A stretch of DNA of 64,000 bases from Colwellia sp. D2M02 (lineage in GTDB: Bacteria; Pseudomonadota; Gammaproteobacteria; Enterobacterales; Alteromonadaceae): positions 11,573 to 75,572 of the forward strand of contig NZ_JAHKPW010000085.1 in the NCBI RefSeq assembly GCF_018860755.1, read 5' to 3'. Numbering within the stretch: position 1 is the stretch's first letter; the number at the start of each line of letters is the position of its first letter. The notes under the pieces are model-generated. The model saw only the letters and a list, made by a program, of their open reading frames with translations. It did not search any database and was not told where the DNA came from. The translations under genes and the position numbers were made by a program. Below, piece after piece: positions 1-64,000 of the stretch.

Positions 1-87
1 CTCTTAAACCGAGTTCAGGCTAAATATTTTCAAGAGATATAGAGCCTGATGAACTTAAGTTAAATATCTCAACATCAAGTAAAAGAA

Positions 88-113
88 AAGCGAGACAGTG
101 TCTCGCTTTTTTG
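88..113. terminator. Hairpin terminator beyond sspB
   Basis: An 8-bp perfect stem (AGCGAGAC / GTCTCGCT) with a 3-nt loop is flanked by A-rich sequence on the left and six T on the right. It can end the sspA-sspB transcript on the minus strand and any plus-strand transcript entering from the left. Bases 1-87 hold no gene; they contain imperfect inverted repeats (15-21 with 43-49) of unknown meaning. Confidence 0.75.
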
Positions 114-174
114 TGTTTAACAATTTTATTTAGCAATTGTTTTTAATAATAATGAGTTAATGTTTACTGGGTCA

Positions 175-666
175 TTATTTAATGACTTTTAAACTTGCCT
201 TGCTTTTTACTTTAGGCAAAGCACTCTTATCTCTATCATCACTGTCTGATGTAACACTACTCAACGTCGTTTTTGACTTTTCAGGCGCAGGCTCTGATGT
301 AAGCGTTTCCTCATCTATTTCTTCATCACTTGGATGTTCAATAGGTAATGACGTACCTGCACCATTTTCTTTAGCGTAAATAGCTGCAATAGCCCCGTAA
401 GGCACTGTCATATGTTCAAGCTTACCACCAAATCTAGCGCTAAACTCTATAGCAGTTTCACCCATAGAAATTGCGCCCACTGCTGAGCTGGCAATGTTTA
501 ACACTATTTGCCCATCTGCCACATAGTTCATCGGTACCAAAACGCCATAAACATTAACATCAACAACAATATAAGGCGTTAAATCGTTATCCGATATCCA
601 ATCATAAAAAGCGCCAACTAAATAAGGCTTATTTGAAGTCATATTGTTAATATTTGAATCACTCAT
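175..666 (-). CDS. sspB: ClpXP protease specificity-enhancing factor SspB
   Basis: SspB is an adaptor that binds ssrA-tagged polypeptides and some other substrates and delivers them to the ClpXP protease in the cytoplasm. The 163-residue protein has the conserved globular domain (about 1-105, with the YLVGAFYDWI and TPYIVVDV motifs), then a long acidic, Ser/Thr-rich linker. It ends in SLKVIK, which matches the short C-terminal peptide (LRVVK in E. coli) that docks on the ClpX zinc-binding domain. Its ATG overlaps the stop codon of sspA as TAATG, so the two are translationally coupled. Family and context agree; the call is firm. Confidence 0.95.
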   Translation of the reverse strand: MSDSNINNMTSNKPYLVGAFYDWISDNDLTPYIVVDVNVYGVLVPMNYVADGQIVLNIASSAVGAISMGETAIEFSARFGGKLEHMTVPYGAIAAIYAKENGAGTSLPIEHPSDEEIDEETLTSEPAPEKSKTTLSSVTSDSDDRDKSALPKVKSKASLKVIK

Positions 667-1307
667 TAGGCAGGGTTACCAAAACGTAATTCGCGCTCAG
701 CTTCCGTTAATGAAGCTTGAAATGATTCACGTTCAAACAAACGTAACATGTATGTTTTAAGCTCTTTAGCGCCTTGACCTTCAAGTTCAATACCAAAGGC
801 AGGTAAACGCCATAATAGCGGTGCTAAATAACAATCAACAAGACTATACTCTTCACTCATAAAGTACGGCGCTTCATTTAAAATTGGCGCAACACTTAAT
901 AAGCTTTCTTTTAATTCTTGGCGAGCTTTCGCAGCTTGCTCAGCAGTACCTGTATTAATAGTTTTTGCAAGGCTGTACCAGTCTTGCTCAATTCTATGCA
1001 TCATTAAACGGCTACGACCACGAGATACCGGGTAAACAGGCATTAATGGTGGGTGTGGAAAACGCTCATCTAAGTATTCAACAATAATTTTAGCTTCATA
1101 TAACGCTAACTCACGATCAATTAGTGTTGGCACTGTACCGTATGGGTTTAAATCCAATAAATCTTCAGGTAAATTTCCCATTTCAACTAAGTGTATATCT
1201 ACACCCACGCCTTTTTCTGCTAACACTATACGAGTTTGATGACTATACATGTCATCGGCAAGTGAGTACAAAGTCATCACAGAGCGTTTGTTTGCTGCTA
1301 CGGCCAT
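666..1307 (-). CDS. sspA: Stringent starvation protein A, GST-fold RNA polymerase-associated protein
   Basis: SspA binds sigma-70 RNA polymerase and changes promoter choice in starvation and acid stress. The 213-residue protein has a glutathione-transferase fold: an N-terminal thioredoxin-like domain with the cis-Pro motif PYGTVPTL near 55-62 and a helical C-terminal domain. The surface Pro-His-Pro (residues 84-86) required for E. coli SspA function is present at the same numbers. A strong ribosome-binding site (AGGAGG) lies 4-5 nt before the ATG. It is followed without a gap by sspB and lies downstream of petABC, the usual order in Alteromonadales. Confidence 0.95.
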   Translation of the reverse strand: MAVAANKRSVMTLYSLADDMYSHQTRIVLAEKGVGVDIHLVEMGNLPEDLLDLNPYGTVPTLIDRELALYEAKIIVEYLDERFPHPPLMPVYPVSRGRSRLMMHRIEQDWYSLAKTINTGTAEQAAKARQELKESLLSVAPILNEAPYFMSEEYSLVDCYLAPLLWRLPAFGIELEGQGAKELKTYMLRLFERESFQASLTEAERELRFGNPA

Positions 1308-1332
1308 TGGGCCTCCTAAAATTCTATCTATT

Positions 1333-1375
1333 CAAAACTAACAAAGGGGCATTTGATAAAACTATCAAATCCCCC
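1333..1375 (-). terminator. Terminator of petABC, just upstream of sspA
   Basis: On the minus strand a GC-capped stem (GGGGGATTTGATA paired with TATCAAATGCCCC, one mismatch) with a 4-nt loop is followed by the T-rich stretch TTTGTTAGTTTT. It sits in the 93-bp gap between the petC stop and sspA, and it should separate the bc1 transcript from sspA-sspB. Confidence 0.65.
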
Positions 1376-1400
1376 TACTTTTACCGACTACTTCAACAAC

Positions 1401-2165
1401 TTAATGTACGTCTTTCCAATATTCTTTCTTAAGTAAATAAGCAATAATAAAGAAGAAGAATAAGAAAGCAATAACCCAGTAACCTAAGCTTTTACGCTCA
1501 AGTTTGTTTGGCTCACCAACATACTCTAAAAAGTTAGTTAAATCACGCACTAGGTCATCATATTCCTCAGTTGTTAGCGTGCCACCTCTTGCAGGCTCTA
1601 AATGGCTAACTTCTGCTTGCGCTTTAATGCCATTTTCAGGATCTGCGGCAATAGCTGGCTTATCAACAACCTTAACCTGTATCCCTTGAAGATCTTGCAA
1701 TACATGTGGCATGCCAACATCTTTAAAGGTTGTATTGTTTACACCAAATGGACGCGACTCATCAATATAAAAAGTACGCAAATAAGTGTAAATATAATCA
1801 GGGCTTTTTAAACGGGCTATTAATGTTAAATCAGGTGGCGCAGTACCAAACCATTTAGCCGCGTCTTTCTTAGGCATAGTGTTAGTAATATGGTCACCCG
1901 ATTTTTCACCAGTATACATATAGTTTTCAACACCATCCGCTTCTTCAATACCTAAATCAGTAAAAGTACGGTTATAACGTTGATACTGTAGCTGGTGACA
2001 ACCTAAACAATAATTAATGTAAGTTTGAAAGCCTCTTTTTAATGACTCTTTATCTGATAAATCATTATTTGCTTTATCTACTGGCACACTTGGACCAGCA
2101 GCAAAAGCTGCTGACGGTGCAAGGGCTGCAATGCTAAGTGCAAAGGCTAAGATTAATTTTTTCAT
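1401..2165 (-). CDS. petC: Cytochrome c1, ubiquinol-cytochrome c reductase subunit
   Basis: This is the haem c subunit of the cytochrome bc1 complex (complex III); it takes electrons from the Rieske protein and passes them to soluble cytochrome c on the periplasmic side. The 254-residue protein has an N-terminal Sec signal (about 1-23), the covalent haem motif CLGCH at 53-57, a candidate axial Met in the GMPHVLQ segment, and one C-terminal membrane helix near 228-246 that anchors it. Its ATG overlaps the petB stop as TAATG. The order petA-petB-petC and the length are standard for Proteobacteria. Confidence 0.95.
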   Translation of the reverse strand: MKKLILAFALSIAALAPSAAFAAGPSVPVDKANNDLSDKESLKRGFQTYINYCLGCHQLQYQRYNRTFTDLGIEEADGVENYMYTGEKSGDHITNTMPKKDAAKWFGTAPPDLTLIARLKSPDYIYTYLRTFYIDESRPFGVNNTTFKDVGMPHVLQDLQGIQVKVVDKPAIAADPENGIKAQAEVSHLEPARGGTLTTEEYDDLVRDLTNFLEYVGEPNKLERKSLGYWVIAFLFFFFIIAYLLKKEYWKDVH

Positions 2166-3442
2166 TAGTGAGAAACCCTCTCTGGTACCGGCTTAGTATT
2201 CTCGTTTTTGCTGTAGAACCATAAAGCGATAAAGAAACCAAAGTAACCACACGTTGTGATTACACCAATAAGGTTAGCAATTGGTGTTGCTGGCATAGTA
2301 CCTAAAATACCTAATATTATGAAACAAATAGCAAATTGAATTAAGTTAGCTAAGTGCCACTTTGAGCGGAAACGCACAGATTTAACTGTACCACGGTCAA
2401 ACCAAGGTAGAGCAAATAACATACCAATTGCCGCAAACATTAGAAGCATTCCACCAAGCTTGTCAGGTACTACACGTAAAATGGTGTAGAAAGGACCAAA
2501 GTACCATACTGGCGCAATATGCTCAGGTGTTTTCAAACCATTAGCAGGTGTAAAGTTTGGCGCCTCAATAAAGTAACCACCACCTTCTGGGAAGAAGAAC
2601 ATTACCCAACAAAATAAAATTAAGAAGCCTGCAACACCCATAATATCTTTAACAGAGTAGTAAGGGTGGAAAGGAATAGAGTCGACGATATCGTATTTCT
2701 TCGTGTAGCTCTCATGGAACTTAAATTTAGATAGCTCTTCAGGTTTAACACTACCCTTAGGCTTCTTCGTTTCTACACCTTCTGGGTTATTTGACCCAAC
2801 TTCATGCAGTGCAAGAATATGTAAGAATACAAGTATTACTAATACCAATGGCAATGCAATAACATGTAGAGCGAAGAAACGGTTTAACGTTGCACCAGAA
2901 ATAACATAGTCACCTTTGATCCACGTTGCTAAGTCTTCACCAACAATTGGAATAGCACCAAAGAGCGAAATAATAACTTGTGCGCCCCAGAACGACATAT
3001 TACCCCAAGGTAATAAGTAACCCATAAATGCTTCAGCCATTAACACTAAGTAGATTAACATACCGAAAATCCACAATAGCTCACGTGGTTTTTGGTAAGA
3101 GCCGTACATTAGGCCGCGCATCATGTGTAAGTACACAACAACGAAAAATGCTGATGCACCTGTAGAGTGCATATAACGAAGCAACCAGCCGTAATCAACA
3201 TCACGCATGATGTATTCAATTGAGGCAAAAGCACCATCACCTGATGGTTCATAGTTCATCGTTAACCAAACACCCGTAAGGATTTGATTAACAAGTACTA
3301 GCATGGCTAAAGAGCCAAAAAAGTACCAAAAGTTAAAGTTTTTTGGTGCTGGGTATTGCCCAACATGCTTATTCCAAGCTTCTGTTACAGGCAAACGTTT
3401 GTCTACCCATCCCATTAGGTCGGTAACGAGTTTAGTCAACAT
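2165..3442 (-). CDS. petB: Cytochrome b, ubiquinol-cytochrome c reductase subunit
   Basis: Cytochrome b is the membrane core of the bc1 complex and holds haems bL and bH and the Qo and Qi quinone sites. The 425-residue protein has about eight hydrophobic helices and the paired His ligands in the second and fourth helices (segments starting HSTGASAFF and HVIALPLVL). It has both the N-terminal b/b6 part and the C-terminal part, as in full-length proteobacterial proteins. The Qo-site motif reads PVWY in place of the mitochondrial PEWY, so the usual Glu is Val. It overlaps petA and petC by single bases (TAATG), indicating coupled translation of the complex. Confidence 0.96.
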   Translation of the reverse strand: MLTKLVTDLMGWVDKRLPVTEAWNKHVGQYPAPKNFNFWYFFGSLAMLVLVNQILTGVWLTMNYEPSGDGAFASIEYIMRDVDYGWLLRYMHSTGASAFFVVVYLHMMRGLMYGSYQKPRELLWIFGMLIYLVLMAEAFMGYLLPWGNMSFWGAQVIISLFGAIPIVGEDLATWIKGDYVISGATLNRFFALHVIALPLVLVILVFLHILALHEVGSNNPEGVETKKPKGSVKPEELSKFKFHESYTKKYDIVDSIPFHPYYSVKDIMGVAGFLILFCWVMFFFPEGGGYFIEAPNFTPANGLKTPEHIAPVWYFGPFYTILRVVPDKLGGMLLMFAAIGMLFALPWFDRGTVKSVRFRSKWHLANLIQFAICFIILGILGTMPATPIANLIGVITTCGYFGFFIALWFYSKNENTKPVPERVSH

Positions 3443-4032
3443 TATGCCTCTCCTGGTGCAACACCAACTAACAGGGTGTCGTCGTTAATGAAAGAGTGCT
3501 CTGGAACAACAAGGTTTAACGGAGCAGGAACACCTTGGAAAACACGGCCAGCCATATCAAACTTACTACCATGACAAGGACAGAAGAAACCATCATCAAC
3601 GCCTTCAACGAATTCAGCGAAATCGCCACCGTGGTGAGTTGGGGCACAACCTAAGTGAGTACAAACACCTAAAGCAACCAAGAATTCAGGCTTAATTGAA
3701 CGGTAAGCATTAGTGGCGTACTCGGGTTGCTGAGCATTTTCAGAATTAGGGTCACGTAATTGGTCATCGTGTTTAGCCAAGGCATCAACAGTTTTTTCTG
3801 TTCTACGCACTACGTAAACAGGTTTACCACGCCATTCAGCACGGATTAATTGACCAGGCTGTATTTTACCTACATTAACTTCAACTGGAGCGCCCGCAGC
3901 TTTCGCACGAGCACTTGGGTTCCAGGAAGCAATAAAAGGCACAGCCGCTCCGACGACGCCAACACCACCAACAACTGCAGTAGCAGCCGTTAAGAAGCGT
4001 CTGCGGCCGTTATTAACAGGCACATTGCTCAT
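3442..4032 (-). CDS. petA: Rieske iron-sulfur subunit of the bc1 complex
   Basis: The Rieske protein carries the [2Fe-2S] cluster that takes the first electron from quinol at the Qo site. The 196-residue protein starts with a twin-arginine signal-anchor (RRRFLTAA at 10-17 followed by a hydrophobic stretch), as expected for Tat-exported Rieske proteins. Cluster ligands are seen in CTHLGC (Cys124, His126, with disulfide Cys129) and CPCHGS (Cys151, His154, with disulfide Cys153). The ribosome-binding site GGAGAG precedes the ATG. It is the first gene of petABC; an FNR-type palindrome lies about 220 bp upstream. Confidence 0.96.
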   Translation of the reverse strand: MSNVPVNNGRRRFLTAATAVVGGVGVVGAAVPFIASWNPSARAKAAGAPVEVNVGKIQPGQLIRAEWRGKPVYVVRRTEKTVDALAKHDDQLRDPNSENAQQPEYATNAYRSIKPEFLVALGVCTHLGCAPTHHGGDFAEFVEGVDDGFFCPCHGSKFDMAGRVFQGVPAPLNLVVPEHSFINDDTLLVGVAPGEA

Positions 4033-4250
4033 TCATACTCTCCAACTAAGACACTAATTTAAACAATTTTTTAACGCTTGAGGCTATATAATTATAATTA
4101 CCAACAAGCATAGCGTTTGTTTTTATTAGATCAAATTCATACCAAGCGGTATATCGATAAAAAATTTTTCCGATCATAAAGAAAACCCCCATTTTTTACA
4201 AGGTAAAAAGGGACTTAGGCTAAGTAAAAGACGAAATAAATTGAAATAGT

Positions 4251-4264
4251 TTGAAATAAATCAA
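4251..4264. promoter_or_regulatory. FNR/Anr-type palindrome upstream of petABC
   Basis: TTGAAATAAATCAA matches the FNR consensus TTGAT-N4-ATCAA at nine of ten fixed positions and is flanked by further symmetry. It lies in the 487-bp gap 4033-4519 between petA and rpsI. The same gap has another small palindrome, AATCAT-A-ATGATT, at 4299-4311. Oxygen control of petABC by an FNR-family protein is plausible but rests only on the motif; such short sites arise by chance in AT-rich DNA. Confidence 0.35.
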
Positions 4265-4361
4265 AACAGAAGAATATAAGTAAAAACAACACGGCTTTAA
4301 TCATAATGATTAGCTTTTAAAGAAACCTTTTTAGGTACCTAGCACTCATTAATTTTTGGGC

Positions 4362-4394
4362 ATAAAAAAACCGACACTGAATGTCGGTTTTTTA
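4362..4394. terminator. Bidirectional terminator downstream of rpsI
   Basis: A stem ACCGACA / TGTCGGT extended by A/T pairs has seven A on the left and six T on the right, so it works in either direction. On the minus strand it ends the rplM-rpsI transcript before the petABC promoter region. Confidence 0.8.
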
Positions 4395-4519
4395 AATGTA
4401 TATTTACTAAATATTCTGCACTTAAATGAGTCGTTTAATTATAATTTTTACGATTAGGTTACTAAACTATAAAAACCAATAATGATAACAACCAAGTACA
4501 AATACCGAATATAATAAAA

Positions 4520-4912
4520 TTAACGTTTTGAGAATTGTGGTTTCTTACGTGCTTTATGTAAGCCCACTTTCTTACGCTCAACTTTACGCGCATCACGAGT
4601 TACGAAGCCAGCGTTACGTAAAGAACTACGTAAAGTTTCATCGAATTCCATTAATGCACGAGTAATACCGTGACGGATTGCGCCAGCTTGACCAGAAATA
4701 CCACCACCAACTACAGAGATGTTAAAGTCAAACTTTTCTAACATTTCAACTAACTCTAATGGTTGACGAACAACCATACGAGCAGTTTCACGACCGAAGT
4801 ACACAGAAATGTCACGTTTGTTAATTGTGATTGCACCGTTACCAGCTTTCATGAACACACGAGCAGTAGAGCTCTTGCGACGACCAGTACCGTAATATTG
4901 ATTATCAGCCAT
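4520..4912 (-). CDS. rpsI: 30S ribosomal protein S9
   Basis: S9 is a small-subunit head protein whose basic C-terminal tail reaches the P-site tRNA. The 130-residue protein has the conserved start ([15 protein letters not shown]), the central [15 protein letters not shown] motif and the strongly basic tail ending in PQFSKR, with the invariant terminal Lys-Arg. It lies 3 nt downstream of rplM, the universal pairing of these two genes, and is followed by a clear terminator. Length and motifs are typical. Confidence 0.98.
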
Positions 4913-4915
4913 TGC

Positions 4916-5344
4916 TTAAAGCTCCAAAAGTTGTGGTTGTTGTGCAGTATGCTTGTGCTCAGCACCAGCATATACTTTTAATTTGCGGAACATCTCACGA
5001 CCTAAAGGACCTTTAGGTAACATGCCTTTAACAGCAAATTCAAGAACGCGTTCTGGTGCTTTTTCAATTAGCTTTTCAAAGCTAATTTGCTTAAGGCCGC
5101 CAGGGAACTCAGTATGCGAGTAGTAAATTTTACCTTTCGCTTTGTTACCTGTTACACGTACTTTCTCAGCGTTAATTACAACGATGTAATCGCCAGTATC
5201 AACATGAGGAGTATATTCTGCTTTATGCTTTCCGCGTAAACGGCTTGCAATTTCAGTAGCGATACGACCTAAAGTTTTATCTTCGGCGTCCACTAAGAAC
5301 CATTCGCGTTCAACGCTTGCTGGTTTAGCTACAAAAGTTTTCAT
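4916..5344 (-). CDS. rplM: 50S ribosomal protein L13
   Basis: L13 is an early-assembly protein of the large subunit. The start is placed at the ATG giving MKTFVAKP (142 residues), the family start; an upstream in-frame TTG would add four residues without family support. Family motifs include [16 protein letters not shown] near the N-terminus and the [20 protein letters not shown] segment, split here only for reading. The gene heads rplM-rpsI. In E. coli this operon is autogenously repressed by L13 at the mRNA leader, and here too a long leader of roughly 180 nt precedes the ATG. Identity is certain; leader control is an inference. Confidence 0.98.
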
Positions 5345-5534
5345 TAAAAAACCCAATTTTAAAAGTGTTACTTAAATGACAACCTAATACCCAACTAAAG
5401 CTAGTATAAGTAATAAATCATCGGTTAAATGGACTACGCCATTGCCCCTTCGAGCATCGAGCCCAGCGCCTTTATTGTTAAAGCCGACGTACATCAAGCA
5501 ATAAAACAAAAGCATTTGTAACGTAGGGAGCGCG

Positions 5535-5565
5535 GATTATACAGAAACACTTTAAAAAAATCACG
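5535..5565 (-). promoter_or_regulatory. Predicted rplM-rpsI promoter with long leader
   Basis: On the minus strand a perfect TATAAT (complement of 5535-5540) is followed by the GC-rich discriminator CCGCGCTCC, as at stringently controlled ribosomal promoters. The -35 region is poor. Transcription would begin near 5528, leaving a leader of about 180 nt with small hairpins (for example CTTTA/TAAAG near 5470-5485). Together with the pilA promoter area this explains most of the gap 5345-5957; no gene is seen there. Confidence 0.6.
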
Positions 5566-5877
5566 CACATTTTTTAATCTTTTGCATTTTATAGCTATAT
5601 TAATAATGACTCTTAACTATAACGCTATTTATAGCAGATATAAGTTTCCTAGACTTAATTAAAATAAGGTACACAAATAACTACAATTACCCACATTTAT
5701 AAATAGCAAGACAATACCAAACAAAAAGGTAACAAGTTATGTTTATTAACTCATAAAACAAAATTGGGGCACAGATCAATGTTTCTCACAATAATTAAAA
5801 ATTTAAGTTAACTTATAGATAATAATGAGTTATAAAATAAATCATTGCTGGTATGCCAGCGACAAACGTAAAATAAG

Positions 5878-5905
5878 TTGTGAAAAAGTTTTACATTTGT
5901 AGAAT
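5878..5905 (+). promoter_or_regulatory. Possible sigma-70 promoter of pilA
   Basis: TTGTGA (-35, 5878-5883) and TAGAAT (-10, 5900-5905) are 16 nt apart and would give a leader of about 45 nt. No convincing sigma-54 GG-N10-GC element, common at pilA genes of other bacteria, was found near the gene. A small palindrome GCTGG-TAT-GCCAGC lies just upstream at 5847-5860. Support is modest. Confidence 0.35.
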
Positions 5906-5957
5906 TTTATCGCAGTATGAATTTAGTCCCCGTAGATAATTAAATGGAAATATAACT

Positions 5958-6404
5958 ATGAAAAACTTACAACAAGTAAAAAACAACGCTCAAAAGGGTT
6001 TCACCCTAATTGAATTAATGATTGTTGTTGCAATCATCGGTATTTTAGCGGCGGTAGCATTACCTGCATATCAAACTTATGCTGATAGAGCTCGTTTCTC
6101 AGAAGCTATTTTAGCAACCAGTGTATATAAAAATGCAGCCAATATCGCAGCTCAAACTCGCCAAGCAGCTGTTGCTGATTTAGACGCCGGTGCTTTAGGT
6201 ATACCAGCTGCAGATGATCCAGGCGCATTAGTAGGTGATACTGTTACAGCAGCCACAATTGCTGATGGGTTAATTACAATTACTACTAATTTAAGTGCTG
6301 GTACTGTAACTAACGCTACTTACACTCTACAAGCTGTAGATGCAGGTAATGGCGGCCTGACATGGACTGAAGGTGGTACTTGTCGAGACGCTGGTCTATG
6401 TTAA
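5958..6404 (+). CDS. pilA: Type IV pilin (major pilin, PilA family)
   Basis: This is the structural subunit of the type IV pilus, used for twitching, attachment and DNA uptake. The 148-residue prepilin has a 14-residue basic leader ending in Gly, then mature Phe1 and Glu5 (FTLIE), followed by the hydrophobic helix N-terminal domain. Cleavage and N-methylation would be done by PilD, encoded nearby. The globular domain is short and Ala/Thr-rich, and the last two Cys (GGTC and GLC) could form the C-terminal disulfide loop. Binding site GGAA precedes the ATG. The gene is followed by its own terminator, as expected for a pilin made in excess over pilB-pilC-pilD. Confidence 0.92.
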
Positions 6405-6423
6405 TAACTACTATATAGACTTT

Positions 6424-6450
6424 AAAAAAAGCCCTTAAAGGGCTTTTTTT
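6424..6450 (+). terminator. Terminator between pilA and pilB
   Basis: A compact hairpin (AAGCCC-TTAAA-GGGCTT) with seven T follows pilA by 20 nt. It should end most pilA transcripts and let a minority read into pilB, giving the expected excess of pilin over assembly proteins. Confidence 0.85.
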
Positions 6451-6552
6451 ATATTTAAATAAAAGTAATATAAAGCATGTTTATTATATGTTTGTAATAC
6501 ACTTTATGCTTTAATTGTATAATGAATAATTTAAAGGGTTTTGATCTACATA

Positions 6553-8250
6553 ATGAAAGGAAGTCACCAACAATCAAGCGTGTTATCTGCGCTTGCTAAA
6601 CAAAACCTGATATCTCCTGAGCAACTTGATGAAATATCAGATGACTTTGCCGATAAAAGCATCCCTTTTATCCGTTACCTTATTGAAAACAAAAACCTTG
6701 ATGGCGAAAAAATAGCTAAGGTGCTTTCTAAAAGCTTTGGTTACCCACAAATACAGCTTAGTAGCTTTGATACCAGCTTAATGCCTGAAGGCGTGCGCAA
6801 TGAAAAACTGATATTAAAACATAATGCCCTACCATTGTATTTACGCGGAAAAGTGCTATTTGTTGCGATGTCAGACCCGACAAACTTAAACGCATTAGAA
6901 GAAATTCAATTTAATACAGGATATAGTACCGAGCTAATTTTATGTGATGAAAAAAGCTTACAAAGCTGTATTGAAAAAGTATTAGAAGATGAAAGCAGTG
7001 CTTTAGATATTAGTGATATTGACTCTGATGAACTTGCCGGCATTGATGTTGAAGAAACTAAAAAAGATGATAATAATGGCACCGATGAAGATGCACCCAT
7101 TGTTGTTTTCATTAATAAAATATTATTAGACGCAATTAAAAAAGGCGCTTCGGATTTACACTTTGAACCTTATGAAAAATCTTTTCGTATCCGTTTTCGT
7201 ATTGATGGTATCTTAGCTGAAATTGCTCGCCCGCCAGTAAACTTAGCATCAAGAATGGCAGCTCGTTTAAAAGTAATGTCAAAACTCGATATTGCAGAAC
7301 GTCGTGTGCCACAGGATGGTCGGATAAAATTAGCTTTGTCCCAGAAAAAATCGATCGACTTTCGTGTCAGTACGCTGCCTACCATGTGGGGCGAGAAAAT
7401 AGTAATGCGTATTCTTGATTCGTCCAGTGCTATGCTAGGTATTGATATGCTTGGCTATGAGCCAGAGCAAAAACAAATCTATATGGATGCATTAGAGCAG
7501 CCGCAAGGCATGATTTTAGTAACGGGCCCAACCGGCTCAGGTAAAACCGTTTCTTTATATACCGGCTTAAATATTCTTAATACTCAAGAACGAAATATCT
7601 CCACAGCAGAAGATCCAGTTGAAATCAACCTAGAAGGTATTAATCAGGTTCAAATTAATAATCGCGCTGGTTTAACCTTTCCTGGGGCATTACGCTCTTT
7701 TTTACGTCAAGATCCTGATATTGTAATGGTTGGTGAAATTCGAGACTTAGAAACCGCTGAGATTTCAATTAAAGCCGCACAAACCGGTCACTTGGTATTA
7801 TCGACCTTACATACCAATTCTGCCGCAGAAACCCTAACCCGTTTATTAAATATGGGAGTGCCTTCATATAACGTTGCTAGCTCAGTTTCAATTATTATCG
7901 CGCAACGCCTTGCCAGACGTTTATGTCCGCAATGTAAAGAAGAAGAAGTGCTATCCGAAACGCAATTATCTGAGCAAGGATTTCCTGCAGATAAGCTAGC
8001 TGAAATAACCTTATATAAAGCGGTAGGCTGTACTCATTGCACGGGCGGTTATAAAGGCCGTGTTGGCATTTATGAAGTCATTAAAATCAGCCCTCAAATT
8101 GCTTCAATTATCATGGAAGGTGGTAACTCCCTTGATATTGCAACCCAATGTCAAAAAGAAGGTTACAACAACTTACGTCAATCTGGTTTGCAAAAAGCCA
8201 TGAATGGTATGACTAGCTTAGCGGAAATTAATCGCGTGACTAGCAGTTAA
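6553..8250 (+). CDS. pilB: Type IV pilus extension ATPase PilB
   Basis: PilB is the cytoplasmic hexameric ATPase that drives pilus extension. With the ATG at 6553 the protein has 565 residues; a TTG four codons upstream is also open, and neither start has an ideally spaced ribosome-binding site. An N-terminal MshEN/GspE-N domain (about 1-170) is followed by the secretion ATPase core. Walker A GPTGSGKT is near 325-332, the Asp box and Walker B (MVGEIRD) near 392-398, and the His box STLHTNS follows. A tetracysteine zinc site is formed by CPQC (about 458-461) and CTHC (about 493-496), typical of PilB and GspE. Position between pilA and pilC fixes the role as PilB. Confidence 0.95.
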
Positions 8251-8386
8251 TATTAGTTTAAGTTATTGTACATTAAGTATAAAAACTGCACTTACCTTAC
8301 CTCATAGTTACTTGTAAAACACAGTGTTAGCTTTTATTGATCACGTAATTAAATTTTATATTTGCTAGTTATAGCTAGGTATCACA

Positions 8387-9640
8387 ATGGCAATATCAAC
8401 AACAAAGAAGTCTAAAGCGTCAGAAAAAATAAAAGAGCAAGATATTTTTATTTGGCACGGTGTTAACCGTAAAGGCAAAAAAATAAATGGTGAACTTCCC
8501 GCTAATAATGTTATTGAATTAAAAGCACAACTACGCAAACAAGGTATAACTCCTAGCAGGGTTAAGAAAAAACCTAAGCCATTATTTGGTTTAGGTGGTG
8601 ATAAGCCCATTAAACCTGCAGATATAGCCGTAATAACACGCCAAATAGCTACTATGCTTGGGGCTGGTGTACCACTAGTACAAACTATAGATATGATAGG
8701 TACAGGGCACGATAATGGCAAAGTGAGAAAATTACTTGGTGAAATAGGCCATAAATTATCTTCTGGTATTCCACTGTCTGACTGTTTACGGGAGCATCCA
8801 TTATTTTTTGATGACCTATATTGTGATTTAGTTGCCTCTGGTGAGCAATCAGGAGCCCTAGAAACCATTTATGCTCGTATCGCAACCTATAAAGAAAAAG
8901 CAGAAGCTCTTAAAAGTAAAATTAAGAAGGCACTAACTTACCCCATTGCTGTACTTGTAATCGCTTTTGTAGTGACGGCAATATTACTAATTTTTGTGGT
9001 ACCTGTTTTCCAAGAAATTTTTGCCAGCTTTGGCGCTGAACTCCCCGGTTTTACGTTATTAGTAATATCAATATCCGAATTTATGCAAGCCTATTGGTAT
9101 ATTGGGTTAGGAGTATTATTTGCTTTTTCTTATTTATTTAAACGCGCACATCGCAATAGTCAAAGCTTACGCGATAAAGTTGATAAAAATATTTTAAAAC
9201 TGCCGGTAATTGGTGATCTTTTAGAAAAAGCGGCCGTTGCACGCTATGCTCGCACTTTATCAACAACCTTTGCGGCAGGTGTACCCTTAATAGATGCGTT
9301 AGCTTCTGCGGCTGGTGCTGCTGGTAATGCTGTATTTCGTGATGCTATTTTAGAGGTTCGCACCGAAGTATCTTCAGGTATGCAAATGAACTTAGCAATG
9401 CGTAATTGTAAAATATTTCCTGATATGGTTATTCAAATGGTCGCTATTGGTGAAGAGTCTGGCGCTGTAGATGACATGCTTTCTAAAGTAGCTGTAGTAT
9501 ACGAGCAGCAAGTAGATGATGCGGTAGATGGTTTAACGGCACTATTGGAGCCGATGATAATGGCCGTTTTAGGGGTAGTTATTGGTGGTTTAATCATTGC
9601 TATGTACTTACCTATTTTCCAAATTGGTATGGTTGTATAA
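8387..9640 (+). CDS. pilC: Type IV pilus inner-membrane platform protein PilC
   Basis: PilC is the inner-membrane platform that couples PilB to pilin insertion. The 417-residue protein has a basic cytoplasmic N-terminus and two T2SSF domains. The first is at about 80-200 and ends in a membrane helix (ALTYPIAVLVIAFVV segment); the second follows a central membrane pair, and a last helix lies near the C-terminus (IMAVLGVVIGGLIIAMYL). Each T2SSF domain has the GEESGAL/GEQSGAL-type motif. It follows pilB after 136 bp without a terminator and precedes pilD. Length and motif order are normal. Confidence 0.94.
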   Translation: MAISTTKKSKASEKIKEQDIFIWHGVNRKGKKINGELPANNVIELKAQLRKQGITPSRVKKKPKPLFGLGGDKPIKPADIAVITRQIATMLGAGVPLVQTIDMIGTGHDNGKVRKLLGEIGHKLSSGIPLSDCLREHPLFFDDLYCDLVASGEQSGALETIYARIATYKEKAEALKSKIKKALTYPIAVLVIAFVVTAILLIFVVPVFQEIFASFGAELPGFTLLVISISEFMQAYWYIGLGVLFAFSYLFKRAHRNSQSLRDKVDKNILKLPVIGDLLEKAAVARYARTLSTTFAAGVPLIDALASAAGAAGNAVFRDAILEVRTEVSSGMQMNLAMRNCKIFPDMVIQMVAIGEESGAVDDMLSKVAVVYEQQVDDAVDGLTALLEPMIMAVLGVVIGGLIIAMYLPIFQIGMVV

Positions 9641-9644
9641 AGCG

Positions 9645-9680
9645 ATTAACTAAGCTATTAACTAAACTATTAATAAAGTT
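9645..9680 (+). repeat. 12-bp tandem repeat, three copies, after pilC
   Basis: Three consecutive 12-mers follow the pilC stop: ATTAACTAAGCT, ATTAACTAAACT and ATTAATAAAGTT. The first two differ at one base and the third is degenerate. The array runs straight into a hairpin at 9680-9717. It has stops in more than one frame and no coding sense. Confidence 0.6.
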
Positions 9681-9717
9681 TAAGGTCTCGATGTATAAAC
9701 TATTTCCGAGACCTTAA
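9680..9717 (+). repeat. Long-loop hairpin between pilC and pilD
   Basis: An 11-bp perfect stem (TTAAGGTCTCG / CGAGACCTTAA) encloses a 16-nt loop. No T-run follows, so it does not look like an intrinsic terminator; it could stabilise or mark the end of the pilBC message. Confidence 0.6.
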
Positions 9718-9758
9718 TTAACACTATCATCATACTCAAACCGCTTAGGAACTCAACC

Positions 9759-10670
9759 TTGTTCAATATCAGCTTTATTTCAACCTTAACAGATAACATT
9801 TACCACTTATTTCAAACTGTACCTAGCTTCTTCTACTTGTCCGTTGCGCTTATATCACTGTCAGTAGGAAGTTTTTTAAATGTAGTTATTTATCGTTTAC
9901 CTAAAATGATGGAATACACTTGGTACCAAGAGTGTCGGGAGTTTTTAGCTGATGAGGTCAAAGATGTTAAAGCAAAAAAGTTAGAAAAAGTTACCTTATC
10001 AACTCCCGTTTCAACTTGTCCGCACTGTCAGCATAAAATTCGTTTTTATGAAAATATTCCGTTAGTTAGTTGGTTGGTATTACGTGGAAAATGCAGCCAG
10101 TGTAAACAAAGTATCTCTAGTCGCTATCCATTGGTAGAGCTATCAACAGCATTGTTAAGCCTCGTTGTCGCCGCACATTATGGGCCAAGTATAGAAACCT
10201 TATATGTTCTACTGCTCACTTGGGGATTAGTCGCATTAACTATGATTGATTTTGATCATATGTTATTGCCTGATCAAATTACTCTACCGTTACTTTGGTT
10301 TGGGTTATTAATCAATATTAATGGTACTTTTGTCCCGTTAACCGATGCTGTTATAGGTGCTGCTGCTGGTTATATGAGCTTATTTTGTGTTTTCTGGTTA
10401 TTTAAATTACTCACCGGCAAAGAAGGCATGGGCTTTGGCGATTTCAAATTGCTTGCGGTTTTTGGTGCATGGGCTGGCTGGCAATTATTACCCATATTAA
10501 TTTTAATGGCTTCAGTTGTTGGCGCTATTATCGGTATTACGTTAATGCTCTTTAAAAACCACCAAAAAGATCAAGGGATCCCTTTCGGGCCTTATTTAGC
10601 TATTGCTGGTTGGATCACCCTGTTATGGGGCAATAATTTATGGTCATGGTATTTAGCAACATTACTATAA
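9759..10670 (+). CDS. pilD: Prepilin peptidase / N-methyltransferase PilD
   Basis: PilD is the inner-membrane aspartyl protease that cleaves prepilin leaders and methylates the new N-terminal Phe, serving type IV pili and usually type II secretion. The start is TTG at 9759, chosen because AGGA lies 8 nt before it and no upstream in-frame ATG exists. The 303-residue protein has the N-terminal zinc-type tetracysteine domain (CPHC about 87-90, CSQC about 113-116). The catalytic aspartates are in IDFDHMLLPD and in the GFGDFKLL motif, with about eight membrane helices. It is the only peptidase of this kind seen here. Confidence 0.93.
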   Translation: MFNISFISTLTDNIYHLFQTVPSFFYLSVALISLSVGSFLNVVIYRLPKMMEYTWYQECREFLADEVKDVKAKKLEKVTLSTPVSTCPHCQHKIRFYENIPLVSWLVLRGKCSQCKQSISSRYPLVELSTALLSLVVAAHYGPSIETLYVLLLTWGLVALTMIDFDHMLLPDQITLPLLWFGLLININGTFVPLTDAVIGAAAGYMSLFCVFWLFKLLTGKEGMGFGDFKLLAVFGAWAGWQLLPILILMASVVGAIIGITLMLFKNHQKDQGIPFGPYLAIAGWITLLWGNNLWSWYLATLL

Positions 10671-10672
10671 TC

Positions 10673-10708
10673 TCTAATCTAGCCTCTAATTTAATCTCTT
10701 AATCTAAA
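10673..10708 (+). repeat. Degenerate 12-bp tandem repeat after pilD
   Basis: Three imperfect 12-mers, TCTAATCTAGCC, TCTAATTTAATC and TCTTAATCTAAA, fill most of the 54-bp spacer between pilD and coaE. The arrangement resembles the 12-bp array after pilC, though the unit differs. Confidence 0.4.
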
Positions 10709-10724
10709 AGATAAGAAGCAAAGT

Positions 10725-11339
10725 ATGTCAGAGTTTATTATCGGATTAACTGGCGGTATTGGTAGCGGTAAAAGCACCGTAACAGCAATGTTTGAAGCCT
10801 TAGGTATCGATATTATTGATGCCGATATAATTGCTCGAACAGTAGTTCAACCTAACAGCGCGGCATTGCATGCAATTGCTGAGCACTTTGGTGATAGTTA
10901 TATTAATGCTGATGGTCAATTAAACCGCGCTTTATTGCGTACTCGAATATTTAGCAATACCAATGACAAAGAGTGGCTTAATAATTTACTGCACCCAATA
11001 ATTAGAGCTGAACTAGTACAACAAACAGCTGCAGCAAACTCCCCTTATTGTATTTTAGTGGCACCTTTACTTATTGAAAATAACCTAATGCCACTCATTG
11101 ATAGACTACTAGTGGTTGATGTTAGTGAGGCAACTCAAATTAAGCGCACTCTGTTACGTGATACCAGTAATACTGATGAAATTAAAGCGATTATCGCCAG
11201 CCAAACGAGTAGAGAGCATAGACTCTCATTAGCCGATGACATTATTTGCAATGATGCAAATAATACTGAAAATAATGTAAGCAATCTACTTTTGGATAAT
11301 GTTCACCAGCTTCACCGTAAATACCTTAGCTTAGCGTGA
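10725..11339 (+). CDS. coaE: Dephospho-CoA kinase
   Basis: CoaE phosphorylates the 3'-OH of the ribose of dephospho-CoA, the last step of coenzyme A synthesis. The 204-residue protein has the P-loop GGIGSGKST at about 9-17, the DADIIAR motif after it, and the LLHPIIR and LLIEN segments of the family. It sits in the pilD-coaE-zapD-yacG order that is widely conserved in Gammaproteobacteria, after a 54-bp spacer. Length is normal and nothing unusual is seen. Confidence 0.96.
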   Translation: MSEFIIGLTGGIGSGKSTVTAMFEALGIDIIDADIIARTVVQPNSAALHAIAEHFGDSYINADGQLNRALLRTRIFSNTNDKEWLNNLLHPIIRAELVQQTAAANSPYCILVAPLLIENNLMPLIDRLLVVDVSEATQIKRTLLRDTSNTDEIKAIIASQTSREHRLSLADDIICNDANNTENNVSNLLLDNVHQLHRKYLSLA

Positions 11340-11510
11340 CTTAACTTATTAACTTAGCCTAAGCAAAATAACAGTCTTTATTAAGTCACATCGCCTCAAA
11401 ATACTATTGAAATCAAGCTAATTTTAAGTAAAATTGCTAAATAATTCGCCATTTAGCTTGGGTAGAGGTAGTATATCTTTACCTTTTTTGCAATTAGACT
11501 TTAGCTTTGT

Positions 11511-12257
11511 ATGTCAACGGTTTTATATGAACACCCGCTCAATGAGCGTATTCGTAACTATTTAAAGCTTGAGCAGCTTTTTGCCCAGGCAAACCGTTGT
11601 ATTGAAGGTGATCTACAAATAAACAATCAAGTATTTTTTAACAGTTTATTTGCCATTATCGATACGCTTGAGCGTTGTGATATTCGTGGCGATCTTATTA
11701 AAGACATGGAAAAACTTGAGCAGAACTTAGTTATTTGGTCTAAATCTCCAGATATTGACACTAGCGCTCTAGAAGATAACTTATCTGAAACAGTAAAGTT
11801 AATAAGCCGTTTACGCTCTAATAAGCCAACATGGTATCAACTCAAAGACAATAAGTTTCTTGCCGGTTTAAAGCAGCGTTTTGCTATTCAAGGTGGTAGT
11901 TCAAGTTTTGATTTGCCTCAGTTAACCTTTTGGCTTAACCAACCGCACCATATAATACAGCAAGAAGTCGTAAGCTGGATAACCTTACTCAATGACGTAA
12001 ATCAAGCACTAAAGCTAGTATTACGTTTTATTCGCCAACGCGCAGAATTTGAAACCATTAATACCGATAGTGGCTTCTACCAAGATAACGGCGAAGGTCT
12101 ATTATTATTGCGTATAAAATTAGCCCAAAACTTACAATATTACCCCACCGTCAGCGGCAATAAATTCCGGTACTCTATTCGCTTTATGTTACCTTGCCAG
12201 CATACGGGTAGACGGTATTCAAATCAGGCTACTGAATTTCAACTTGCTCGCTGTTAG
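11511..12257 (+). CDS. zapD: Cell division protein ZapD (FtsZ-bundling)
   Basis: ZapD (YacF) binds the C-terminal tail of FtsZ and cross-links protofilaments in the Z ring. The 248-residue protein shows the family sequence throughout: an N-terminal helical part starting YEHPLNERIRNYLKLEQLF, a central EQNLxxW-type segment, and a beta-rich C-terminus with GLLLLRI and YYPTVSGNKFRYSIRFM. Its place after coaE and before yacG, close to the dcw cluster, supports the call. A weak hairpin with T-run (11466-11490) and a 171-bp gap precede it, so it may have its own promoter. Confidence 0.94.
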   Translation: MSTVLYEHPLNERIRNYLKLEQLFAQANRCIEGDLQINNQVFFNSLFAIIDTLERCDIRGDLIKDMEKLEQNLVIWSKSPDIDTSALEDNLSETVKLISRLRSNKPTWYQLKDNKFLAGLKQRFAIQGGSSSFDLPQLTFWLNQPHHIIQQEVVSWITLLNDVNQALKLVLRFIRQRAEFETINTDSGFYQDNGEGLLLLRIKLAQNLQYYPTVSGNKFRYSIRFMLPCQHTGRRYSNQATEFQLARC

Positions 12258-12313
12258 CACATCCTCTTTCGGTGTATAATCCTTTCTACCATTAATAATA
12301 GCGCCTTGCCCTT

Positions 12314-12550
12314 ATGACTCTTGAAGTATCATGTCCTCACTGTAAAGCTAAAGTAGCGTGGCTACCTAGCAATGAATTTCGTCCTTTTTGCTCAAAACGA
12401 TGTCAGCTTATTGATTTAGGTGAATGGGCAGAAGAAGGGCATAAAATTAGCCAACCCATACAGATGGACAGTGCGATAAGCGAAGAAATGCTAGATGCCT
12501 TAGAAGATGAGTTTTTACTGCATAATAAATTTTTTGTTGAGCCAGAATAA
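12314..12550 (+). CDS. yacG: DNA gyrase inhibitor YacG, zinc-binding
   Basis: YacG binds the GyrB subunit and blocks DNA binding by gyrase in E. coli. The 78-residue protein has the four-Cys zinc finger made of CPHC (residues 7-10) and CSKRC (about 26-30), followed by the family motif QLIDLGEWA. The C-terminal half is acidic and somewhat longer than in E. coli YacG (65 residues). It lies 56 bp after zapD and is convergent with mutT, with only 38 bp between the stops and no clear hairpin there. Confidence 0.93.
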
Positions 12551-12588
12551 GCGACTAAGGCACATTATTAAAATATTGTAACCTGAGT

Positions 12589-12996
12589 TCAGATTAATGT
12601 ATCAAGTAGCTCAATAATAGTCTGATTAGCCGCAGGAAAATCTAGCGTTTTTAATGAGGGTAAAGAAAACCACCCTTGTAGCTGCCCTTCTTGCGCAATC
12701 GGCTCATGTAAGAAGTTTTCTACGATAAAAACCTCTAACGACACACACTTATCACCGTAGTCGTGCGTTATTACCGTTAAGGGTTGACCAGACAGCACCT
12801 CAATACCAACTTCCTCGTTAAGTTCTCTAGCAAGCGCTTGAGCTACGGTTTCGCCGTCTTCGACCTTACCCCCTGGGAATTCCCATTTCCCCCCCTGATG
12901 GACATGTTCTGCGCGTTTAGTTAGGAAAAATTCTCGCTGATTATTATTATCTACTCGGGTGATAACTCCAACAGCAACCTGAACAAGTTGACTCAT
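12589..12996 (-). CDS. mutT: 8-oxo-dGTP diphosphatase MutT, Nudix family
   Basis: MutT hydrolyses 8-oxo-dGTP to the monophosphate and so prevents A:T to C:G transversions. The 135-residue protein has a full Nudix box (Gly-x5-Glu-x7-Arg-Glu-x2-Glu-Glu-x-Gly) starting at GGKVEDGE, with the RELNEEVGIE end intact. The C-terminus has the GQLQGWFSLPSL and FPAANQTIIELL segments typical of MutT rather than other Nudix enzymes. It lies downstream of secA, the normal gammaproteobacterial position, but a terminator and a 170-bp gap separate them. Confidence 0.93.
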   Translation of the reverse strand: MSQLVQVAVGVITRVDNNNQREFFLTKRAEHVHQGGKWEFPGGKVEDGETVAQALARELNEEVGIEVLSGQPLTVITHDYGDKCVSLEVFIVENFLHEPIAQEGQLQGWFSLPSLKTLDFPAANQTIIELLDTLI

Positions 12997-13093
12997 AGCT
13001 TGCGTACTCCTCTTTAGCTTACTCGATATAAACGCTTCGTTTTATATTGATGTAACTAAACCTATGTATTAGGGGCTTTTGATGACAAAACAA

Positions 13094-13121
13094 AAAAATA
13101 CCAGTCATTGACTGGTATTTT
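13094..13121 (-). terminator. Terminator of secA
   Basis: On the minus strand ATACCAGTCA pairs with TGACTGGTAT around a very short loop, followed by seven T. It lies 45 nt after the secA stop and separates secA from mutT. Confidence 0.85.
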
Positions 13122-13166
13122 ATAAACAATTCGATTTAAATACTTTTTAAGTAGTCATATGACTAG

Positions 13167-15848
13167 TTAAGAGAGTTTGCCATGACATTGTTTGTATTTC
13201 TTACCTGAGCCACACGGACATGGATCATTACGTCCTACCCTTGGCATTTGCGATGCAGCGCTTTCATTTTGCGTTGATTCATGCTGAAAGTCTTTAGCAA
13301 CTTCCTCCGACTTTCTGTGTTGCTCTTCTACCGCTTCAACATCAGACTCTGCTCGGATTTGTACTTTTGATAAAATACCAACAACATCATATTTTAGGTT
13401 ATCTAACATTTCTGTAAATAACTCAAAAGACTCACGTTTATACTCTTGCTTAGGGTTTTTCTGTGCGTGAGCACGTAAGCCAATACCTTGTCGCAAGTGG
13501 TCCATTGCCGATAAATGCTCTTTCCAATGCGAGTCTAAGCTTTGTAACATCACGGCTTTTTCAAACTGACGTAATACATCAGCGCCGACAGCTTCTTCTT
13601 TATCTTTATATTCTTGCTCAAATGCCGCAATAATTTTTTCACGTAAATTTTCTTCGTGTAAGGTATTATCTTCTTCTAACCATTTTGTAATTGGTAAGTC
13701 AGTTGAGAATTCACCTTTAAGCTGCTCTTCTAACCCAGGAATGTCCCACATTTCTTCGAGAGATTGCGCTGGAATATGTTGAGCAATAACGTTATTGATG
13801 ACATCACTACGAATTGCTGCAACGACTTCATTAATTTCAGCCTCATCAAGTAGTTCATTACGTTGTTCATAAATAACACCACGTTGATCATTAGCAACAT
13901 CATCATACTCAAGCAATTGCTTACGCATATCAAAGTTACGACCTTCAACCTTACGTTGCGCATTTTCAATACTGCGAGTTACCCAAGGATGTTCAATAGC
14001 TTCACCACGCTCCATACCTAACTTACGCATCATATTTGAAATACGCTCTGAGGCAAAAATGCGCATCAATGAATCTTCCATTGATAAATAGAATCGTGTT
14101 GAACCTTTATCACCTTGACGACCAGCACGACCACGTAATTGGTTATCAATACGACGAGATTCATGACGCTCTGTGGCAATAATATGTAAACCACCTAAGT
14201 CTAACACGCGTTGGTGATCAGCTTGCCATTGCGCTTTCGCTTTTTCTATTTGTTCTTCCGTTGGGTTATTGAGTCGCTCAATAATACTATTTAGGTTGCC
14301 ACCTAATACAATATCGGTACCACGACCTGCCATATTGGTAGCAATAGTTACAGCACCTTCGCGACCAGCATCAGCAACAATTTCAGCTTCTTGTTGGTGA
14401 AACTTAGCATTCAATACTTTATGCTTAATTTTTTCTTTTTTCAGTAAGTTAGATAAAAACTCTGATGTTTCAATACTAATAGTACCAACTAATGTTGGCT
14501 GACCGCGCTCAACACAGTCTTTAATATCAGCAAGAATTGCTTCAAATTTTTCTTCTTCACTTAAGTAAATTAAATCGGCTCTATCATCACGTACCATAGG
14601 CTGGTTGGTTGGAATTAACACAGTTTCTAAACCATAAATGTGTTGAAATTCAAAAGCTTCGGTATCAGCAGTACCTGTCATACCTGATAATTTTTCATAA
14701 ATTCTAAAGTAGTTTTGGAAAGTGATTGATGCAAGGGTTTGGTTTTCATTTTGAATGTTAACCCCTTCTTTTGCTTCAACTGCTTGGTGTAAGCCTTCTG
14801 ACCAACGACGCCCTTCCATTGTACGACCAGTATGTTCATCAACAATAACAATTTCGCCGTCTTTTACAATATAATCAATGTCTTTCTGGAAAAGCTTATG
14901 AGCACGAAGGGCAGCCATTACGTGGTGTAACAGCGTAATGTTAGCGGCAGAGAATAAAGTATCGCCCTCTTGCATCAAACCTTTTTCAACCATGATCTCT
15001 TCAATATGAATTTGACCACGTTCCGTTAAGTAAATTTGTTTCGCTTTTTCATCAATAGTGAAGTCACCAGTACTCTCTTCACCCTCTTTGTCTTCTTCAT
15101 CTTGCTGTTCAAGTGTTGGAACAATAAGGTTGATGCTTTTATATAACGCAGAGCTATCTTCTGCTTGTCCTGAAATAATTAACGGCGTACGCGCTTCATC
15201 AATTAAAATAGAGTCAACTTCATCAATAATTGCGAAGTTTAATGGTTTTTGCGTGCGCTCTTGTGCAGAGAACACCATATTGTCACGTAAGTAATCAAAG
15301 CCAAATTCGTTGTTGGTACCGTAAGTAATGTCAGACTGATACGCAGCTTGCTTTTCTTGTGTCGATAAACCGGCAATATTACAACCTACCGTCATACCTA
15401 AAAATTCAAATAATGGGCGACTCCAGTCTGCATCACGCGTTGCTAAGTAATCATTTACGGTAATAACATGTACGCCTTTACCCGTTAACGCATTCAAATA
15501 CGAAGGTAGTGTTGCGGTGAGTGTTTTACCTTCACCAGTACGCATTTCGGCAATTTTACCGTCATTTAAAACCATGCCACCAATCATTTGTACGTCAAAG
15601 TGGCGCATACCAAAGACACGCTTACTTGCTTCACGCACAACAGCAAATGCTTCAGGAAGCAACTCATCAAGTGATTGACCTTCTTGAAAACGAGTTTGAA
15701 ATTCAGCTGTTTTCGCTTTTAACTCTTCATCACTTAGTGCTTCAATTACTGGCTCTAGTGCATTTATCTTATTTACTTCTTTACCTATTTTTTTCAGTAA
15801 TCTATCGTTACGACTACCAAATATTTTTGTTAATAAATTTACAAACAT
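13167..15848 (-). CDS. secA: Protein translocase ATPase SecA
   Basis: SecA is the ATPase motor that pushes preproteins through SecYEG. The 893-residue protein has the DEAD-motor first half with Walker A (MRTGEGKT, about 102-109) and Walker B ([13 protein letters not shown], about 207-219). Then come the preprotein-binding domain, the second nucleotide-binding fold with GRAGRQGD, the helical scaffold and wing, and a C-terminal SEC-C zinc motif ([13 protein letters not shown]) that binds SecB and phospholipid. An acidic, low-complexity insert (about 245-262) is a lineage feature. No SecM-like arrest peptide is visible upstream; the M23 peptidase gene lies there instead. Confidence 0.98.
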
Positions 15849-15959
15849 CTTCTTTAAACCATTAATTGAAAATTATTTCATAGCAATAATTGCTACAGCT
15901 GTTGATATTACTTAAATACGCCTATGTACTGACTTAACTACTGAGATTGTTGTTCTTAT

Positions 15960-16886
15960 TTACTTTTTCGCTTTACGATAAACAAATTTCAATGGGTCTA
16001 TCTGCGTGTTGTTACGTAAAATTTCATAATGAACATGAGGCCCGGTTGAGCGGCCTGTACTTCCCATACGTGCAATGGTTTGCCCTTTTTCAACAACATC
16101 ACCAACGGCAACAACAATCGTTTTATTGTGCCCGTAACGTGTTTTAAGGCCATCGCCATGGTTAATTTCAACGAGTTCACCGTAACCGTAGCGTTTACCT
16201 ACCCAAGTTACGATACCAGAAGCGGTAGCGATAATAGCTGCATCTTCCTTACCAGCAAAATCAATGCCCTTATGCATAGTCGCCTTACCGTTGAATGGGT
16301 CTTTACGAACTCCATAATAAGACGATAACCAACCTTTTGATATAGGTCGACCAGATAAGTAACGATTATTTTCTATATGGTGACCAAAAACCAAAGATTC
16401 AAGCATGTGTAGCTGTTTTTCTTCATGTTTTATTTCTGACTCAAACAAACTTATCTCGTTTAGCAGTTGCTCAACAGATTTTGAAGGTATTTTTTCACTT
16501 TGAATTGATGGGCCGCCAGCGGGTGGCAGCTCTGAAAAATTAAATTCTTTTTCGGGTATATCTGCATCTGCGGCTAGACGTTCACCCAAAGCATTAAGGC
16601 GCAAAACCTGGCTTTGTAATTCAGCTAATTTAATGGTTAATGCGGTTAATTGTTCATTATTTGGTTTAGCAATACTCGTTAAGTTTTCTTTTTCATGAGC
16701 TTTTGTTATTTGGTATTGACCAAGATCGGTTTGGTTAATATCGGTATGCTTATTCCCTGAAATAATTAAATGAATAATTGTTCCTGACAATAAACCGAAG
16801 CATAGAAGTGCAGTTAACCAACGCAACTTATTTAGTTGCATTGAAAATCTTACGTTCTTTCCTCGGTACAGTAATGTTAAACTCAT
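15960..16886 (-). CDS. Membrane-anchored M23 family metallopeptidase (LytM domain)
   Basis: The protein is a predicted inner-membrane-anchored, periplasmic peptidoglycan endopeptidase or amidase activator. The 308 residues show a single signal-anchor helix at about 22-43, a charged coiled-coil-prone segment (about 65-165), and a C-terminal LytM/M23 domain. Zinc ligands are complete: His205 and Asp209 (HKGIDF) and His286 in HVHYE, with catalytic His253 (YGHN) and His284. So unlike EnvC or NlpD, which are degenerate, it may be an active enzyme. It lies between secA and lpxC, where E. coli has secM, and is divergent from the DciA-type gene. Exact substrate is unknown. Confidence 0.85.
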   Translation of the reverse strand: MSLTLLYRGKNVRFSMQLNKLRWLTALLCFGLLSGTIIHLIISGNKHTDINQTDLGQYQITKAHEKENLTSIAKPNNEQLTALTIKLAELQSQVLRLNALGERLAADADIPEKEFNFSELPPAGGPSIQSEKIPSKSVEQLLNEISLFESEIKHEEKQLHMLESLVFGHHIENNRYLSGRPISKGWLSSYYGVRKDPFNGKATMHKGIDFAGKEDAAIIATASGIVTWVGKRYGYGELVEINHGDGLKTRYGHNKTIVVAVGDVVEKGQTIARMGSTGRSTGPHVHYEILRNNTQIDPLKFVYRKAKK

Positions 16887-16977
16887 ATCATCTTAATTCT
16901 GTTAGTTTGCTTTATCGGTTAACTATTTTGTTGGCTTACACGCACTTTATATAACACATTATAAATTAAAGACTTTT

Positions 16978-17496
16978 ATGGCAAGAAAACCCAAAGCTCC
17001 TATCAATATGTCATCGTTGCTAAAATCAACGACAGGCACTTTGGCACAAATTCAAGAAAAAACCAACTCTTTGACTATTTTGGCCAACATTGTAAGGCAT
17101 ATATGTCCTGATTTACCAGCGGATGCTTGGCATATTGCTAACTCTCGTGACGACATACTTATTGTTGATGTTAAGTCGCCCGCTTGGGGACAGCGTTTAC
17201 AGTTTGAACGCAACAATATTTGTAATGCTCTTATAGAGCAAACCCATGGACAATTTCAACGTATTGAAATAAAAATTAATCCCCAAAGTTTCCGTCAAAG
17301 TCGAACTAACTTGTTTGATAAAAAGCCTCAAAATACTATATCACAAACAAGTAAGTCATCCGACGAGAATAATATCAACACAGTAAATAATGCAATAACC
17401 GCGCAGCAATTTTTAGAGGTTGCTAAAAAAGCACCAAAAGGGCTGAAAGAAAAATTAGAAAAACTTGCGAAAGTTGCGGGAAATAAACACATATAA
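16978..17496 (+). CDS. dciA: DUF721 protein, DciA-type replicative helicase loader candidate
   Basis: DciA proteins bind the replicative helicase DnaB and help load it in bacteria that lack the phage-derived loader DnaC. The 172-residue protein carries the DUF721 core at about 12-100. Visible signatures are an N-terminal leucine-rich helix with LLKSTTGTLAQIQ, LPADAWHIANSRDDILIV and the SPAWGQRLQFE motif. The C-terminal third is polar and probably disordered, as in Vibrio DciA. It is divergent from the M23 gene and sits at the lpxC-secA junction, a place DUF721 genes often hold in Gammaproteobacteria. The family call is strong; the helicase role is inferred from the family. Confidence 0.8.
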   Translation: MARKPKAPINMSSLLKSTTGTLAQIQEKTNSLTILANIVRHICPDLPADAWHIANSRDDILIVDVKSPAWGQRLQFERNNICNALIEQTHGQFQRIEIKINPQSFRQSRTNLFDKKPQNTISQTSKSSDENNINTVNNAITAQQFLEVAKKAPKGLKEKLEKLAKVAGNKHI

Positions 17497-17596
17497 AGCA
17501 CGCTTATTAACTCGTATTTTATAGCTTGGTAAAGATAATCGTATTGTTAACAAGTTAGAGCATGAATGAGTAGAGAAATAAGCTAGGGCTATTTTA

Positions 17597-17631
17597 AAGT
17601 AAAAAGGCTGTTATTTGGTAAATAACAGCCT
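17597..17631 (-). terminator. Terminator of lpxC (end of the dcw transcript)
   Basis: A 12-bp stem (AGGCTGTTATTT / AAATAACAGCCT) with a 3-nt loop is followed on the minus strand by five T. It lies 50 nt after the lpxC stop. The plus strand lacks a T-run, so the intended direction is minus. Confidence 0.85.
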
Positions 17632-17680
17632 GAAATAACTACGTTGATCATAGATAACTAACTATATACTTATGTATAAG

Positions 17681-18598
17681 TTAAAAAGCAGTTGCACTGA
17701 TCTCTTGATATTCGATAGGTGAAGGCTTGTCATCTTCATAAGTAACCCACTCCCACGCATCAACTTGTTTAAAAACTTCTCTTAATAAAAGGTTATTTAA
17801 ACCATGTCCTGATTTAAATGCATTAAGTTCACCTAAAATGCTGGTACCACCCATATAAAGGTCGCCAATAGCATCAAGAATTTTATGCTTCACAAACTCG
17901 TCATCATAACGTAATTCATTTTTATTAAGCATACGGTACTCATCAAGTACAATAGCATTTTCTAAACTTCCGCCTAGCGCTAAGTCATGAGAGCGTAAAA
18001 ACTCAATATCTTTCATAAAGCCAAAAGTACGTGCTCGACTAATTTCTTTAATGAAGGAACAACTAGAGAAGTCCATACTCATAGTCTGGCAAGTGTTGGC
18101 AATTACTGGGTGATCAAATTCTATAGCAAAATTAACCTTAAAACCTTCATAAGGTAATAACTCAGCCCATTTATCACCTTCAGTAACACGTATTGGTTTT
18201 TTAATACGAATAAAACGCTTCGCTGCATTTAGCGTTTCAATACCAACAGATTGAATTAAATAAACAAAAGGTAATGCACTGCCATCCATAATAGGGATTT
18301 CAGGCGCATCAACATCAATAATTAAGTTATCAATACCTAACCCAGCCACAGCTGATAATAAATGTTCGACTGTTGAAACTTTAACTTGTTGTTCATTAAC
18401 TAAGCACGTACATAGCGTAGTTTCACCCACAGCGTCAGGTGTCGCTTTGATATCGACTACGGGATCAAGATCTACTCGTCGAAAAACAATACCAGTGTTT
18501 GCCGGTGCAGGACGGAGAGTAACCTGTACCTTTTCACCTTTATGTAATCCAACGCCAACCGTTGAAACACTACTTTTTAATGTACGTTGCTTAATCAT
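17681..18598 (-). CDS. lpxC: UDP-3-O-acyl-N-acetylglucosamine deacetylase
   Basis: LpxC is the zinc deacetylase for the first committed step of lipid A synthesis. The 305-residue protein has the expected zinc ligands His79 (VEHLLSA) and the HKILDAIGD motif (His and Asp near 238 and 242), plus the catalytic Glu/His pair of the family. The ribosome-binding site GAGG precedes the ATG. It lies downstream of ftsZ with a 386-bp gap, longer than in E. coli, so it may have its own promoter. The C-terminus is not rich in the Ala/Val signal that FtsH recognises in E. coli, although it ends in Ala-Thr-Ala-Phe. Confidence 0.97.
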
Positions 18599-18984
18599 AA
18601 TTAGCCTCGATTTATTTACTTTAGCTGATTAGAGCTGTTGCGTGAAAACTTATAACTGCCCTAAGTTTAAGGTTTCAGCGTTAACTATTTTTATAAATAG
18701 CAAAGACTGTTACCGTAAAAATGCAAACTTAGTTACCTTTATTGATAAAAAGGGAGTGCAAACAAATCAAATAATGACGTGCTTACTATTACTTTTCATA
18801 AACAAAGTACGACAAAATATAAATAGCTCTATTTAATGGGCGCGTAATATACCAAAAAAAAGTGTATAAATCAAAAAACACCTCTTAGTGGACATACCAC
18901 TTGCACAATAAATTATCACTTATACCTTTAGCATAGCGCTAACAATATGTTACTTTCTACTACAAATATGTAGTAAAAATGTAG
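18599..18984 (-). other. 386-bp intergenic region between ftsZ and lpxC
   Basis: No gene is seen. A short hairpin (AGTGG/CCACT, 18887-18901) followed on the minus strand by six T after eight bases could end ftsZ transcripts. A second palindrome TACTACA/TGTAGTA lies at 18958-18975, next to the ftsZ stop. The rest is AT-rich and presumably holds the lpxC promoter, but no promoter stood out. Confidence 0.4.
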
Positions 18985-20139
18985 CTAGTCTGCTTGTTTA
19001 CGCAAAAATGCTGGTATATCTAAATAGTTTTCTAAGTCCGTTGCCGCAACTTTCTGCACATTACTATCGGTCATGGCAACAGTTTCAGTAGCAACTTGTG
19101 GTGCTGCTGGTGTGTAATCACTACCAACCACTTTTTGCTCTGCCATTGGCATAGGGTTAACCAGCGTAATATCAGGTTTGCTTTCTGCGCCAATACCCGT
19201 TGCAACAACCGTTACACGTAACTCGTCACTCATATCCATATCGATAACCGCACCAACAACAACGGTCGCATTTTCAGAAGCAAATGCTTTAACTGCATTA
19301 CCAACGGTTTCAAATTCATCGATGCTGATATCCATGCCTGCGGTAATATTAACTAAAATACCACGAGCACCAGCTAAGTCGACATCTTCAAGTAATGGGC
19401 TAGAAATAGCTGCATCTGCCGCTTCTTGAGCACGGTCATCACCTGATGCGGTACCAGACCCCATCATCGCAGTACCCATTTCAGACATAACGGTACGCAC
19501 ATCGGCAAAATCGACATTGATTAAACCTGGACGAGTAATTAACTCAGCAATACCTTGTACTGCACCTAATAAAACATTGTTTGCCGCTTTAAATGCGTCA
19601 AGCAAGCTTGTACCTGGGCCTAATACTTTCAATAATTTTTCGTTAGGAATAGTGATTAAAGAATCAACGTTTTTAGCTAAAAACTCGATACCTTGGTCAG
19701 CATAATTCATACGTTTTTTCCCTTCAAAAGGGAACGGTTTAGTGACAACCGCAACGGTTAAAATGCCCATTTCTTTGGCAATTTCAGCCACTACTGGTGC
19801 AGCACCAGTACCAGTACCGCCACCCATGCCAGCAGCAATAAAGATCATATCAGCACCTTGAATAGCTTGCTTTATAGTTTCTCTATCTTCTTCTGCAGCA
19901 CAGCGCCCAATTTCAGGGTTAGCACCAGCACCTAAGCCTTTGGTAACATCTGCACCTAACTGTAAGGTAACATTAGCTGATGAATTGCGTAGTGCCTGAG
20001 AGTCGGTGTTTGCTGTAATAAACTCAACACCTTCTATCGTTTGTGACACCATGTGTTCAACAGCATTACCACCGCCGCCGCCAACGCCGATAACTTTAAT
20101 TACCGCTTCTTCGTTATGATCTTCCATCAATTCGAACAT
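18985..20139 (-). CDS. ftsZ: Cell division protein FtsZ
   Basis: FtsZ is the tubulin-like GTPase that forms the division ring. The start is set at the ATG giving MFELMEDHN (384 residues) because GGAGAG lies 6-7 nt before it; an upstream in-frame TTG would add eight residues. The tubulin signature GGGTGTG is near residue 105, the T7-loop region [11 protein letters not shown] is intact, and a variable linker leads to the C-terminal peptide [11 protein letters not shown], which contacts FtsA, ZipA, ZapD and MinC. It follows ftsA by 63 bp. Confidence 0.98.
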
Positions 20140-20202
20140 TTCATCTCTCCGTTTTACTAACAATACTTAAATTTACAAATTAAACGTTAAGTTTTCAGGC
20201 AA

Positions 20203-21438
20203 TTAAAACTCGCCTTTAAACCACGCATGTACTCGTGTCCATAAACTTGCAACACTATCGTTTTTACTTGTTTCACTTATGGCTTCACTATTGGCTTGTA
20301 AGCCATAATGTAAAAGTCCTACAACAGTGGCATAGCTAGGGTCATTAACATATTCTTTCAAGCCCTGCACTGCTAGCGGTGCCGCTATACGTACTGGCAT
20401 TTGAAAAATTTCTTCGGCAAACTCAACAACCCCTTCCATTTTTGCAGTGCCGCCGGTTAAGACATAACCTGCAGCAATTTGATCTTCTAGACCTGATTCA
20501 CGAATTTCATCTTGAATCAGCTCAAACAATTCTTGATATCTTGGCTCTACAACTTCCGATAACGTATGGCGAGACATAGAACGCGCAGGACGTCCGCCAA
20601 CACTTGGCACATCAATACTCTCTTCCATACTGACTAATTCTTTTAACGCGCAAGCATATTGCACCTTAATGTCTTCAGCGTGACTTAATGGTGTTCTAAA
20701 TATTTTCGCAATATCACTAGTAACTTGATTACCTGCCACTGGAATAACTGCGGTATGGCGTAAAGCTCCACCAATAAAAACCGAAATATCCATAGTACCT
20801 GCGCCCATATCTACCACGCAAATACCTAGTTCTTTTTCATCTTCTGTTAATACCGCATAACTCGAGGCCAGTGCTGAAAATATTAATTGATCCGCTTTTA
20901 AGTCACAGCGTTCAACACATTTAACTAAATTTTTTGCCATGTCATTAGCACAAGTAACAATATGAACTTTTGCTTCCATACGTACGCCAGACATACCAAT
21001 AGGACTTTTAATACCGTCTTGGCAATCAATGCTATATTCTTGTGGCAGTACGTGTAACATACGACGCTCTGCAGAAATAGGCACCGAGCGAGCAGTGTGA
21101 ATAACGTTATCTACATCTTCTTGCGTTACTTCAGTGTCGTTAACGGGCACCATGCCATTTTCATTTTGGCAACTTATATGTTTACCCGATATACCTAAAT
21201 AAATAGAGCTAATTTGACAAGCAGCCATCAATTCAGCTTCGTTAATCGCTCGCTGTACAGATTGAATAACTAAATTAAGATCGTTAACGCCACCTTTGTC
21301 CATACCGCGTGCTAATTGATTACCAACACCAACAATACTTAATTGATTGTCAGGTGTAATCTCACCTACCGCGACCGAAATCTTTGAGGTGCCGATATCA
21401 AGACCAACGACTAATTTTCTTTCTGCTGCTTTAGACAT
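20203..21438 (-). CDS. ftsA: Cell division protein FtsA
   Basis: FtsA is the actin-like protein that tethers FtsZ to the inner membrane and signals to the late divisome. The 411-residue protein has the actin-fold nucleotide motifs VVGLDIGTSKI at the start, VVDMGAGTMD in the middle and VLTGGTAKMEG near the end. The C-terminal amphipathic membrane-targeting helix is visible as SLWTRVHAWFKGEF. It overlaps ftsQ by 8 bp and precedes ftsZ, the usual ftsQ-ftsA-ftsZ order. Confidence 0.98.
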   Translation of the reverse strand: MSKAAERKLVVGLDIGTSKISVAVGEITPDNQLSIVGVGNQLARGMDKGGVNDLNLVIQSVQRAINEAELMAACQISSIYLGISGKHISCQNENGMVPVNDTEVTQEDVDNVIHTARSVPISAERRMLHVLPQEYSIDCQDGIKSPIGMSGVRMEAKVHIVTCANDMAKNLVKCVERCDLKADQLIFSALASSYAVLTEDEKELGICVVDMGAGTMDISVFIGGALRHTAVIPVAGNQVTSDIAKIFRTPLSHAEDIKVQYACALKELVSMEESIDVPSVGGRPARSMSRHTLSEVVEPRYQELFELIQDEIRESGLEDQIAAGYVLTGGTAKMEGVVEFAEEIFQMPVRIAAPLAVQGLKEYVNDPSYATVVGLLHYGLQANSEAISETSKNDSVASLWTRVHAWFKGEF

Positions 21439-22252
21439 TAAACTCTATCTCTGAATTATTATTTTTAGTTTGCTCGCTGATGGTTTTCCAACCAACAGCC
21501 AATCCTGTATCATACCGCAGATCTATGTAATCAACTGCCTGATTTTTATCTTTTTCTACAATTATTTTTGCTTTAAGTCGTTCTTTTATCATCGGGTAAG
21601 CATCCATAAAACGTTGAATGCGCTCAACGCGTTCTTCTCGCCCTAAATTTAAGGTAACACCATCATCAAGTGTTAACTGCCAAGAAAAGCGCTCTGTCAA
21701 TATAAGCTCATCAATACTAAGGCTTTTATAGTCAAGTAACGAGTTTAAATTACGGTAGTTTTCTAGCGCAATATGTTCTGTACCTTCAGGGCCAAAAAAA
21801 CTTGGTAAATAGTGTTTAATCCTTGAAGCATCTGCTTGAAAAACATGTCCTGATTGACTAAGTAAGAAATCACCATTCCATAATGCAACCGGTTTTTGGT
21901 CAACAACATATATTTTCAACTCATTCGGCCACTCTTTTCTTACTGCAACCGAGTAAACCCAAGGCAATGCCAATACTTGTGTTTGCACTTGGTCGACATC
22001 AAGCTTAAAGAAGTTGCCTAGATCAACATGCTCTATTGCTTTAGCAATATCACTTCGTTGGCTATATGGCATTTCCCCAGAAATAACAATTGAGGTTACC
22101 GGTACACTTTCTTGTGCCATAAAGCGCTGAGAAAGCCACCAAGCTAAAGTGATAAAGCTAAAAACCACCACTAAAAAAAACAATAAACCAATACCAAAAG
22201 AAAACGATGTTCCTTGGTAGGGGCTATTGATTGGTTTAGTGTTGTTTGTCAT
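21431..22252 (-). CDS. ftsQ: Cell division protein FtsQ
   Basis: FtsQ is the bitopic divisome protein that binds FtsB and FtsL in the periplasm. The 273-residue protein has a short cytoplasmic tail, one membrane helix at about 20-42, and a POTRA domain from about 50 (VTSIVISGEMPYSQRSDI) leading into the beta domain that includes WPNELKIYVVDQKPVALWN. It follows ddl by 44 bp and overlaps ftsA by 8 bp. Sequence and context agree. Confidence 0.96.
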   Translation of the reverse strand: MTNNTKPINSPYQGTSFSFGIGLLFFLVVVFSFITLAWWLSQRFMAQESVPVTSIVISGEMPYSQRSDIAKAIEHVDLGNFFKLDVDQVQTQVLALPWVYSVAVRKEWPNELKIYVVDQKPVALWNGDFLLSQSGHVFQADASRIKHYLPSFFGPEGTEHIALENYRNLNSLLDYKSLSIDELILTERFSWQLTLDDGVTLNLGREERVERIQRFMDAYPMIKERLKAKIIVEKDKNQAVDYIDLRYDTGLAVGWKTISEQTKNNNSEIEFNV

Positions 22253-22296
22253 TAATTACTTACCTGTTTTTCATTATTAATTTAATTAAAATATTC

Positions 22297-23256
22297 TTAA
22301 GCGGGTTCGCTCAGTAATAATATTTGCGTTACTAACTCGCTAAAACTTAAACCGTGCACTTTAGCTGACTTGGGTACTAATGATGTTTCTGTCATACCTG
22401 GCACTGTATTGACTTCAAGTAATTGCCATATTCCGTCACTATTACGCATTACATCAACACGTCCCCAGCCTTGCGCATTAGTTGCTTTAAAAGCTTGTAA
22501 TGCTAATCGTTGAATTTCGGCCTCATCATCAGCACTTAAACCACTCGGGCAATGGTATTGCGTGGTAGTTGACTGATATTTAGCTTCATAATCATAAAAC
22601 TCTCGCGGTGTTTCCATATGAATTGATGGCAGTGCCTGGTTGCCTAAAATAGCAACAGTGTACTCTGGCCCTTCAATCCATGCTTCAAGCAAAACTTGTT
22701 GGTCAAAGCTAAACGCTTCAATAAGCGCATTATTTAACTGCTCAACTGTTTTAGCTTGCGCCATACCAATACTTGAGCCTTCATTAGCCGGCTTGACCAT
22801 GATACGACCACCAAGGTCCGTCAATATTTGCGCTAACGGCAAATCGGCGAAATCATCTTTATTAACCACAGTAAATGGCGCTGTTGGCAAATCATTCGCT
22901 TTAAATATTTGTTTACTGCGCACTTTGTCCATAGAAAGCGCAGAGCCTAAAACTTTAGAGCCGGTATAGGGAATATTTAAGTATTCAAGTGCGCCTTGCA
23001 AACAGCCATCTTCACCACCACGGCCATGTAGGGCAATAAAAACACGATCTATTTCTTTAGTGCTTAATTCGCTCAATGGTAATAATTTGGTATCAATAAG
23101 CTCAACATTAAATCCAGCTGCAGTTAACCCTTTAGCAACCGCGATGCCTGAGTTCAATGAAACGTCACGCTCAGCTGAGTTGCCACCGTATAATACGGCA
23201 ACTTTATCTTGCTTAATTTTATCAAGTTGCTGACTTTGTTTTGTTGTTAGTTTCAT
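22297..23256 (-). CDS. ddl: D-alanine--D-alanine ligase
   Basis: Ddl joins two D-alanines to make the dipeptide added by MurF. The 319-residue ATP-grasp protein has the N-terminal [17 protein letters not shown] segment, the HGRGGEDG motif, the P-loop-like [11 protein letters not shown] and the catalytic C-terminal part with [14 protein letters not shown]. It lies between murC and ftsQ, the ddlB position of the dcw cluster. The product context supports peptidoglycan synthesis rather than another ATP-grasp role. Confidence 0.97.
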
Positions 23257-23304
23257 CTTCTATTTGTTCACTTAAGTTATACAATCAGTTTTATTAGTTA
23301 AAAG

Positions 23305-24756
23305 TTAGACGTTTAATAATTCATGAGCCGCTAAGTTTCGCGCCACTAAGCCGATACTTCCTGCGCCTTGCGTAATAACCATGTCATTATCTTGTAGCTG
23401 TGCGGCTATTAACTCAGGTAACTTCTCAGCATCACTAACATAAACAGGCTCTATTTGACCTCGTTGACGAATAGATCTTGCTAAGCTTTTACTATCTGCT
23501 GACGCAAGTGGCGTTTCACCTGCAGCATAAACATCTAATAGAAATAAGCAGTCGACCTCTGATAGCACTTCAACAAAATCTTCATATAAATCACGTGTTC
23601 GAGAATAACGATGTGGTTGAAATACCATGACTAAACGTTTTTCTGGCCAACCTGCTCGCATAGCTAAAATAGTCGCTTTTACTTCACTTGGGTGATGACC
23701 ATAATCATCAACTAAGACCATTTTTCCTGCGCCAGTAGATAAGTCAGCTAGTTGTTCAAAGCGTCGACCAATTCCAGCAAAGTCAACTAATGCTTGGCAA
23801 ATAGCATCATCACTAACGCCTTCATCTTTTGCTACGGCAACACCCGCTAATGCATTAAGTACGTTATGTTGTCCAGGTAAGTTAACGCTCATATCCAGCG
23901 GTGCTTGCCCATCAACTTCAACCGTAAAATGACTCACACTACCGTCTTGCTGATAATTTACTGCTCGAATATCGGCATCTTCTGAAAAACCGTAGGTGAT
24001 CACTTGACGAGAAATTCGCGGCAATAACTCTCTTACAACAGGATTATCAATACACACCACAGCTAAGCCATAAAAAGGTAAGTTGTGTAAGAAATCGATA
24101 TAGGTATCTTTTAACTTTTCAAAGTCACCTTGATAAGTTTCCATATGATCGGCATCAATATTGGTAATTACCGCAACCATAGGTTGTAAATGTAAGAATG
24201 ACGCATCACTTTCATCAGCTTCTGCCACTAAATAGCGACTACTGCCTAAGCGAGCATTAGTGCCTGCGCTATTAAGTAATCCACCAATAACAAAAGTAGG
24301 GTCAAGCTGTCCTTGGGCAAAGATACTCGCAATCAAGCTCGTGGTAGTTGTTTTACCGTGAGTTCCCGCAATAGCAATACCATGGCGAAAACGCATTAGC
24401 TCAGCTAACATTTCAGCACGACGAACAATAGGAATTCGCCTCTCTTTTGCAGCAATAATTTCAGGGTTATCTAAATCAATAGCGGTTGAAACTACAATAA
24501 CGCTAGCGCCGTCAATATTGTCAGCTTGATGACCAATAACAATACTAGCGCCTAAGGTAACCAATCTTTTTACAACTTGATTTTCACCAATATCTGAACC
24601 TGATATTTGATAACCTTCATTTAATAATACTTCGGCAATACCGCCCATACCTGCGCCGCCAATACCAACAAAGTGAATACGCTTTACACGGCGCATTTCA
24701 GGTATCTGCATTACATGCTTTTTCATCGTATTGTTCAGGGTTGTATGCTTATTCAT
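23305..24756 (-). CDS. murC: UDP-N-acetylmuramate--L-alanine ligase MurC
   Basis: MurC adds L-Ala to UDP-MurNAc, the first amino acid of the stem peptide. The 483-residue protein has the N-terminal UDP-binding [11 protein letters not shown] motif at about 29-39, the ATP P-loop [10 protein letters not shown], the central EADESDASF motif with catalytic residues, and the C-terminal DDYGHHPSE segment of Mur ligases. Its start overlaps the murG stop by 4 bp (ATGA), and the first 20 residues are a poorly conserved extension, so a shorter start is possible. Confidence 0.97.
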
Positions 24757-25940
24757 TTTATCTCTTTCTTATTTGGGTCTAACGACTTAGTAACATTTTT
24801 AACCGCGATATCTTGTGACAAGCGACTTGGTGCTAAAAGTTGTTGACATAAATTCGCAACCTTAACGGTTGCTTGACCATCAGCGGCATTTGCCGCTGCT
24901 TCAGCCATTAAAGTCAGTTTACTGGTTTCGGTAAAAAGCGCTGTTAGCATGTTCGTTAAACTGTGTTCATTAAATTCTACTTGCGCTAGCAATTTAGCAG
25001 CGCCGCAATTCACTAAATAATGTGCATTCTTCGTTTGATGGTCATCAACCGCATGAGGTAAAGGCACAAAAATAGCAGGCGTTGCTGCCATGGCGAGCTC
25101 AGATACAGTTAATGCACCCGCTCGACAAATAACAATATCAGCCCAGGCGTAAGCGGCTGCCATGTCATGAATAAACTCATCTACTTTTATTGCATCATGG
25201 CTTTGTTGCTTAATCAGCGCGCTATCATAAGCGTTAAGTACTTGCTCAGCATTGCCTTTGCCGGTTTGATGCCAAATAGCAACATTATCAAATCGCTCTT
25301 GTAAACTCTTAACGCTTGCAGGTAGTGTATTATTTAAAACCTGCGCCCCTAAACTACCACCAACAATTAATATATTACGTGTGCCTGTTGCTTTAACATC
25401 GGCCACTTGTCCGATACTTGCTCGTAACGGGTTACCTACAACCTCAGCATTAACGTTATTGCTAAATGCATTAGGAAATGCGCAACAAACTTTATTAGCA
25501 AACTTTGCTAATAATCGATTAGTTAAACCTGCCGCCGCATTTTGCTCATGTACCAATAATGGAATACCGCTAAGCCAAGCAGCGATTCCGCCAGGTGCGC
25601 TAGCGTAGCCGCCCATACCTAAAACCACATCAGGCTTAATTTCTTTAAGTACTTTACGTGCTTGCCATATAGCTTTAAACAACTTAAATGGTGTAGCTAA
25701 ACGTGTTAACAAACCTTTATGGCGTACGCCGCCAATAGTAATAAAGCTAATTTCATAACCATGCTCAGGTACAATGTGAGCTTCCATTTTATCTGCCGTA
25801 CCTAACCAGTGTATATTCCAGCCTTGGGCTTTTAATTGATCGGCAACAGCTAGCCCTGGGAAAATATGTCCACCTGTACCACCTGCCATTATTAATAATG
25901 TTGGTTGATGTGGGGCTTGGTTATTATTAAGGTGCGTCAT
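24753..25940 (-). CDS. murG: UDP-GlcNAc transferase MurG (makes lipid II)
   Basis: MurG transfers GlcNAc from UDP-GlcNAc to lipid I on the cytoplasmic face. The 395-residue GT-B protein has the first glycine loop [12 protein letters not shown] (about 18-29), the second loop [11 protein letters not shown], the third [10 protein letters not shown] and the donor-site segment [15 protein letters not shown]. The N-terminal 13 residues and the C-terminal 20 are extra relative to E. coli (355 residues). It overlaps ftsW by 14 bp and murC by 4 bp. Confidence 0.97.
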
Positions 25941-27258
25941 GTGCTAACACCTCATCTTGCTGTTTCTGATTTTTACTCTTTTTAGGCGTACTAGTCGCTT
26001 GAATGCTTTGTAAACGTATTTCATGGTCGATGCGGATTAAAATAACCAAGGCTAAGGTCATTACAATCATTGAACTACCGCCATAACTGATTAATGGCAT
26101 AGTTAATCCTTTAGTTGGCACGATACCGGCACTTGCGCCAATATTAACGCCAGCCTGAAAACACATCCAAATACCAATCGCGTAAGCAAAAAAACCTTCA
26201 AAATATTTTTCTTTACTTAAAGCGCGCTTACCTAACATCAACGCTTTAAATACCAATACCATACTTAATATTAAAATAACGCTAATGCCGACAAAACCGA
26301 ACTCTTCAGCGAGCACCGCCATAACAAAGTCGGTATGCGCTTCAGGTAAATACGCTAACTTTTGAATACTATTACCAAGCCCTTGACCAAACACTTCACC
26401 TCGGCCATAGGCCATTAATGACTGCGTTAATTGATATCCACTGCCAAAAGGGTCTTGCCACGGGTCTAAAAAGCTCGTAACCCTGCGCCAGCGATAGGGC
26501 TCAAAAATAGCCAATAGTGATAATAATGTTACGCCAACAGCAGCCAGCCCCAAAAACTGCCATAACTTTGCGCCCGCTAAAAATAACAAACCAAAGGTCG
26601 TTACAAACATAACAATAATGGTGCCTAAGTCAGGCTGAAGTAAGAGCAGTGAGGCTAGAATAGCAAAAACAATAAGTGGCTTAACAAAACCTTTAATATT
26701 TTCCATTACTTGGTCACGACGGCGCACCAAGTAAGCGGCTAAATAACAAAAGAAAAACAGCTTAGCGGGCTCTGCTGCTTGTACTGTTATTGGGCCAATT
26801 ACAATCCAGCGTGTTGAACCATTAACTTCACGACCGATCAATAGCACCACGATTAATAATAAAATCCCAAAGCCTAGCAGGTAGCCACTATTTTTATGCC
26901 ACCACGACATTGGGATTTGTAAGGCAACTGCTGCGATTACTATGCTTAAGCAGATATAAATACCGTGACGGACCACAAAATGAAATGGATTATTAAAAAG
27001 ATTTTCTCCAACAGGAATCGAAGAGGTAGCCACCATGACTAAGCCAAGCATATACATAGTTAAACCAAGTACCACGAAGCCACGATCGAAAGTGGCTGTA
27101 CTATAAGGCGCGGGGGCTGCACTAAAACGATTGAACCATAGCGGCAATTGCACTTGAAAAAAGTTACCCACATTGCGCTTTGCATTGTTGGCGGTATTGT
27201 CAGCTTTTGCTGGCTCTACTACTTTGGTTAATTCAGCCGATTCAACGATTGACATCAC
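25927..27258 (-). CDS. ftsW: Lipid II polymerase FtsW (SEDS family)
   Basis: FtsW is the SEDS-family glycosyltransferase of the divisome, working with the transpeptidase FtsI. The 443-residue protein has a cytoplasmic N-terminus of about 50 residues, about ten membrane helices, and the SEDS motifs PAKLFFFCYLAAYL, LLLLQPDLGT (with the catalytic Asp), and the C-terminal GLTMPLISYGGSS. It overlaps murD by 17 bp and murG by 14 bp. Position in the dcw cluster marks it as FtsW and not RodA. Confidence 0.96.
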   Translation of the reverse strand: MMSIVESAELTKVVEPAKADNTANNAKRNVGNFFQVQLPLWFNRFSAAPAPYSTATFDRGFVVLGLTMYMLGLVMVATSSIPVGENLFNNPFHFVVRHGIYICLSIVIAAVALQIPMSWWHKNSGYLLGFGILLLIVVLLIGREVNGSTRWIVIGPITVQAAEPAKLFFFCYLAAYLVRRRDQVMENIKGFVKPLIVFAILASLLLLQPDLGTIIVMFVTTFGLLFLAGAKLWQFLGLAAVGVTLLSLLAIFEPYRWRRVTSFLDPWQDPFGSGYQLTQSLMAYGRGEVFGQGLGNSIQKLAYLPEAHTDFVMAVLAEEFGFVGISVILILSMVLVFKALMLGKRALSKEKYFEGFFAYAIGIWMCFQAGVNIGASAGIVPTKGLTMPLISYGGSSMIVMTLALVILIRIDHEIRLQSIQATSTPKKSKNQKQQDEVLAHDAP

Positions 27259-28717
27259 AAACCTCCGTTGGTTGCGATACCTGTACTAAGTGCATAAATT
27301 GATTACCGCGTTCAACAAAATTTTTGAACATATCAATGCTGGCACAAGCAGGAGAAAGTAATACCATATCTCCTTTTTTTGCTATTGCTTTAGCCCGAGT
27401 TAACGCTTCAGCTAAATTATTAACTTGAATGGTGTTATCTACTAGCGCTGCTATTTTATCGCCATCTTTACCGAAGGTGATTAACTGGCTCACTTGTTGA
27501 GTAAGTAAAGGTTTAAGCACCGAGAAGTCAGCACCTTTACCATCTCCACCTGCAATGAGAATAAGTTGTTGAGAAGCTAAATTTAACGTTTGTGATAACC
27601 CGTCAATAGCAGCGAGTGTTGCGCCAACATTAGTAGCCTTTGAATCGTTAATCCATTGAATTCCATCAATTGAATGAACACGCTGACATCGATGCGCTAA
27701 GCCAGAAAAATTCGGTAATTGCTCTATCATTGCTGTTAACGACCAACCCGCACTGTAACCTAATGCTAGCGCCGCCAAATAATTCATCGCATTGTGCATA
27801 CCTGCTAAAGGTAACTTAGCTACTTCAATTAACTGCTGCTCACCAAACATCAGTGTTGCTGTATTATTAACACCTATAAAATCAACACCAAAATGCCCCT
27901 CTTTGGGTTTATCTCTACCAAAAGAAATACTCTGTGATAACGCTGGTAAATTGGCAGCTAACGTATACGTGGCAGCATCATTACGATTAATGATGTTATA
28001 GTGCGATTGCTGATAAATGCGTTGTTTAATTTCTTGATAATTAGCTAAAGTAAGATGGCGATCTAAATGATCGTCACTAACATTAAGTACTGTTGCCGCA
28101 ATGGCACGCATGCTCTTTAAGGTTTCAAGCTGAAAACTTGATAACTCTAAAATCAATAACTCAGGATGATTTGACTCACTTTTCTGCTCATTCAATGAGA
28201 GCAGATCAAGTACTGGTTGGCCAATATTACCGCCTAATTGCGCATTAACCCCCAACGCTTCGGCTAAGTGAGCTAAGAGTGAAACAACCGTGGATTTACC
28301 GTTAGAGCCTGTAACGGCTAATATTTTGATCGGCTGAGCTTGTTCATTATTAAGCTGACAAAATAATTCAACATCACCAATCACTTGGCAACTTGAACTG
28401 ATTAACTCATTAATGCCGCTTTTATCTAAATCAATACCAGGACTAACAATAATGATATCGGCATTAGCAATTAATGTTTGTTGCCAGCTGCCAGTATGTA
28501 ATGAAACCACTGGCTGATTTTCGTTGCTGACTTGAGGATTAATAAATTCATTGATAAAAGCTTGTTGCTGAGCTTTATCACTAAAGGGCATTTCTCGAGA
28601 ATCGTTAACTGCAAATGATAAGCCGTGTTTGTGCAAGAATCGGACACAGGATACCCCTGTTAGTCCCAACCCTAACACTAGCACTTGCTTGTTTTTCATA
28701 GCAGTGATTACCGACAT
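27242..28717 (-). CDS. murD: UDP-MurNAc-L-alanine--D-glutamate ligase MurD
   Basis: MurD adds D-Glu to UDP-MurNAc-L-Ala. The 491-residue protein has the N-terminal Rossmann-like VLVLGLGLTGVSC motif, the ATP loop AVTGSNGKSTVVSLL, the central LELSSFQLE and NVSDDHLDRH motifs, and the C-terminal IAGGDGKGADF segment. An internal ATG six codons in is an alternative start (closer to the family start), but the first ATG is kept here. It sits between mraY and ftsW. Confidence 0.97.
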   Translation of the reverse strand: MSVITAMKNKQVLVLGLGLTGVSCVRFLHKHGLSFAVNDSREMPFSDKAQQQAFINEFINPQVSNENQPVVSLHTGSWQQTLIANADIIIVSPGIDLDKSGINELISSSCQVIGDVELFCQLNNEQAQPIKILAVTGSNGKSTVVSLLAHLAEALGVNAQLGGNIGQPVLDLLSLNEQKSESNHPELLILELSSFQLETLKSMRAIAATVLNVSDDHLDRHLTLANYQEIKQRIYQQSHYNIINRNDAATYTLAANLPALSQSISFGRDKPKEGHFGVDFIGVNNTATLMFGEQQLIEVAKLPLAGMHNAMNYLAALALGYSAGWSLTAMIEQLPNFSGLAHRCQRVHSIDGIQWINDSKATNVGATLAAIDGLSQTLNLASQQLILIAGGDGKGADFSVLKPLLTQQVSQLITFGKDGDKIAALVDNTIQVNNLAEALTRAKAIAKKGDMVLLSPACASIDMFKNFVERGNQFMHLVQVSQPTEVCDVNR

Positions 28718-28769
28718 ATATTTACGTTACCCTTACCTTTATCAATTTTTACATCTTTGTAAGTTGCGA

Positions 28770-29852
28770 TTAGCGCAGTTTCAATGTTGCTAAACCGATC
28801 AAAACCAAAATCACAGAAATAATCCAAAAACGGACAATAACTCGCGGCTCTGGCCAACCTTTTAACTCATAATGATGATGAATAGGTGCCATACGGAAAA
28901 TACGCTGACCACGCATCTTATAAGAGCCTACTTGTAAAATAACTGACAGCGTTTCTATAACAAAAACACCGCCCATAATAAATAAAACCAGCTCTTGGCG
29001 AACTAATACGGCAATAACACCTAATGCGGCACCTAACGCTAACGAGCCAACATCACCCATAAAAACTTGTGCAGGGTAAGTGTTGAACCATAAAAAACCT
29101 AAACCCGCACCAACAATAGCCGTACAAACCACAACCAACTCACTCGTTAGCGCGATATAAGGAATATTTAAATAGTTAGCAAAATTAACGTTACCTGTAA
29201 CATAAGCAAATAACGCAAAAGCACCAGCAACCATAATGGTAGGCACAATCGCTAAGCCATCTAAGCCGTCAGTTAAGTTAACTGCATTAGAAGTACCCAC
29301 AATCACAAAGTACGTTAGTACGATGTACAGCATACCAAGCTGCGGTAACACATCTTTCATAAAAGGAATGAGTAAAGCGGTTTCACTTGGATCTTGTGCA
29401 ATCCAATACAAGAAAATAGCGGTAGATAAGCCAATAACGGTTTGCCAAAAATATTTCCAGCGGGCGATTAAGCCGTTAGAGTCTTTACGAATAACTTTAC
29501 GATAATCGTCAACAAAGCCAATAATACCAAAGCTGATCACGACAAAAAGAACCACGAGCACATAAATATTACTTAAGTCGGCCCATAACAAAACACTCAC
29601 CACAATGGAGGCAAGAATAAGTAAACCGCCCATGGTTGGGGTGCCTGATTTAGACAGATGGCTTTCAGGGCCATCATCACGCACGGTTTGACCTATTTGC
29701 ATTTTTTGCAAATAACGAATTAATTTCGGACCAAAATAAAGTGAAATAAACAGCGCGGTTAACGTGCTTATAATCGCTCTTAAAGTCAAATAAGAGAAAA
29801 CATTAAAACCTGAATAAAATTGAGTTAGATACTCACTTAACCATACTAGCAT
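28770..29852 (-). CDS. mraY: Phospho-MurNAc-pentapeptide transferase MraY
   Basis: MraY transfers phospho-MurNAc-pentapeptide to undecaprenyl phosphate and forms lipid I. The 360-residue protein has about ten membrane helices and the family motifs TPTMGG, the cytoplasmic FVDDYRK loop with its aspartates, [10 protein letters not shown], and the PIHHHYEL loop near the end. Length matches E. coli MraY exactly. Its ATG overlaps the murF stop as TAATG. Confidence 0.98.
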
Positions 29853-31384
29853 TAGGACACACCCTCTTCATTTTGCTTACAACTATAACGAGTGCCATCA
29901 CGAGTGTTATCACTACTGCCTTCATTAAACCAATTCATAATATCGGCAACGACAAGTTCCATTTTTGCGCTGCGCGAACCTTTTACTAAAATGGCAATAT
30001 CTTGCTGACCCTGTGCTAAATATTGCTCAATTTGTTTACATAATCTATTCATTAACTCAAGGCGTTGACTAAAGTGTTGCCCCTGCTCAGCCGACTGTTG
30101 CTCGAGTTCTTTTTTACTAAACACATCACTAGCACTTTGACTCAAAACACCTAATGAAAATAGCTGGTCAATACCCAACTCTTTGGCGTAATAACCCACT
30201 TCTTCATGATAACTACGGGCATCAGCACCTAACTCGCCCATATCACCTAAAATAAAGATTTGCTGACCGTTATACGATGATAGTAATAACGCTGCGGCTT
30301 TTGCCGACTCAAGATTAGCATTGTAACTATCATCAATAAGTTTAACTCGACAGCCACTGCGCTTATCGGTTAATTGATGAAGATTAAGACGGCCTTTTAC
30401 AGCCTTCATCAGTGCTAAGCCTTGGTAAACATCATCCAAACTAGCCCCGAACTCTAAAGCAATACTGGCGGCAGCAACGGCGTTACAAACATTATGCTTG
30501 CCAGGTATTGGTAAATCGATTTGACACTGCCCTAAGCGAGTATGTAGTTGAAAACTTGCACAACCTTGTTGATCTAGCTGTACGTTGCTGCTGTAACAGT
30601 CAGCTTCTCCAGCACAAGAAAAAGTGGCAACGTTTTTATCAGTTAAACGCCACTGCCATTTGTTAGTGTATTTTGTATCTTTGTTATATAACGCAACACC
30701 ATTGGTTCCGAGTCCTGAAAATATTTCACCTTTCGCTCGGGCTACGCCACATAAATCCCCAAAACCTTCTAAATGTGCTGCGGCAATATTATTAATCACA
30801 GCGACATCAGGTTTTGCCAGTGCCGTTGTATAAGCAATTTCGCCCATATGGTTTGCGCCCATTTCAATCACGGCAAAGTCATGGCTATGATTTAAACGCA
30901 ATAACGTTAATGGCACGCCAATGTCATTATTAAAATTACCATTAGTGACCAGCACATTACCTAGGCGTGATAAAATAGCTCCTGTCATTTCTTTTACCGT
31001 GGTTTTACCGCTACTTCCGGTAATACCAACCGTTTTAGGAGCAACTTGTGCTTTAACATAAGCAGCTATTTGACCTAAAGCAATACGCGTGTCGTTAACA
31101 ATAAGTTGCGCTATTACTGAGCTATCAAAGCCGGGACAATCAAGATCCGTAATTTCATGCTCAACAATAACGACTCGACAGCCCTTATTTACCACTTGCT
31201 CAATGAAGCGGTGTCCATCAAAGTTAGGCCCTTTTAACGCTAAAAATGCAGTACTGCTTGCATCACTACTTATTTCACGACTGTCTATCACTAGATCTTC
31301 TACTGATAAGTCTTTGAGTTCTTTTGAAGCGACAACTTGACCATCTGTTGCGGCTTTTAATGCTGATAACGTTAAGGTAATCAT
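29852..31384 (-). CDS. murF: UDP-MurNAc-tripeptide--D-Ala-D-Ala ligase MurF
   Basis: MurF adds the D-Ala-D-Ala dipeptide made by Ddl. The 510-residue protein has an N-terminal Mur substrate domain ([19 protein letters not shown]), the ATP loop [14 protein letters not shown], the [12 protein letters not shown] motif and the C-terminal [10 protein letters not shown]. The last 50 residues are more variable and extend past the E. coli length (452). It overlaps murE by 4 bp and mraY by 1 bp. Confidence 0.96.
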
Positions 31385-32958
31385 AAGTTACTCTCTGCAT
31401 TGAACTGCTGGTAATAATTAGCAATAAGTGCTCTTTCGTTGTACATTATTTTCTGAGTACCGCCTTTGCCATCACTCAAAATGATGTAATCTTCATGACC
31501 TTTACCAGCTAATAACACAATGTCGCCTTCGCCTGCGATTTTCAGTGTGTTTAATACGGCTTGTTCACGGTCAAGTATGACGGTTACATTACTGCTATCT
31601 TGCTGGCTTAAACCAGCAAGAATATCATTCGCAATAAGCTGAGCATCTTCGGTACGTGGGTTGTCGTTGGTGATAACAATTACATCTGCATATTGCTCTG
31701 CTACTTGCGCCATTAAAGCGCGTTTACCTTTATCACGATCACCACCGCAACCAAATACGACATGTAATTTATTCGTGCAATGCTCTCGACACGCCAATAA
31801 CGCTTTTTCTAAAGCATCCGGCGTGTGTGCGTAATCGACCACAGCTGTAGGCAAGTCACTACGAGGGTTAGTGAACGCTTCCATACGCCCTTCAATCGGT
31901 GCAAGCTGCTTTACCAAATCATTTAATTGATTAACTTCGGTGCCATCAATCAATAGCACAGCAATAGCCGCTAGCAAGTTATCAATATTGAAATAGCCTA
32001 ATAACGGGCTATTAATTACGGTTTCACCTAAATGTGTTTTTAGCGTGAAACTTACTCCGTGGATATGCAGTGAAATATCTTGTGCGCAAATAAAATATGA
32101 AAATTGAGTGACTGAATTATCGCGAGCATAAAGCCAAACGGGTTGTGTTTCTGGCCAGTTTTGTAACCATATTTTACTCTGAGTGTCATCATAGTTGAGA
32201 ACAGCTATTTGTTTATGATTAGCACTAAAGAGCTGTCTTTTTGCTAAAGCATACTCTTCCATAGTGCCGTGATAATCGAGGTGATCACGACTCAAATTAG
32301 TAAATACTGCAATATCAAATAAATCAGCGCTTGCACGTTTTTGCGATAGGGCATGCGATGATACTTCCATCGCAACATGGCTTACTTGCATAGCTGAAAA
32401 ACGGTTAAAAAATTGATGAAGATCTGTTGCTGCTGGCGTTGTATTATTAATAGGAGTTAACGCTCCCAACATACCTGCACCGTTGGTGCCAATAACTGCA
32501 CAACGCTTGTGGTTAGCCATTAACATCCCCGCAATTAATTGGCTAGTTGACGTTTTGCCATTGGTGCCAGTGATACCAATTAAGGTCATAGCATTTTGCG
32601 GACTTTGATAGTAACTTTTAGCCAGCCTAAACAAGTGCTCATTAAGCTGATAAAACTTAACTACTGGTGTATTTTCTTCTAGGTAAATATCGCCATGCTC
32701 AGCTTGTGTTTCACATTGAGTAATGACAACTTTAGCACCTTGATTTATTGCTTTACTAATATAGGCGCGACCATCTTGATCGTGACCGATAATAGCGCAA
32801 AAAATATCACCTTCACTAACAGTACGACTATCGTTAACCAAGTCACCGTAGCTGTTATCTAATAAAGTTAACGCTGCGCTGTTAATTGAGAATTCAGCTA
32901 ATGCTGGAATAATATTGATTAATTCAGGCTTCAATGTTGTCTGATTAAACATGATCAC
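31381..32958 (-). CDS. murE: UDP-MurNAc-dipeptide--meso-diaminopimelate ligase MurE
   Basis: MurE adds the third residue of the stem peptide. The 525-residue protein has the ATP loop GITGTNGKTSTSQL and the ligase motif NLSRDHLDYHGTMEEY. The motif DNPRTED (a DNPR-type signature) marks specificity for meso-diaminopimelate rather than lysine, as expected for a Gram-negative. It overlaps ftsI by 14 bp and murF by 4 bp. Confidence 0.97.
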   Translation of the reverse strand: MIMFNQTTLKPELINIIPALAEFSINSAALTLLDNSYGDLVNDSRTVSEGDIFCAIIGHDQDGRAYISKAINQGAKVVITQCETQAEHGDIYLEENTPVVKFYQLNEHLFRLAKSYYQSPQNAMTLIGITGTNGKTSTSQLIAGMLMANHKRCAVIGTNGAGMLGALTPINNTTPAATDLHQFFNRFSAMQVSHVAMEVSSHALSQKRASADLFDIAVFTNLSRDHLDYHGTMEEYALAKRQLFSANHKQIAVLNYDDTQSKIWLQNWPETQPVWLYARDNSVTQFSYFICAQDISLHIHGVSFTLKTHLGETVINSPLLGYFNIDNLLAAIAVLLIDGTEVNQLNDLVKQLAPIEGRMEAFTNPRSDLPTAVVDYAHTPDALEKALLACREHCTNKLHVVFGCGGDRDKGKRALMAQVAEQYADVIVITNDNPRTEDAQLIANDILAGLSQQDSSNVTVILDREQAVLNTLKIAGEGDIVLLAGKGHEDYIILSDGKGGTQKIMYNERALIANYYQQFNAESNL

Positions 32959-34744
32959 CTCGACTTACCGTATCAAGAGGCGTTTGTTTATCCGTATTTT
33001 TTTGACTCTCAGCAACCTGTTTTTCTTGTCCGTCAGGCGCAATATTCAAAACACGTAACGCGCCCTTCATCACTCGAGAAAAAACAGGAGCAGCAACTTC
33101 GCCGCCATGATATAAATCACCACTGGGTTCATTAATAACAACTACCACCACAATTTCAGGTTTAGAGATAGGTGCCATTCCTGCAAATAAACCAACATAA
33201 TCATTACCATAACCACCCGCTACGGCTTTAATTGAAGTACCGGTTTTACCGCCAACACGATAACCATTTACTTTAGCAAGGGGAACATGTTCATCAACAA
33301 CCGCTTCGAGCATTTCTACCACAGCGTTACTATTCTTTTGGCTAAAAATACGCTCTTCTTGCATATCAGCACTTATTTTTTGTTCTGCTTTTGCCAACTC
33401 AGAGTCCGCTTTAATAATAGTTAACTTGCGCTTAATACCGCCATTAGCAACCGCCATATAGAATCGCGTTAACTGTGCAGGAGTAATCGCAAGCCCAGCC
33501 CCCCAAGATAGAGTAGCTAACTCAAATTGTGACCAGCGAGAGCGGTCATGCATCATGCCCATACTTTCGCCAATTAAGCGTGTTCCTGTTTCTTCGCCAA
33601 AGCCAACTTCAAAAAACTTATCCAGTAAATAATTTTTAGGTACCGATAATGCCAACTTGGTGGTACCCATGTTAGAAGAAGTTACTAAGATATCTTCAAT
33701 TGATAATTTGCCGCGGTTTATTGGGTCACTTACTCGACGACCACCTAAGCGCATCCAGCCGGGGCTAGTATCAATAATCTCGTTTGGGCTAACAGAGCCA
33801 AACTCTAATGCAGTAAGCGCCGTCAGCGGCTTCATAGTAGAGCCCGGTTCATAAATATCGGTAATTGAGCGATTACGAAAACGATGAATAGCAGTGTTAC
33901 GGCGATTATTAGGGTTATATGACGGGCTATTAGTCATTGCTAAAATTTCGCCCGTATGAATATTGGCAACAATGACTGACCCTGATGCGGCCTTAAAGGC
34001 TTGCACAGCACCTTTTAGCTCTTTATAAGCAATAGCTTGAATACGCTGATCAATACTCAAGGTAACGTCTTCAGCCTGCTCTGCCTGTTCTACAGAGATT
34101 ATTTCAACTTTTCGACCTTGAGCATCTTTTCTAAAGCGCTTTTCACCGCCTTTACCAGTGAGTAGTTGGTCATACATACCCTCAATGCCTTCAATACCTT
34201 TATCATCAACATTAGTAAAACCCAATAAATGCGCACTAATTTCACCTGTAGGGTAAAAACGCTTTGACTCTTTGCGTAAGTGAATACCAGGGATTTTTAA
34301 TTGTTTGATATAAGTGGCGATTGCAGGAGATATTTTTCGTTCAAGGTAGATGAAGCGCTTTCTAGAGTTTTTTGCAACACGTGTTGTTAACTGAGTAATA
34401 TCTTGATCAAGCACATCAGCCAAGGCTTGCCAATGCTCAGTCATGGTTAGGGCATTATTGTCCATAATAATTTTAGGATCGGCCCATACAGTTTCAACAG
34501 GTACACTAATGGCTAATTCACTACCATTGCGATCTAAAATAGAGCCACGCTGTACTCTTTTTTCAGCCACACGCATTGAGCGCATATCGCCTTGCGCTTG
34601 TAGCATTTCAGGCTCGATAACCTGAATATAAGCACTACGTGCCATTAAGCCTAAATAAATAATCCCAACAGCAACCAGCACCAAATAATAACGCCAAGCG
34701 GCGGTATTTGGTTGAGAGTTACTGTTAGTTTTTTTATTTTTCAC
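32945..34744 (-). CDS. ftsI: Division-specific transpeptidase FtsI (PBP3)
   Basis: FtsI is the class B penicillin-binding protein that cross-links septal peptidoglycan as partner of FtsW. The 599-residue protein has a cytoplasmic tail, one membrane helix at about 18-36, the non-catalytic pedestal domain, and the transpeptidase domain. Catalytic motifs are complete: Ser302-x-x-Lys305 (STMK), Ser-Ser-Asn at 356-358 and Lys-Thr-Gly at 500-502. It follows ftsL by 61 bp and overlaps murE. Confidence 0.97.
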   Translation of the reverse strand: MKNKKTNSNSQPNTAAWRYYLVLVAVGIIYLGLMARSAYIQVIEPEMLQAQGDMRSMRVAEKRVQRGSILDRNGSELAISVPVETVWADPKIIMDNNALTMTEHWQALADVLDQDITQLTTRVAKNSRKRFIYLERKISPAIATYIKQLKIPGIHLRKESKRFYPTGEISAHLLGFTNVDDKGIEGIEGMYDQLLTGKGGEKRFRKDAQGRKVEIISVEQAEQAEDVTLSIDQRIQAIAYKELKGAVQAFKAASGSVIVANIHTGEILAMTNSPSYNPNNRRNTAIHRFRNRSITDIYEPGSTMKPLTALTALEFGSVSPNEIIDTSPGWMRLGGRRVSDPINRGKLSIEDILVTSSNMGTTKLALSVPKNYLLDKFFEVGFGEETGTRLIGESMGMMHDRSRWSQFELATLSWGAGLAITPAQLTRFYMAVANGGIKRKLTIIKADSELAKAEQKISADMQEERIFSQKNSNAVVEMLEAVVDEHVPLAKVNGYRVGGKTGTSIKAVAGGYGNDYVGLFAGMAPISKPEIVVVVVINEPSGDLYHGGEVAAPVFSRVMKGALRVLNIAPDGQEKQVAESQKNTDKQTPLDTVSRGDHV

Positions 34745-34805
34745 GTGATTACTCAGTTCTCTTATACGTTAGCCTATTTAGCTAACATTATTCCTAGGTT
34801 TATGA

Positions 34806-35120
34806 TCACTTTAGGCTAATGATCACTTCTGAATTAACATCTGGTCGCTTCATTTGTAATAGCTTTTTAGCTTTGCTTTCTATTGCACTATGTTCTGCAA
34901 GGCTATTCTGCTCCAACAACAAATTACGCCACTCGGTATTTAATTCATCTTTTTTCGTTAATAACACTTCTAACTGACTCGTGCTTTGTCTATTAACGTG
35001 ACTATAATAAATCACTGAAAATGCTGATATAACCACTAAGAGCAGCAAAATATAAGTCATGCTATATCGAACAATATCATGCCAAATATCAAAGACTAAA
35101 GCGGCTTTACGCGCTGTCAT
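34806..35120 (-). CDS. ftsL: Cell division protein FtsL
   Basis: FtsL is the small bitopic divisome protein that forms a coiled-coil complex with FtsB and FtsQ. The 104-residue protein has a short cytoplasmic N-terminus, a membrane helix at about 19-37 (TYILLLLVVISAFSVIYYS) and a periplasmic heptad-like segment (about 42-90). Sequence is poorly conserved in this family, so size, topology and location between rsmH (3-bp gap) and ftsI carry the call. Confidence 0.93.
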   Translation of the reverse strand: MTARKAALVFDIWHDIVRYSMTYILLLLVVISAFSVIYYSHVNRQSTSQLEVLLTKKDELNTEWRNLLLEQNSLAEHSAIESKAKKLLQMKRPDVNSEVIISLK

Positions 35121-35123
35121 AAG

Positions 35124-36074
35124 TTAATCGTCGACTCTCGCCAGTCGCGTTGCAATACGTAACACTGAACTGCGTGAACGAACATTTTCTTCCACTTCCG
35201 TTTTACTCGGCTTGAGCTTTCTACCCACTAACGCTAATTTTTTGCCTTTATGCAATTCCGCTTCACTCACAGGTAAACCGCGCGGTACTTTTTTAGGTTG
35301 CGAATGCTTTTTCATAAACTGTTTTACCAGTCTATCTTCAAGCGAGTGAAAGCTAATAACGACTAAACGACCGTTTTCAGCTAAAACATCAAGCGATGCC
35401 GCTAAGGCTTTTTCAATTTGTTCAAGCTCACTATTGATATACATGCGAATCGCTTGGAAGCTTCGTGTGGCAGGATGCTTTTTAATTTCACGCTGTGGTG
35501 CGGTGGCTTTAATTAACTTAGCTAGCTCACCAGTACGTGTTAATGGGTTTTCTTCGCGGCTATCAACAATCGCATTAGCAATACGCCACGCATGTTTTTC
35601 TTCACCAAAAGTTCTTAATACCCATGTAATATCTTCAACATCAGCTATAGCTAACCACTCTGCTGCAGTTTGGCCACGACTTGTGTCCATACGCATATCA
35701 AGAGGGCCATCTTTCATAAAGCTAAAACCGCGATCGGCTTCATCAAGTTGTGGTGAAGACACACCTAAATCTAATAAAATACCATCAACTTTTCCGGTAA
35801 GTTGACGTGCTTCGGCAATATCAGCTAAATGAGCAAAGCCTTGATGCTCAATACTAAAACGAGGGTCATCTTTGAATTTATCTGCGGCAGCAATAGCGCT
35901 AGGGTCACGGTCAATAGCAAGTAACTGACCTTGTTCTGAAAGTTTCGATAAAATTAGCGTTGAATGCCCACCACGACCAAAAGTGCAGTCGATATAACTT
36001 CCTTCAGGGTTAATTGCTAAGCCGTCTACCGCTTCATTTAGAAGTACAGAGATATGTGTTGTATCAAATTCCAT
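35124..36074 (-). CDS. rsmH: 16S rRNA m4C1402 methyltransferase RsmH (MraW)
   Basis: RsmH methylates N4 of C1402 in the 16S rRNA decoding centre using S-adenosylmethionine. The SAM motif [10 protein letters not shown], the [14 protein letters not shown] motif and the [13 protein letters not shown] motif are clear. The start is placed at the internal ATG giving [12 protein letters not shown] (316 residues), which matches the family N-terminus; an ATG ten codons upstream is also open, and neither has a good ribosome-binding site. It follows mraZ and precedes ftsL by 3 bp. Confidence 0.95.
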
Positions 36075-36166
36075 ATTGTTATTTTTAGAACCTTTTATAA
36101 GCATTTTATGGGTGAAACCAGATTACCTTTAGAACATACACGTTCACTTATTAACAAAGATGCTAA

Positions 36167-36625
36167 TTACAGTGATAAGTCGAGCAAACGTTCTGTTAAT
36201 TCAATTTCACCTGATTGTATTTTGCTAATTCCCTGTTGCATTTGTGCTTGCCAAGCGCTCTCATTCCAAATTTCAAACTTTTTCAATTGGCCGACTAACA
36301 TAATATTTTTTTCTAAACTAGCGTGTTGTCTTAATGGTCCGTTAATTAATAACCGACCATTTTTATCCATATCGCAGTCACTGGCATTACCCAAAATAAC
36401 TTGCTGTAACAAACGCTCTTGTGGGTTCATGCTTGATAAACTACATAGCTTTAACTCTATTTCTTCCCATTCAGGGAGTGGATAAAGCAATAAACAAGGA
36501 TGCTGAATATCAACGGTACAAATCATTTTTCCTTGGCAATCAGCAAATAGCTCTTCACGATACTTTGTTGGTATCGTGATCCTATTTTTGCTGTCAAGCG
36601 TTATTGCGCTGGTGCCTCTAAACAT
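36167..36625 (-). CDS. mraZ: Transcriptional regulator MraZ
   Basis: MraZ is an AbrB/SpoVT-fold DNA-binding protein, first gene of the dcw cluster, that in E. coli represses its own operon through repeated TGGGN boxes. The 152-residue protein has the two repeated swapped-hairpin halves with the MFRGTSAITLDSKNRITIP start and the CDMDKNGRLLI repeat. Upstream, on the same strand, three boxes spaced 10 bp apart follow a good promoter, which fits autorepression. Length is normal. Confidence 0.96.
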   Translation of the reverse strand: MFRGTSAITLDSKNRITIPTKYREELFADCQGKMICTVDIQHPCLLLYPLPEWEEIELKLCSLSSMNPQERLLQQVILGNASDCDMDKNGRLLINGPLRQHASLEKNIMLVGQLKKFEIWNESAWQAQMQQGISKIQSGEIELTERLLDLSL

Positions 36626-36694
36626 ATGTTTTATAACGTCACTTTAATTAGTTACTTCATCACATCATTTATTAGAAAAAATGTCCTACCGAAA

Positions 36695-36728
36695 ACACTT
36701 CGATCCACTTTTTCCCACTTTTTTCCAC
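36695..36728 (-). promoter_or_regulatory. MraZ-type operator: three 10-bp-spaced TGGRN boxes
   Basis: On the minus strand TGGAA, TGGGA and TGGAT occur at exact 10-bp steps, each preceded by G or GT, with a weaker fourth step (GTGTT). E. coli MraZ binds three TGGGN repeats separated by 5 bp, the same geometry. The array lies just after the predicted start of transcription in the mraZ leader, the place where MraZ represses. Confidence 0.75.
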
Positions 36729-36736
36729 ATTGGTAC

Positions 36737-36766
36737 AGTTTAGAGAAAAATACAAGGGCCTGTCAA
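36737..36766 (-). promoter_or_regulatory. Main promoter of the dcw cluster (Pmra)
   Basis: On the minus strand a perfect TTGACA (complement of 36761-36766) and TAAACT (complement of 36737-36742) are separated by 18 bp. Transcription should begin near 36730, about 105 nt before the mraZ ATG. No terminator was seen inside the cluster before the ftsZ-lpxC gap. Confidence 0.75.
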
Positions 36767-36846
36767 GTAAGCAAAATGAAAAATAAGCAGACATCGGTTA
36801 ACGATAACGTCAGTAAAATAAAGGCATTCAAGGAAGTAGATGAATT

Positions 36847-36862
36847 TGTGGACTTTTGTGGA
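36847..36862 (+). repeat. Two further GTGGA boxes with 10-bp spacing, opposite strand
   Basis: TGTGGA occurs twice with a 10-bp period on the plus strand, about 120 bp upstream of the MraZ-type array and in inverted orientation. The core is the same as in the main array (TGGAC, TGGAG). It could be an upstream MraZ site; no experimental parallel is claimed. No convincing gene is seen between 36626 and 37059. Confidence 0.35.
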
Positions 36863-36949
36863 GAGCATCCCCAAAAAAGTCATAAAAAAAAGAATTAATT
36901 ATGACTTTTAGTAGAATAATTCACCAAGAAGGTAACCAGAGGGGTAAAA

Positions 36950-36993
36950 AAGTGAGTATTATCCCAATAAGTAAAATTTGACTCATTGGGATA
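36950..36993 (-). terminator. Possible terminator of the acyl-CoA dehydrogenase gene
   Basis: An 8-bp perfect stem ATCCCAAT / ATTGGGAT with flanking A/T pairs and a 16-nt loop lies 67 nt after the stop of the dehydrogenase gene. On the minus strand six T occur about nine bases after the stem. The long loop and displaced T-run make it a weak terminator or an RNA-stability hairpin. Confidence 0.4.
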
Positions 36994-37059
36994 TTAAGGC
37001 AATGCGACTAAACTAATTCAACGTTAAGCGTTAATAAGTGCCTAAAGTTAGGTGAAGTA

Positions 37060-38883
37060 TTAAAACAAATCATCGTGAATATTAAATAAACAATCGCTAC
37101 GGGTATTAATTGTTGCCATTAAAGAAAGTCGTCTTGGTAACAACCGCGTAAAAAAGTATCGTGCTGTGTGTACTTTGCTTTGGTAAAATATTTCGCTTTG
37201 CCCCGCGTCTTGCTGAGTTGTTTTTTGTAATGATGATTGCGCCATTTTCATCCAAACATAAGCCATTGCGGTGTAACCAAATAAATGCAAATAGTCATTA
37301 GCAGCCACACCTAAGTCATTTAAATTGACATCTGCCTGCTTTATAAGTGCCGACGATACTTGACTAAAGTCATCAAGCGCTTGTGATAAAGGTTGAGCAA
37401 ACTCAGTAAGCTGACTATCTCCTGTAACCGTTTGCAAGTAACTACGCACTTCATCGATAAAAATATTAACTAACTTACCTTGAGAGCCTACAACCTTTCG
37501 CATGAGTAAGTCCATGGCCTGAATACCATTAGTACCTTCATATATTTGCGTTATCCGCGCATCACGCACTAGCTGCTCTTGCCCCCATTCACGAATATAA
37601 CCATGCCCACCAAAAACTTGTTGCCCTGTTACGGTATTTTCAAAGCCAAGGTCGGTGAAAAAAGCTTTCGCTAAAGGAGTCATTAAGGCTGATAATGCTT
37701 CGCCTTTTTCTTGCAGCTCGCCTGAGCCGTAGGTAGCATAATCAAGCTGTAAAGCAATATAGCAACTTAATGCGCGCGAGCCTTCATTTAACGCTTTCAT
37801 ATTTAATAGCATGCGACGTACATCACCATGCACCATAATACTATCAGCATTATTTGCACTTTTCGTTGTTTCATTTTTAACTAAAGCACGACCTTGTTTG
37901 CGATCTTTCGCATACGCTAAGGCATTTTGATAAGAACGCTCCCCTGCTGATAAGCCTTGAATGCCAACACCTATGCGCTCAAAGTTCATCATAGTGAACA
38001 TGCAAGCTAAACCTTTATTAAGTTCACCAATTAAGTAACCTTTCGCACCATCAAAGTTCATAACACATGTAGCCGAGGCGTGAATGCCCATTTTGTGTTC
38101 AATAGCACCACAGCTCACCTTATTTGGCTCACCTAAACTTTGATCGTCATTAACCAATATTTTAGGCACTAAAAATAGCGAAATTCCACGAGGTCCTGCA
38201 GGTGCATCTGGTAACTTGGCTAACACTAAATGAACAATATTTTCAGTTAAGTCATGTTCGCCACCGGTGATAAATATTTTACTACCCGTTACGCTATAAC
38301 TATTATCATCTTGTAATACCGCTTTGGTTTGAATTAACCCTAAGTCTGATCCCGCATGCGCCTCTGTTAAACACATTGATGCTGTCCATTGACCTGAGTA
38401 CATCTTAGTAAGAAACTTCTCTTTAAGCGCCTCGCTACCATGTTTCGCTAAAGATAAACCCGCCCCTGCTGTTAATACAGGATATAAAGCAAAAGCAATA
38501 TCGGCACTTGAGAGCATTTCTTCATGAAAAGCGGTTAACACTTTAGGCATTCCCATGCCGCCATACTCAACATCGCCACCCAAGCCACACCAGCCACCCT
38601 CAGCGTATGTAGCAAATGCTTCTTTATAACCTTTTGCGGTAGTTACTTTACCGCCAATACCGTTGTCATTAAGCTTGAAGCTTACACCTTCTTCGTCACC
38701 TTCTCTGCTTATTGGTGCAATGGCTTGCTCTGCAATTTTTGCGCACTCTTGTAAAATAGCGCCAGCAACGTCTTTATCAAGCTGTTCTGCAAGTTGAGGA
38801 AGGCTTCGCCAAACTTCATCGACGTTAAATACGTCATACAAAAGAAAGTCCATATCATTTAAGGGTACTTTATATTCAGTCAC
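37060..38883 (-). CDS. Acyl-CoA dehydrogenase, about 600-residue family
   Basis: The enzyme is a predicted FAD-dependent acyl-CoA dehydrogenase for the first oxidation step of acyl-CoA breakdown. The 607-residue protein has the N-terminal helical domain, the FAD/substrate middle domain with MCLTEAHAGSDLG and ITGGEHD, the C-terminal helical domain with the catalytic Glu in YEGTNGIQAMD, and a last extra domain of about 120 residues. This longer family includes long-chain enzymes and DmdC, which acts on 3-methylmercaptopropionyl-CoA. No dmdB or dmdD neighbour is present, so the substrate is not settled. A 20-bp palindrome upstream suggests control by a fatty-acid type repressor. Confidence 0.88.
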   Translation of the reverse strand: MTEYKVPLNDMDFLLYDVFNVDEVWRSLPQLAEQLDKDVAGAILQECAKIAEQAIAPISREGDEEGVSFKLNDNGIGGKVTTAKGYKEAFATYAEGGWCGLGGDVEYGGMGMPKVLTAFHEEMLSSADIAFALYPVLTAGAGLSLAKHGSEALKEKFLTKMYSGQWTASMCLTEAHAGSDLGLIQTKAVLQDDNSYSVTGSKIFITGGEHDLTENIVHLVLAKLPDAPAGPRGISLFLVPKILVNDDQSLGEPNKVSCGAIEHKMGIHASATCVMNFDGAKGYLIGELNKGLACMFTMMNFERIGVGIQGLSAGERSYQNALAYAKDRKQGRALVKNETTKSANNADSIMVHGDVRRMLLNMKALNEGSRALSCYIALQLDYATYGSGELQEKGEALSALMTPLAKAFFTDLGFENTVTGQQVFGGHGYIREWGQEQLVRDARITQIYEGTNGIQAMDLLMRKVVGSQGKLVNIFIDEVRSYLQTVTGDSQLTEFAQPLSQALDDFSQVSSALIKQADVNLNDLGVAANDYLHLFGYTAMAYVWMKMAQSSLQKTTQQDAGQSEIFYQSKVHTARYFFTRLLPRRLSLMATINTRSDCLFNIHDDLF

Positions 38884-38979
38884 TTTAACCTCTCTGTATT
38901 GTTCAATAGCTTAATAAACGGTTTGAATAATTTGTGTTATTACTATGCAGCTCTGTTAGACCAGCCAAGAAAACAACCA

Positions 38980-38999
38980 ATTAAAACACCTGTTTTAAT
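38980..38999. promoter_or_regulatory. 20-bp palindromic operator upstream of the acyl-CoA dehydrogenase
   Basis: ATTAAAACA-CC-TGTTTTAAT has perfect 9-bp half-sites around a 2-bp centre, the size expected for a TetR-family dimer site. It lies 97 bp before the dehydrogenase ATG, in the divergent gap 38884-39233. A FadR-like half-site (GACCAG, 38959-38964) lies close by but its partner half is poor. The regulator is not encoded in this window. Confidence 0.5.
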
Positions 39000-39233
39000 A
39001 TAGCGAATTTATCACCAAAGTAAAGCATGCCAAATAAACTTTACTATCTATTGAAAATTTTTCCGTAAACAATGCTCTAAAAATAAATCACGTATATACT
39101 TAAACTAAGCTTAAGTAACATCATGTTATTAATATTAATTGTTTGGTGATTTTTGCAAGTATAGTCACTTATATTAAATATACGCTGTAGCACTAAAAAC
39201 AGCGCGCCACTAGAAACGTCCAATGGAGAACAC

Positions 39234-40262
39234 ATGCCAACGATAGTTGATAGGCAACACCCTTCCTTATTCAGAGCCATGCAGCCTTTGGCTAACTTAA
39301 TGGTGTTGTTCTGTTTATTCGTTGTTTCTACCACACTTAATGCTCAGCAAACGTACTTTAATAAAGCGGCTATCGATAAAGGTTACCAATTTACCTATCA
39401 GTGGCTCGATTATAATGACCAAACCCAAAAGCTAAGTTTTCAATTAACACAGCAAAGTTTATTTGACCGATTCAGACAGTTAAAAAGTTATCAAGCCAGC
39501 TATGCTCAAAAGGCTATTCTACGTCGCTTAAAGCAACATTTAAGAAAAAAACCAGTACAAGGTGTACAAGTCAGCTTTCGGCAAACTAATGGGGAATATC
39601 GCATTAATGTGAAAGGACAAGATCAACAGAAAGTATCTAAAACTTATCAACAATTAATAAAACTAGAGTCAACAATTCAACAACAATATTTTCAAGAGAA
39701 TTATTATCAACCTTTTACTAACCACGATAACATTACCGGTATAAAAGTAGATCACGGAGCAATAGCTAATGACTCTGTTGATGATTTAAAACTGATGAAG
39801 CCGATTATATTAGAACAAGTGTCTATTCAAAATATTCGTCAAGTAACAAATTATGTATTAGGTTTTGTACAAAGTATCCCTTATAGCCCTTTAGAGTCAC
39901 GTATTAACTCTTCTGGCTCAGGCTTTAACAATCCTACGAAAGTATTGTGGGAAAACCAAGGGGATTGTGACAGCAAAATGACATTAACCGCGAGTATATT
40001 AAGGGGGCTTATGCCACGGATTGAGATGGCATTACTCTATATAGATAAGCATGCGTTTATTGGTATTTCAATTCCAAGTGAGGCGGGTGAAGTGAGTATT
40101 GAACATCAAGGTGTTCATTATGTACTAGCTGAGCCAACTGGCCCAGCTTTATTGCCTTTAGGTCAACTAGCGCCTGAATCAAAGCTTGCCATAGACCAAG
40201 GCCGCTATACGGTTGAGCCTTATCATGAAGTCATCAACAGCACCGCCAATAATGACGATTAA
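39234..40262 (+). CDS. Secreted transglutaminase-like cysteine protein
   Basis: The 342-residue protein starts with an unusually long signal region: about 20 polar residues and then a hydrophobic stretch (about 18-36) ending in LNAQ, so it is exported or membrane-anchored. The C-terminal half has a transglutaminase-like core with Cys245 in GDCDSK, His273 in DKHAFIGI and Glu300 in VLAEPTGP, an apparent Cys-His-acid triad. The N-terminal half (about 40-200) is rich in Gln and helix-forming and has no domain I recognise. A ribosome-binding site GGAG precedes the ATG. Its stop shares bases with that of the convergent Dyp peroxidase gene. Substrate is unknown; peptidase or amidase activity is as likely as cross-linking. 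Confidence 0.75.
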   Translation: MPTIVDRQHPSLFRAMQPLANLMVLFCLFVVSTTLNAQQTYFNKAAIDKGYQFTYQWLDYNDQTQKLSFQLTQQSLFDRFRQLKSYQASYAQKAILRRLKQHLRKKPVQGVQVSFRQTNGEYRINVKGQDQQKVSKTYQQLIKLESTIQQQYFQENYYQPFTNHDNITGIKVDHGAIANDSVDDLKLMKPIILEQVSIQNIRQVTNYVLGFVQSIPYSPLESRINSSGSGFNNPTKVLWENQGDCDSKMTLTASILRGLMPRIEMALLYIDKHAFIGISIPSEAGEVSIEHQGVHYVLAEPTGPALLPLGQLAPESKLAIDQGRYTVEPYHEVINSTANNDD

Positions 40263-41185
40263 TTTTCTGCTAAAGCTTTCAAAAAGTTTAAGCTTGGGGC
40301 GAAAAAAGCAGCACCTGTTTCTGCTTGAGTATATTTAAGTAAGTGATCTGAATGTCCTTCACCATCGCCATGCACCATGCTTTTTAGCATTAATTCAAAT
40401 GGCTTAGGAGAGTGACAATAAGAGACAAAAAACAAACCTTTTCGCTTCATATCCCCGTATGGCATACTTTGTCGTAATATCTCAAGGCTGTTACCATTTT
40501 CGTCTTTTAAACTAGTGCGCTTAGTATGCGCAGTTAACGGTTTATTTTCACTTTTATACTCAATGTTATCGTATTTCGTTCGTCCATAAACATCTTCTTG
40601 CTCATGCTCCGCTAATGAGTTCCATAAACGGATATTATGCTCATAACGCTGAACATGCAGATAACTACCACCAGCAAATAGTGGTTGATCTTGCTCTTTA
40701 ACAAGCGCCACTTCACGTCGATGTAGCCCTTGTGGGTTTTCCGTACCATCAACAAAACCGGTAAGATCTCGACCATCTAAAAACCGGAAAGCTTGGATCT
40801 GTTCGCTTAACTCAACACTTTCGGCAAAAAGCTGACATATTTTAGTACTAACAATATGATTAACATCGGCCCTGTCACTGCGTATTTCAACATAAATATC
40901 ATAGCTATCACTTGGCGCAACACGATCCCCACTATGCATAGCAGGAAAAGAGGCAAGTGAGTCAGGCCGTGCCTGAGGATAGAATTCATCCCAGTAAGCA
41001 GCCCCAATAGCAACAACGCCAATGAGGTTAGCTTCAGAGTAACGATCGGCATAATCATCAAATAGTGCAGGTAAACGTGACAATGCAGCGCGAATAAAAG
41101 CGTTTTTGTCATCTAAAACATTAAACAGCAAGTAACTACCATGTAAGTTTGGCTCTGCACATATACCAAATTGTTCTCTAGCCAT
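40259..41185 (-). CDS. Dyp-type haem peroxidase
   Basis: The protein is a dye-decolourising peroxidase, a haem b enzyme that uses hydrogen peroxide on a range of aromatic compounds. The 308-residue length and lack of a signal peptide fit the cytoplasmic YfeX-like B class. The family motif GFVDGTENP is at 143-151, with catalytic Asp146, and a candidate proximal haem His (about 183) lies in QRYEHNIRLW. It is convergent with the transglutaminase-like gene, with a 4-bp overlap of stop codons (TTAA) and no terminator between them. Natural substrate is not predictable. Confidence 0.92.
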   Translation of the reverse strand: MAREQFGICAEPNLHGSYLLFNVLDDKNAFIRAALSRLPALFDDYADRYSEANLIGVVAIGAAYWDEFYPQARPDSLASFPAMHSGDRVAPSDSYDIYVEIRSDRADVNHIVSTKICQLFAESVELSEQIQAFRFLDGRDLTGFVDGTENPQGLHRREVALVKEQDQPLFAGGSYLHVQRYEHNIRLWNSLAEHEQEDVYGRTKYDNIEYKSENKPLTAHTKRTSLKDENGNSLEILRQSMPYGDMKRKGLFFVSYCHSPKPFELMLKSMVHGDGEGHSDHLLKYTQAETGAAFFAPSLNFLKALAEN

Positions 41186-41273
41186 TTAATACCCTACTTT
41201 AAATAATAATTGATGGTTTATTTTACACAAAATTGTTATTTTAACACAATAATTTAAGCTGTTACGGACGTAA

Positions 41274-42197
41274 TTACATAACACTCCACAAGCCTTCATC
41301 ATTACGACACATCAGCTCTCTAAGCACTTCTTTTTCTTTAGCAAACGAGTTCTCAAACGTGAGGTGATAACATAATTTTTCATGTTTAGTAACCTTCTCA
41401 CCTTTGGTAATAGTGCCTCTATTGCCACTTTCAACGTTATACCAAATAACCTTAAGCTGGCTAGAGTGATCAAGCAGTAAAATAACCTTTTCTTGCATTA
41501 ATGCAACATCTTTAGCGGTTAATTTTTTAGCTGAACGAGAGCTTGAGTCAACAATTCCGCTTAACCCTGAAACCACTTCAAAAGGCAAAGACACAACCCC
41601 TTTTAAAAAACCCGATACTAAACCGCTACTTGCCTCGCTACCTATAGTTTTAGCACTAATAACAATATTCTCAGCGCGCGTTAAATATTGCGGAATATAT
41701 TCTTTAGATTGCTCTATTTCAGCTAAGTATTGTGTTGAATGAGGCCGCCAAAGTGCCGCTTCATTGACAACATTTTGCGTTGTAACGGTAATATTATCTA
41801 TACGTTTAAAAATGTGTGGCAATTGCTTTTCAATAGACGATAAGTTCTGCTCTACTAAAGCAACTTGTTTAAGTATTGCTGGAATTTGCTGTGAGTAATG
41901 TTCGCTTTCCCTTATAACTTGCTGGATAACTGGTAAGGTCGCTGAGACTTGCGTTAAAACAGTCGGCACTTGCGTTGCTAATTGCTCCCTAACTAAAGTA
42001 ACTTCTGCTCGAACTAAAGCAACCTCGTCAACTATACGATCAATTTCAGGGCTAATATTATCAACATGTTGCACAGTATTATTAATAGTAGTCAGTATTT
42101 CTGGAATATAGCGACTAATATTAAATAGCGAGGCAGCTAAAGCGAATAGTGCCAATGAAAAGGTAAGCTGTATAAGTGATATATTTTTGGGCATCAT
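41274..42197 (-). CDS. Membrane-anchored coiled-coil protein with surface-antigen-like C-terminus
   Basis: I do not know this gene by name. The 307-residue product has one N-terminal membrane helix (about 8-27), a long stretch of heptad-like helix with repeated Ile/Leu/Val spacing (about 30-190), a Gly/Ser-rich hydrophobic segment (about 193-222), and a C-terminal module of about 75 residues. That module has WYNVESGNRG (Trp252), Cys276, Cys297 in LMCRNDEGLW and a terminal Trp304. This pattern of Trp, TGxxG and paired Cys before a DG-W end resembles the C-terminus of RT0821/Lpp1805-type 16-17 kDa surface antigens. It lies 16 bp after the hybrid kinase gene and is probably co-transcribed. Confidence 0.6.
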   Translation of the reverse strand: MMPKNISLIQLTFSLALFALAASLFNISRYIPEILTTINNTVQHVDNISPEIDRIVDEVALVRAEVTLVREQLATQVPTVLTQVSATLPVIQQVIRESEHYSQQIPAILKQVALVEQNLSSIEKQLPHIFKRIDNITVTTQNVVNEAALWRPHSTQYLAEIEQSKEYIPQYLTRAENIVISAKTIGSEASSGLVSGFLKGVVSLPFEVVSGLSGIVDSSSRSAKKLTAKDVALMQEKVILLLDHSSQLKVIWYNVESGNRGTITKGEKVTKHEKLCYHLTFENSFAKEKEVLRELMCRNDEGLWSVM

Positions 42198-42213
42198 ATT
42201 TGAGCATTATTCA

Positions 42214-45123
42214 CTAGGCTGACTGCACTAAAGTTATTTCATCGATCAAGCAATGGATAAGATCATCAATAAAGCAACTTTGCTGTTTTTTCTCACTTGC
42301 TGTTAGCACGCGTTCTTCACTGCTTATTTTTTTAAGGTAACTATCAAGCTCTTTGGCTGCTTGACTTAACTCAGTAAAACCAAACATTTGTCCCGCCCCT
42401 GAAATTCTATGTACAGTCTTAGCGAGTAACTCTTGGTTATGACTTGTTAAGTAATCGGTTAGTACCTTAAGCTCCTCTTGTAAGCTTACTTTATAATCTT
42501 GCGTTAAGTCTTTTAAGCTTAAACTTGCTAACTTTGCTGTTGCTTTTGAAGCATCGATATTAGGGTAGTGTTGAGCAATAGTATGAATAAAACTTTCTCT
42601 TTCGATAGGTTTTTTCAAATGCCCATTAAAACCAAGTGTAATATATTGACTTACTTCATGTGACATTGCATTCGCCGTTAAGGCATAAATAGGTTGTATA
42701 AAGCCAATTTTTCGTAGTTGAGTAAATGCCGTAATGCCATCCATTTCTGGCATCTGGATATCTAATAAAACTAATCTTGGTTGATGTTTCTGGCATAACT
42801 CAATCGCTTCAAGACCATTTTTAGCACAGAACACTTCAAGTCCTAGGCTCTCAAGTAACCGTGCGATTAGACGTCTATTATCATCATGGTCTTCAGCTAA
42901 GAGTATTTTACCCGTAATCTGTATTGGCTTTACAGCTTCACTCTCTAGTGCTTTATGTGTTTGTTTATAGTCTACTGGCTCAGTCTTTGCTATAACCGAG
43001 CAAGGCAATATAAATGAAAAGCAGCTACCTTTTCCGGCTTCACTTTGTACAGTGATTTCACCGCCCATTAACCTCGCTAATTCATTAGATAATGACAGCC
43101 CTAAACCTGAGCCTCCAAAGCGTCGACTGATGCTGCTATCAGCTTGTGTAAATACCTCAAAAACCTGAGCTATTTGCTTTGATTTCAAACCTATTCCTGT
43201 ATCTATAACGGTGAACTTTAGTCGGTCTATAGACCAATCTACGGTTAAGGTAACACTTCCCTTGGCAGTAAATTTAATCGCATTGGAGCACAGGTTTATT
43301 AAGACTTGCCTGACTCGCCTTGCATCAATATCAATAATAAATGGAAAGGAAATTTGATGCTGTATTGTAAAAGTAAGACCTTTACGTTGTGCTTGCTCTG
43401 CAAACATGTCACCTAACTCTTGGATGATAACTTCTAGGTTTTGCGGTCTTAACTCAAGCTGAAATTTTTCTGCTTCTATTTTACTTAAATCTAAAATATC
43501 ATTAATTAGTGCTAATAAATGCAAGCTATTACCATGAATAACGTCAACCTCTTTAATAAGATCTTCATGGTTAACATCCCGGTGAATTATTGCTTCGGCA
43601 TGGCCGACAATAGCTGTTAACGGGGTTCTTATTTCATGGCTCATATTCGCCAAAAACTGGCTTTTAATCTTATTCGCTTTCCTTAATCTTTTACCTGTTA
43701 ACTCTAATTCATTGGTTCGCTGCTGTACTCTTTTTTCTAATACGGCTGTGACACGACTCTCAAGATAACGACGATAAACAAAGAAGATTAACAACAAAAG
43801 CAAAACCACCGATAACAGTATAAAGCTTCGTCGTTGATCCGTTTTTGCTGATTGTAACTCTTCTAACCTTTTCGCTTGGCGCAACTGTATAACTTGTTGT
43901 GCTAATTGCTCTGATTCAAACTTAGCCAACTGTTCGTTTAGCATTAAGTTATCTGCTTCATGCTGGTGTCTTTCGTGAGCATAAAAGTCATTAAGTGCAT
44001 TTTCCTGCTGGCCTAAACCAGCATATATCAAAGCGGAAATAGCCAAGTTATCAATCAAAATTGTTTTGTAATTAATTTTTTTAGCAATAGCATTAGAGAG
44101 CTCGATACTCTCTTGAGCTAATAAAAACGCCCCCTGAAAGAAGTAAATTTTAGCCAATACTTGTAAGCTACCAGCATGGGCCTTTTGATGCCCAACCTGC
44201 TGACTTAAGACAATTGCTTTTTCAGCATACTTTTGGGCTTTTTTATAATCACCTAAAGAAGTATATACTGCGGAAATGTTATGAAATTGTGATGCGGTAT
44301 CATGCCGATGGCCTTGCAATTGAAAATAAGTTAACGCTTCTAAAATATTTTTTTCAGCAAGTTTGTATTGTCCTGAGTACTTATAGGCAATACCTAAACC
44401 TGCAGTTGCTTTAGCAGCACTTAACTTATCCTGAAATTGATTAAACTGTGTAATAGTTTCTTTAAGCATACCAATTGCAATACCAAAACGTTTAAGATTG
44501 ACATGCAATAGTGCAATATTAAAACGTACATCAACCTTATCAGCTTCACTACCGTAAGCTTGATACAAAGCTTCAGCCTGTTGATAGTGATATAACGAAT
44601 TAGTACTATCTCCCATAGAACTAAAAACTAAAGCAAGATTATTAAATAAGTTAGCCCGTACAAGAGCGGTTTTACTATTATTTAAATCGCCTTTATCATT
44701 ATAAAATGCCAAGGACTGCTGATAATGCAATAACGCTTTATCTAGCTCGCCCTGATAATAATAAACCACCCCTAAAAGATTATCAGCCTTAGCAATAAGT
44801 GAATTATCTTCTATCTCTTGCACGATAGCTTTCGCTTGTAACGCTTGCTCTATCGCTTCTTGGTAACGTGTGAGCACATAAAGCAACTTTCCTTGCTCAA
44901 ATAATACTGAAAACTTTTGCTGGGCTGATAAACCGCTCGCCATAAATAGTTGTTGTAGTTCTTTTAAGGCATGGTCTTTATCTGCAGTATTACTAATAAT
45001 AAATAGCTGTTTATTAAAGTCTTTATGATAAGTGCTTATATTACTTTCTGTATGCACATTGGCTGAAGAGGGGGTGACATTGCCAAATAAGCAAAGCAAT
45101 AGTAGAAAGTAGAACTTTTTCAT
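42214..45123 (-). CDS. TPR-containing hybrid sensor histidine kinase with receiver and HPt domains
   Basis: The 969-residue protein has a Sec signal (1-21), a periplasmic block of about eight TPR repeats (about 75-395), a coiled coil, one membrane helix (433-450), then a cytoplasmic kinase. HisKA has His496 in MSHEIRTPL, the ATPase domain has the N box (NLCSNAIKF, 610-618), DTGIGL (641) and GGSGLGLSL. A receiver domain carries Asp788 (LLDIQMPEMDG) and Lys838, and the C-terminal HPt domain has His905 (TVHRISGAG). So a complete internal phosphorelay is present, and the final target regulator is not in the window. The TPR sensor suggests a protein or peptide ligand; the downstream coiled-coil membrane protein is a candidate partner. 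Confidence 0.9.
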   Translation of the reverse strand: MKKFYFLLLLCLFGNVTPSSANVHTESNISTYHKDFNKQLFIISNTADKDHALKELQQLFMASGLSAQQKFSVLFEQGKLLYVLTRYQEAIEQALQAKAIVQEIEDNSLIAKADNLLGVVYYYQGELDKALLHYQQSLAFYNDKGDLNNSKTALVRANLFNNLALVFSSMGDSTNSLYHYQQAEALYQAYGSEADKVDVRFNIALLHVNLKRFGIAIGMLKETITQFNQFQDKLSAAKATAGLGIAYKYSGQYKLAEKNILEALTYFQLQGHRHDTASQFHNISAVYTSLGDYKKAQKYAEKAIVLSQQVGHQKAHAGSLQVLAKIYFFQGAFLLAQESIELSNAIAKKINYKTILIDNLAISALIYAGLGQQENALNDFYAHERHQHEADNLMLNEQLAKFESEQLAQQVIQLRQAKRLEELQSAKTDQRRSFILLSVVLLLLLIFFVYRRYLESRVTAVLEKRVQQRTNELELTGKRLRKANKIKSQFLANMSHEIRTPLTAIVGHAEAIIHRDVNHEDLIKEVDVIHGNSLHLLALINDILDLSKIEAEKFQLELRPQNLEVIIQELGDMFAEQAQRKGLTFTIQHQISFPFIIDIDARRVRQVLINLCSNAIKFTAKGSVTLTVDWSIDRLKFTVIDTGIGLKSKQIAQVFEVFTQADSSISRRFGGSGLGLSLSNELARLMGGEITVQSEAGKGSCFSFILPCSVIAKTEPVDYKQTHKALESEAVKPIQITGKILLAEDHDDNRRLIARLLESLGLEVFCAKNGLEAIELCQKHQPRLVLLDIQMPEMDGITAFTQLRKIGFIQPIYALTANAMSHEVSQYITLGFNGHLKKPIERESFIHTIAQHYPNIDASKATAKLASLSLKDLTQDYKVSLQEELKVLTDYLTSHNQELLAKTVHRISGAGQMFGFTELSQAAKELDSYLKKISSEERVLTASEKKQQSCFIDDLIHCLIDEITLVQSA

Positions 45124-45427
45124 TATTATAATTTACGCTGTTGGTTGCTATACACAGAAAAACTGCATTAGATATTGCTCACTCCAAAGCCCAATATACT
45201 GTCTTGTATTAAAACGGCAACGACCCATCCATGCACAACATTCAAAAACTAATCAATACATTTATGTTTATAGCATTTATCGCGTTCAAAAAAAATAGTT
45301 ATCCCGCTTTAGTGTATACAAACTGAAATAGAGCCCAGCATTACAAGTTAATAACATATCACTCTTGTTTATCTAGGTAGTGACATTTATTATGCTGACG
45401 TCTTAATAATTTTAAATAGAGTCTGAT
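45124..45427. other. 304-bp divergent intergenic region
   Basis: The region lies between the divergent sensor kinase and cyclophilin genes and must hold both promoters. It is AT-rich; the only symmetry noticed is a short GTATAC at about 45314-45319. No gene, terminator or convincing promoter hexamer pair was seen. Confidence 0.5.
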
Positions 45428-46222
45428 ATGCAAAATACAAAAAATAAACTTATGATGAAAAGCTTGTTAGTTAGCACATTATTATCATTTAGCGCATTAA
45501 GCAGTGCAACCATTGTTGAAGTAACAACATCACAAGGCCCTATTACCGTAAACTTGTTCGATAAAACCACACCAAAAACTGTTGAAAATTTTTTAAATTA
45601 TGTTGATGAAAATCATTACACCGACTCAGTTATTCATCGCGTTGTCACCGACTTTATTGTACAAGGCGGTGGGTTTGAGTTTACGGGTGCTTGGCCATTA
45701 GCACCATTAGCGGCAAATGCCAGTATTACTAATGAACCTGTTTACTCAAATGTTAAAGGCACTATAGCCATGGCAAAGCGTGGCGGTAATGTTAACAGCG
45801 CGACTAACCAATGGTTTTTCAATTTAGAAGATAATAGCGCTAACTTAGATGTGCAAAATGGTGGCTTTACCGCTTTTGGGCAAGTTATAGGTGATGCAAG
45901 TTGGGAAACATTAGAAAAAATAGCGCAACTGAGTCGTTGTAATCAAGGAGGCCTAACCGATATTCCCGTTGTTAAAGAAGAAAGCCAAACTTGCGCCGAT
46001 CTATCAGCCCCTGGCATTGAAAACTTTGTACAAGTACAACAAGTCACCATTATTGATAGCTCAGAGGTAACTGATGCTAACCTTACGCCTAAGAAAAACA
46101 CCTTAATTATAAATCAGCCAACGACACCTGACTCATCAAAAAGCAGTGGTGGCTCATTCGGTTGGTTAGCCTTAAGCGCTTTAGCATTTATTGGTGTAAG
46201 ACGCCGCTTGTCATCAAAGTAG
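45428..46222 (+). CDS. ppiA: Periplasmic cyclophilin with GlyGly-CTERM sorting tail
   Basis: The protein is a cyclophilin-type peptidyl-prolyl isomerase that helps fold exported proteins. The 264-residue product has a Sec signal (about 1-28) and a cyclophilin domain (about 29-215) with IHRVVTDFIVQGGG (catalytic Arg), MAKRGG and NQWFFNLEDN. It ends in a tail of Ser-Gly-Gly, a hydrophobic helix and a basic cluster (GGSFGWLALSALAF then VRRR). This is the pattern of GlyGly-CTERM, a signal recognised by rhombosortase after type II secretion. So it may be displayed at the surface, unlike E. coli PpiA (190 residues, soluble). The symbol follows family and synteny with pabA. Confidence 0.85.
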   Translation: MQNTKNKLMMKSLLVSTLLSFSALSSATIVEVTTSQGPITVNLFDKTTPKTVENFLNYVDENHYTDSVIHRVVTDFIVQGGGFEFTGAWPLAPLAANASITNEPVYSNVKGTIAMAKRGGNVNSATNQWFFNLEDNSANLDVQNGGFTAFGQVIGDASWETLEKIAQLSRCNQGGLTDIPVVKEESQTCADLSAPGIENFVQVQQVTIIDSSEVTDANLTPKKNTLIINQPTTPDSSKSSGGSFGWLALSALAFIGVRRRLSSK

Positions 46223-46269
46223 CGTTATCCATATAGCGTTAACTCTCAACAAGTAAACAAACTCCCAAT

Positions 46270-46300
46270 AAAAAGCAGCTATCACGCTGCTTTTTGTTTA
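46270..46300. terminator. Bidirectional terminator between ppiA and amtB
   Basis: A 10-bp stem AAAAAGCAGC / GCTGCTTTTT with a 6-nt loop stands between the convergent cyclophilin and amtB genes. A and T runs on both sides let it serve both. Confidence 0.85.
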
Positions 46301-46345
46301 TTCTAGCGCCCCTATATAAATACAGAGTAGCGCTAGTAATTAACT

Positions 46346-47629
46346 CTACTGTCCGCGAGTAAACTCAGGATATGCCTCCATACCACAGTCTGCTTTATCA
46401 GCACCTTCGTACTCTTCTTCTTCACCGACACGGATACCCATCACTTTTTTCAGGATAAACCACACAACAAAGCTAGTACTAAATACCCAAACAAAAATAG
46501 TCGCTGCGCCTAGTAATTGACCGGTAAATGTTGAGCCAGCATTCGTTAATGGTACAATAAGTAGACCAAAGAAGCCTACAACACCATGTACAGAAATAGC
46601 ACCAACAGGGTCATCTATTTTAGCTTTATCTAACGCTAGCACTGACATAACAACAATAACACCGGCAATAGCACCAAAAATAGTAGCTTGTAAAGGAGAT
46701 GGCGTTGACGGCTCAGCAGTAATAGCAACTAAGCCCGCTAATGCGCCGTTTAACGTCATTGTTAAATCTGCTTTCTTGAATAAAAGTTTAGCGACTACGA
46801 GTGCTGAAATAGCACCTGCTGCGGCGGCGGCATTAGTATTTAAGAAAACCATAGCAACAGAGTTAGCACTGTTAATATCAGCCAGTTTTAATACTGAGCC
46901 GCCATTAAAACCAAACCAACCCATCCATAAAATAAAGGTACCTAAAGTAGCCATAGGCAAGTTAGCACCAGGAATTGCATTTACTTTGCCATCTTTACCA
47001 TACTTGCCTTTACGAGCACCCAGTAATAAAACACCAGCTAATGCAGCTGAAGCCCCAGCCATATGAACAATACCTGATCCGGCAAAGTCAGAAAAACCAA
47101 GGTCAGATAAAGTATATAAACCGAAAACAGCTTCACCATTCCAAGTCCAGCTTCCTTCCATTGGGTAAATGAAACCTGTTAATATTACTGTAAAAGCAAG
47201 AAATGCCCACAACTTCATACGCTCTGCAACAGCACCTGAAACAATAGACATAGCCGTTGCCACAAATACTACCTGAAAGAAAAAGTCTGATGCATTTGAG
47301 TACACCGCACCGCCATCAAAACCCTCTTTGGCTGACTCAGCAAGTACAGAGCTAACTAAAGCGTCACTACTAGCAGCTCCATCAAGTGCAATACTATTAA
47401 GGAAAACACCGCCACTATACATAATGTCGTAACCAACAACCAAATACATAACACAAGCAATCGCGTATAAGGCAACATTTTTGGTTAAAATTTCAGTGGT
47501 ATTTTTAGCTCTAACAAGACCAGCCTCAAGCATAGAGAAGCCTGCAGCCATCCACATTACTAACGCACCACAAATCAAAAAGTAAAAAGTATCAAGTGCA
47601 TATTGAAGTTGAAAAATATTTTGTTCCAT
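46346..47629 (-). CDS. amtB: Ammonium transporter AmtB
   Basis: AmtB is the trimeric channel-like transporter that takes up ammonium at low concentration and is blocked by GlnK. The 427-residue protein has eleven predicted membrane helices and the two conserved pore His in GIVHMAGASAAL and ISVHGVVGFFG. The motif MEAGLVRAKN-like AGFSMLEAGLVRAKN near the start is typical of the Amt subgroup without a cleaved signal peptide, unlike E. coli AmtB. It follows glnK by 11 bp and shares its nitrogen-controlled promoter. Confidence 0.96.
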   Translation of the reverse strand: MEQNIFQLQYALDTFYFLICGALVMWMAAGFSMLEAGLVRAKNTTEILTKNVALYAIACVMYLVVGYDIMYSGGVFLNSIALDGAASSDALVSSVLAESAKEGFDGGAVYSNASDFFFQVVFVATAMSIVSGAVAERMKLWAFLAFTVILTGFIYPMEGSWTWNGEAVFGLYTLSDLGFSDFAGSGIVHMAGASAALAGVLLLGARKGKYGKDGKVNAIPGANLPMATLGTFILWMGWFGFNGGSVLKLADINSANSVAMVFLNTNAAAAAGAISALVVAKLLFKKADLTMTLNGALAGLVAITAEPSTPSPLQATIFGAIAGVIVVMSVLALDKAKIDDPVGAISVHGVVGFFGLLIVPLTNAGSTFTGQLLGAATIFVWVFSTSFVVWFILKKVMGIRVGEEEEYEGADKADCGMEAYPEFTRGQ

Positions 47630-47640
47630 TGGTACTCTCC

Positions 47641-48084
<444 letters not shown>

Positions 48085-48097
48085 TCAACAAAAGGTT

Positions 48098-48114
48098 CGC
48101 ACCATAAAAGTGCG
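48098..48114. promoter_or_regulatory. NtrC (NR-I) binding site
   Basis: GCAC-N7-GTGC, the core of the NtrC consensus, lies at 48099-48113 and is bracketed by C and G that extend the dyad. It is about 95 bp upstream of the predicted glnK start, in the enhancer range. A half-site TGGTGCA lies at 48140-48146. Confidence 0.7.
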
Positions 48115-48263
48115 TGAAATCACTAAAAATGTTGAGTGCTGGTGCAGGTAATAGAAAACAGATTAAGTGTGAAAAAATGCCTAAATTTATGAAAGATCAA
48201 CATCAAGAAAAATAGCAAGAATCATAAGAATAACGTTATTTACAACTAAAAATCAGTACGGCT

Positions 48264-48290
48264 AAGTTTCATTGGTATTCATTGAAACTT
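48264..48290. promoter_or_regulatory. Inverted repeat upstream of the porin gene (operator I)
   Basis: AAGTTTCA and TGAAACTT, 8 bp each, are separated by 11 bp, with further partial symmetry inside. It lies about 120-145 bp before the porin ATG and looks like a regulator-binding site rather than a terminator. Confidence 0.45.
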
Positions 48291-48310
48291 ATTAGCGAAC
48301 AAATACATTA

Positions 48311-48330
48311 AAGTTGATTAGTATCAACTT
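48311..48330. promoter_or_regulatory. Inverted repeat upstream of the porin gene (operator II)
   Basis: AAGTTGAT-TAGT-ATCAACTT is a perfect 8-bp dyad about 80 bp before the porin ATG. It shares the AAGTT end and a central GTAT with the palindrome 47 bp upstream, so both may bind one regulator. Confidence 0.5.
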
Positions 48331-48407
48331 AGCTAACGCAACGAAATGTAAGAATTCATGAATACAAAATGACAATAACTTCACACCTGTATAGTTGGAA
48401 TATCATA

Positions 48408-49610
48408 ATGAACTCTATTAAGTATGTTGCACAAAAAAAACTCGCACTATCTATTATGGCTACCGCCATATTAGCGACGCCAATAGCCTTTGCCACCGAA
48501 ACAAAACACGGCAATGGTATTACTCATGCTTTAAATGACAGTAAGATCGATGTAAATTTACGCGCACGCTATGAAGGGGTAGACCAAGATGGCTTTGATA
48601 AAAGTGCTGAAGCCCTTACGTTAAAAAGCCGTATAACCATTAGCACAGGGAGTTATCATAACTTCTCTTTAGGTTTAGAAGTTGATGATGTTCATGCTTT
48701 TATAGATGACTATAACAGCCAAAAAAATGGTAATACTCAATATCCGGTGGTTCTTGATCCTCAAGGCACTGATATTAACCAAGCCTATTTAAAGTATCTC
48801 AACCAAGGGGTTAGCGTTACTGTAGGAAGACAACGTATTCTTCATAATAACCAACGATTTGTAGGTGGTGTTAGTTGGAGGCAAAACGAACAGACCTATG
48901 ACGGAGTACGCGCTCAATATCAAACTGATAAGTTAGTTATTGATTATAGTTATATTCATAACATTAATGATATAGCAGCCAACGATGTGCAAGGTGACTT
49001 TCACTTAGCTAATGCTAAATATGAATTCAATAAAAATCAGGTTATCTCCGCTTTTGGCTACCTTTTAGATTACGATATTGCCTTAACAAACTCGAGCAAT
49101 ACCATTGGTGCCCTATACCAGGGAAATTTTAATGACTTATTTGTTAATGCAAGCCTTGCCAGCCAAAGTGAACATGGTAATAACCCTAATAATTATAACG
49201 CGCTCTATGTTAACGCAGAGGTTGGCTACAAACTCAATGCCATAGTATTACTCGCAGGTTATGAATTACTAGGCAGTGACAGTGGCGTTGCATTTAATAC
49301 ACCACTTGCCACAAAGCACAAATTTAATGGTTGGGCTGATAAGTTTCTAGGCACTCCTAATGAAGGCTTGCAAGATGTTTACCTGACCGTGAAAGGAAAG
49401 CTTTCAGAGATAAACTGGTCAGCTACTTATCATAAGTTTTCATCTGACCAAGATAATATAGATTTTGGTAATGAACTTGATTTGATAGCCAACTATAAGA
49501 TAAACAACAATTATAGTATGTTAGCAAAAATAGCCCATTACAATGATGGTGGTAGTAGTAAAATCACTGATACTAATAAGTTATGGTTACAGTTAACCGC
49601 CCAGTTTTAA
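48408..49610 (+). CDS. Outer-membrane porin, alginate-export-like beta barrel
   Basis: The product is a predicted outer-membrane beta-barrel channel. The start is set at the ATG giving MNSIKYVAQ (400 residues), which places a standard Sec signal at 1-29 (cut after FAT/FAFA region); an upstream ATG adds 13 residues without signal character. The mature part alternates polar and hydrophobic residues, with the motif VTVGRQRILHNNQRFVGGV and WRQNEQTYDGV typical of the alginate_export-type porin family, and it ends in Phe as barrel proteins do. Substrate is unknown. It is divergent from glnK-amtB and preceded by two palindromes. Confidence 0.8.
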   Translation: MNSIKYVAQKKLALSIMATAILATPIAFATETKHGNGITHALNDSKIDVNLRARYEGVDQDGFDKSAEALTLKSRITISTGSYHNFSLGLEVDDVHAFIDDYNSQKNGNTQYPVVLDPQGTDINQAYLKYLNQGVSVTVGRQRILHNNQRFVGGVSWRQNEQTYDGVRAQYQTDKLVIDYSYIHNINDIAANDVQGDFHLANAKYEFNKNQVISAFGYLLDYDIALTNSSNTIGALYQGNFNDLFVNASLASQSEHGNNPNNYNALYVNAEVGYKLNAIVLLAGYELLGSDSGVAFNTPLATKHKFNGWADKFLGTPNEGLQDVYLTVKGKLSEINWSATYHKFSSDQDNIDFGNELDLIANYKINNNYSMLAKIAHYNDGGSSKITDTNKLWLQLTAQF

Positions 49611-49650
49611 GACCAAACCTAAACTCTAAATGCAAAAGAAGTAGCTTTAC

Positions 49651-49702
49651 CAAAATACTAAGTTAATTATACTAAGTTGATTACACTCAGCTTAGTATTT
49701 TG
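49651..49702 (+). repeat. Long-loop hairpin after the porin gene with internal 14-bp repeat
   Basis: CAAAATACTAAG and CTTAGTATTTTG form a 12-bp perfect stem around a 28-nt loop. The left half also holds a 14-bp tandem repeat, TACTAAGTTAATTA and TACTAAGTTGATTA. No T-run follows the stem, so it is a weak terminator candidate. Confidence 0.5.
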
Positions 49703-49779
49703 CAGCGCTAACGATTGCCCCATTAAAGTAAAACCATTAGAATGGCCCCGAATTTTACTGGCCTTACTATGGTGACCTT

Positions 49780-50403
49780 TTGTTGTTAATGATCGACAAC
49801 TACGACTCATTTACCTTTAATTTAGTGCATTACTTTCAAGCATTAGGGCAAGAGGTTGTCGTTTATCGTAATGATGAAATTTCATTACAAGAAATCGAAA
49901 AAATGGCTCCTCACTTTATAGTGATTTCCCCTGGTCCTTGCGATCCCGATAGCGCAGGAATTTCACTAGCTGTTGTGAAACACTTTTCAGGTAAAATTCC
50001 ATTATTAGGGGTTTGTTTAGGCCATCAATGTATTGCTCAATATTTTGGCGCGATTGTCGAAAAAGCGCGTAAAGTAATGCATGGGAAAACTTCCTTAATT
50101 ACCCACAATAATCAAGGACTATTCTCAGGCTTGCCACAACCTTTAGAAGTCACTCGTTATCACTCACTCATTGTTAATAAAGCTTCCCTCCCCGAATGCC
50201 TTGAAATTTCGGCTTGGACTGTTAAAGATGAAAAGTTAGTCGTAACTGATACTCTCAATCAAGTAGAGGAAATTATGGCGCTACAGCACAAAAGCTTACC
50301 TATATGCAGCGTACAATTTCATCCTGAATCAGTATTAACAGAGCAAGGACAGAACTTACTCGCAAACTTTATTAAGAAATACCAAGATTATCCGATAGCT
50401 TAA
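49780..50403 (+). CDS. pabA: Aminodeoxychorismate synthase glutamine amidotransferase PabA
   Basis: PabA releases ammonia from glutamine for PabB in folate synthesis, and may serve anthranilate synthase too. The 207-residue class I amidotransferase starts [15 protein letters not shown], with the nucleophile Cys in [11 protein letters not shown] (about 77-87) and the His-Glu pair in [13 protein letters not shown]. The start is TTG at 49780, chosen by family N-terminus and a GGTGA element 5 nt upstream; an ATG three codons later is also possible. No trpE or pabB partner is adjacent. Its closeness to astC/argD matches the E. coli pabA-argD locus, which favours PabA over TrpG. Confidence 0.88.
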
Positions 50404-50481
50404 CTATCATTAAATTGGAGTTCATCGACAAACTCCAATACACTTACACAAAGCAATACTTAACAAAGCCTTTTGAACATT

Positions 50482-51627
50482 ATGCAAATTTTTGATAATC
50501 ATCCCACTATTAGCACTATTTATCAACGTGCAGTAGCCTTGTCTATTAGTAAAGAATTTGCAGAGCAATTGAGCGGAAAAATAGTCGTAGTAGACCACCA
50601 AGGCAGCGAGCAAGAGAACCGTCGCCGAGAACTCTTATCGGTTGAGGTAGCCACTCAGCAAGAGAAAATTATTGCTGCTCATGGCGAAGAGCACTTTAAA
50701 AAACAAGTAATGAACACCTTTGCAGCGCAAGTAAAAAGTAAGCTTAATAATGACTTTAATAGTAAAGAGTATTTGTACCAAGAAGTACTCGGTATTGAAG
50801 ATACCGCACCGCGGATACTTGACACCCTATCAACCCGTGCGGCTTCGGTTAACCAAATTAAGCCACTAGCAACACTTCTGCCTTGGCTTTGTACTGATTT
50901 AATTAACTTGGTTAACAAACCACAGTACCGTAAAAGAGCTGACGTACAAGTAAATGACGCTAAACTCGCCTTAAGTTACATTGGCTTGGATAACTTAAAA
51001 CAAGTAATGCCAACCTTTATTTTAAAGCATTGGCTACCCGCAAGTACTGCACCTTTTTCATTAATGAAACGAAAGTTATGGAACGATAGCTTATCTATCG
51101 CCTTGGCTGCGGGTGTTTTAGCAAAAGAGCAAGAGCTTGATTGGTTCACCGCTTTTACAACGGGCATGTTATCTAACATTGGACAGCTTGCTGTTACACA
51201 GTGCTTTTTCACTACCGTTAATACTAAACACAAAAAAGAAGTGCGTGAGGCTTTTCAAGCAAAAGACAAGCGTTTACACAATATATTGCTCAATCTAGAT
51301 ATTTCAGAACCACTATTACTTGAACAGCTTTTATTACGCAGTAGTAAGCTATCTGCCGACTTAGTCGAGCAAATGAACTTTGAACGCTTGGCTATAACTG
51401 AGCCAATGTTTGATTTAGCTTATGCTGATCACATCACTAAAATGTGCCCTATAGCGCAGGTTGTCGCAAAAGCGAAAGCCTATGTTGCCTTTCGGGCACT
51501 CGCTAAAGATAACTTGATTAATAGTGATGAAAGCAAAGCACTACTGAGTAATACTAAATTAACGTCAGCAGAAATCTCATTATTGAAAAAAAGTGACATT
51601 GATCATATTAAGTTAATTTTTAGCTAA
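50482..51627 (+). CDS. HDOD-domain protein
   Basis: HDOD domains are HD-like helical folds that lack phosphodiesterase activity and occur in signalling proteins. The 381-residue protein (ATG at 50482; a TTG three codons upstream is open) has a variable N-terminal part (about 1-110) and an HDOD region (about 115-320). In place of the metal-binding HD pair it has MLSNIGQLAV, so catalysis is not expected. It is between pabA and astC with 78 bp before it and 405 bp after. Function is unknown; a regulatory role is inferred only from the family. Confidence 0.75.
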   Translation: MQIFDNHPTISTIYQRAVALSISKEFAEQLSGKIVVVDHQGSEQENRRRELLSVEVATQQEKIIAAHGEEHFKKQVMNTFAAQVKSKLNNDFNSKEYLYQEVLGIEDTAPRILDTLSTRAASVNQIKPLATLLPWLCTDLINLVNKPQYRKRADVQVNDAKLALSYIGLDNLKQVMPTFILKHWLPASTAPFSLMKRKLWNDSLSIALAAGVLAKEQELDWFTAFTTGMLSNIGQLAVTQCFFTTVNTKHKKEVREAFQAKDKRLHNILLNLDISEPLLLEQLLLRSSKLSADLVEQMNFERLAITEPMFDLAYADHITKMCPIAQVVAKAKAYVAFRALAKDNLINSDESKALLSNTKLTSAEISLLKKSDIDHIKLIFS

Positions 51628-51776
51628 GTTAGCAGCAATTTATCGCCTTTTAGACCCAAAAAAGGCCATAAAGAATAATTTTTTTCTGCGTAATTATGAT
51701 ATTTGCTCATTTGTGCATTTTTTATTAACAAGTAGCGAGCGCTATACCAGCCATTGCTAATTTGCTCAAAAAACCT

Positions 51777-51815
51777 CCTCAATAAATATTCATCTTTGTT
51801 GAATAAAATCAACCG
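51777..51815 (+). promoter_or_regulatory. Pair of ARG boxes (ArgR sites) upstream of astC
   Basis: Two 18-bp ARG-box-like sites are separated by exactly 3 bp, the standard ArgR arrangement. The first (51777-51794) matches TGAAT-N4-ATTCA at nine of ten positions; the second (51798-51815) has a perfect left half TGAAT but a poor right half. They lie about 220 bp before astC, in the 405-bp gap 51628-52032, where no gene is seen. A hairpin GCCTTTT/AAAAGGC (51645-51666) may end the HDOD transcript. Confidence 0.5.
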
Positions 51816-52023
51816 AAGCTTTATTTTACCTAGCCTGCAGCCACGCAGAGCAAGACAAATAGCAGCTAACCTGTCATACTATCACTCTATTTTTTGGATA
51901 ACAGCCGACGTATTTTTCAGCAAAAAAGTCCTGCTAACATTATTTAATTGGACAATATCTCTACTTAAAAAAGTAAGCTACTATGGCTATAGTTATTTAA
52001 AACATTACCACTTATATAAATGA

Positions 52024-53247
<1,224 letters not shown>

Positions 53248-53277
53248 AGCCTACTAAACAATCATACGCCGCAAGTT

Positions 53278-53313
53278 ATCTGTCGATACTACTTCCTGTA
53301 ATTATCGACAGAT
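53278..53313 (+). repeat. Intercistronic hairpin between astC and astA
   Basis: An 11-bp perfect stem ATCTGTCGATA / TATCGACAGAT encloses a 14-nt loop, 31 nt after the astC stop. No T-run follows. It can protect or mark the astC segment of the message. Confidence 0.65.
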
Positions 53314-53339
53314 ATAATATCAATTCATCGAGAGCATTT

Positions 53340-54356
53340 ATGATCATTGTACGTCCTATTACACAAAGCGATCTGAGCGATTTACATCGTATAGCCGTAG
53401 AATCTGGCCATGGATTTACTTCACTTCCTGTGAATGAGCAGTTGTTAAACCAGCGTATTACCCATGCCGAAAAATCATTTAATAAAGCCGTTACCCAGCC
53501 TGGTGATGAAGGTTATTTATTTGTGATGGAAGATACCGAAACCGGTAAAGTCGTAGGTACCAGTGGCATTGAAGCCGCGGTAGGTTTAGATGATGCCTTT
53601 TATCATTATCATTTAGGCAAAGTAGTTCATAGCTCACGCGAGTTAAATATTTACAACACTGTTGAAACATTATCATTATGTAATGATTACACTGGCGCGA
53701 GTGAAATTTGTACTTTATTTTTAAGTGATACACACCGTAAAAATAATAATGGTCGCTTTTTATCTCGCTTCCGCTTTTTATTTATTGCTGAGCATGCCGA
53801 AAGGTTTTCTGAAACAATTATCGCCGAAATGCGTGGCATTTCAGACGAACATGGTCGCTCTCCTTTTTGGGACTGGTTAGAGAAGTACTTCTTTTCTATG
53901 GACTTTCCGACGGCTGACTACTTAACAGGTATTGGTAAAAAAGTATTTATTGCGGAGTTAATGCCTAAATACCCTATTTATGTCAATTTATTGAGTAAAG
54001 AAGCGCAAGCGGTTATTAACCAAGTACACCCTAAAACATTACCTGCGATTCGCTTATTAGAAGCCGAAGGTTTCTCACGCCGAGGTTATGTCGATATTTT
54101 TGATGGCGGACCAACAGTTGAGGCAAATGTAAATAGCATACGTGCCATTAACCAAAGCCAACGCTGTCAGGTAATTATTGGCGATGTACAATCTACTGAT
54201 AATTATATTATTTGTAATACGCAAGTTGCTAATTTTAGAGCAACACAAGCGCCACTTTCTTATAGAGAAACTGCGCAACAAGTCGTAATCAGCCAAGCAG
54301 TGGCTGATGCATTATTAGTAAAAGAAGGCGATTGGGTTCGCTTACTCGCTAATTAA
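53340..54356 (+). CDS. astA: Arginine N-succinyltransferase
   Basis: AstA transfers succinyl from succinyl-CoA to the alpha-amino group of arginine, the first step of the AST pathway. The 338-residue protein has the family N-terminus (MIIVRPITQSDLSDLH), the GTSGIEAAVG and YHYHLGKVVHSSREL segments, CTLFLSDTHRKN and FWDWLEKYFFSMDF. A GAGAG element precedes the ATG. It lies 92 bp after astC with a hairpin between. Length is normal for the family. Confidence 0.96.
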   Translation: MIIVRPITQSDLSDLHRIAVESGHGFTSLPVNEQLLNQRITHAEKSFNKAVTQPGDEGYLFVMEDTETGKVVGTSGIEAAVGLDDAFYHYHLGKVVHSSRELNIYNTVETLSLCNDYTGASEICTLFLSDTHRKNNNGRFLSRFRFLFIAEHAERFSETIIAEMRGISDEHGRSPFWDWLEKYFFSMDFPTADYLTGIGKKVFIAELMPKYPIYVNLLSKEAQAVINQVHPKTLPAIRLLEAEGFSRRGYVDIFDGGPTVEANVNSIRAINQSQRCQVIIGDVQSTDNYIICNTQVANFRATQAPLSYRETAQQVVISQAVADALLVKEGDWVRLLAN

Positions 54357-54381
54357 GTACACCAAAATAACTAACACACAA

Positions 54382-54415
54382 CAGTAGTTTTCATCTTAGT
54401 AAATAAAAACTACTG
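54382..54415 (+). repeat. Intercistronic hairpin between astA and astD
   Basis: A 10-bp perfect stem CAGTAGTTTT / AAAACTACTG encloses a 14-nt loop. The flanking sequence has no T-run. Stem length and loop size match the hairpin between astC and astA, but the sequence is unrelated. Confidence 0.65.
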
Positions 54416-54479
54416 CCATTACATTGTATTTGGTATTCACCTAATGTAATGCACTTAATATCAATGAGAAGGAATAATT

Positions 54480-55955
54480 ATGTCTCAGCACAACGTTCAA
54501 TTTATTAACGGCCAATGGCAAGCGGGCTTAGGCCATGAAGTAAGTTCATTAAACCCAGCACGTAATGAAGTTATTTGGCAAGGTAAAACAGCCTCTGTCG
54601 AGCAAGTCAATGAAGCGGTATTAAGTGCCCGTAATGCGTTTGAAACTTGGTCAAATATCAAGCTTGATGAACGTATTGCTATTGTTGAAAAATTTGCAGT
54701 ATTACTAGGCGAAAACAAAGACGTCTTAGCAACCACCATAGCCCTTGAAACAGGAAAGCCTAAATGGGAAACCTTAGGCGAAGTTGGCGCTATGGTAGGA
54801 AAAATTGCAATTTCATTAAAAGCTTACAATGAACGTACCGGGACTGTTGAAAACCCAATGCCTGGCGCTAAAGCATTTATTCGTCATAAACCTCATGGTG
54901 TTGTTGCTATTTTTGGTCCTTATAACTTCCCAGGTCACTTACCTAATGGTCATATAGTGCCAGCACTTATTGCTGGTAATACCATCGTATTTAAACCAAG
55001 CGAATTAACGCCACGTGTTGCTGAAGAAGTACTAAAAATATGGGAGCAAGCAGGCTTACCTGCAGGCGTTATCAATTTAGTACAAGGTGAAGTCGAAACA
55101 GGTAAAGCCTTAGCAAGTAATAAATTTATCGATGGTTTATTCTTTACCGGTAGCTCTACTACGGGTCATTTATTACATGAACAGTTTGGTGGTCAACCGG
55201 GTAAAATTTTAGCCTTAGAAATGGGCGGCAATAACCCATTAGTTGTTAAAGACGTTGCTGATATTAACGCTGTGGTTCATGATATTGTACAGTCAGCTTT
55301 TGTAACAACAGGCCAACGTTGTACTTGTGCTCGCCGTTTGTTTATTGAAAACAATGAACAAGGTGACGCAATTCTTGCTAAATTAATATCAGTCACTAAA
55401 GACCTAACAATTGGTCACTATAATGATGAAAATCAGCCATTTATGGGTTCAATGATTTCAGAAAAAGCGGCTTTAGGTTTAGTTGATGCTCAACAAAAAC
55501 TAATTGAGCTAGGCGCTACATCATTAGTTGAATTAAAGCACTTAGAAGCCGGTACTGGTTTTATCTCAGCAGGTATTATTGATGTTACCGCAATTGCCGC
55601 AGATGTTCCTGATGAAGAATACTTTGGCCCTTTACTAAAAGTTTATCGTTATAGTGACTTTGATAAAGCCATTGATGAAGCTAACAATACTGGCTTTGGC
55701 TTATCTGCGGGTTTACTCAGTGATAGTGAAGCAGACTACCAGCACTTCTTCCGCCGAATTCGTGCGGGTATTGTGAACTGGAACAAACCTATTACTGGCG
55801 CAAGCAGTGCCGCACCTTTTGGTGGTATTGGCGCGAGTGGTAACCACCGAGCAAGTGCATTTTATGCAGCTGACTATTGTGCATATCCAATTGCCTCAGT
55901 AGAAGCAGATAAAGTCTCTTTACCTGAAAGCTTAACACCTGGTTTACATATTTAA
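54480..55955 (+). CDS. astD: N-succinylglutamate 5-semialdehyde dehydrogenase
   Basis: AstD oxidises N-succinylglutamate semialdehyde to N-succinylglutamate with NAD, the fourth step of the AST pathway. The 491-residue aldehyde dehydrogenase has [18 protein letters not shown], the NAD-fold FFTGSSTTG, the catalytic Glu in ALEMGGNNP and catalytic Cys in [15 protein letters not shown] precedes the ATG. Its stop overlaps the astE start as TAATG, so the two are coupled. Confidence 0.96.
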
Positions 55956-57109
55956 TGGTTGCGCACACTATCAGCCAACAATTCACTGCTAACAGCAGTG
56001 AATTGTTCAAAAATGCCTTTCGCTTATTTATAAAAAATGGTGATTTTCTTGGCTTAACGCGTCAATTCGAGCATAGCTTTGATCACAAGTTCAGTGATGA
56101 TCTTTCATCATTAACATTTAGAGTAACGGCGGCAACAGCGACCTTAATCGATACTGGTGTATTGCTTATTGAGCCTGATAGTTTATTGACTGCTGGTCAT
56201 GATAAAGCCACATTCAATAAAAACATTATTATTTCATCAGGTATTCATGGTAATGAAACCGCGCCAATTGAAATAGTACAACAAATAGTTAATGATATTA
56301 TTCAAGGTAAAACACAGGTTAAGCACCGTACCTTATTTATCATCGGTAATCCGGTATCGATGAATATCGCTAAACGCTTCCAAGGTGAAAACCTCAACCG
56401 ACTATTTTGTGGCAAACACCAAAGCATTACCCCTTGCTATGAAAAATATAGAGCCGAAAAGCTAGAGCAATACGTTACTGACTTCTTTACCGCTAAAAGC
56501 AGCATTACTGACGTAGAAGACAGTAGCACAGACAAGCAAGCAAAAAATTATCATTATGATTTGCACACTGCCATTCGTAGCTCTAAATACGAAAAGTTTG
56601 CAATTTACCCGTACCAAGATGATAAACCTTGGGATAAAGAGCAGCTAACATTTATGGCCGCTTGTGGTGTTAACACCATCTTATTTGGTCACGCACCTAG
56701 TGGTACCTTCTCATATTTTAGTAGTGCCAATTTTTCAGCGCATGCCTTTACTGTTGAGTTAGGTAAAGTAAAAGCATTTGGTGAGAATGATATGCAAAAT
56801 TTTACTGCTATGTACAGTAACCTAACACGCCTTGTTAGCGCACAGTCTATTTCATTAGACTTATTTGATAATAGTAATTTTACTTTATTTAATGTCCTTA
56901 ACGACATCACCAAACACAGCGACGACTTTAAGTTATTGATCGATAATGATGTGAAAAACTTTACCTCTTACCCTATAGGAACACAGCTTTCTTCAGATAA
57001 CGGTAACGACTATATCACCCGTGTTGACGGTGAAAGTATTGTATTTCCGAACGCTAATGTGGGGATTGGTCAGCGAGCTGCACTAATGGTTGCCCCTTGC
57101 AAGCTTTAA
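55955..57109 (+). CDS. astE: Succinylglutamate desuccinylase
   Basis: AstE releases succinate and glutamate from N-succinylglutamate, the last AST step. The 384-residue zinc hydrolase of the AstE/aspartoacylase family has zinc ligands His98 and Glu101 in SGIHGNE and His204 in YDLHTA, plus NLNRLF and the VELGKVKAFGEN segment with the catalytic Glu. It is longer than E. coli AstE (322), with extra residues at both ends and an acidic insert around 185-197. It is translationally coupled to astD. astB is not found between or near these genes. Confidence 0.93.
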   Translation: MVAHTISQQFTANSSELFKNAFRLFIKNGDFLGLTRQFEHSFDHKFSDDLSSLTFRVTAATATLIDTGVLLIEPDSLLTAGHDKATFNKNIIISSGIHGNETAPIEIVQQIVNDIIQGKTQVKHRTLFIIGNPVSMNIAKRFQGENLNRLFCGKHQSITPCYEKYRAEKLEQYVTDFFTAKSSITDVEDSSTDKQAKNYHYDLHTAIRSSKYEKFAIYPYQDDKPWDKEQLTFMAACGVNTILFGHAPSGTFSYFSSANFSAHAFTVELGKVKAFGENDMQNFTAMYSNLTRLVSAQSISLDLFDNSNFTLFNVLNDITKHSDDFKLLIDNDVKNFTSYPIGTQLSSDNGNDYITRVDGESIVFPNANVGIGQRAALMVAPCKL

Positions 57110-57134
57110 GTGACTGTTGTTAAATATGTTAAGC

Positions 57135-57191
57135 TATACTCAAAAAAAGTGAAAATATGAACTGAACTTACATTGAAGTAGCTTGAGTATA
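57135..57191 (+). repeat. Inverted repeat after astE
   Basis: TATACTCAA and TTGAGTATA (9 bp, 11-12 with one mismatch) are separated by 39 bp. No T-run follows. The region 57110-57337 otherwise holds only the presumed promoter of the next gene. Confidence 0.4.
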
Positions 57192-57337
57192 ACTAGCTGC
57201 TATACTGAAATGAGTCACCACTTACTCTTGTGAAAGATGGCTCACTTCAAAGCTTATTCATTCGAGTAACTTTCATGTAAATTGATATAGCCACTGTTTT
57301 TAATGAGATAAATAAACGATAGGATAGAGATTGTATT

Positions 57338-57694
57338 ATGGTTACAGATACCGACGGTTATGTGCAAATTATTAGCTACCTCACTGAGCATCTAAATTTA
57401 TTTGAAAACTCGACTAGCTCAGCATTAAGCACTGATACTGTAATGGCAGCCATTGAGGTTGAATTGGGCGAGCAAATTATTGCGGTATGTAGTCAAAACG
57501 ATAGCTTAACTTACAACCAACGTAATGCAATAATTCGTGAAGTAGACGCAATTCTTTACGACTTAGAAGAAATTTTATCAGGCGTAGTCAACAACAAAGT
57601 AAACAGCGCTCAAAAAGAGTTTATTGCAGAGTTTGCTGGTTTAATAAAAAACTTATTTGATGGCGTTATTCACAGTCAAAAACTAGCGCAATAG
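57338..57694 (+). CDS. Small conserved protein, DUF3802-like
   Basis: The 118-residue acidic product is predicted all-helical, with a charged centre (NAIIREVDAILYDLEEIL) and no Cys, signal peptide or membrane segment. I believe it belongs to DUF3802, a family of Alteromonadales and relatives with no known function; this rests on memory of the family N-terminus (MVTDTDGY) and is not checked. A weak AGGA lies about 16 nt upstream. It stands alone between astE and the yhfA-type gene, and codon use is like its neighbours. Confidence 0.6.
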   Translation: MVTDTDGYVQIISYLTEHLNLFENSTSSALSTDTVMAAIEVELGEQIIAVCSQNDSLTYNQRNAIIREVDAILYDLEEILSGVVNNKVNSAQKEFIAEFAGLIKNLFDGVIHSQKLAQ

Positions 57695-57842
57695 TCGCCC
57701 TACTCCCCAAAAATTACAACCTAGCCAAACAGCCTAGCCCTTCTAAAAATTTTTGCGCAGATAACTATTACACCATTAAACTGGTGTAATAAGCGCATCT
57801 TAGTTAAAATCCTTGCTTCTATATATTTCTGTTGAGAGCATT

Positions 57843-58247
57843 ATGAAAGCACAAGTAAAATGGTTAGGCGAAGAACTTTTTTTAGGTACCTCTGAAAGTG
57901 GTCACACACTTGTCCTTGATGCCAATGGTGGCACATTAGCTCCAAGCCCTATGGAAAGTGTATTAATTTCTTTAGGTGGCTGTTCATCGGTAGATGTGGT
58001 CAGCATTTTACATAAAGCCAAACAAAATATTCAAGGCTGCACAGTTGAATTAAATGGTAATCGCGTTGATAGCACACCTAAATTATTCGATACAATTCAT
58101 TTGCACTTTGTTATTCGTGGCACCGATGTTAACCCTAAACATGTAGAGCGCGCGGTTAACTTATCAGCTGATAAGTATTGCTCTGTAGCTTTAATGCTAA
58201 ATGCAAAAGTAAGCATCACTCATGATTTTGAAATTATTGCGTGTTAA
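57843..58247 (+). CDS. yhfA: OsmC-family protein, YhfA type
   Basis: This protein belongs to the OsmC/Ohr fold. The start is set at the ATG giving MKAQVKWLGEE (134 residues), matching E. coli YhfA in length and start; an upstream TTG adds ten residues. Visible are APSPMESVLISLGGCSSVDVV with the conserved Cys, and SADKYCSVALML with the second Cys, the pair used for peroxide reduction in this fold. YhfA itself has no settled function. speD begins directly after its stop codon, so the two are co-transcribed. Confidence 0.88.
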   Translation: MKAQVKWLGEELFLGTSESGHTLVLDANGGTLAPSPMESVLISLGGCSSVDVVSILHKAKQNIQGCTVELNGNRVDSTPKLFDTIHLHFVIRGTDVNPKHVERAVNLSADKYCSVALMLNAKVSITHDFEIIAC

Positions 58248-59015
58248 ATGTCGACCACGAATAAAATATCACTTTATGGCTTTAATAACTTAACAAAAAG
58301 TTTAAGTTTTTCTTTCTATAAAGTGCATTACCTAGATAACGATAAAGTCAGTAAGCAATATGACCAGTTTATTAATGAGAATTACAACGCGCATAAGCTA
58401 AGCGAATTATTAACTCATATTTGTCATGCTATTGGCGGTAATGTTTTAAACATTGCCTCGCAAGACTATCAACCTCATGGTGCCAGTGTTACGTTGATGA
58501 TGTCGGAAGAAGCGCAACCAGAATCTTTGGTTGCTCATTTAGATAAAAGCCACTTGTGCATCCATACCTACCCAGACGATAACCCCCAAAATAAACTCGC
58601 TATATTTAGAGCTGACATTGAACTTTCAACCTGCGGTGTTATTTCGCCGTTAAAAGTTATTAACACTCTAATAAACCATTTCAACGCTGACGTTATAGAC
58701 ATTGATTACCGGATTCGAGGCATGACTCGTGATAGTCATGGCAACAAATTATTTATTGATGACAGCGTAGTAACAATTAGTGATAGCTTTAACGCTATGG
58801 TTAAAAGCAATTACCAGTTTCAAGATAATAACTTAAGTCAATACAACTTGTTTCATACTAAACTAGCCCGTCAGCAAAGTTCGTTAGTTGATATTATTTT
58901 TGCGGCTGAGGACATTAATTTGTCACCGACACAGCTGAGCTTATTACAACAACAAGTAAACCATGAAATAAACTCACTTTTCATCCAAAAAGCTAATGAG
59001 GCGACAGATAAATAG
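58248..59015 (+). CDS. speD: S-adenosylmethionine decarboxylase proenzyme
   Basis: SpeD makes the aminopropyl donor for spermidine synthesis. It self-cleaves to alpha and beta chains, and the new N-terminal Ser becomes the pyruvoyl cofactor. The 255-residue protein is of the E. coli type; cleavage is predicted before Ser101 in LDKSHLCIHTYP, and the downstream STCGVISPLK segment holds the proton-donor Cys. It starts at the base after the yhfA stop. speE is not in the window, so spermidine synthase must be elsewhere, or the product is used differently. Confidence 0.95.
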   Translation: MSTTNKISLYGFNNLTKSLSFSFYKVHYLDNDKVSKQYDQFINENYNAHKLSELLTHICHAIGGNVLNIASQDYQPHGASVTLMMSEEAQPESLVAHLDKSHLCIHTYPDDNPQNKLAIFRADIELSTCGVISPLKVINTLINHFNADVIDIDYRIRGMTRDSHGNKLFIDDSVVTISDSFNAMVKSNYQFQDNNLSQYNLFHTKLARQQSSLVDIIFAAEDINLSPTQLSLLQQQVNHEINSLFIQKANEATDK

Positions 59016-59426
59016 TAGATTCATTCATAAGCTCTATAAGAACACTGTAAGCGCTTTGTGGCTCTGCTTGCGTTACTAACACCTATTGCCATGATAGCTT
59101 CTAACTGCTTAGCCACACTACATAAGCTCCTAGCTTTCCATCAATCGATAATCCCCCGCACTAACGGGTGAAGTAAATCAACTAAACCAATTTCAACATC
59201 AGGAAGTTAATGGGGGCTGCTTTAGTTAGTGTTAACGCAACCTGAGCAGGTTCCCAAATGGCATTTGTCATTATTTTATAGTTGATGAATATTTATTGCG
59301 ACTTATCACAATAGCAATTGCTGTAATATACAAAGAACATGAAGCCTTTCAGATAGTAACCTAGGTCTAAGAGTTGTTCAACTTGAGTGCTTCCAGACTA
59401 GACGTTTCTTACAATATAAAACGATC
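59016..59426. other. 411-bp region without a recognisable gene
   Basis: All frames are broken by stops. On the minus strand short open stretches (for example one encoding SVAKQLEAIMAIG, 59020-59110) could be the remains of a decayed gene, but none was recognised. No terminator for speD was seen. The stretch lies at the junction between the ast/speD block and the accessory genes after it. Confidence 0.4.
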
Positions 59427-59780
59427 CTAAGCGCCTACTATCCACCCTATACTCAATATATAGCGATTTCCTTGTATGACTTTTGAGACTTGATGCTCGC
59501 TAACGTCGGGACGAAATAACTTAATTCTATTATTTGTAAATATTGGCGGTGAACATTGAAAGTCACCACCTAGCTTTGCACTCTTAAGTACTATATTTAA
59601 CCGGTAATGTTTACCTGACTCAACTTTATCTGTATGTGGTGCAATTTCACTTCCCTCTGGAAATTTAAGCAAATAAGTATCAAACTTGATTGGCCACATT
59701 GCCCCACAGATCAGCATTTTATCGTAGCCTGACTGTTGTCGGCCTCGCTCCCAGCGAAATAGTTTACGTAATATAGACAT
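59427..59780 (-). CDS. Small 2OG-Fe(II) oxygenase-like protein
   Basis: The 117-residue protein (ATG at 59780, preceded by GAGAAG; a TTG four codons upstream is open) looks like a minimal double-stranded beta-helix oxygenase. A facial triad can be read as His49-x-Asp51 (IAPHTDK) and His96 (VSEHQVSK), with Arg106 (GNRYILS) as the likely 2-oxoglutarate-binding residue. Similar small proteins belong to the aspartyl hydroxylase and 2OG-Fe(II) groups. The lysine and tyrosine-rich N-terminus has no signal peptide. Its substrate is unknown. It lies 107 bp after the acetyltransferase gene. Confidence 0.6.
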   Translation of the reverse strand: MSILRKLFRWERGRQQSGYDKMLICGAMWPIKFDTYLLKFPEGSEIAPHTDKVESGKHYRLNIVLKSAKLGGDFQCSPPIFTNNRIKLFRPDVSEHQVSKVIQGNRYILSIGWIVGA

Positions 59781-59853
59781 GAAACTTCTCAAACGGTTTA
59801 CTTAACATTATTATCGCGATGCTCTATAAAATGTTAGCTCAAATAAGAAACAG

Positions 59854-59878
59854 TAACAGAAGGTTATTTTCTCTGTTA
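59854..59878 (-). terminator. Possible terminator of the acetyltransferase gene
   Basis: TAACAGA / TCTGTTA form a 7-bp stem with an 11-nt loop just after the acetyltransferase stop; a mixed T-rich run (CTGTTTCTTATTT) follows on the minus strand. Weak. Confidence 0.35.
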
Positions 59879-59887
59879 AATAATTAA

Positions 59888-60454
59888 TTACATCGCCACA
59901 TGATTAGGGTTAATTTTTGATGTTAAAACATGATCTTGCCACGAACCAGCTATTTTTAAGTATGACTTAGCTACCCCTTCTTTTTCAAAGCCAAGCCTTG
60001 CTAACAATCTATCACTGCGAATGTTTGACGTAATATAGTTTGCCATAACGCGGTGCAATTCTCGTTGAGAAAATACATATTCTAGAGATGCTTGCAGCAT
60101 CTCAAACATTAAGCCTTTTCCTTGGTCTGCCATATTAACGGAGTAACCTAAGTGGCAGGCTTGAAAGACACCTTGAACAATATTTGAGTAATTACAACAA
60201 CAAATAATTTTAGTGCGTTTTTTGTCAAGAGCAACAAAAGCGATTGAGGAGCCTGATTTGAAATTATCAAAATTCTGTGCCACGCGCTTTCTCACGGCTT
60301 CATCGGTAAAATACTCGTCTGATCTTAATGGTTCCCACTTAGCTAAATGAGCTCGGTTAGCTCTCTCATATGTTGCTAAGAGTTGATAATCTTTCGGCTC
60401 TAAAATAGTAATAATTAAATTTTTTGTTATTAATTCTGGAGTAAACTCTGTCAC
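59888..60454 (-). CDS. GNAT acetyltransferase, RimJ/RimL type
   Basis: The product is predicted to transfer acetyl from acetyl-CoA to an amino group of a protein or small molecule. The start is set at GTG 60454 (188 residues) because GAGAGG lies 5 nt before it; a further upstream start is open but would include that site. The GNAT fold is seen in the NLIITILEPKDY start, the CHLGYSVNMADQGKG segment with the acetyl-CoA loop (Q-x-G-K-G), and HRVMANYITSNIRSDRLLARLGF, a RimJ/RimL signature. It is 38 bp after the cupin gene. Confidence 0.82.
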   Translation of the reverse strand: MTEFTPELITKNLIITILEPKDYQLLATYERANRAHLAKWEPLRSDEYFTDEAVRKRVAQNFDNFKSGSSIAFVALDKKRTKIICCCNYSNIVQGVFQACHLGYSVNMADQGKGLMFEMLQASLEYVFSQRELHRVMANYITSNIRSDRLLARLGFEKEGVAKSYLKIAGSWQDHVLTSKINPNHVAM

Positions 60455-60492
60455 TAAAACCTCTCGACACATAACACCCACGACACTGTCTA

Positions 60493-60834
60493 TTATATTA
60501 CCACTCTATCACCATGGCTTGGCGGGGTTGAAGTAACCGTAAAGAGCAAATCACTTTCATGTTGGTTACTTAATTTGTGTATTGCCTTTGCAGGAATATA
60601 TATACCCTCATTAGGGTTTAACTCAAATATTTCCCCGTCAAGCTCCATGCTTGCTACCCCCGATAAAATGAAAAAGAACTGCTCTGCTGTACTATGAAAA
60701 TGACGTTGCTCAGAGCAACCCGAAGGAACACGTTCTTGGATCACACTTAAATTTTTAGATTGAACTAAATGCCAACCTTCACATTGATCTCCCCAAAAAT
60801 AATGCTCAGCCGACTTTTTGCTTATAACAGTCAA
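60493..60834 (-). CDS. Small cupin-domain protein
   Basis: The 113-residue protein is a single cupin barrel. Motif 1 is seen in RHFHSTAEQFFFILSGVASME, read in two parts (HFHSTAEQFF and ILSGVASME) with two His and one Glu as metal ligands, and motif 2 in IYIPAKAIHKLSN with the third His. Such small cupins bind metals and act as isomerases, epimerases or sensors; nothing here selects one. It is first of a three-gene minus-strand group with the acetyltransferase and oxygenase. TAAGGAGG-like TTAAGGAGG precedes the ATG. Confidence 0.8.
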   Translation of the reverse strand: MTVISKKSAEHYFWGDQCEGWHLVQSKNLSVIQERVPSGCSEQRHFHSTAEQFFFILSGVASMELDGEIFELNPNEGIYIPAKAIHKLSNQHESDLLFTVTSTPPSHGDRVVI

Positions 60835-61019
60835 AATTCCTCCTTAAAATACAAGCACTCATTAGAAGTAATATCACTACACTTCCCACGGAAAGGTACA
60901 TCGAAATACTTATTAATAATCAATAAATGAGAGAAAAATAAAGAGGAACTTTAACATAACAAACAGCTATTGGTTATGTTAAAGCCAACATAGCCCTTAC
61001 AGCGTTAACCACAGCAAGA

Positions 61020-62852
61020 CTAACTTAGTTTATATGACAGTAACTTATAGGTTTTTTCATTAGCCAATGAGCAATGAGTTACGCTTGAGTGTGCTTGATC
61101 AAGTAGCGAAACATTTCTATCTTTTACTTCGGTGATACTCTCTGCAATTTCATGAATAGCTAAAGTTTGCTCTTCTGTTGCAGCAGAAATACTTTCTGTC
61201 ATTTGATTAATAATATCAACATATCGCATCACTTCTGATAAGGTCGCTGATGACGTTTCTATGTGTACTAAATCTTCCAAACTACGCTCTTTACATTGAT
61301 CAACTTGCGCGACAGCATGAGAAGTTAACTGTTGTAACTCATTGATTATTTCAGTAATTTGATTGGTCGATAATTGTGTTCGATCTGCTAAAGATCTAAC
61401 CTCATCAGCAACCACTGAAAAACCTCGACCTTGCTCTCCGGCTCTTGCCGCTTCAATGGCAGCATTTAGCGCTAATAAATTAGTTTGTTCGGCGATACTA
61501 CGTATTTCAGTAATAAAACCACTAATTGAATGGCACTTTTCTTCTAAAACATTGATGTCTTGTGAAGACGTAACGAGTTCATTCGCATTACCACTTAAGG
61601 AGTCATTAAGTTTTTCTAACTGACTCTTATTTAAGGCAACTTCTTTCGCAATGCACCGAGCAGTGTCTGTTGTTTGCTGAACATTTTGAGCCACCTCTTT
61701 AGCACTTGCTTCAAGTTGAATAGTGGCAGCAGAAACTTGTTCGCACTGCATATTCTGGTTGGTTAAGCTCTCCTCAGTACTATGAGCATTATCTTCAACT
61801 TTTTTACTGACATCTTGTAAGTCTTCAATGGCGCTATTCATTTTATGAGTAAACTGAATAAAACGATTAACTGCATCAACCACTTCACCAAACTCATCAT
61901 CAGTTTCTTTAGTAATTTGCATTGAGAAGTCTCTTTTTTTAACCACTTCTTCAATACTTTTTACCGCATTTTTTATTGGTAAAATAATAATATTAATCAA
62001 CTTAGCGATAAAAACTGCTAGCGCTACTGAAATAATAATAAATAACGCAAGCGAAATAATAACAACCCAAGTTGACTTACTGTCAATGTGCTCTGTCGCG
62101 TTAACCACCGACTCTGCCAACAACTCTTCAGCATTGTGGGTTGCTGAACGCATTTCACCCATAACACCTTCATTCGGTGTTAAACCTATTATGGTGTTTA
62201 ACTTCGCAAAACTACTCATTGCATTTTGATAACTATTTATAAATGCAACTGCATCTTTATTTCGCGACTCTCTGACACTAAGTTCACCAAGAGTGCTTAT
62301 TATAGATTCTATATACTTGCTTTCATTTCTCAGCATATAATCTTTTTCGTGGCGACGTATTGTCAGTAATAAAACTTGGCTAGTTAAGTCGTTTTCTAAG
62401 GTGAGAAATTCTTCTAGTTGATGGGTTGCATCGCGTAATAGCGCATACTGGCCGGAGTTTTTATCTAACCCTTGCTCTATCATCAGTTGCGTTAACATTA
62501 AAAATTTTTCGTTATAGCTTGCGAACACTTCTCTGAGTTTATGAACTTCAATATTGACACTAACGCTTCGGTTTAGCTCATCTATATTATCAAGTGTAAG
62601 AGTAAGTGATTGATAGTTTTTATTAAACTTTTCTATGTACTTTTCATTTTTTCGTAAAATAAAGTCTTTCTCGCTGCGACGTAACTGTAATGAAAAAATA
62701 CTGAGCTGTTGTATATGACTTTTAAGCTGTTCCATTTGCTTTAGCTGATGGTTAAAAAAGCTTGTTGTCGCCAATAAAAGTAACAAAGCCAAAATAACAG
62801 CAGCGAGTAAAATGAGTAACTTACGTTGAATAGATAGAGTGTGTGAAGGCAA
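61020..62852 (-). CDS. Methyl-accepting chemotaxis protein with HBM sensor domain
   Basis: The 610-residue chemoreceptor has a cytoplasmic tail, membrane helix 1 (about 10-32), a periplasmic domain (33-260), helix 2 (261-284), HAMP (about 285-340) and the signalling domain. The conserved hairpin tip lies at about 449-490 ([20 protein letters not shown] and onward). The periplasmic part contains the paired motif [10 protein letters not shown] (58-67) and [10 protein letters not shown] (166-175), the mark of a helical bimodular (HBM) domain as in McpS, which binds TCA intermediates at one module and acetate at the other. No C-terminal CheR pentapeptide is seen. No chemotaxis genes adjoin it. 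Confidence 0.9.
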
Positions 62853-63014
62853 TTGATATCCCCTTATCGCCAGTATTAATCCTTAATATATAAAAGGTAG
62901 CACAAAATAACTCGACTACAATAAAGTGGCAGATAATTTATCAATAAGTGGTTTTATAAACGCCAGCAACCATAAATTCTAGGTATTAAAATAATGCTCA
63001 GTGGCAGTTTTTTT

Positions 63015-63914
63015 TTACAGGTCGCTCATCCAGTCAAGCTGTTTATTAGCCTGACTTTTTCGCTCCATTAAATCACGAATAAACGGGGTTAAAATAAGCT
63101 CCATTGCTAAGCCCATTTTACCGCCAGGCACAACCAATGTACTCACTCGTGACATAAAAGAGCCATCGATCATGCGTAAGTAATATTGAAAATCGACGTT
63201 TTTCATTTCTCTAAAGCGAATCACTACAAAGCTTTCGTCTAATGTTGGAATGGCTTTAGCGCTAAATGGGTTTGAAGTATCAACCGTTGGGACACGCTGA
63301 AAATTAATATGAGTACGAGAAAATTGTGGCGTTATAAACGAAATATAATCTTCCATACTACGCACAATACTTGCGGTTACCGCTTCTCGACTATGGCCAC
63401 GCTTATTAGTATCTCGAATAATTTTTTGAATCCACTCTAAATTAACGATAGGCACCATGCCGATAAGTAAATCAACATGTTGAGCAACATTGTTTTCTTC
63501 TGTCACTACACCGCCATGTAGCCCCTCATAAAAGAGTAAATCAGTGCCCTCACCTAACTCCTCCCATGGGGTAAAAGTCCCCGGCATTTGGTTATATGGC
63601 ACCGCATCATCAAATGTATGTAAATAGCGTCGAGTTCGCCCTTTTCCTGTTTCGCCATAATCACGAAATAGACGCTCTAATGCATCAAAATCATTGGCTA
63701 AATTGCCAAAGTAGCTAATGTTGCGTTGTTTCTCTTTCGCTTTACGTTTTTCAAAATTCATTTCTTGGCGCGAAAAGCGGTGAAAGCTATCACCCTCAAC
63801 ATTCACAGGGCGGACGCCTAAGGTTCGAAATATATGTTCAAATGATGCAGTTGTTGTTGAGGTACCAGCGCCAGAGGAGCCAGTAACTGCAATAATAGGA
63901 TTTCGAGAAGACAT
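63015..63914 (-). CDS. prkB: Phosphoribulokinase-family protein PrkB
   Basis: The 299-residue protein belongs to the phosphoribulokinase/uridine kinase family, with the P-loop GSSGAGTST at about 12-20, then DSFHRF, and the FYEGLHGG motif with the catalytic-type region. PrkB proteins occur in many Gammaproteobacteria that have no RuBisCO, and their substrate is not established. The C-terminal SFMSRVSTLVVPGGKMGLAM segment is typical of the octameric bacterial type. It is transcribed toward the MCP gene with 162 bp between. In E. coli prkB lies next to yhfA and crp. Confidence 0.88.
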   Translation of the reverse strand: MSSRNPIIAVTGSSGAGTSTTTASFEHIFRTLGVRPVNVEGDSFHRFSRQEMNFEKRKAKEKQRNISYFGNLANDFDALERLFRDYGETGKGRTRRYLHTFDDAVPYNQMPGTFTPWEELGEGTDLLFYEGLHGGVVTEENNVAQHVDLLIGMVPIVNLEWIQKIIRDTNKRGHSREAVTASIVRSMEDYISFITPQFSRTHINFQRVPTVDTSNPFSAKAIPTLDESFVVIRFREMKNVDFQYYLRMIDGSFMSRVSTLVVPGGKMGLAMELILTPFIRDLMERKSQANKQLDWMSDL

Positions 63915-64000
63915 AGCAATAGCCAGAGTTAGAGAAAATATCTGGCTATTTTATACGGTGAATTGTTACTAAGGTCAAGCGATTGCCATTTACCCGCAGC

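Follow-up and report, generated by a model that had tools for sequence, protein, structure and literature searches.

The locus raises the question of whether a sensor kinase with a TPR region and the coiled-coil protein encoded next to it form one signaling machine or merely share a neighborhood. Both genes lie on the minus strand of the window, that is, the whole 64,000-nucleotide stretch of Colwellia sp. D2M02 DNA that was analyzed. One encodes a TPR hybrid histidine kinase of 969 aa (42214..45123; ORF, Pfam, and motif positions), and the other a membrane-anchored rod protein of 307 aa (41274..42197; ORF and homologues). The initial annotation had proposed a dedicated sensor-partner system. 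Here, the reading we favor, to which we give somewhat less than an even chance, is that the two proteins serve separate envelope functions encoded in one transcription unit in the Colwellia lineage, with the rod protein acting as a tether or scaffold.

The kinase is a hybrid sensor of a known kind

The ORF listing confirmed both frames, their coordinates, and the 16-bp spacing, with the rod gene downstream of the kinase gene. All features described below are on the minus strand. In the window kinase, the Pfam models TPR_12, HisKA, HATPase_c, Response_reg, and Hpt each exceeded their own curated cut-offs. The TPR sensor region (approximately residues 77-310; 44194..44895) was assigned from TPR_12 and other TPR models, hydropathy, and resemblance to TPR proteins with solved structures, and is predicted to be periplasmic. 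A single strong hydrophobic segment, the transmembrane segment at residues 432-450 (43774..43830; hydropathy), divides it from the kinase core. The core comprises the HisKA domain with His496 (43468..43665), the HATPase_c domain (43000..43326), the receiver domain with Asp788 (42577..42906), and the Hpt domain with His905 (42316..42507), all identified by Pfam, and a motif scan placed the three phospho-acceptors in their motifs. Thus, the domain reading of the initial annotation, a TPR sensor with a full internal relay, was borne out, and the kinase is a known kind of protein. Its PADLOC matches, three in number, were weak and partial (E 2e-4 to 4e-4) and fell in the TPR and receiver regions. 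No response-regulator gene was seen among the neighboring ORFs when these were read by eye. The kinase may be an orphan hybrid sensor whose TPR region reads a periplasmic cue, with phosphate passing along the His496-Asp788-His905 relay to a response regulator that would be encoded elsewhere.

A rod protein family unnamed in the databases searched

The second protein carries a membrane anchor at its N terminus (residues 6-24; 42126..42182; hydropathy and sequence). The anchor contains no Cys and hence no lipobox, and the first Cys of the protein comes no earlier than residue 276, so a lipoprotein signal with Cys is absent. The heptad rod follows (residues 28-185; 41643..42116), as indicated by 3.5-residue periodicity, a modelled helix, and rod indels. 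The hydrophobic period was strongest at 3.5 residues in all eight rod-family proteins tested, and of the 12 distinct lengths of gaps in the rod, 7 were multiples of 7, compared with a random expectation of 1.7. Structure prediction gave the window protein one helix over residues 8-185. Hydropathy, periodicity, and model agree with its earlier description as a membrane-anchored coiled coil, and hydropathy also supports the proposed placement of the TPR region and the rod protein on the same side of the membrane.

Rod length was 153-175 residues in 23 of 28 family proteins and 128-142 residues in four others; a fifth short value, 112, reflects a mis-scored motif. As one helix, a rod of 153-175 residues measures approximately 23-26 nm, near the width of the periplasm. 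The rod may nevertheless fold back, because the modelled helix has a pLDDT of only ~70 and recurring prolines inside it, and residues 181-214, between the rod and the C-terminal module, fall below 50. A glycine-zipper-like GxxxGxxxG followed by a proline (residues 192-205; 41583..41624) was located by a motif scan over homologues and by alignment. This GxxxG...P motif follows the rod in 28/28 family proteins, most of which were recruited with a profile that covers the motif.

No relative among solved structures was found by sequence at E <= 1, a fold search of the full model against the PDB returned nothing at E <= 0.001, and searches of PADLOC and PHROGs with the window protein gave no family at E <= 0.001, on which ground a phage or defense origin was rejected. 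The distant relative L236 has a weak match (E 2.7e-5) to a PHROG of function not known. Titles and the opening parts of abstracts yielded no description of the family. The second protein, which the initial annotation had been unable to recognize, is the new part of the locus: a family without a name in the databases searched. Its members occur in five or more families of a single order. Named examples come from Colwellia and Litorilituus, plus one Photobacterium record; the Colwellia and Litorilituus loci are largely from the same genomes as those sampled for gene order below and are not independent of them.

The C-terminal module resembles 17-kDa surface antigens

Residues 224-306 (41280..41528) form a 17kDa_Anti_2-like module with two conserved Cys, as judged from Pfam, homologues, alignment, and a model. 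In the window protein this segment matched PF16998 (17kDa_Anti_2) at E 3.1e-4 and 21.0 bits, under the cut-off of 26.6. PF16998 was matched at E <= 0.01 by 10 of 13 rod homologues, and the full-length homologue L169, whose gene matches the rod-family profile A1 at E 1.5e-109, exceeded the gathering score with 34.3 bits. In an alignment with 17kDa_Anti_2-type proteins, both Cys columns were invariant in 25 rows and a Trp near the end was conserved in at least 90%, the two Cys and Trp being taken as a criterion from this alignment and not from the family definition. The suggested link to a surface-antigen module is supported by these results, and the module did not turn out to come from an unrelated cytoplasmic family. 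Residues 215-307 were modelled with a mean pLDDT of 94. Against the PDB, this model gave a best Foldseek E of 0.39, with none at E <= 0.001. VIA-align gave a best Z of 5.8 (a pseudopilin filament model), followed by methyltransferases; we read such middling Z values as common arrangements. A profile of the module gave weak matches only among solved structures, the best being interleukin-4 at E 0.055. The module is absent from 11 of 28 family members, which stop 13-26 residues past the motif, and thus is not essential to any shared function.

The same features bear on how far the protein reaches. As an inner-membrane scaffold, its proline-punctuated heptads would lie along or fold back onto the inner membrane, where the glycine segment would insert, and the outer membrane would not be reached. 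The glycine-rich segment is hydrophobic enough to be consistent with this (best 19-residue window 1.43, at 198-216), as are the prolines of distant relatives, mostly 14 residues apart, and the low model confidence between rod and module. However, Pfam names the module for outer-membrane surface antigens and rod length is fairly constant, and we regard this arrangement as unlikely.

Adjacency and loss of the two genes

Gene order was compared in 39 genomes of the genus sample, made up of Colwellia and Litorilituus by matching records. The expectation that the two genes would stay adjacent in relatives held in part: they adjoin in 27/39 genomes and are thus usual neighbors within the genus, but each is also kept alone, the kinase in 9/39 genomes in which the rod gene is broken or gone and the rod gene in 2/39 without the kinase, so that they are not kept or lost together. 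One genome of the 39 was uninformative. Every genome holding both genes (27/27) has them adjoining, the kinase frame of G614 containing a stop. Full-length kinase frames (946-1013 aa) were found in eight of the nine genomes without an intact rod gene. The rod gene is frameshifted in G628 and has left remnants in G174, G630, G629, and G636; in 4 of the 8 genomes whose rod gene is neither full-length nor frameshifted, no scar was detectable. Conversely, in G613 and G624 the rod gene is preceded by what appear by eye to be the last 15-20 kinase codons. Losses went in both directions, with scars. How many times the rod gene was lost independently depends on which tree is used: the flank tree implies six losses, and the kinase tree, which groups G615, G626, G628, G629, G631, G636, and G638, allows a count as low as four. 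Both are midpoint-rooted FastTree trees shown without support; they place the window genome differently, and the flank tree is poor for that genome and for G638, which contributes one gene only.

The peroxidase gene downstream follows the rod gene in 29/29 genomes with a full rod gene. Since it is an equally faithful neighbor, the adjacency of kinase and rod genes reflects conserved synteny of the whole block. By longest frames, the two genes were separated by -56 to +138 bp in all but one of the 27 pairs, 14 of which overlapped, and these short gaps suggest that the pair shares one transcription unit.

In the wider family, the TPR region of the kinase was matched in 69/246 genomes and the rod protein in 15/246, in 4 of 52 genera. 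Four rod relatives outside the genus aligned over at least 235 residues, and no homologue of this kinase lay within ~7 kb of them; three of these four genomes also hold a TPR-region match, on other contigs or ~2 Mb from the rod relative. At the order level, 31 rod relatives lie outside the family, and among the ORFs of the 18 neighborhoods examined, a homologue of this kinase was absent in 17.

Could the rod gene be an output of the kinase, a regulon member kept adjacent for autoregulation with no physical contact between the proteins? Shared transcription, as suggested by the short gaps, would suit this, and on this reading each gene could be lost without the other. However, rod-gene relatives elsewhere lie in other gene contexts, so any such link is limited to the genus. 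We consider this explanation possible but improbable.

Divergence of the rod protein and the TPR region

Given three flanking genes, the partial correlation of rod-protein divergence was -0.005 with the TPR region and 0.019 with the kinase core, calculated over 300 of 351 genome pairs (51 were dropped for missing flank data). No divergence signal was specific to the TPR domain, and contact inferred from shared divergence was rejected. The flanking gene at 39234-40262 tracked the rod protein at 0.715 versus 0.316 for the TPR region, given the two other flanking genes. Measured from four reference genomes, TPR divergence was 0.538-0.584 in eight genomes without a working rod gene versus 0.514-0.569 in six with one, and kinase-core divergence was alike in the two groups. 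A real kinase-rod link could be another explanation of this slight increase.

Such a link would be expected if the rod protein were an optional accessory partner that docks on the TPR region to modulate the kinase, for which CpxP with CpxA and TorT with TorS are precedents. The unbroken adjacency, the overlapping frames, and the description of TPR motifs as protein-protein contact interfaces in PMC11053733 agree with this. Against it stand the near-zero correlations, the nine genomes in which the kinase outlives the rod gene, mostly at full length, the two with the rod gene alone, and the peroxidase gene as an equally constant neighbor; we find this partnership quite unlikely. An obligate sensor-ligand pair was rejected on the losses of either gene. 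Losses both ways, unlinked genes outside the genus, and no coupling specific to the TPR region leave the proposed dedicated system unsupported. In general, because each gene survives without the other, they look like neighbors and not a proven sensor-partner machine.

A proposed role in the envelope

For the separate functions that we favor, two envelope functions would have come together in one transcription unit within the Colwellia lineage. The most likely role of the rod protein is that of an envelope tether or scaffold, useful yet dispensable. Its N-terminal helix would anchor it to the inner membrane, from which the heptad rod of ~160 residues would extend into or across the periplasm. 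The glycine-zipper-like segment may engage a membrane or self-associate, and the 17-kDa-antigen module, at the distal end, would lie close to the outer membrane or peptidoglycan. A bolder version makes the family a membrane-to-membrane ruler, whose coiled coil, anchored in the inner membrane, punctuated by prolines, and near-constant in length, plants the glycine zipper, in some lineages with the 17-kDa-antigen module, in the outer membrane, and which in Colwellia gives the neighboring TPR kinase an optional input on envelope spacing or state; this we consider very unlikely.

With a kinase of a known kind and a pairing at the genus level, the claimed kinase-partner system loses most of its appeal. 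The remaining interest lies in an unnamed envelope family built on a heptad rod, in which some lineages space their prolines mostly by two heptads and the C-terminal module is optional.

Comparison with known systems

FimS of Porphyromonas gingivalis, as described in PMC11053733, resembles the window kinase in that its periplasmic sensor domain contains TPR motifs, and its signal is described there as unknown. The window kinase matched the FimS model NF053520 of NCBIfam at E 5.1e-36 (best stretch 305-707), but it is not FimS, since it scored 124.1 bits against an equivalog cut-off of 600. In FimS there are two TM regions, and its partner is FimR (PMC11053733), whereas the window kinase carries receiver and Hpt domains of its own. 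TorS/BarA-type hybrid kinases share the HisKA-HATPase-receiver core (TorS model E 1.3e-95, BarA 7.2e-95) but differ in the sensor, which is TPR in the window kinase, and it lies far under their equivalog cut-offs (321.4 vs 676.5 bits for TorS; 318.9 vs 890 bits for BarA).

For the rod protein, DUF948 (PF06103) was matched weakly, at E <= 0.01, by 12 of 13 homologues. Its gathering score of 37.2 was reached neither by the window protein (19.4 bits) nor by the best of six distant relatives (32.9), and the likeness may be coiled-coil similarity only. MotW of Vibrio cholerae, weighed as a potential relative, was dismissed by its description alone in PMC8789113, which gives it immunoglobulin domains and a lysine-rich tail. 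With the glycine-zipper lipoproteins of PF16998 (17kDa_Anti_2) and PF05433, the rod protein has in common the C-terminal module, with its two Cys and its Trp close to the terminus, and the glycine-rich GxxxG before it, as in L125, which matches both PF05433 and PF16998. The 17-kDa antigens differ in carrying a lipoprotein signal, in place of which the rod protein has a transmembrane anchor and a long heptad rod. If the rod protein does bridge the two membranes, it would count among the periplasm-spanning tethers already known.

Architecture of the kinase and rod protein

In the window, the ORF predicted for the kinase (42214-45123, minus strand, 969 aa) was separated by 16 bp from that of the rod protein (41274-42197, minus strand, 307 aa). 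The kinase carried TPR repeats (about residues 77 to 310) and HisKA, HATPase_c, receiver, and Hpt domains above the Pfam cut-offs, with a single hydrophobic segment (432 to 450) between the TPR region and the core. Motif positions placed the phosphorelay residues exactly at His496, Asp788, and His905. The anatomy described in the initial annotation was thus borne out.

The rod protein has an anchor at residues 6 to 24. It was modelled as one helix (8 to 185), a stretch with a pLDDT below 50 (181 to 214), and then a compact module of a helix plus strands. The hydrophobic period was strongest at 3.5 residues in all eight homologues tested, prolines in four distant relatives lay mostly at 14-residue intervals, and 7 of 12 distinct gap lengths in the rod were multiples of seven. 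A continuous helix rises 0.15 nm per residue, and about 160 residues in this form would reach about 24 nm, near the width of the periplasm. After the rod stood a glycine motif with a proline; its loose pattern was present in 28/28 proteins scanned, a count that needs caution because they were collected with a profile covering the motif. Rod length was 153 to 175 residues in 23 of the 28 and 142, 135, 133, 128, and 112 in the others, the last being a mis-scored value from locus L267, where the first motif match was an off-target stretch and the fitting match lies at residue 193. The tail after the motif comprised 99 to 126 residues, enough for the C-terminal module, in 17 proteins and 13 to 26 residues in 11 (L267 by its fitting match).

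The C terminus had been likened to surface antigens of the RT0821/Lpp1805 type. In Pfam, the window protein scored 21.0 bits against PF16998 (17kDa_Anti_2), under the cut-off of 26.6. Despite this score, the relation is sound: 10 of 13 homologues matched PF16998 at an E value of ≤0.01, a full-length homologue reached 34.3 bits, and searching the class with the family alignment recruited short proteins solely via this module (three scanned, all above the cut-off). Modelled alone, the module reached a pLDDT of 94; structure and profile comparisons gave no convincing relative among known structures.

Conservation and loss of the gene pair

Among 39 genomes of the window's genus (read as Colwellia with Litorilituus), matches to the rod-protein profile occurred in 32 and matches to the TPR region of the kinase in 37. 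Locus by locus, the two genes lay side by side in 27, with a gap of -56 to +138 bp in 26; in the other (G614, locus L212), one in-frame stop in the kinase extended the gap by frame to 1,324 bp, and the downstream rod gene was intact. Nine genomes retained the kinase and had a damaged or missing rod gene: G628, with a frameshift; G174 and G630, with remnants; and G222, G615, G626, G629, G631, and G636. Eight of the nine kept a full-length kinase frame (946 to 1,013 aa). Both the kinase and the peroxidase gene of G615 were fragmented, a pattern suggestive of assembly errors. Two genomes (G613 and G624) had the rod gene without a TPR-region match, and what by eye appear to be the last 15 to 20 kinase codons were retained upstream of it. 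The remaining genome, G638, breaks off within the kinase and was counted as uninformative.

Eight genomes had neither a full-length nor a frameshifted rod gene. A profile search of 30 short translations revealed a rod-gene scar in four of them (G174, G629, G630, and G636; E ≤ 5.1e-4) and in none of the other four. These degraded genes (L024, L202, L207, and L204, respectively), downstream of the kinase gene, all keep the last 26 to 76 codons; the G630 remnant consists of the initial 24 codons joined to the final 28 in one frame. One possibility is that the retained 3' end carries a signal for the peroxidase gene downstream; another is that the deletions have a common origin.

Wherever the rod gene was full length (29 genomes), the peroxidase gene came next; by adjacency alone, the kinase is therefore no more strongly implicated than the peroxidase. 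Of 22 named-record loci, which agree with the census but come largely from the same genomes, 20 had kinase, rod, and peroxidase genes in a row, L166 had a rod-gene remnant, and L163 was without the kinase.

Across 246 sampled genomes of the Alteromonadaceae, the rod protein matched 15 (4/52 genera) and the TPR region 69 at E ≤ 1e-15 (15/52 genera), part of which may be paralogues. Outside the genus, four genomes had rod-protein relatives aligning over 235 residues or more, and a fifth had a weak match (E = 7.7e-4) in the coiled coil only. No TPR-region match occurred in the 15-kb stretches around the four relatives; three of these genomes (G027, G071, and G103) had one elsewhere, either on a different contig or at a distance of about 2 Mb. 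The two genes were usual neighbours within the genus and were unlinked in the three outside genomes with relatives of both. In another genus of the family (L026, L027, and L028), rod relatives were flanked by genes for products of about 2,200 and 190 aa, with one additional ORF in L026.

At the order level, the family profile had matches (E ≤ 1e-6) in 34 of 295 genomes, of which 31 belong to four additional families. In the 18 of these 31 loci that were viewed, neighbours (functions by eye) varied between families; homologues of the window kinase occurred close by only at L269, where a non-TPR sensor lies three genes away and its regulator two genes away. A class-wide sample gave matches in 35/369 genomes at E ≤ 0.001, including the window's own. 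The sole other full-length match (G438) lies on a contig of 3.3 kb, whose short length limits what it can show. The remainder matched via the C-terminal module or the coiled coil.

Divergence of the two proteins

The initial annotation had proposed a sensor-partner pair as a candidate for a new system. Over 300 of 351 genome pairs, rod-protein divergence correlated with that of the TPR region (0.868), kinase core (0.880), and receiver-Hpt part (0.888), so that coupling to the TPR region was not above that to the other parts. Given three flanking genes, the respective values became -0.005, 0.019, and 0.116 for the whole rod protein, 0.185, 0.157, and 0.254 for the rod alone, and -0.169, -0.119, and -0.091 for the C-terminal module. 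For comparison, the TPR region and the kinase core, which belong to a single protein, retained 0.598. Divergence tests overlook many genuine contacts. TPR divergence from four reference genomes was 0.538 to 0.584 in eight rod-less or rod-broken genomes (G615 omitted) and 0.514 to 0.569 in six with the rod gene, and kinase cores were similar between the sets; the slightly higher values in the former get little weight because these genomes are related. A conserved 342-aa protein (39234-40262, plus strand), encoded between the genes for the peroxidase and an acyl-CoA dehydrogenase and lacking Pfam matches at E ≤ 0.01, tracked rod-protein divergence better than the kinase did.

Proposed roles and relation to known systems

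We think that the two genes, each with an independent envelope function, share a transcription unit specific to the genus. The TPR region of the kinase would act as the sensor, with the relay passing to a regulator encoded elsewhere. The rod protein would be anchored in the inner membrane and carry a glycine-zipper-like segment, and its role is probably that of a tether or scaffold. The domains, motif, heptads, and gene losses come directly from the analysis; the topology, the span, and the function are inferred from them.

Among the 72 kinase loci analysed, of which 61 lie outside the genus, 22 had a member of one gene cluster directly upstream of the homologous TPR kinase (e.g., L062, L066, L071, and other outside-genus loci), on the same strand in 13 of the 22. 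The one member scanned was an Ion_trans channel, and this upstream gene may be a better lead to the kinase signal than the rod protein.

Pfam and NCBIfam gave no model at cut-off for the window rod protein or six distant relatives; within the family, the cut-off was reached only by the C-terminal module of one homologue. Literature searches at the level of titles and abstract openings found no description of the family. The kinase is of a known kind: FimS, another TPR sensor kinase, whose signal is described as unknown, has periplasmic TPR motifs (PMC11053733).
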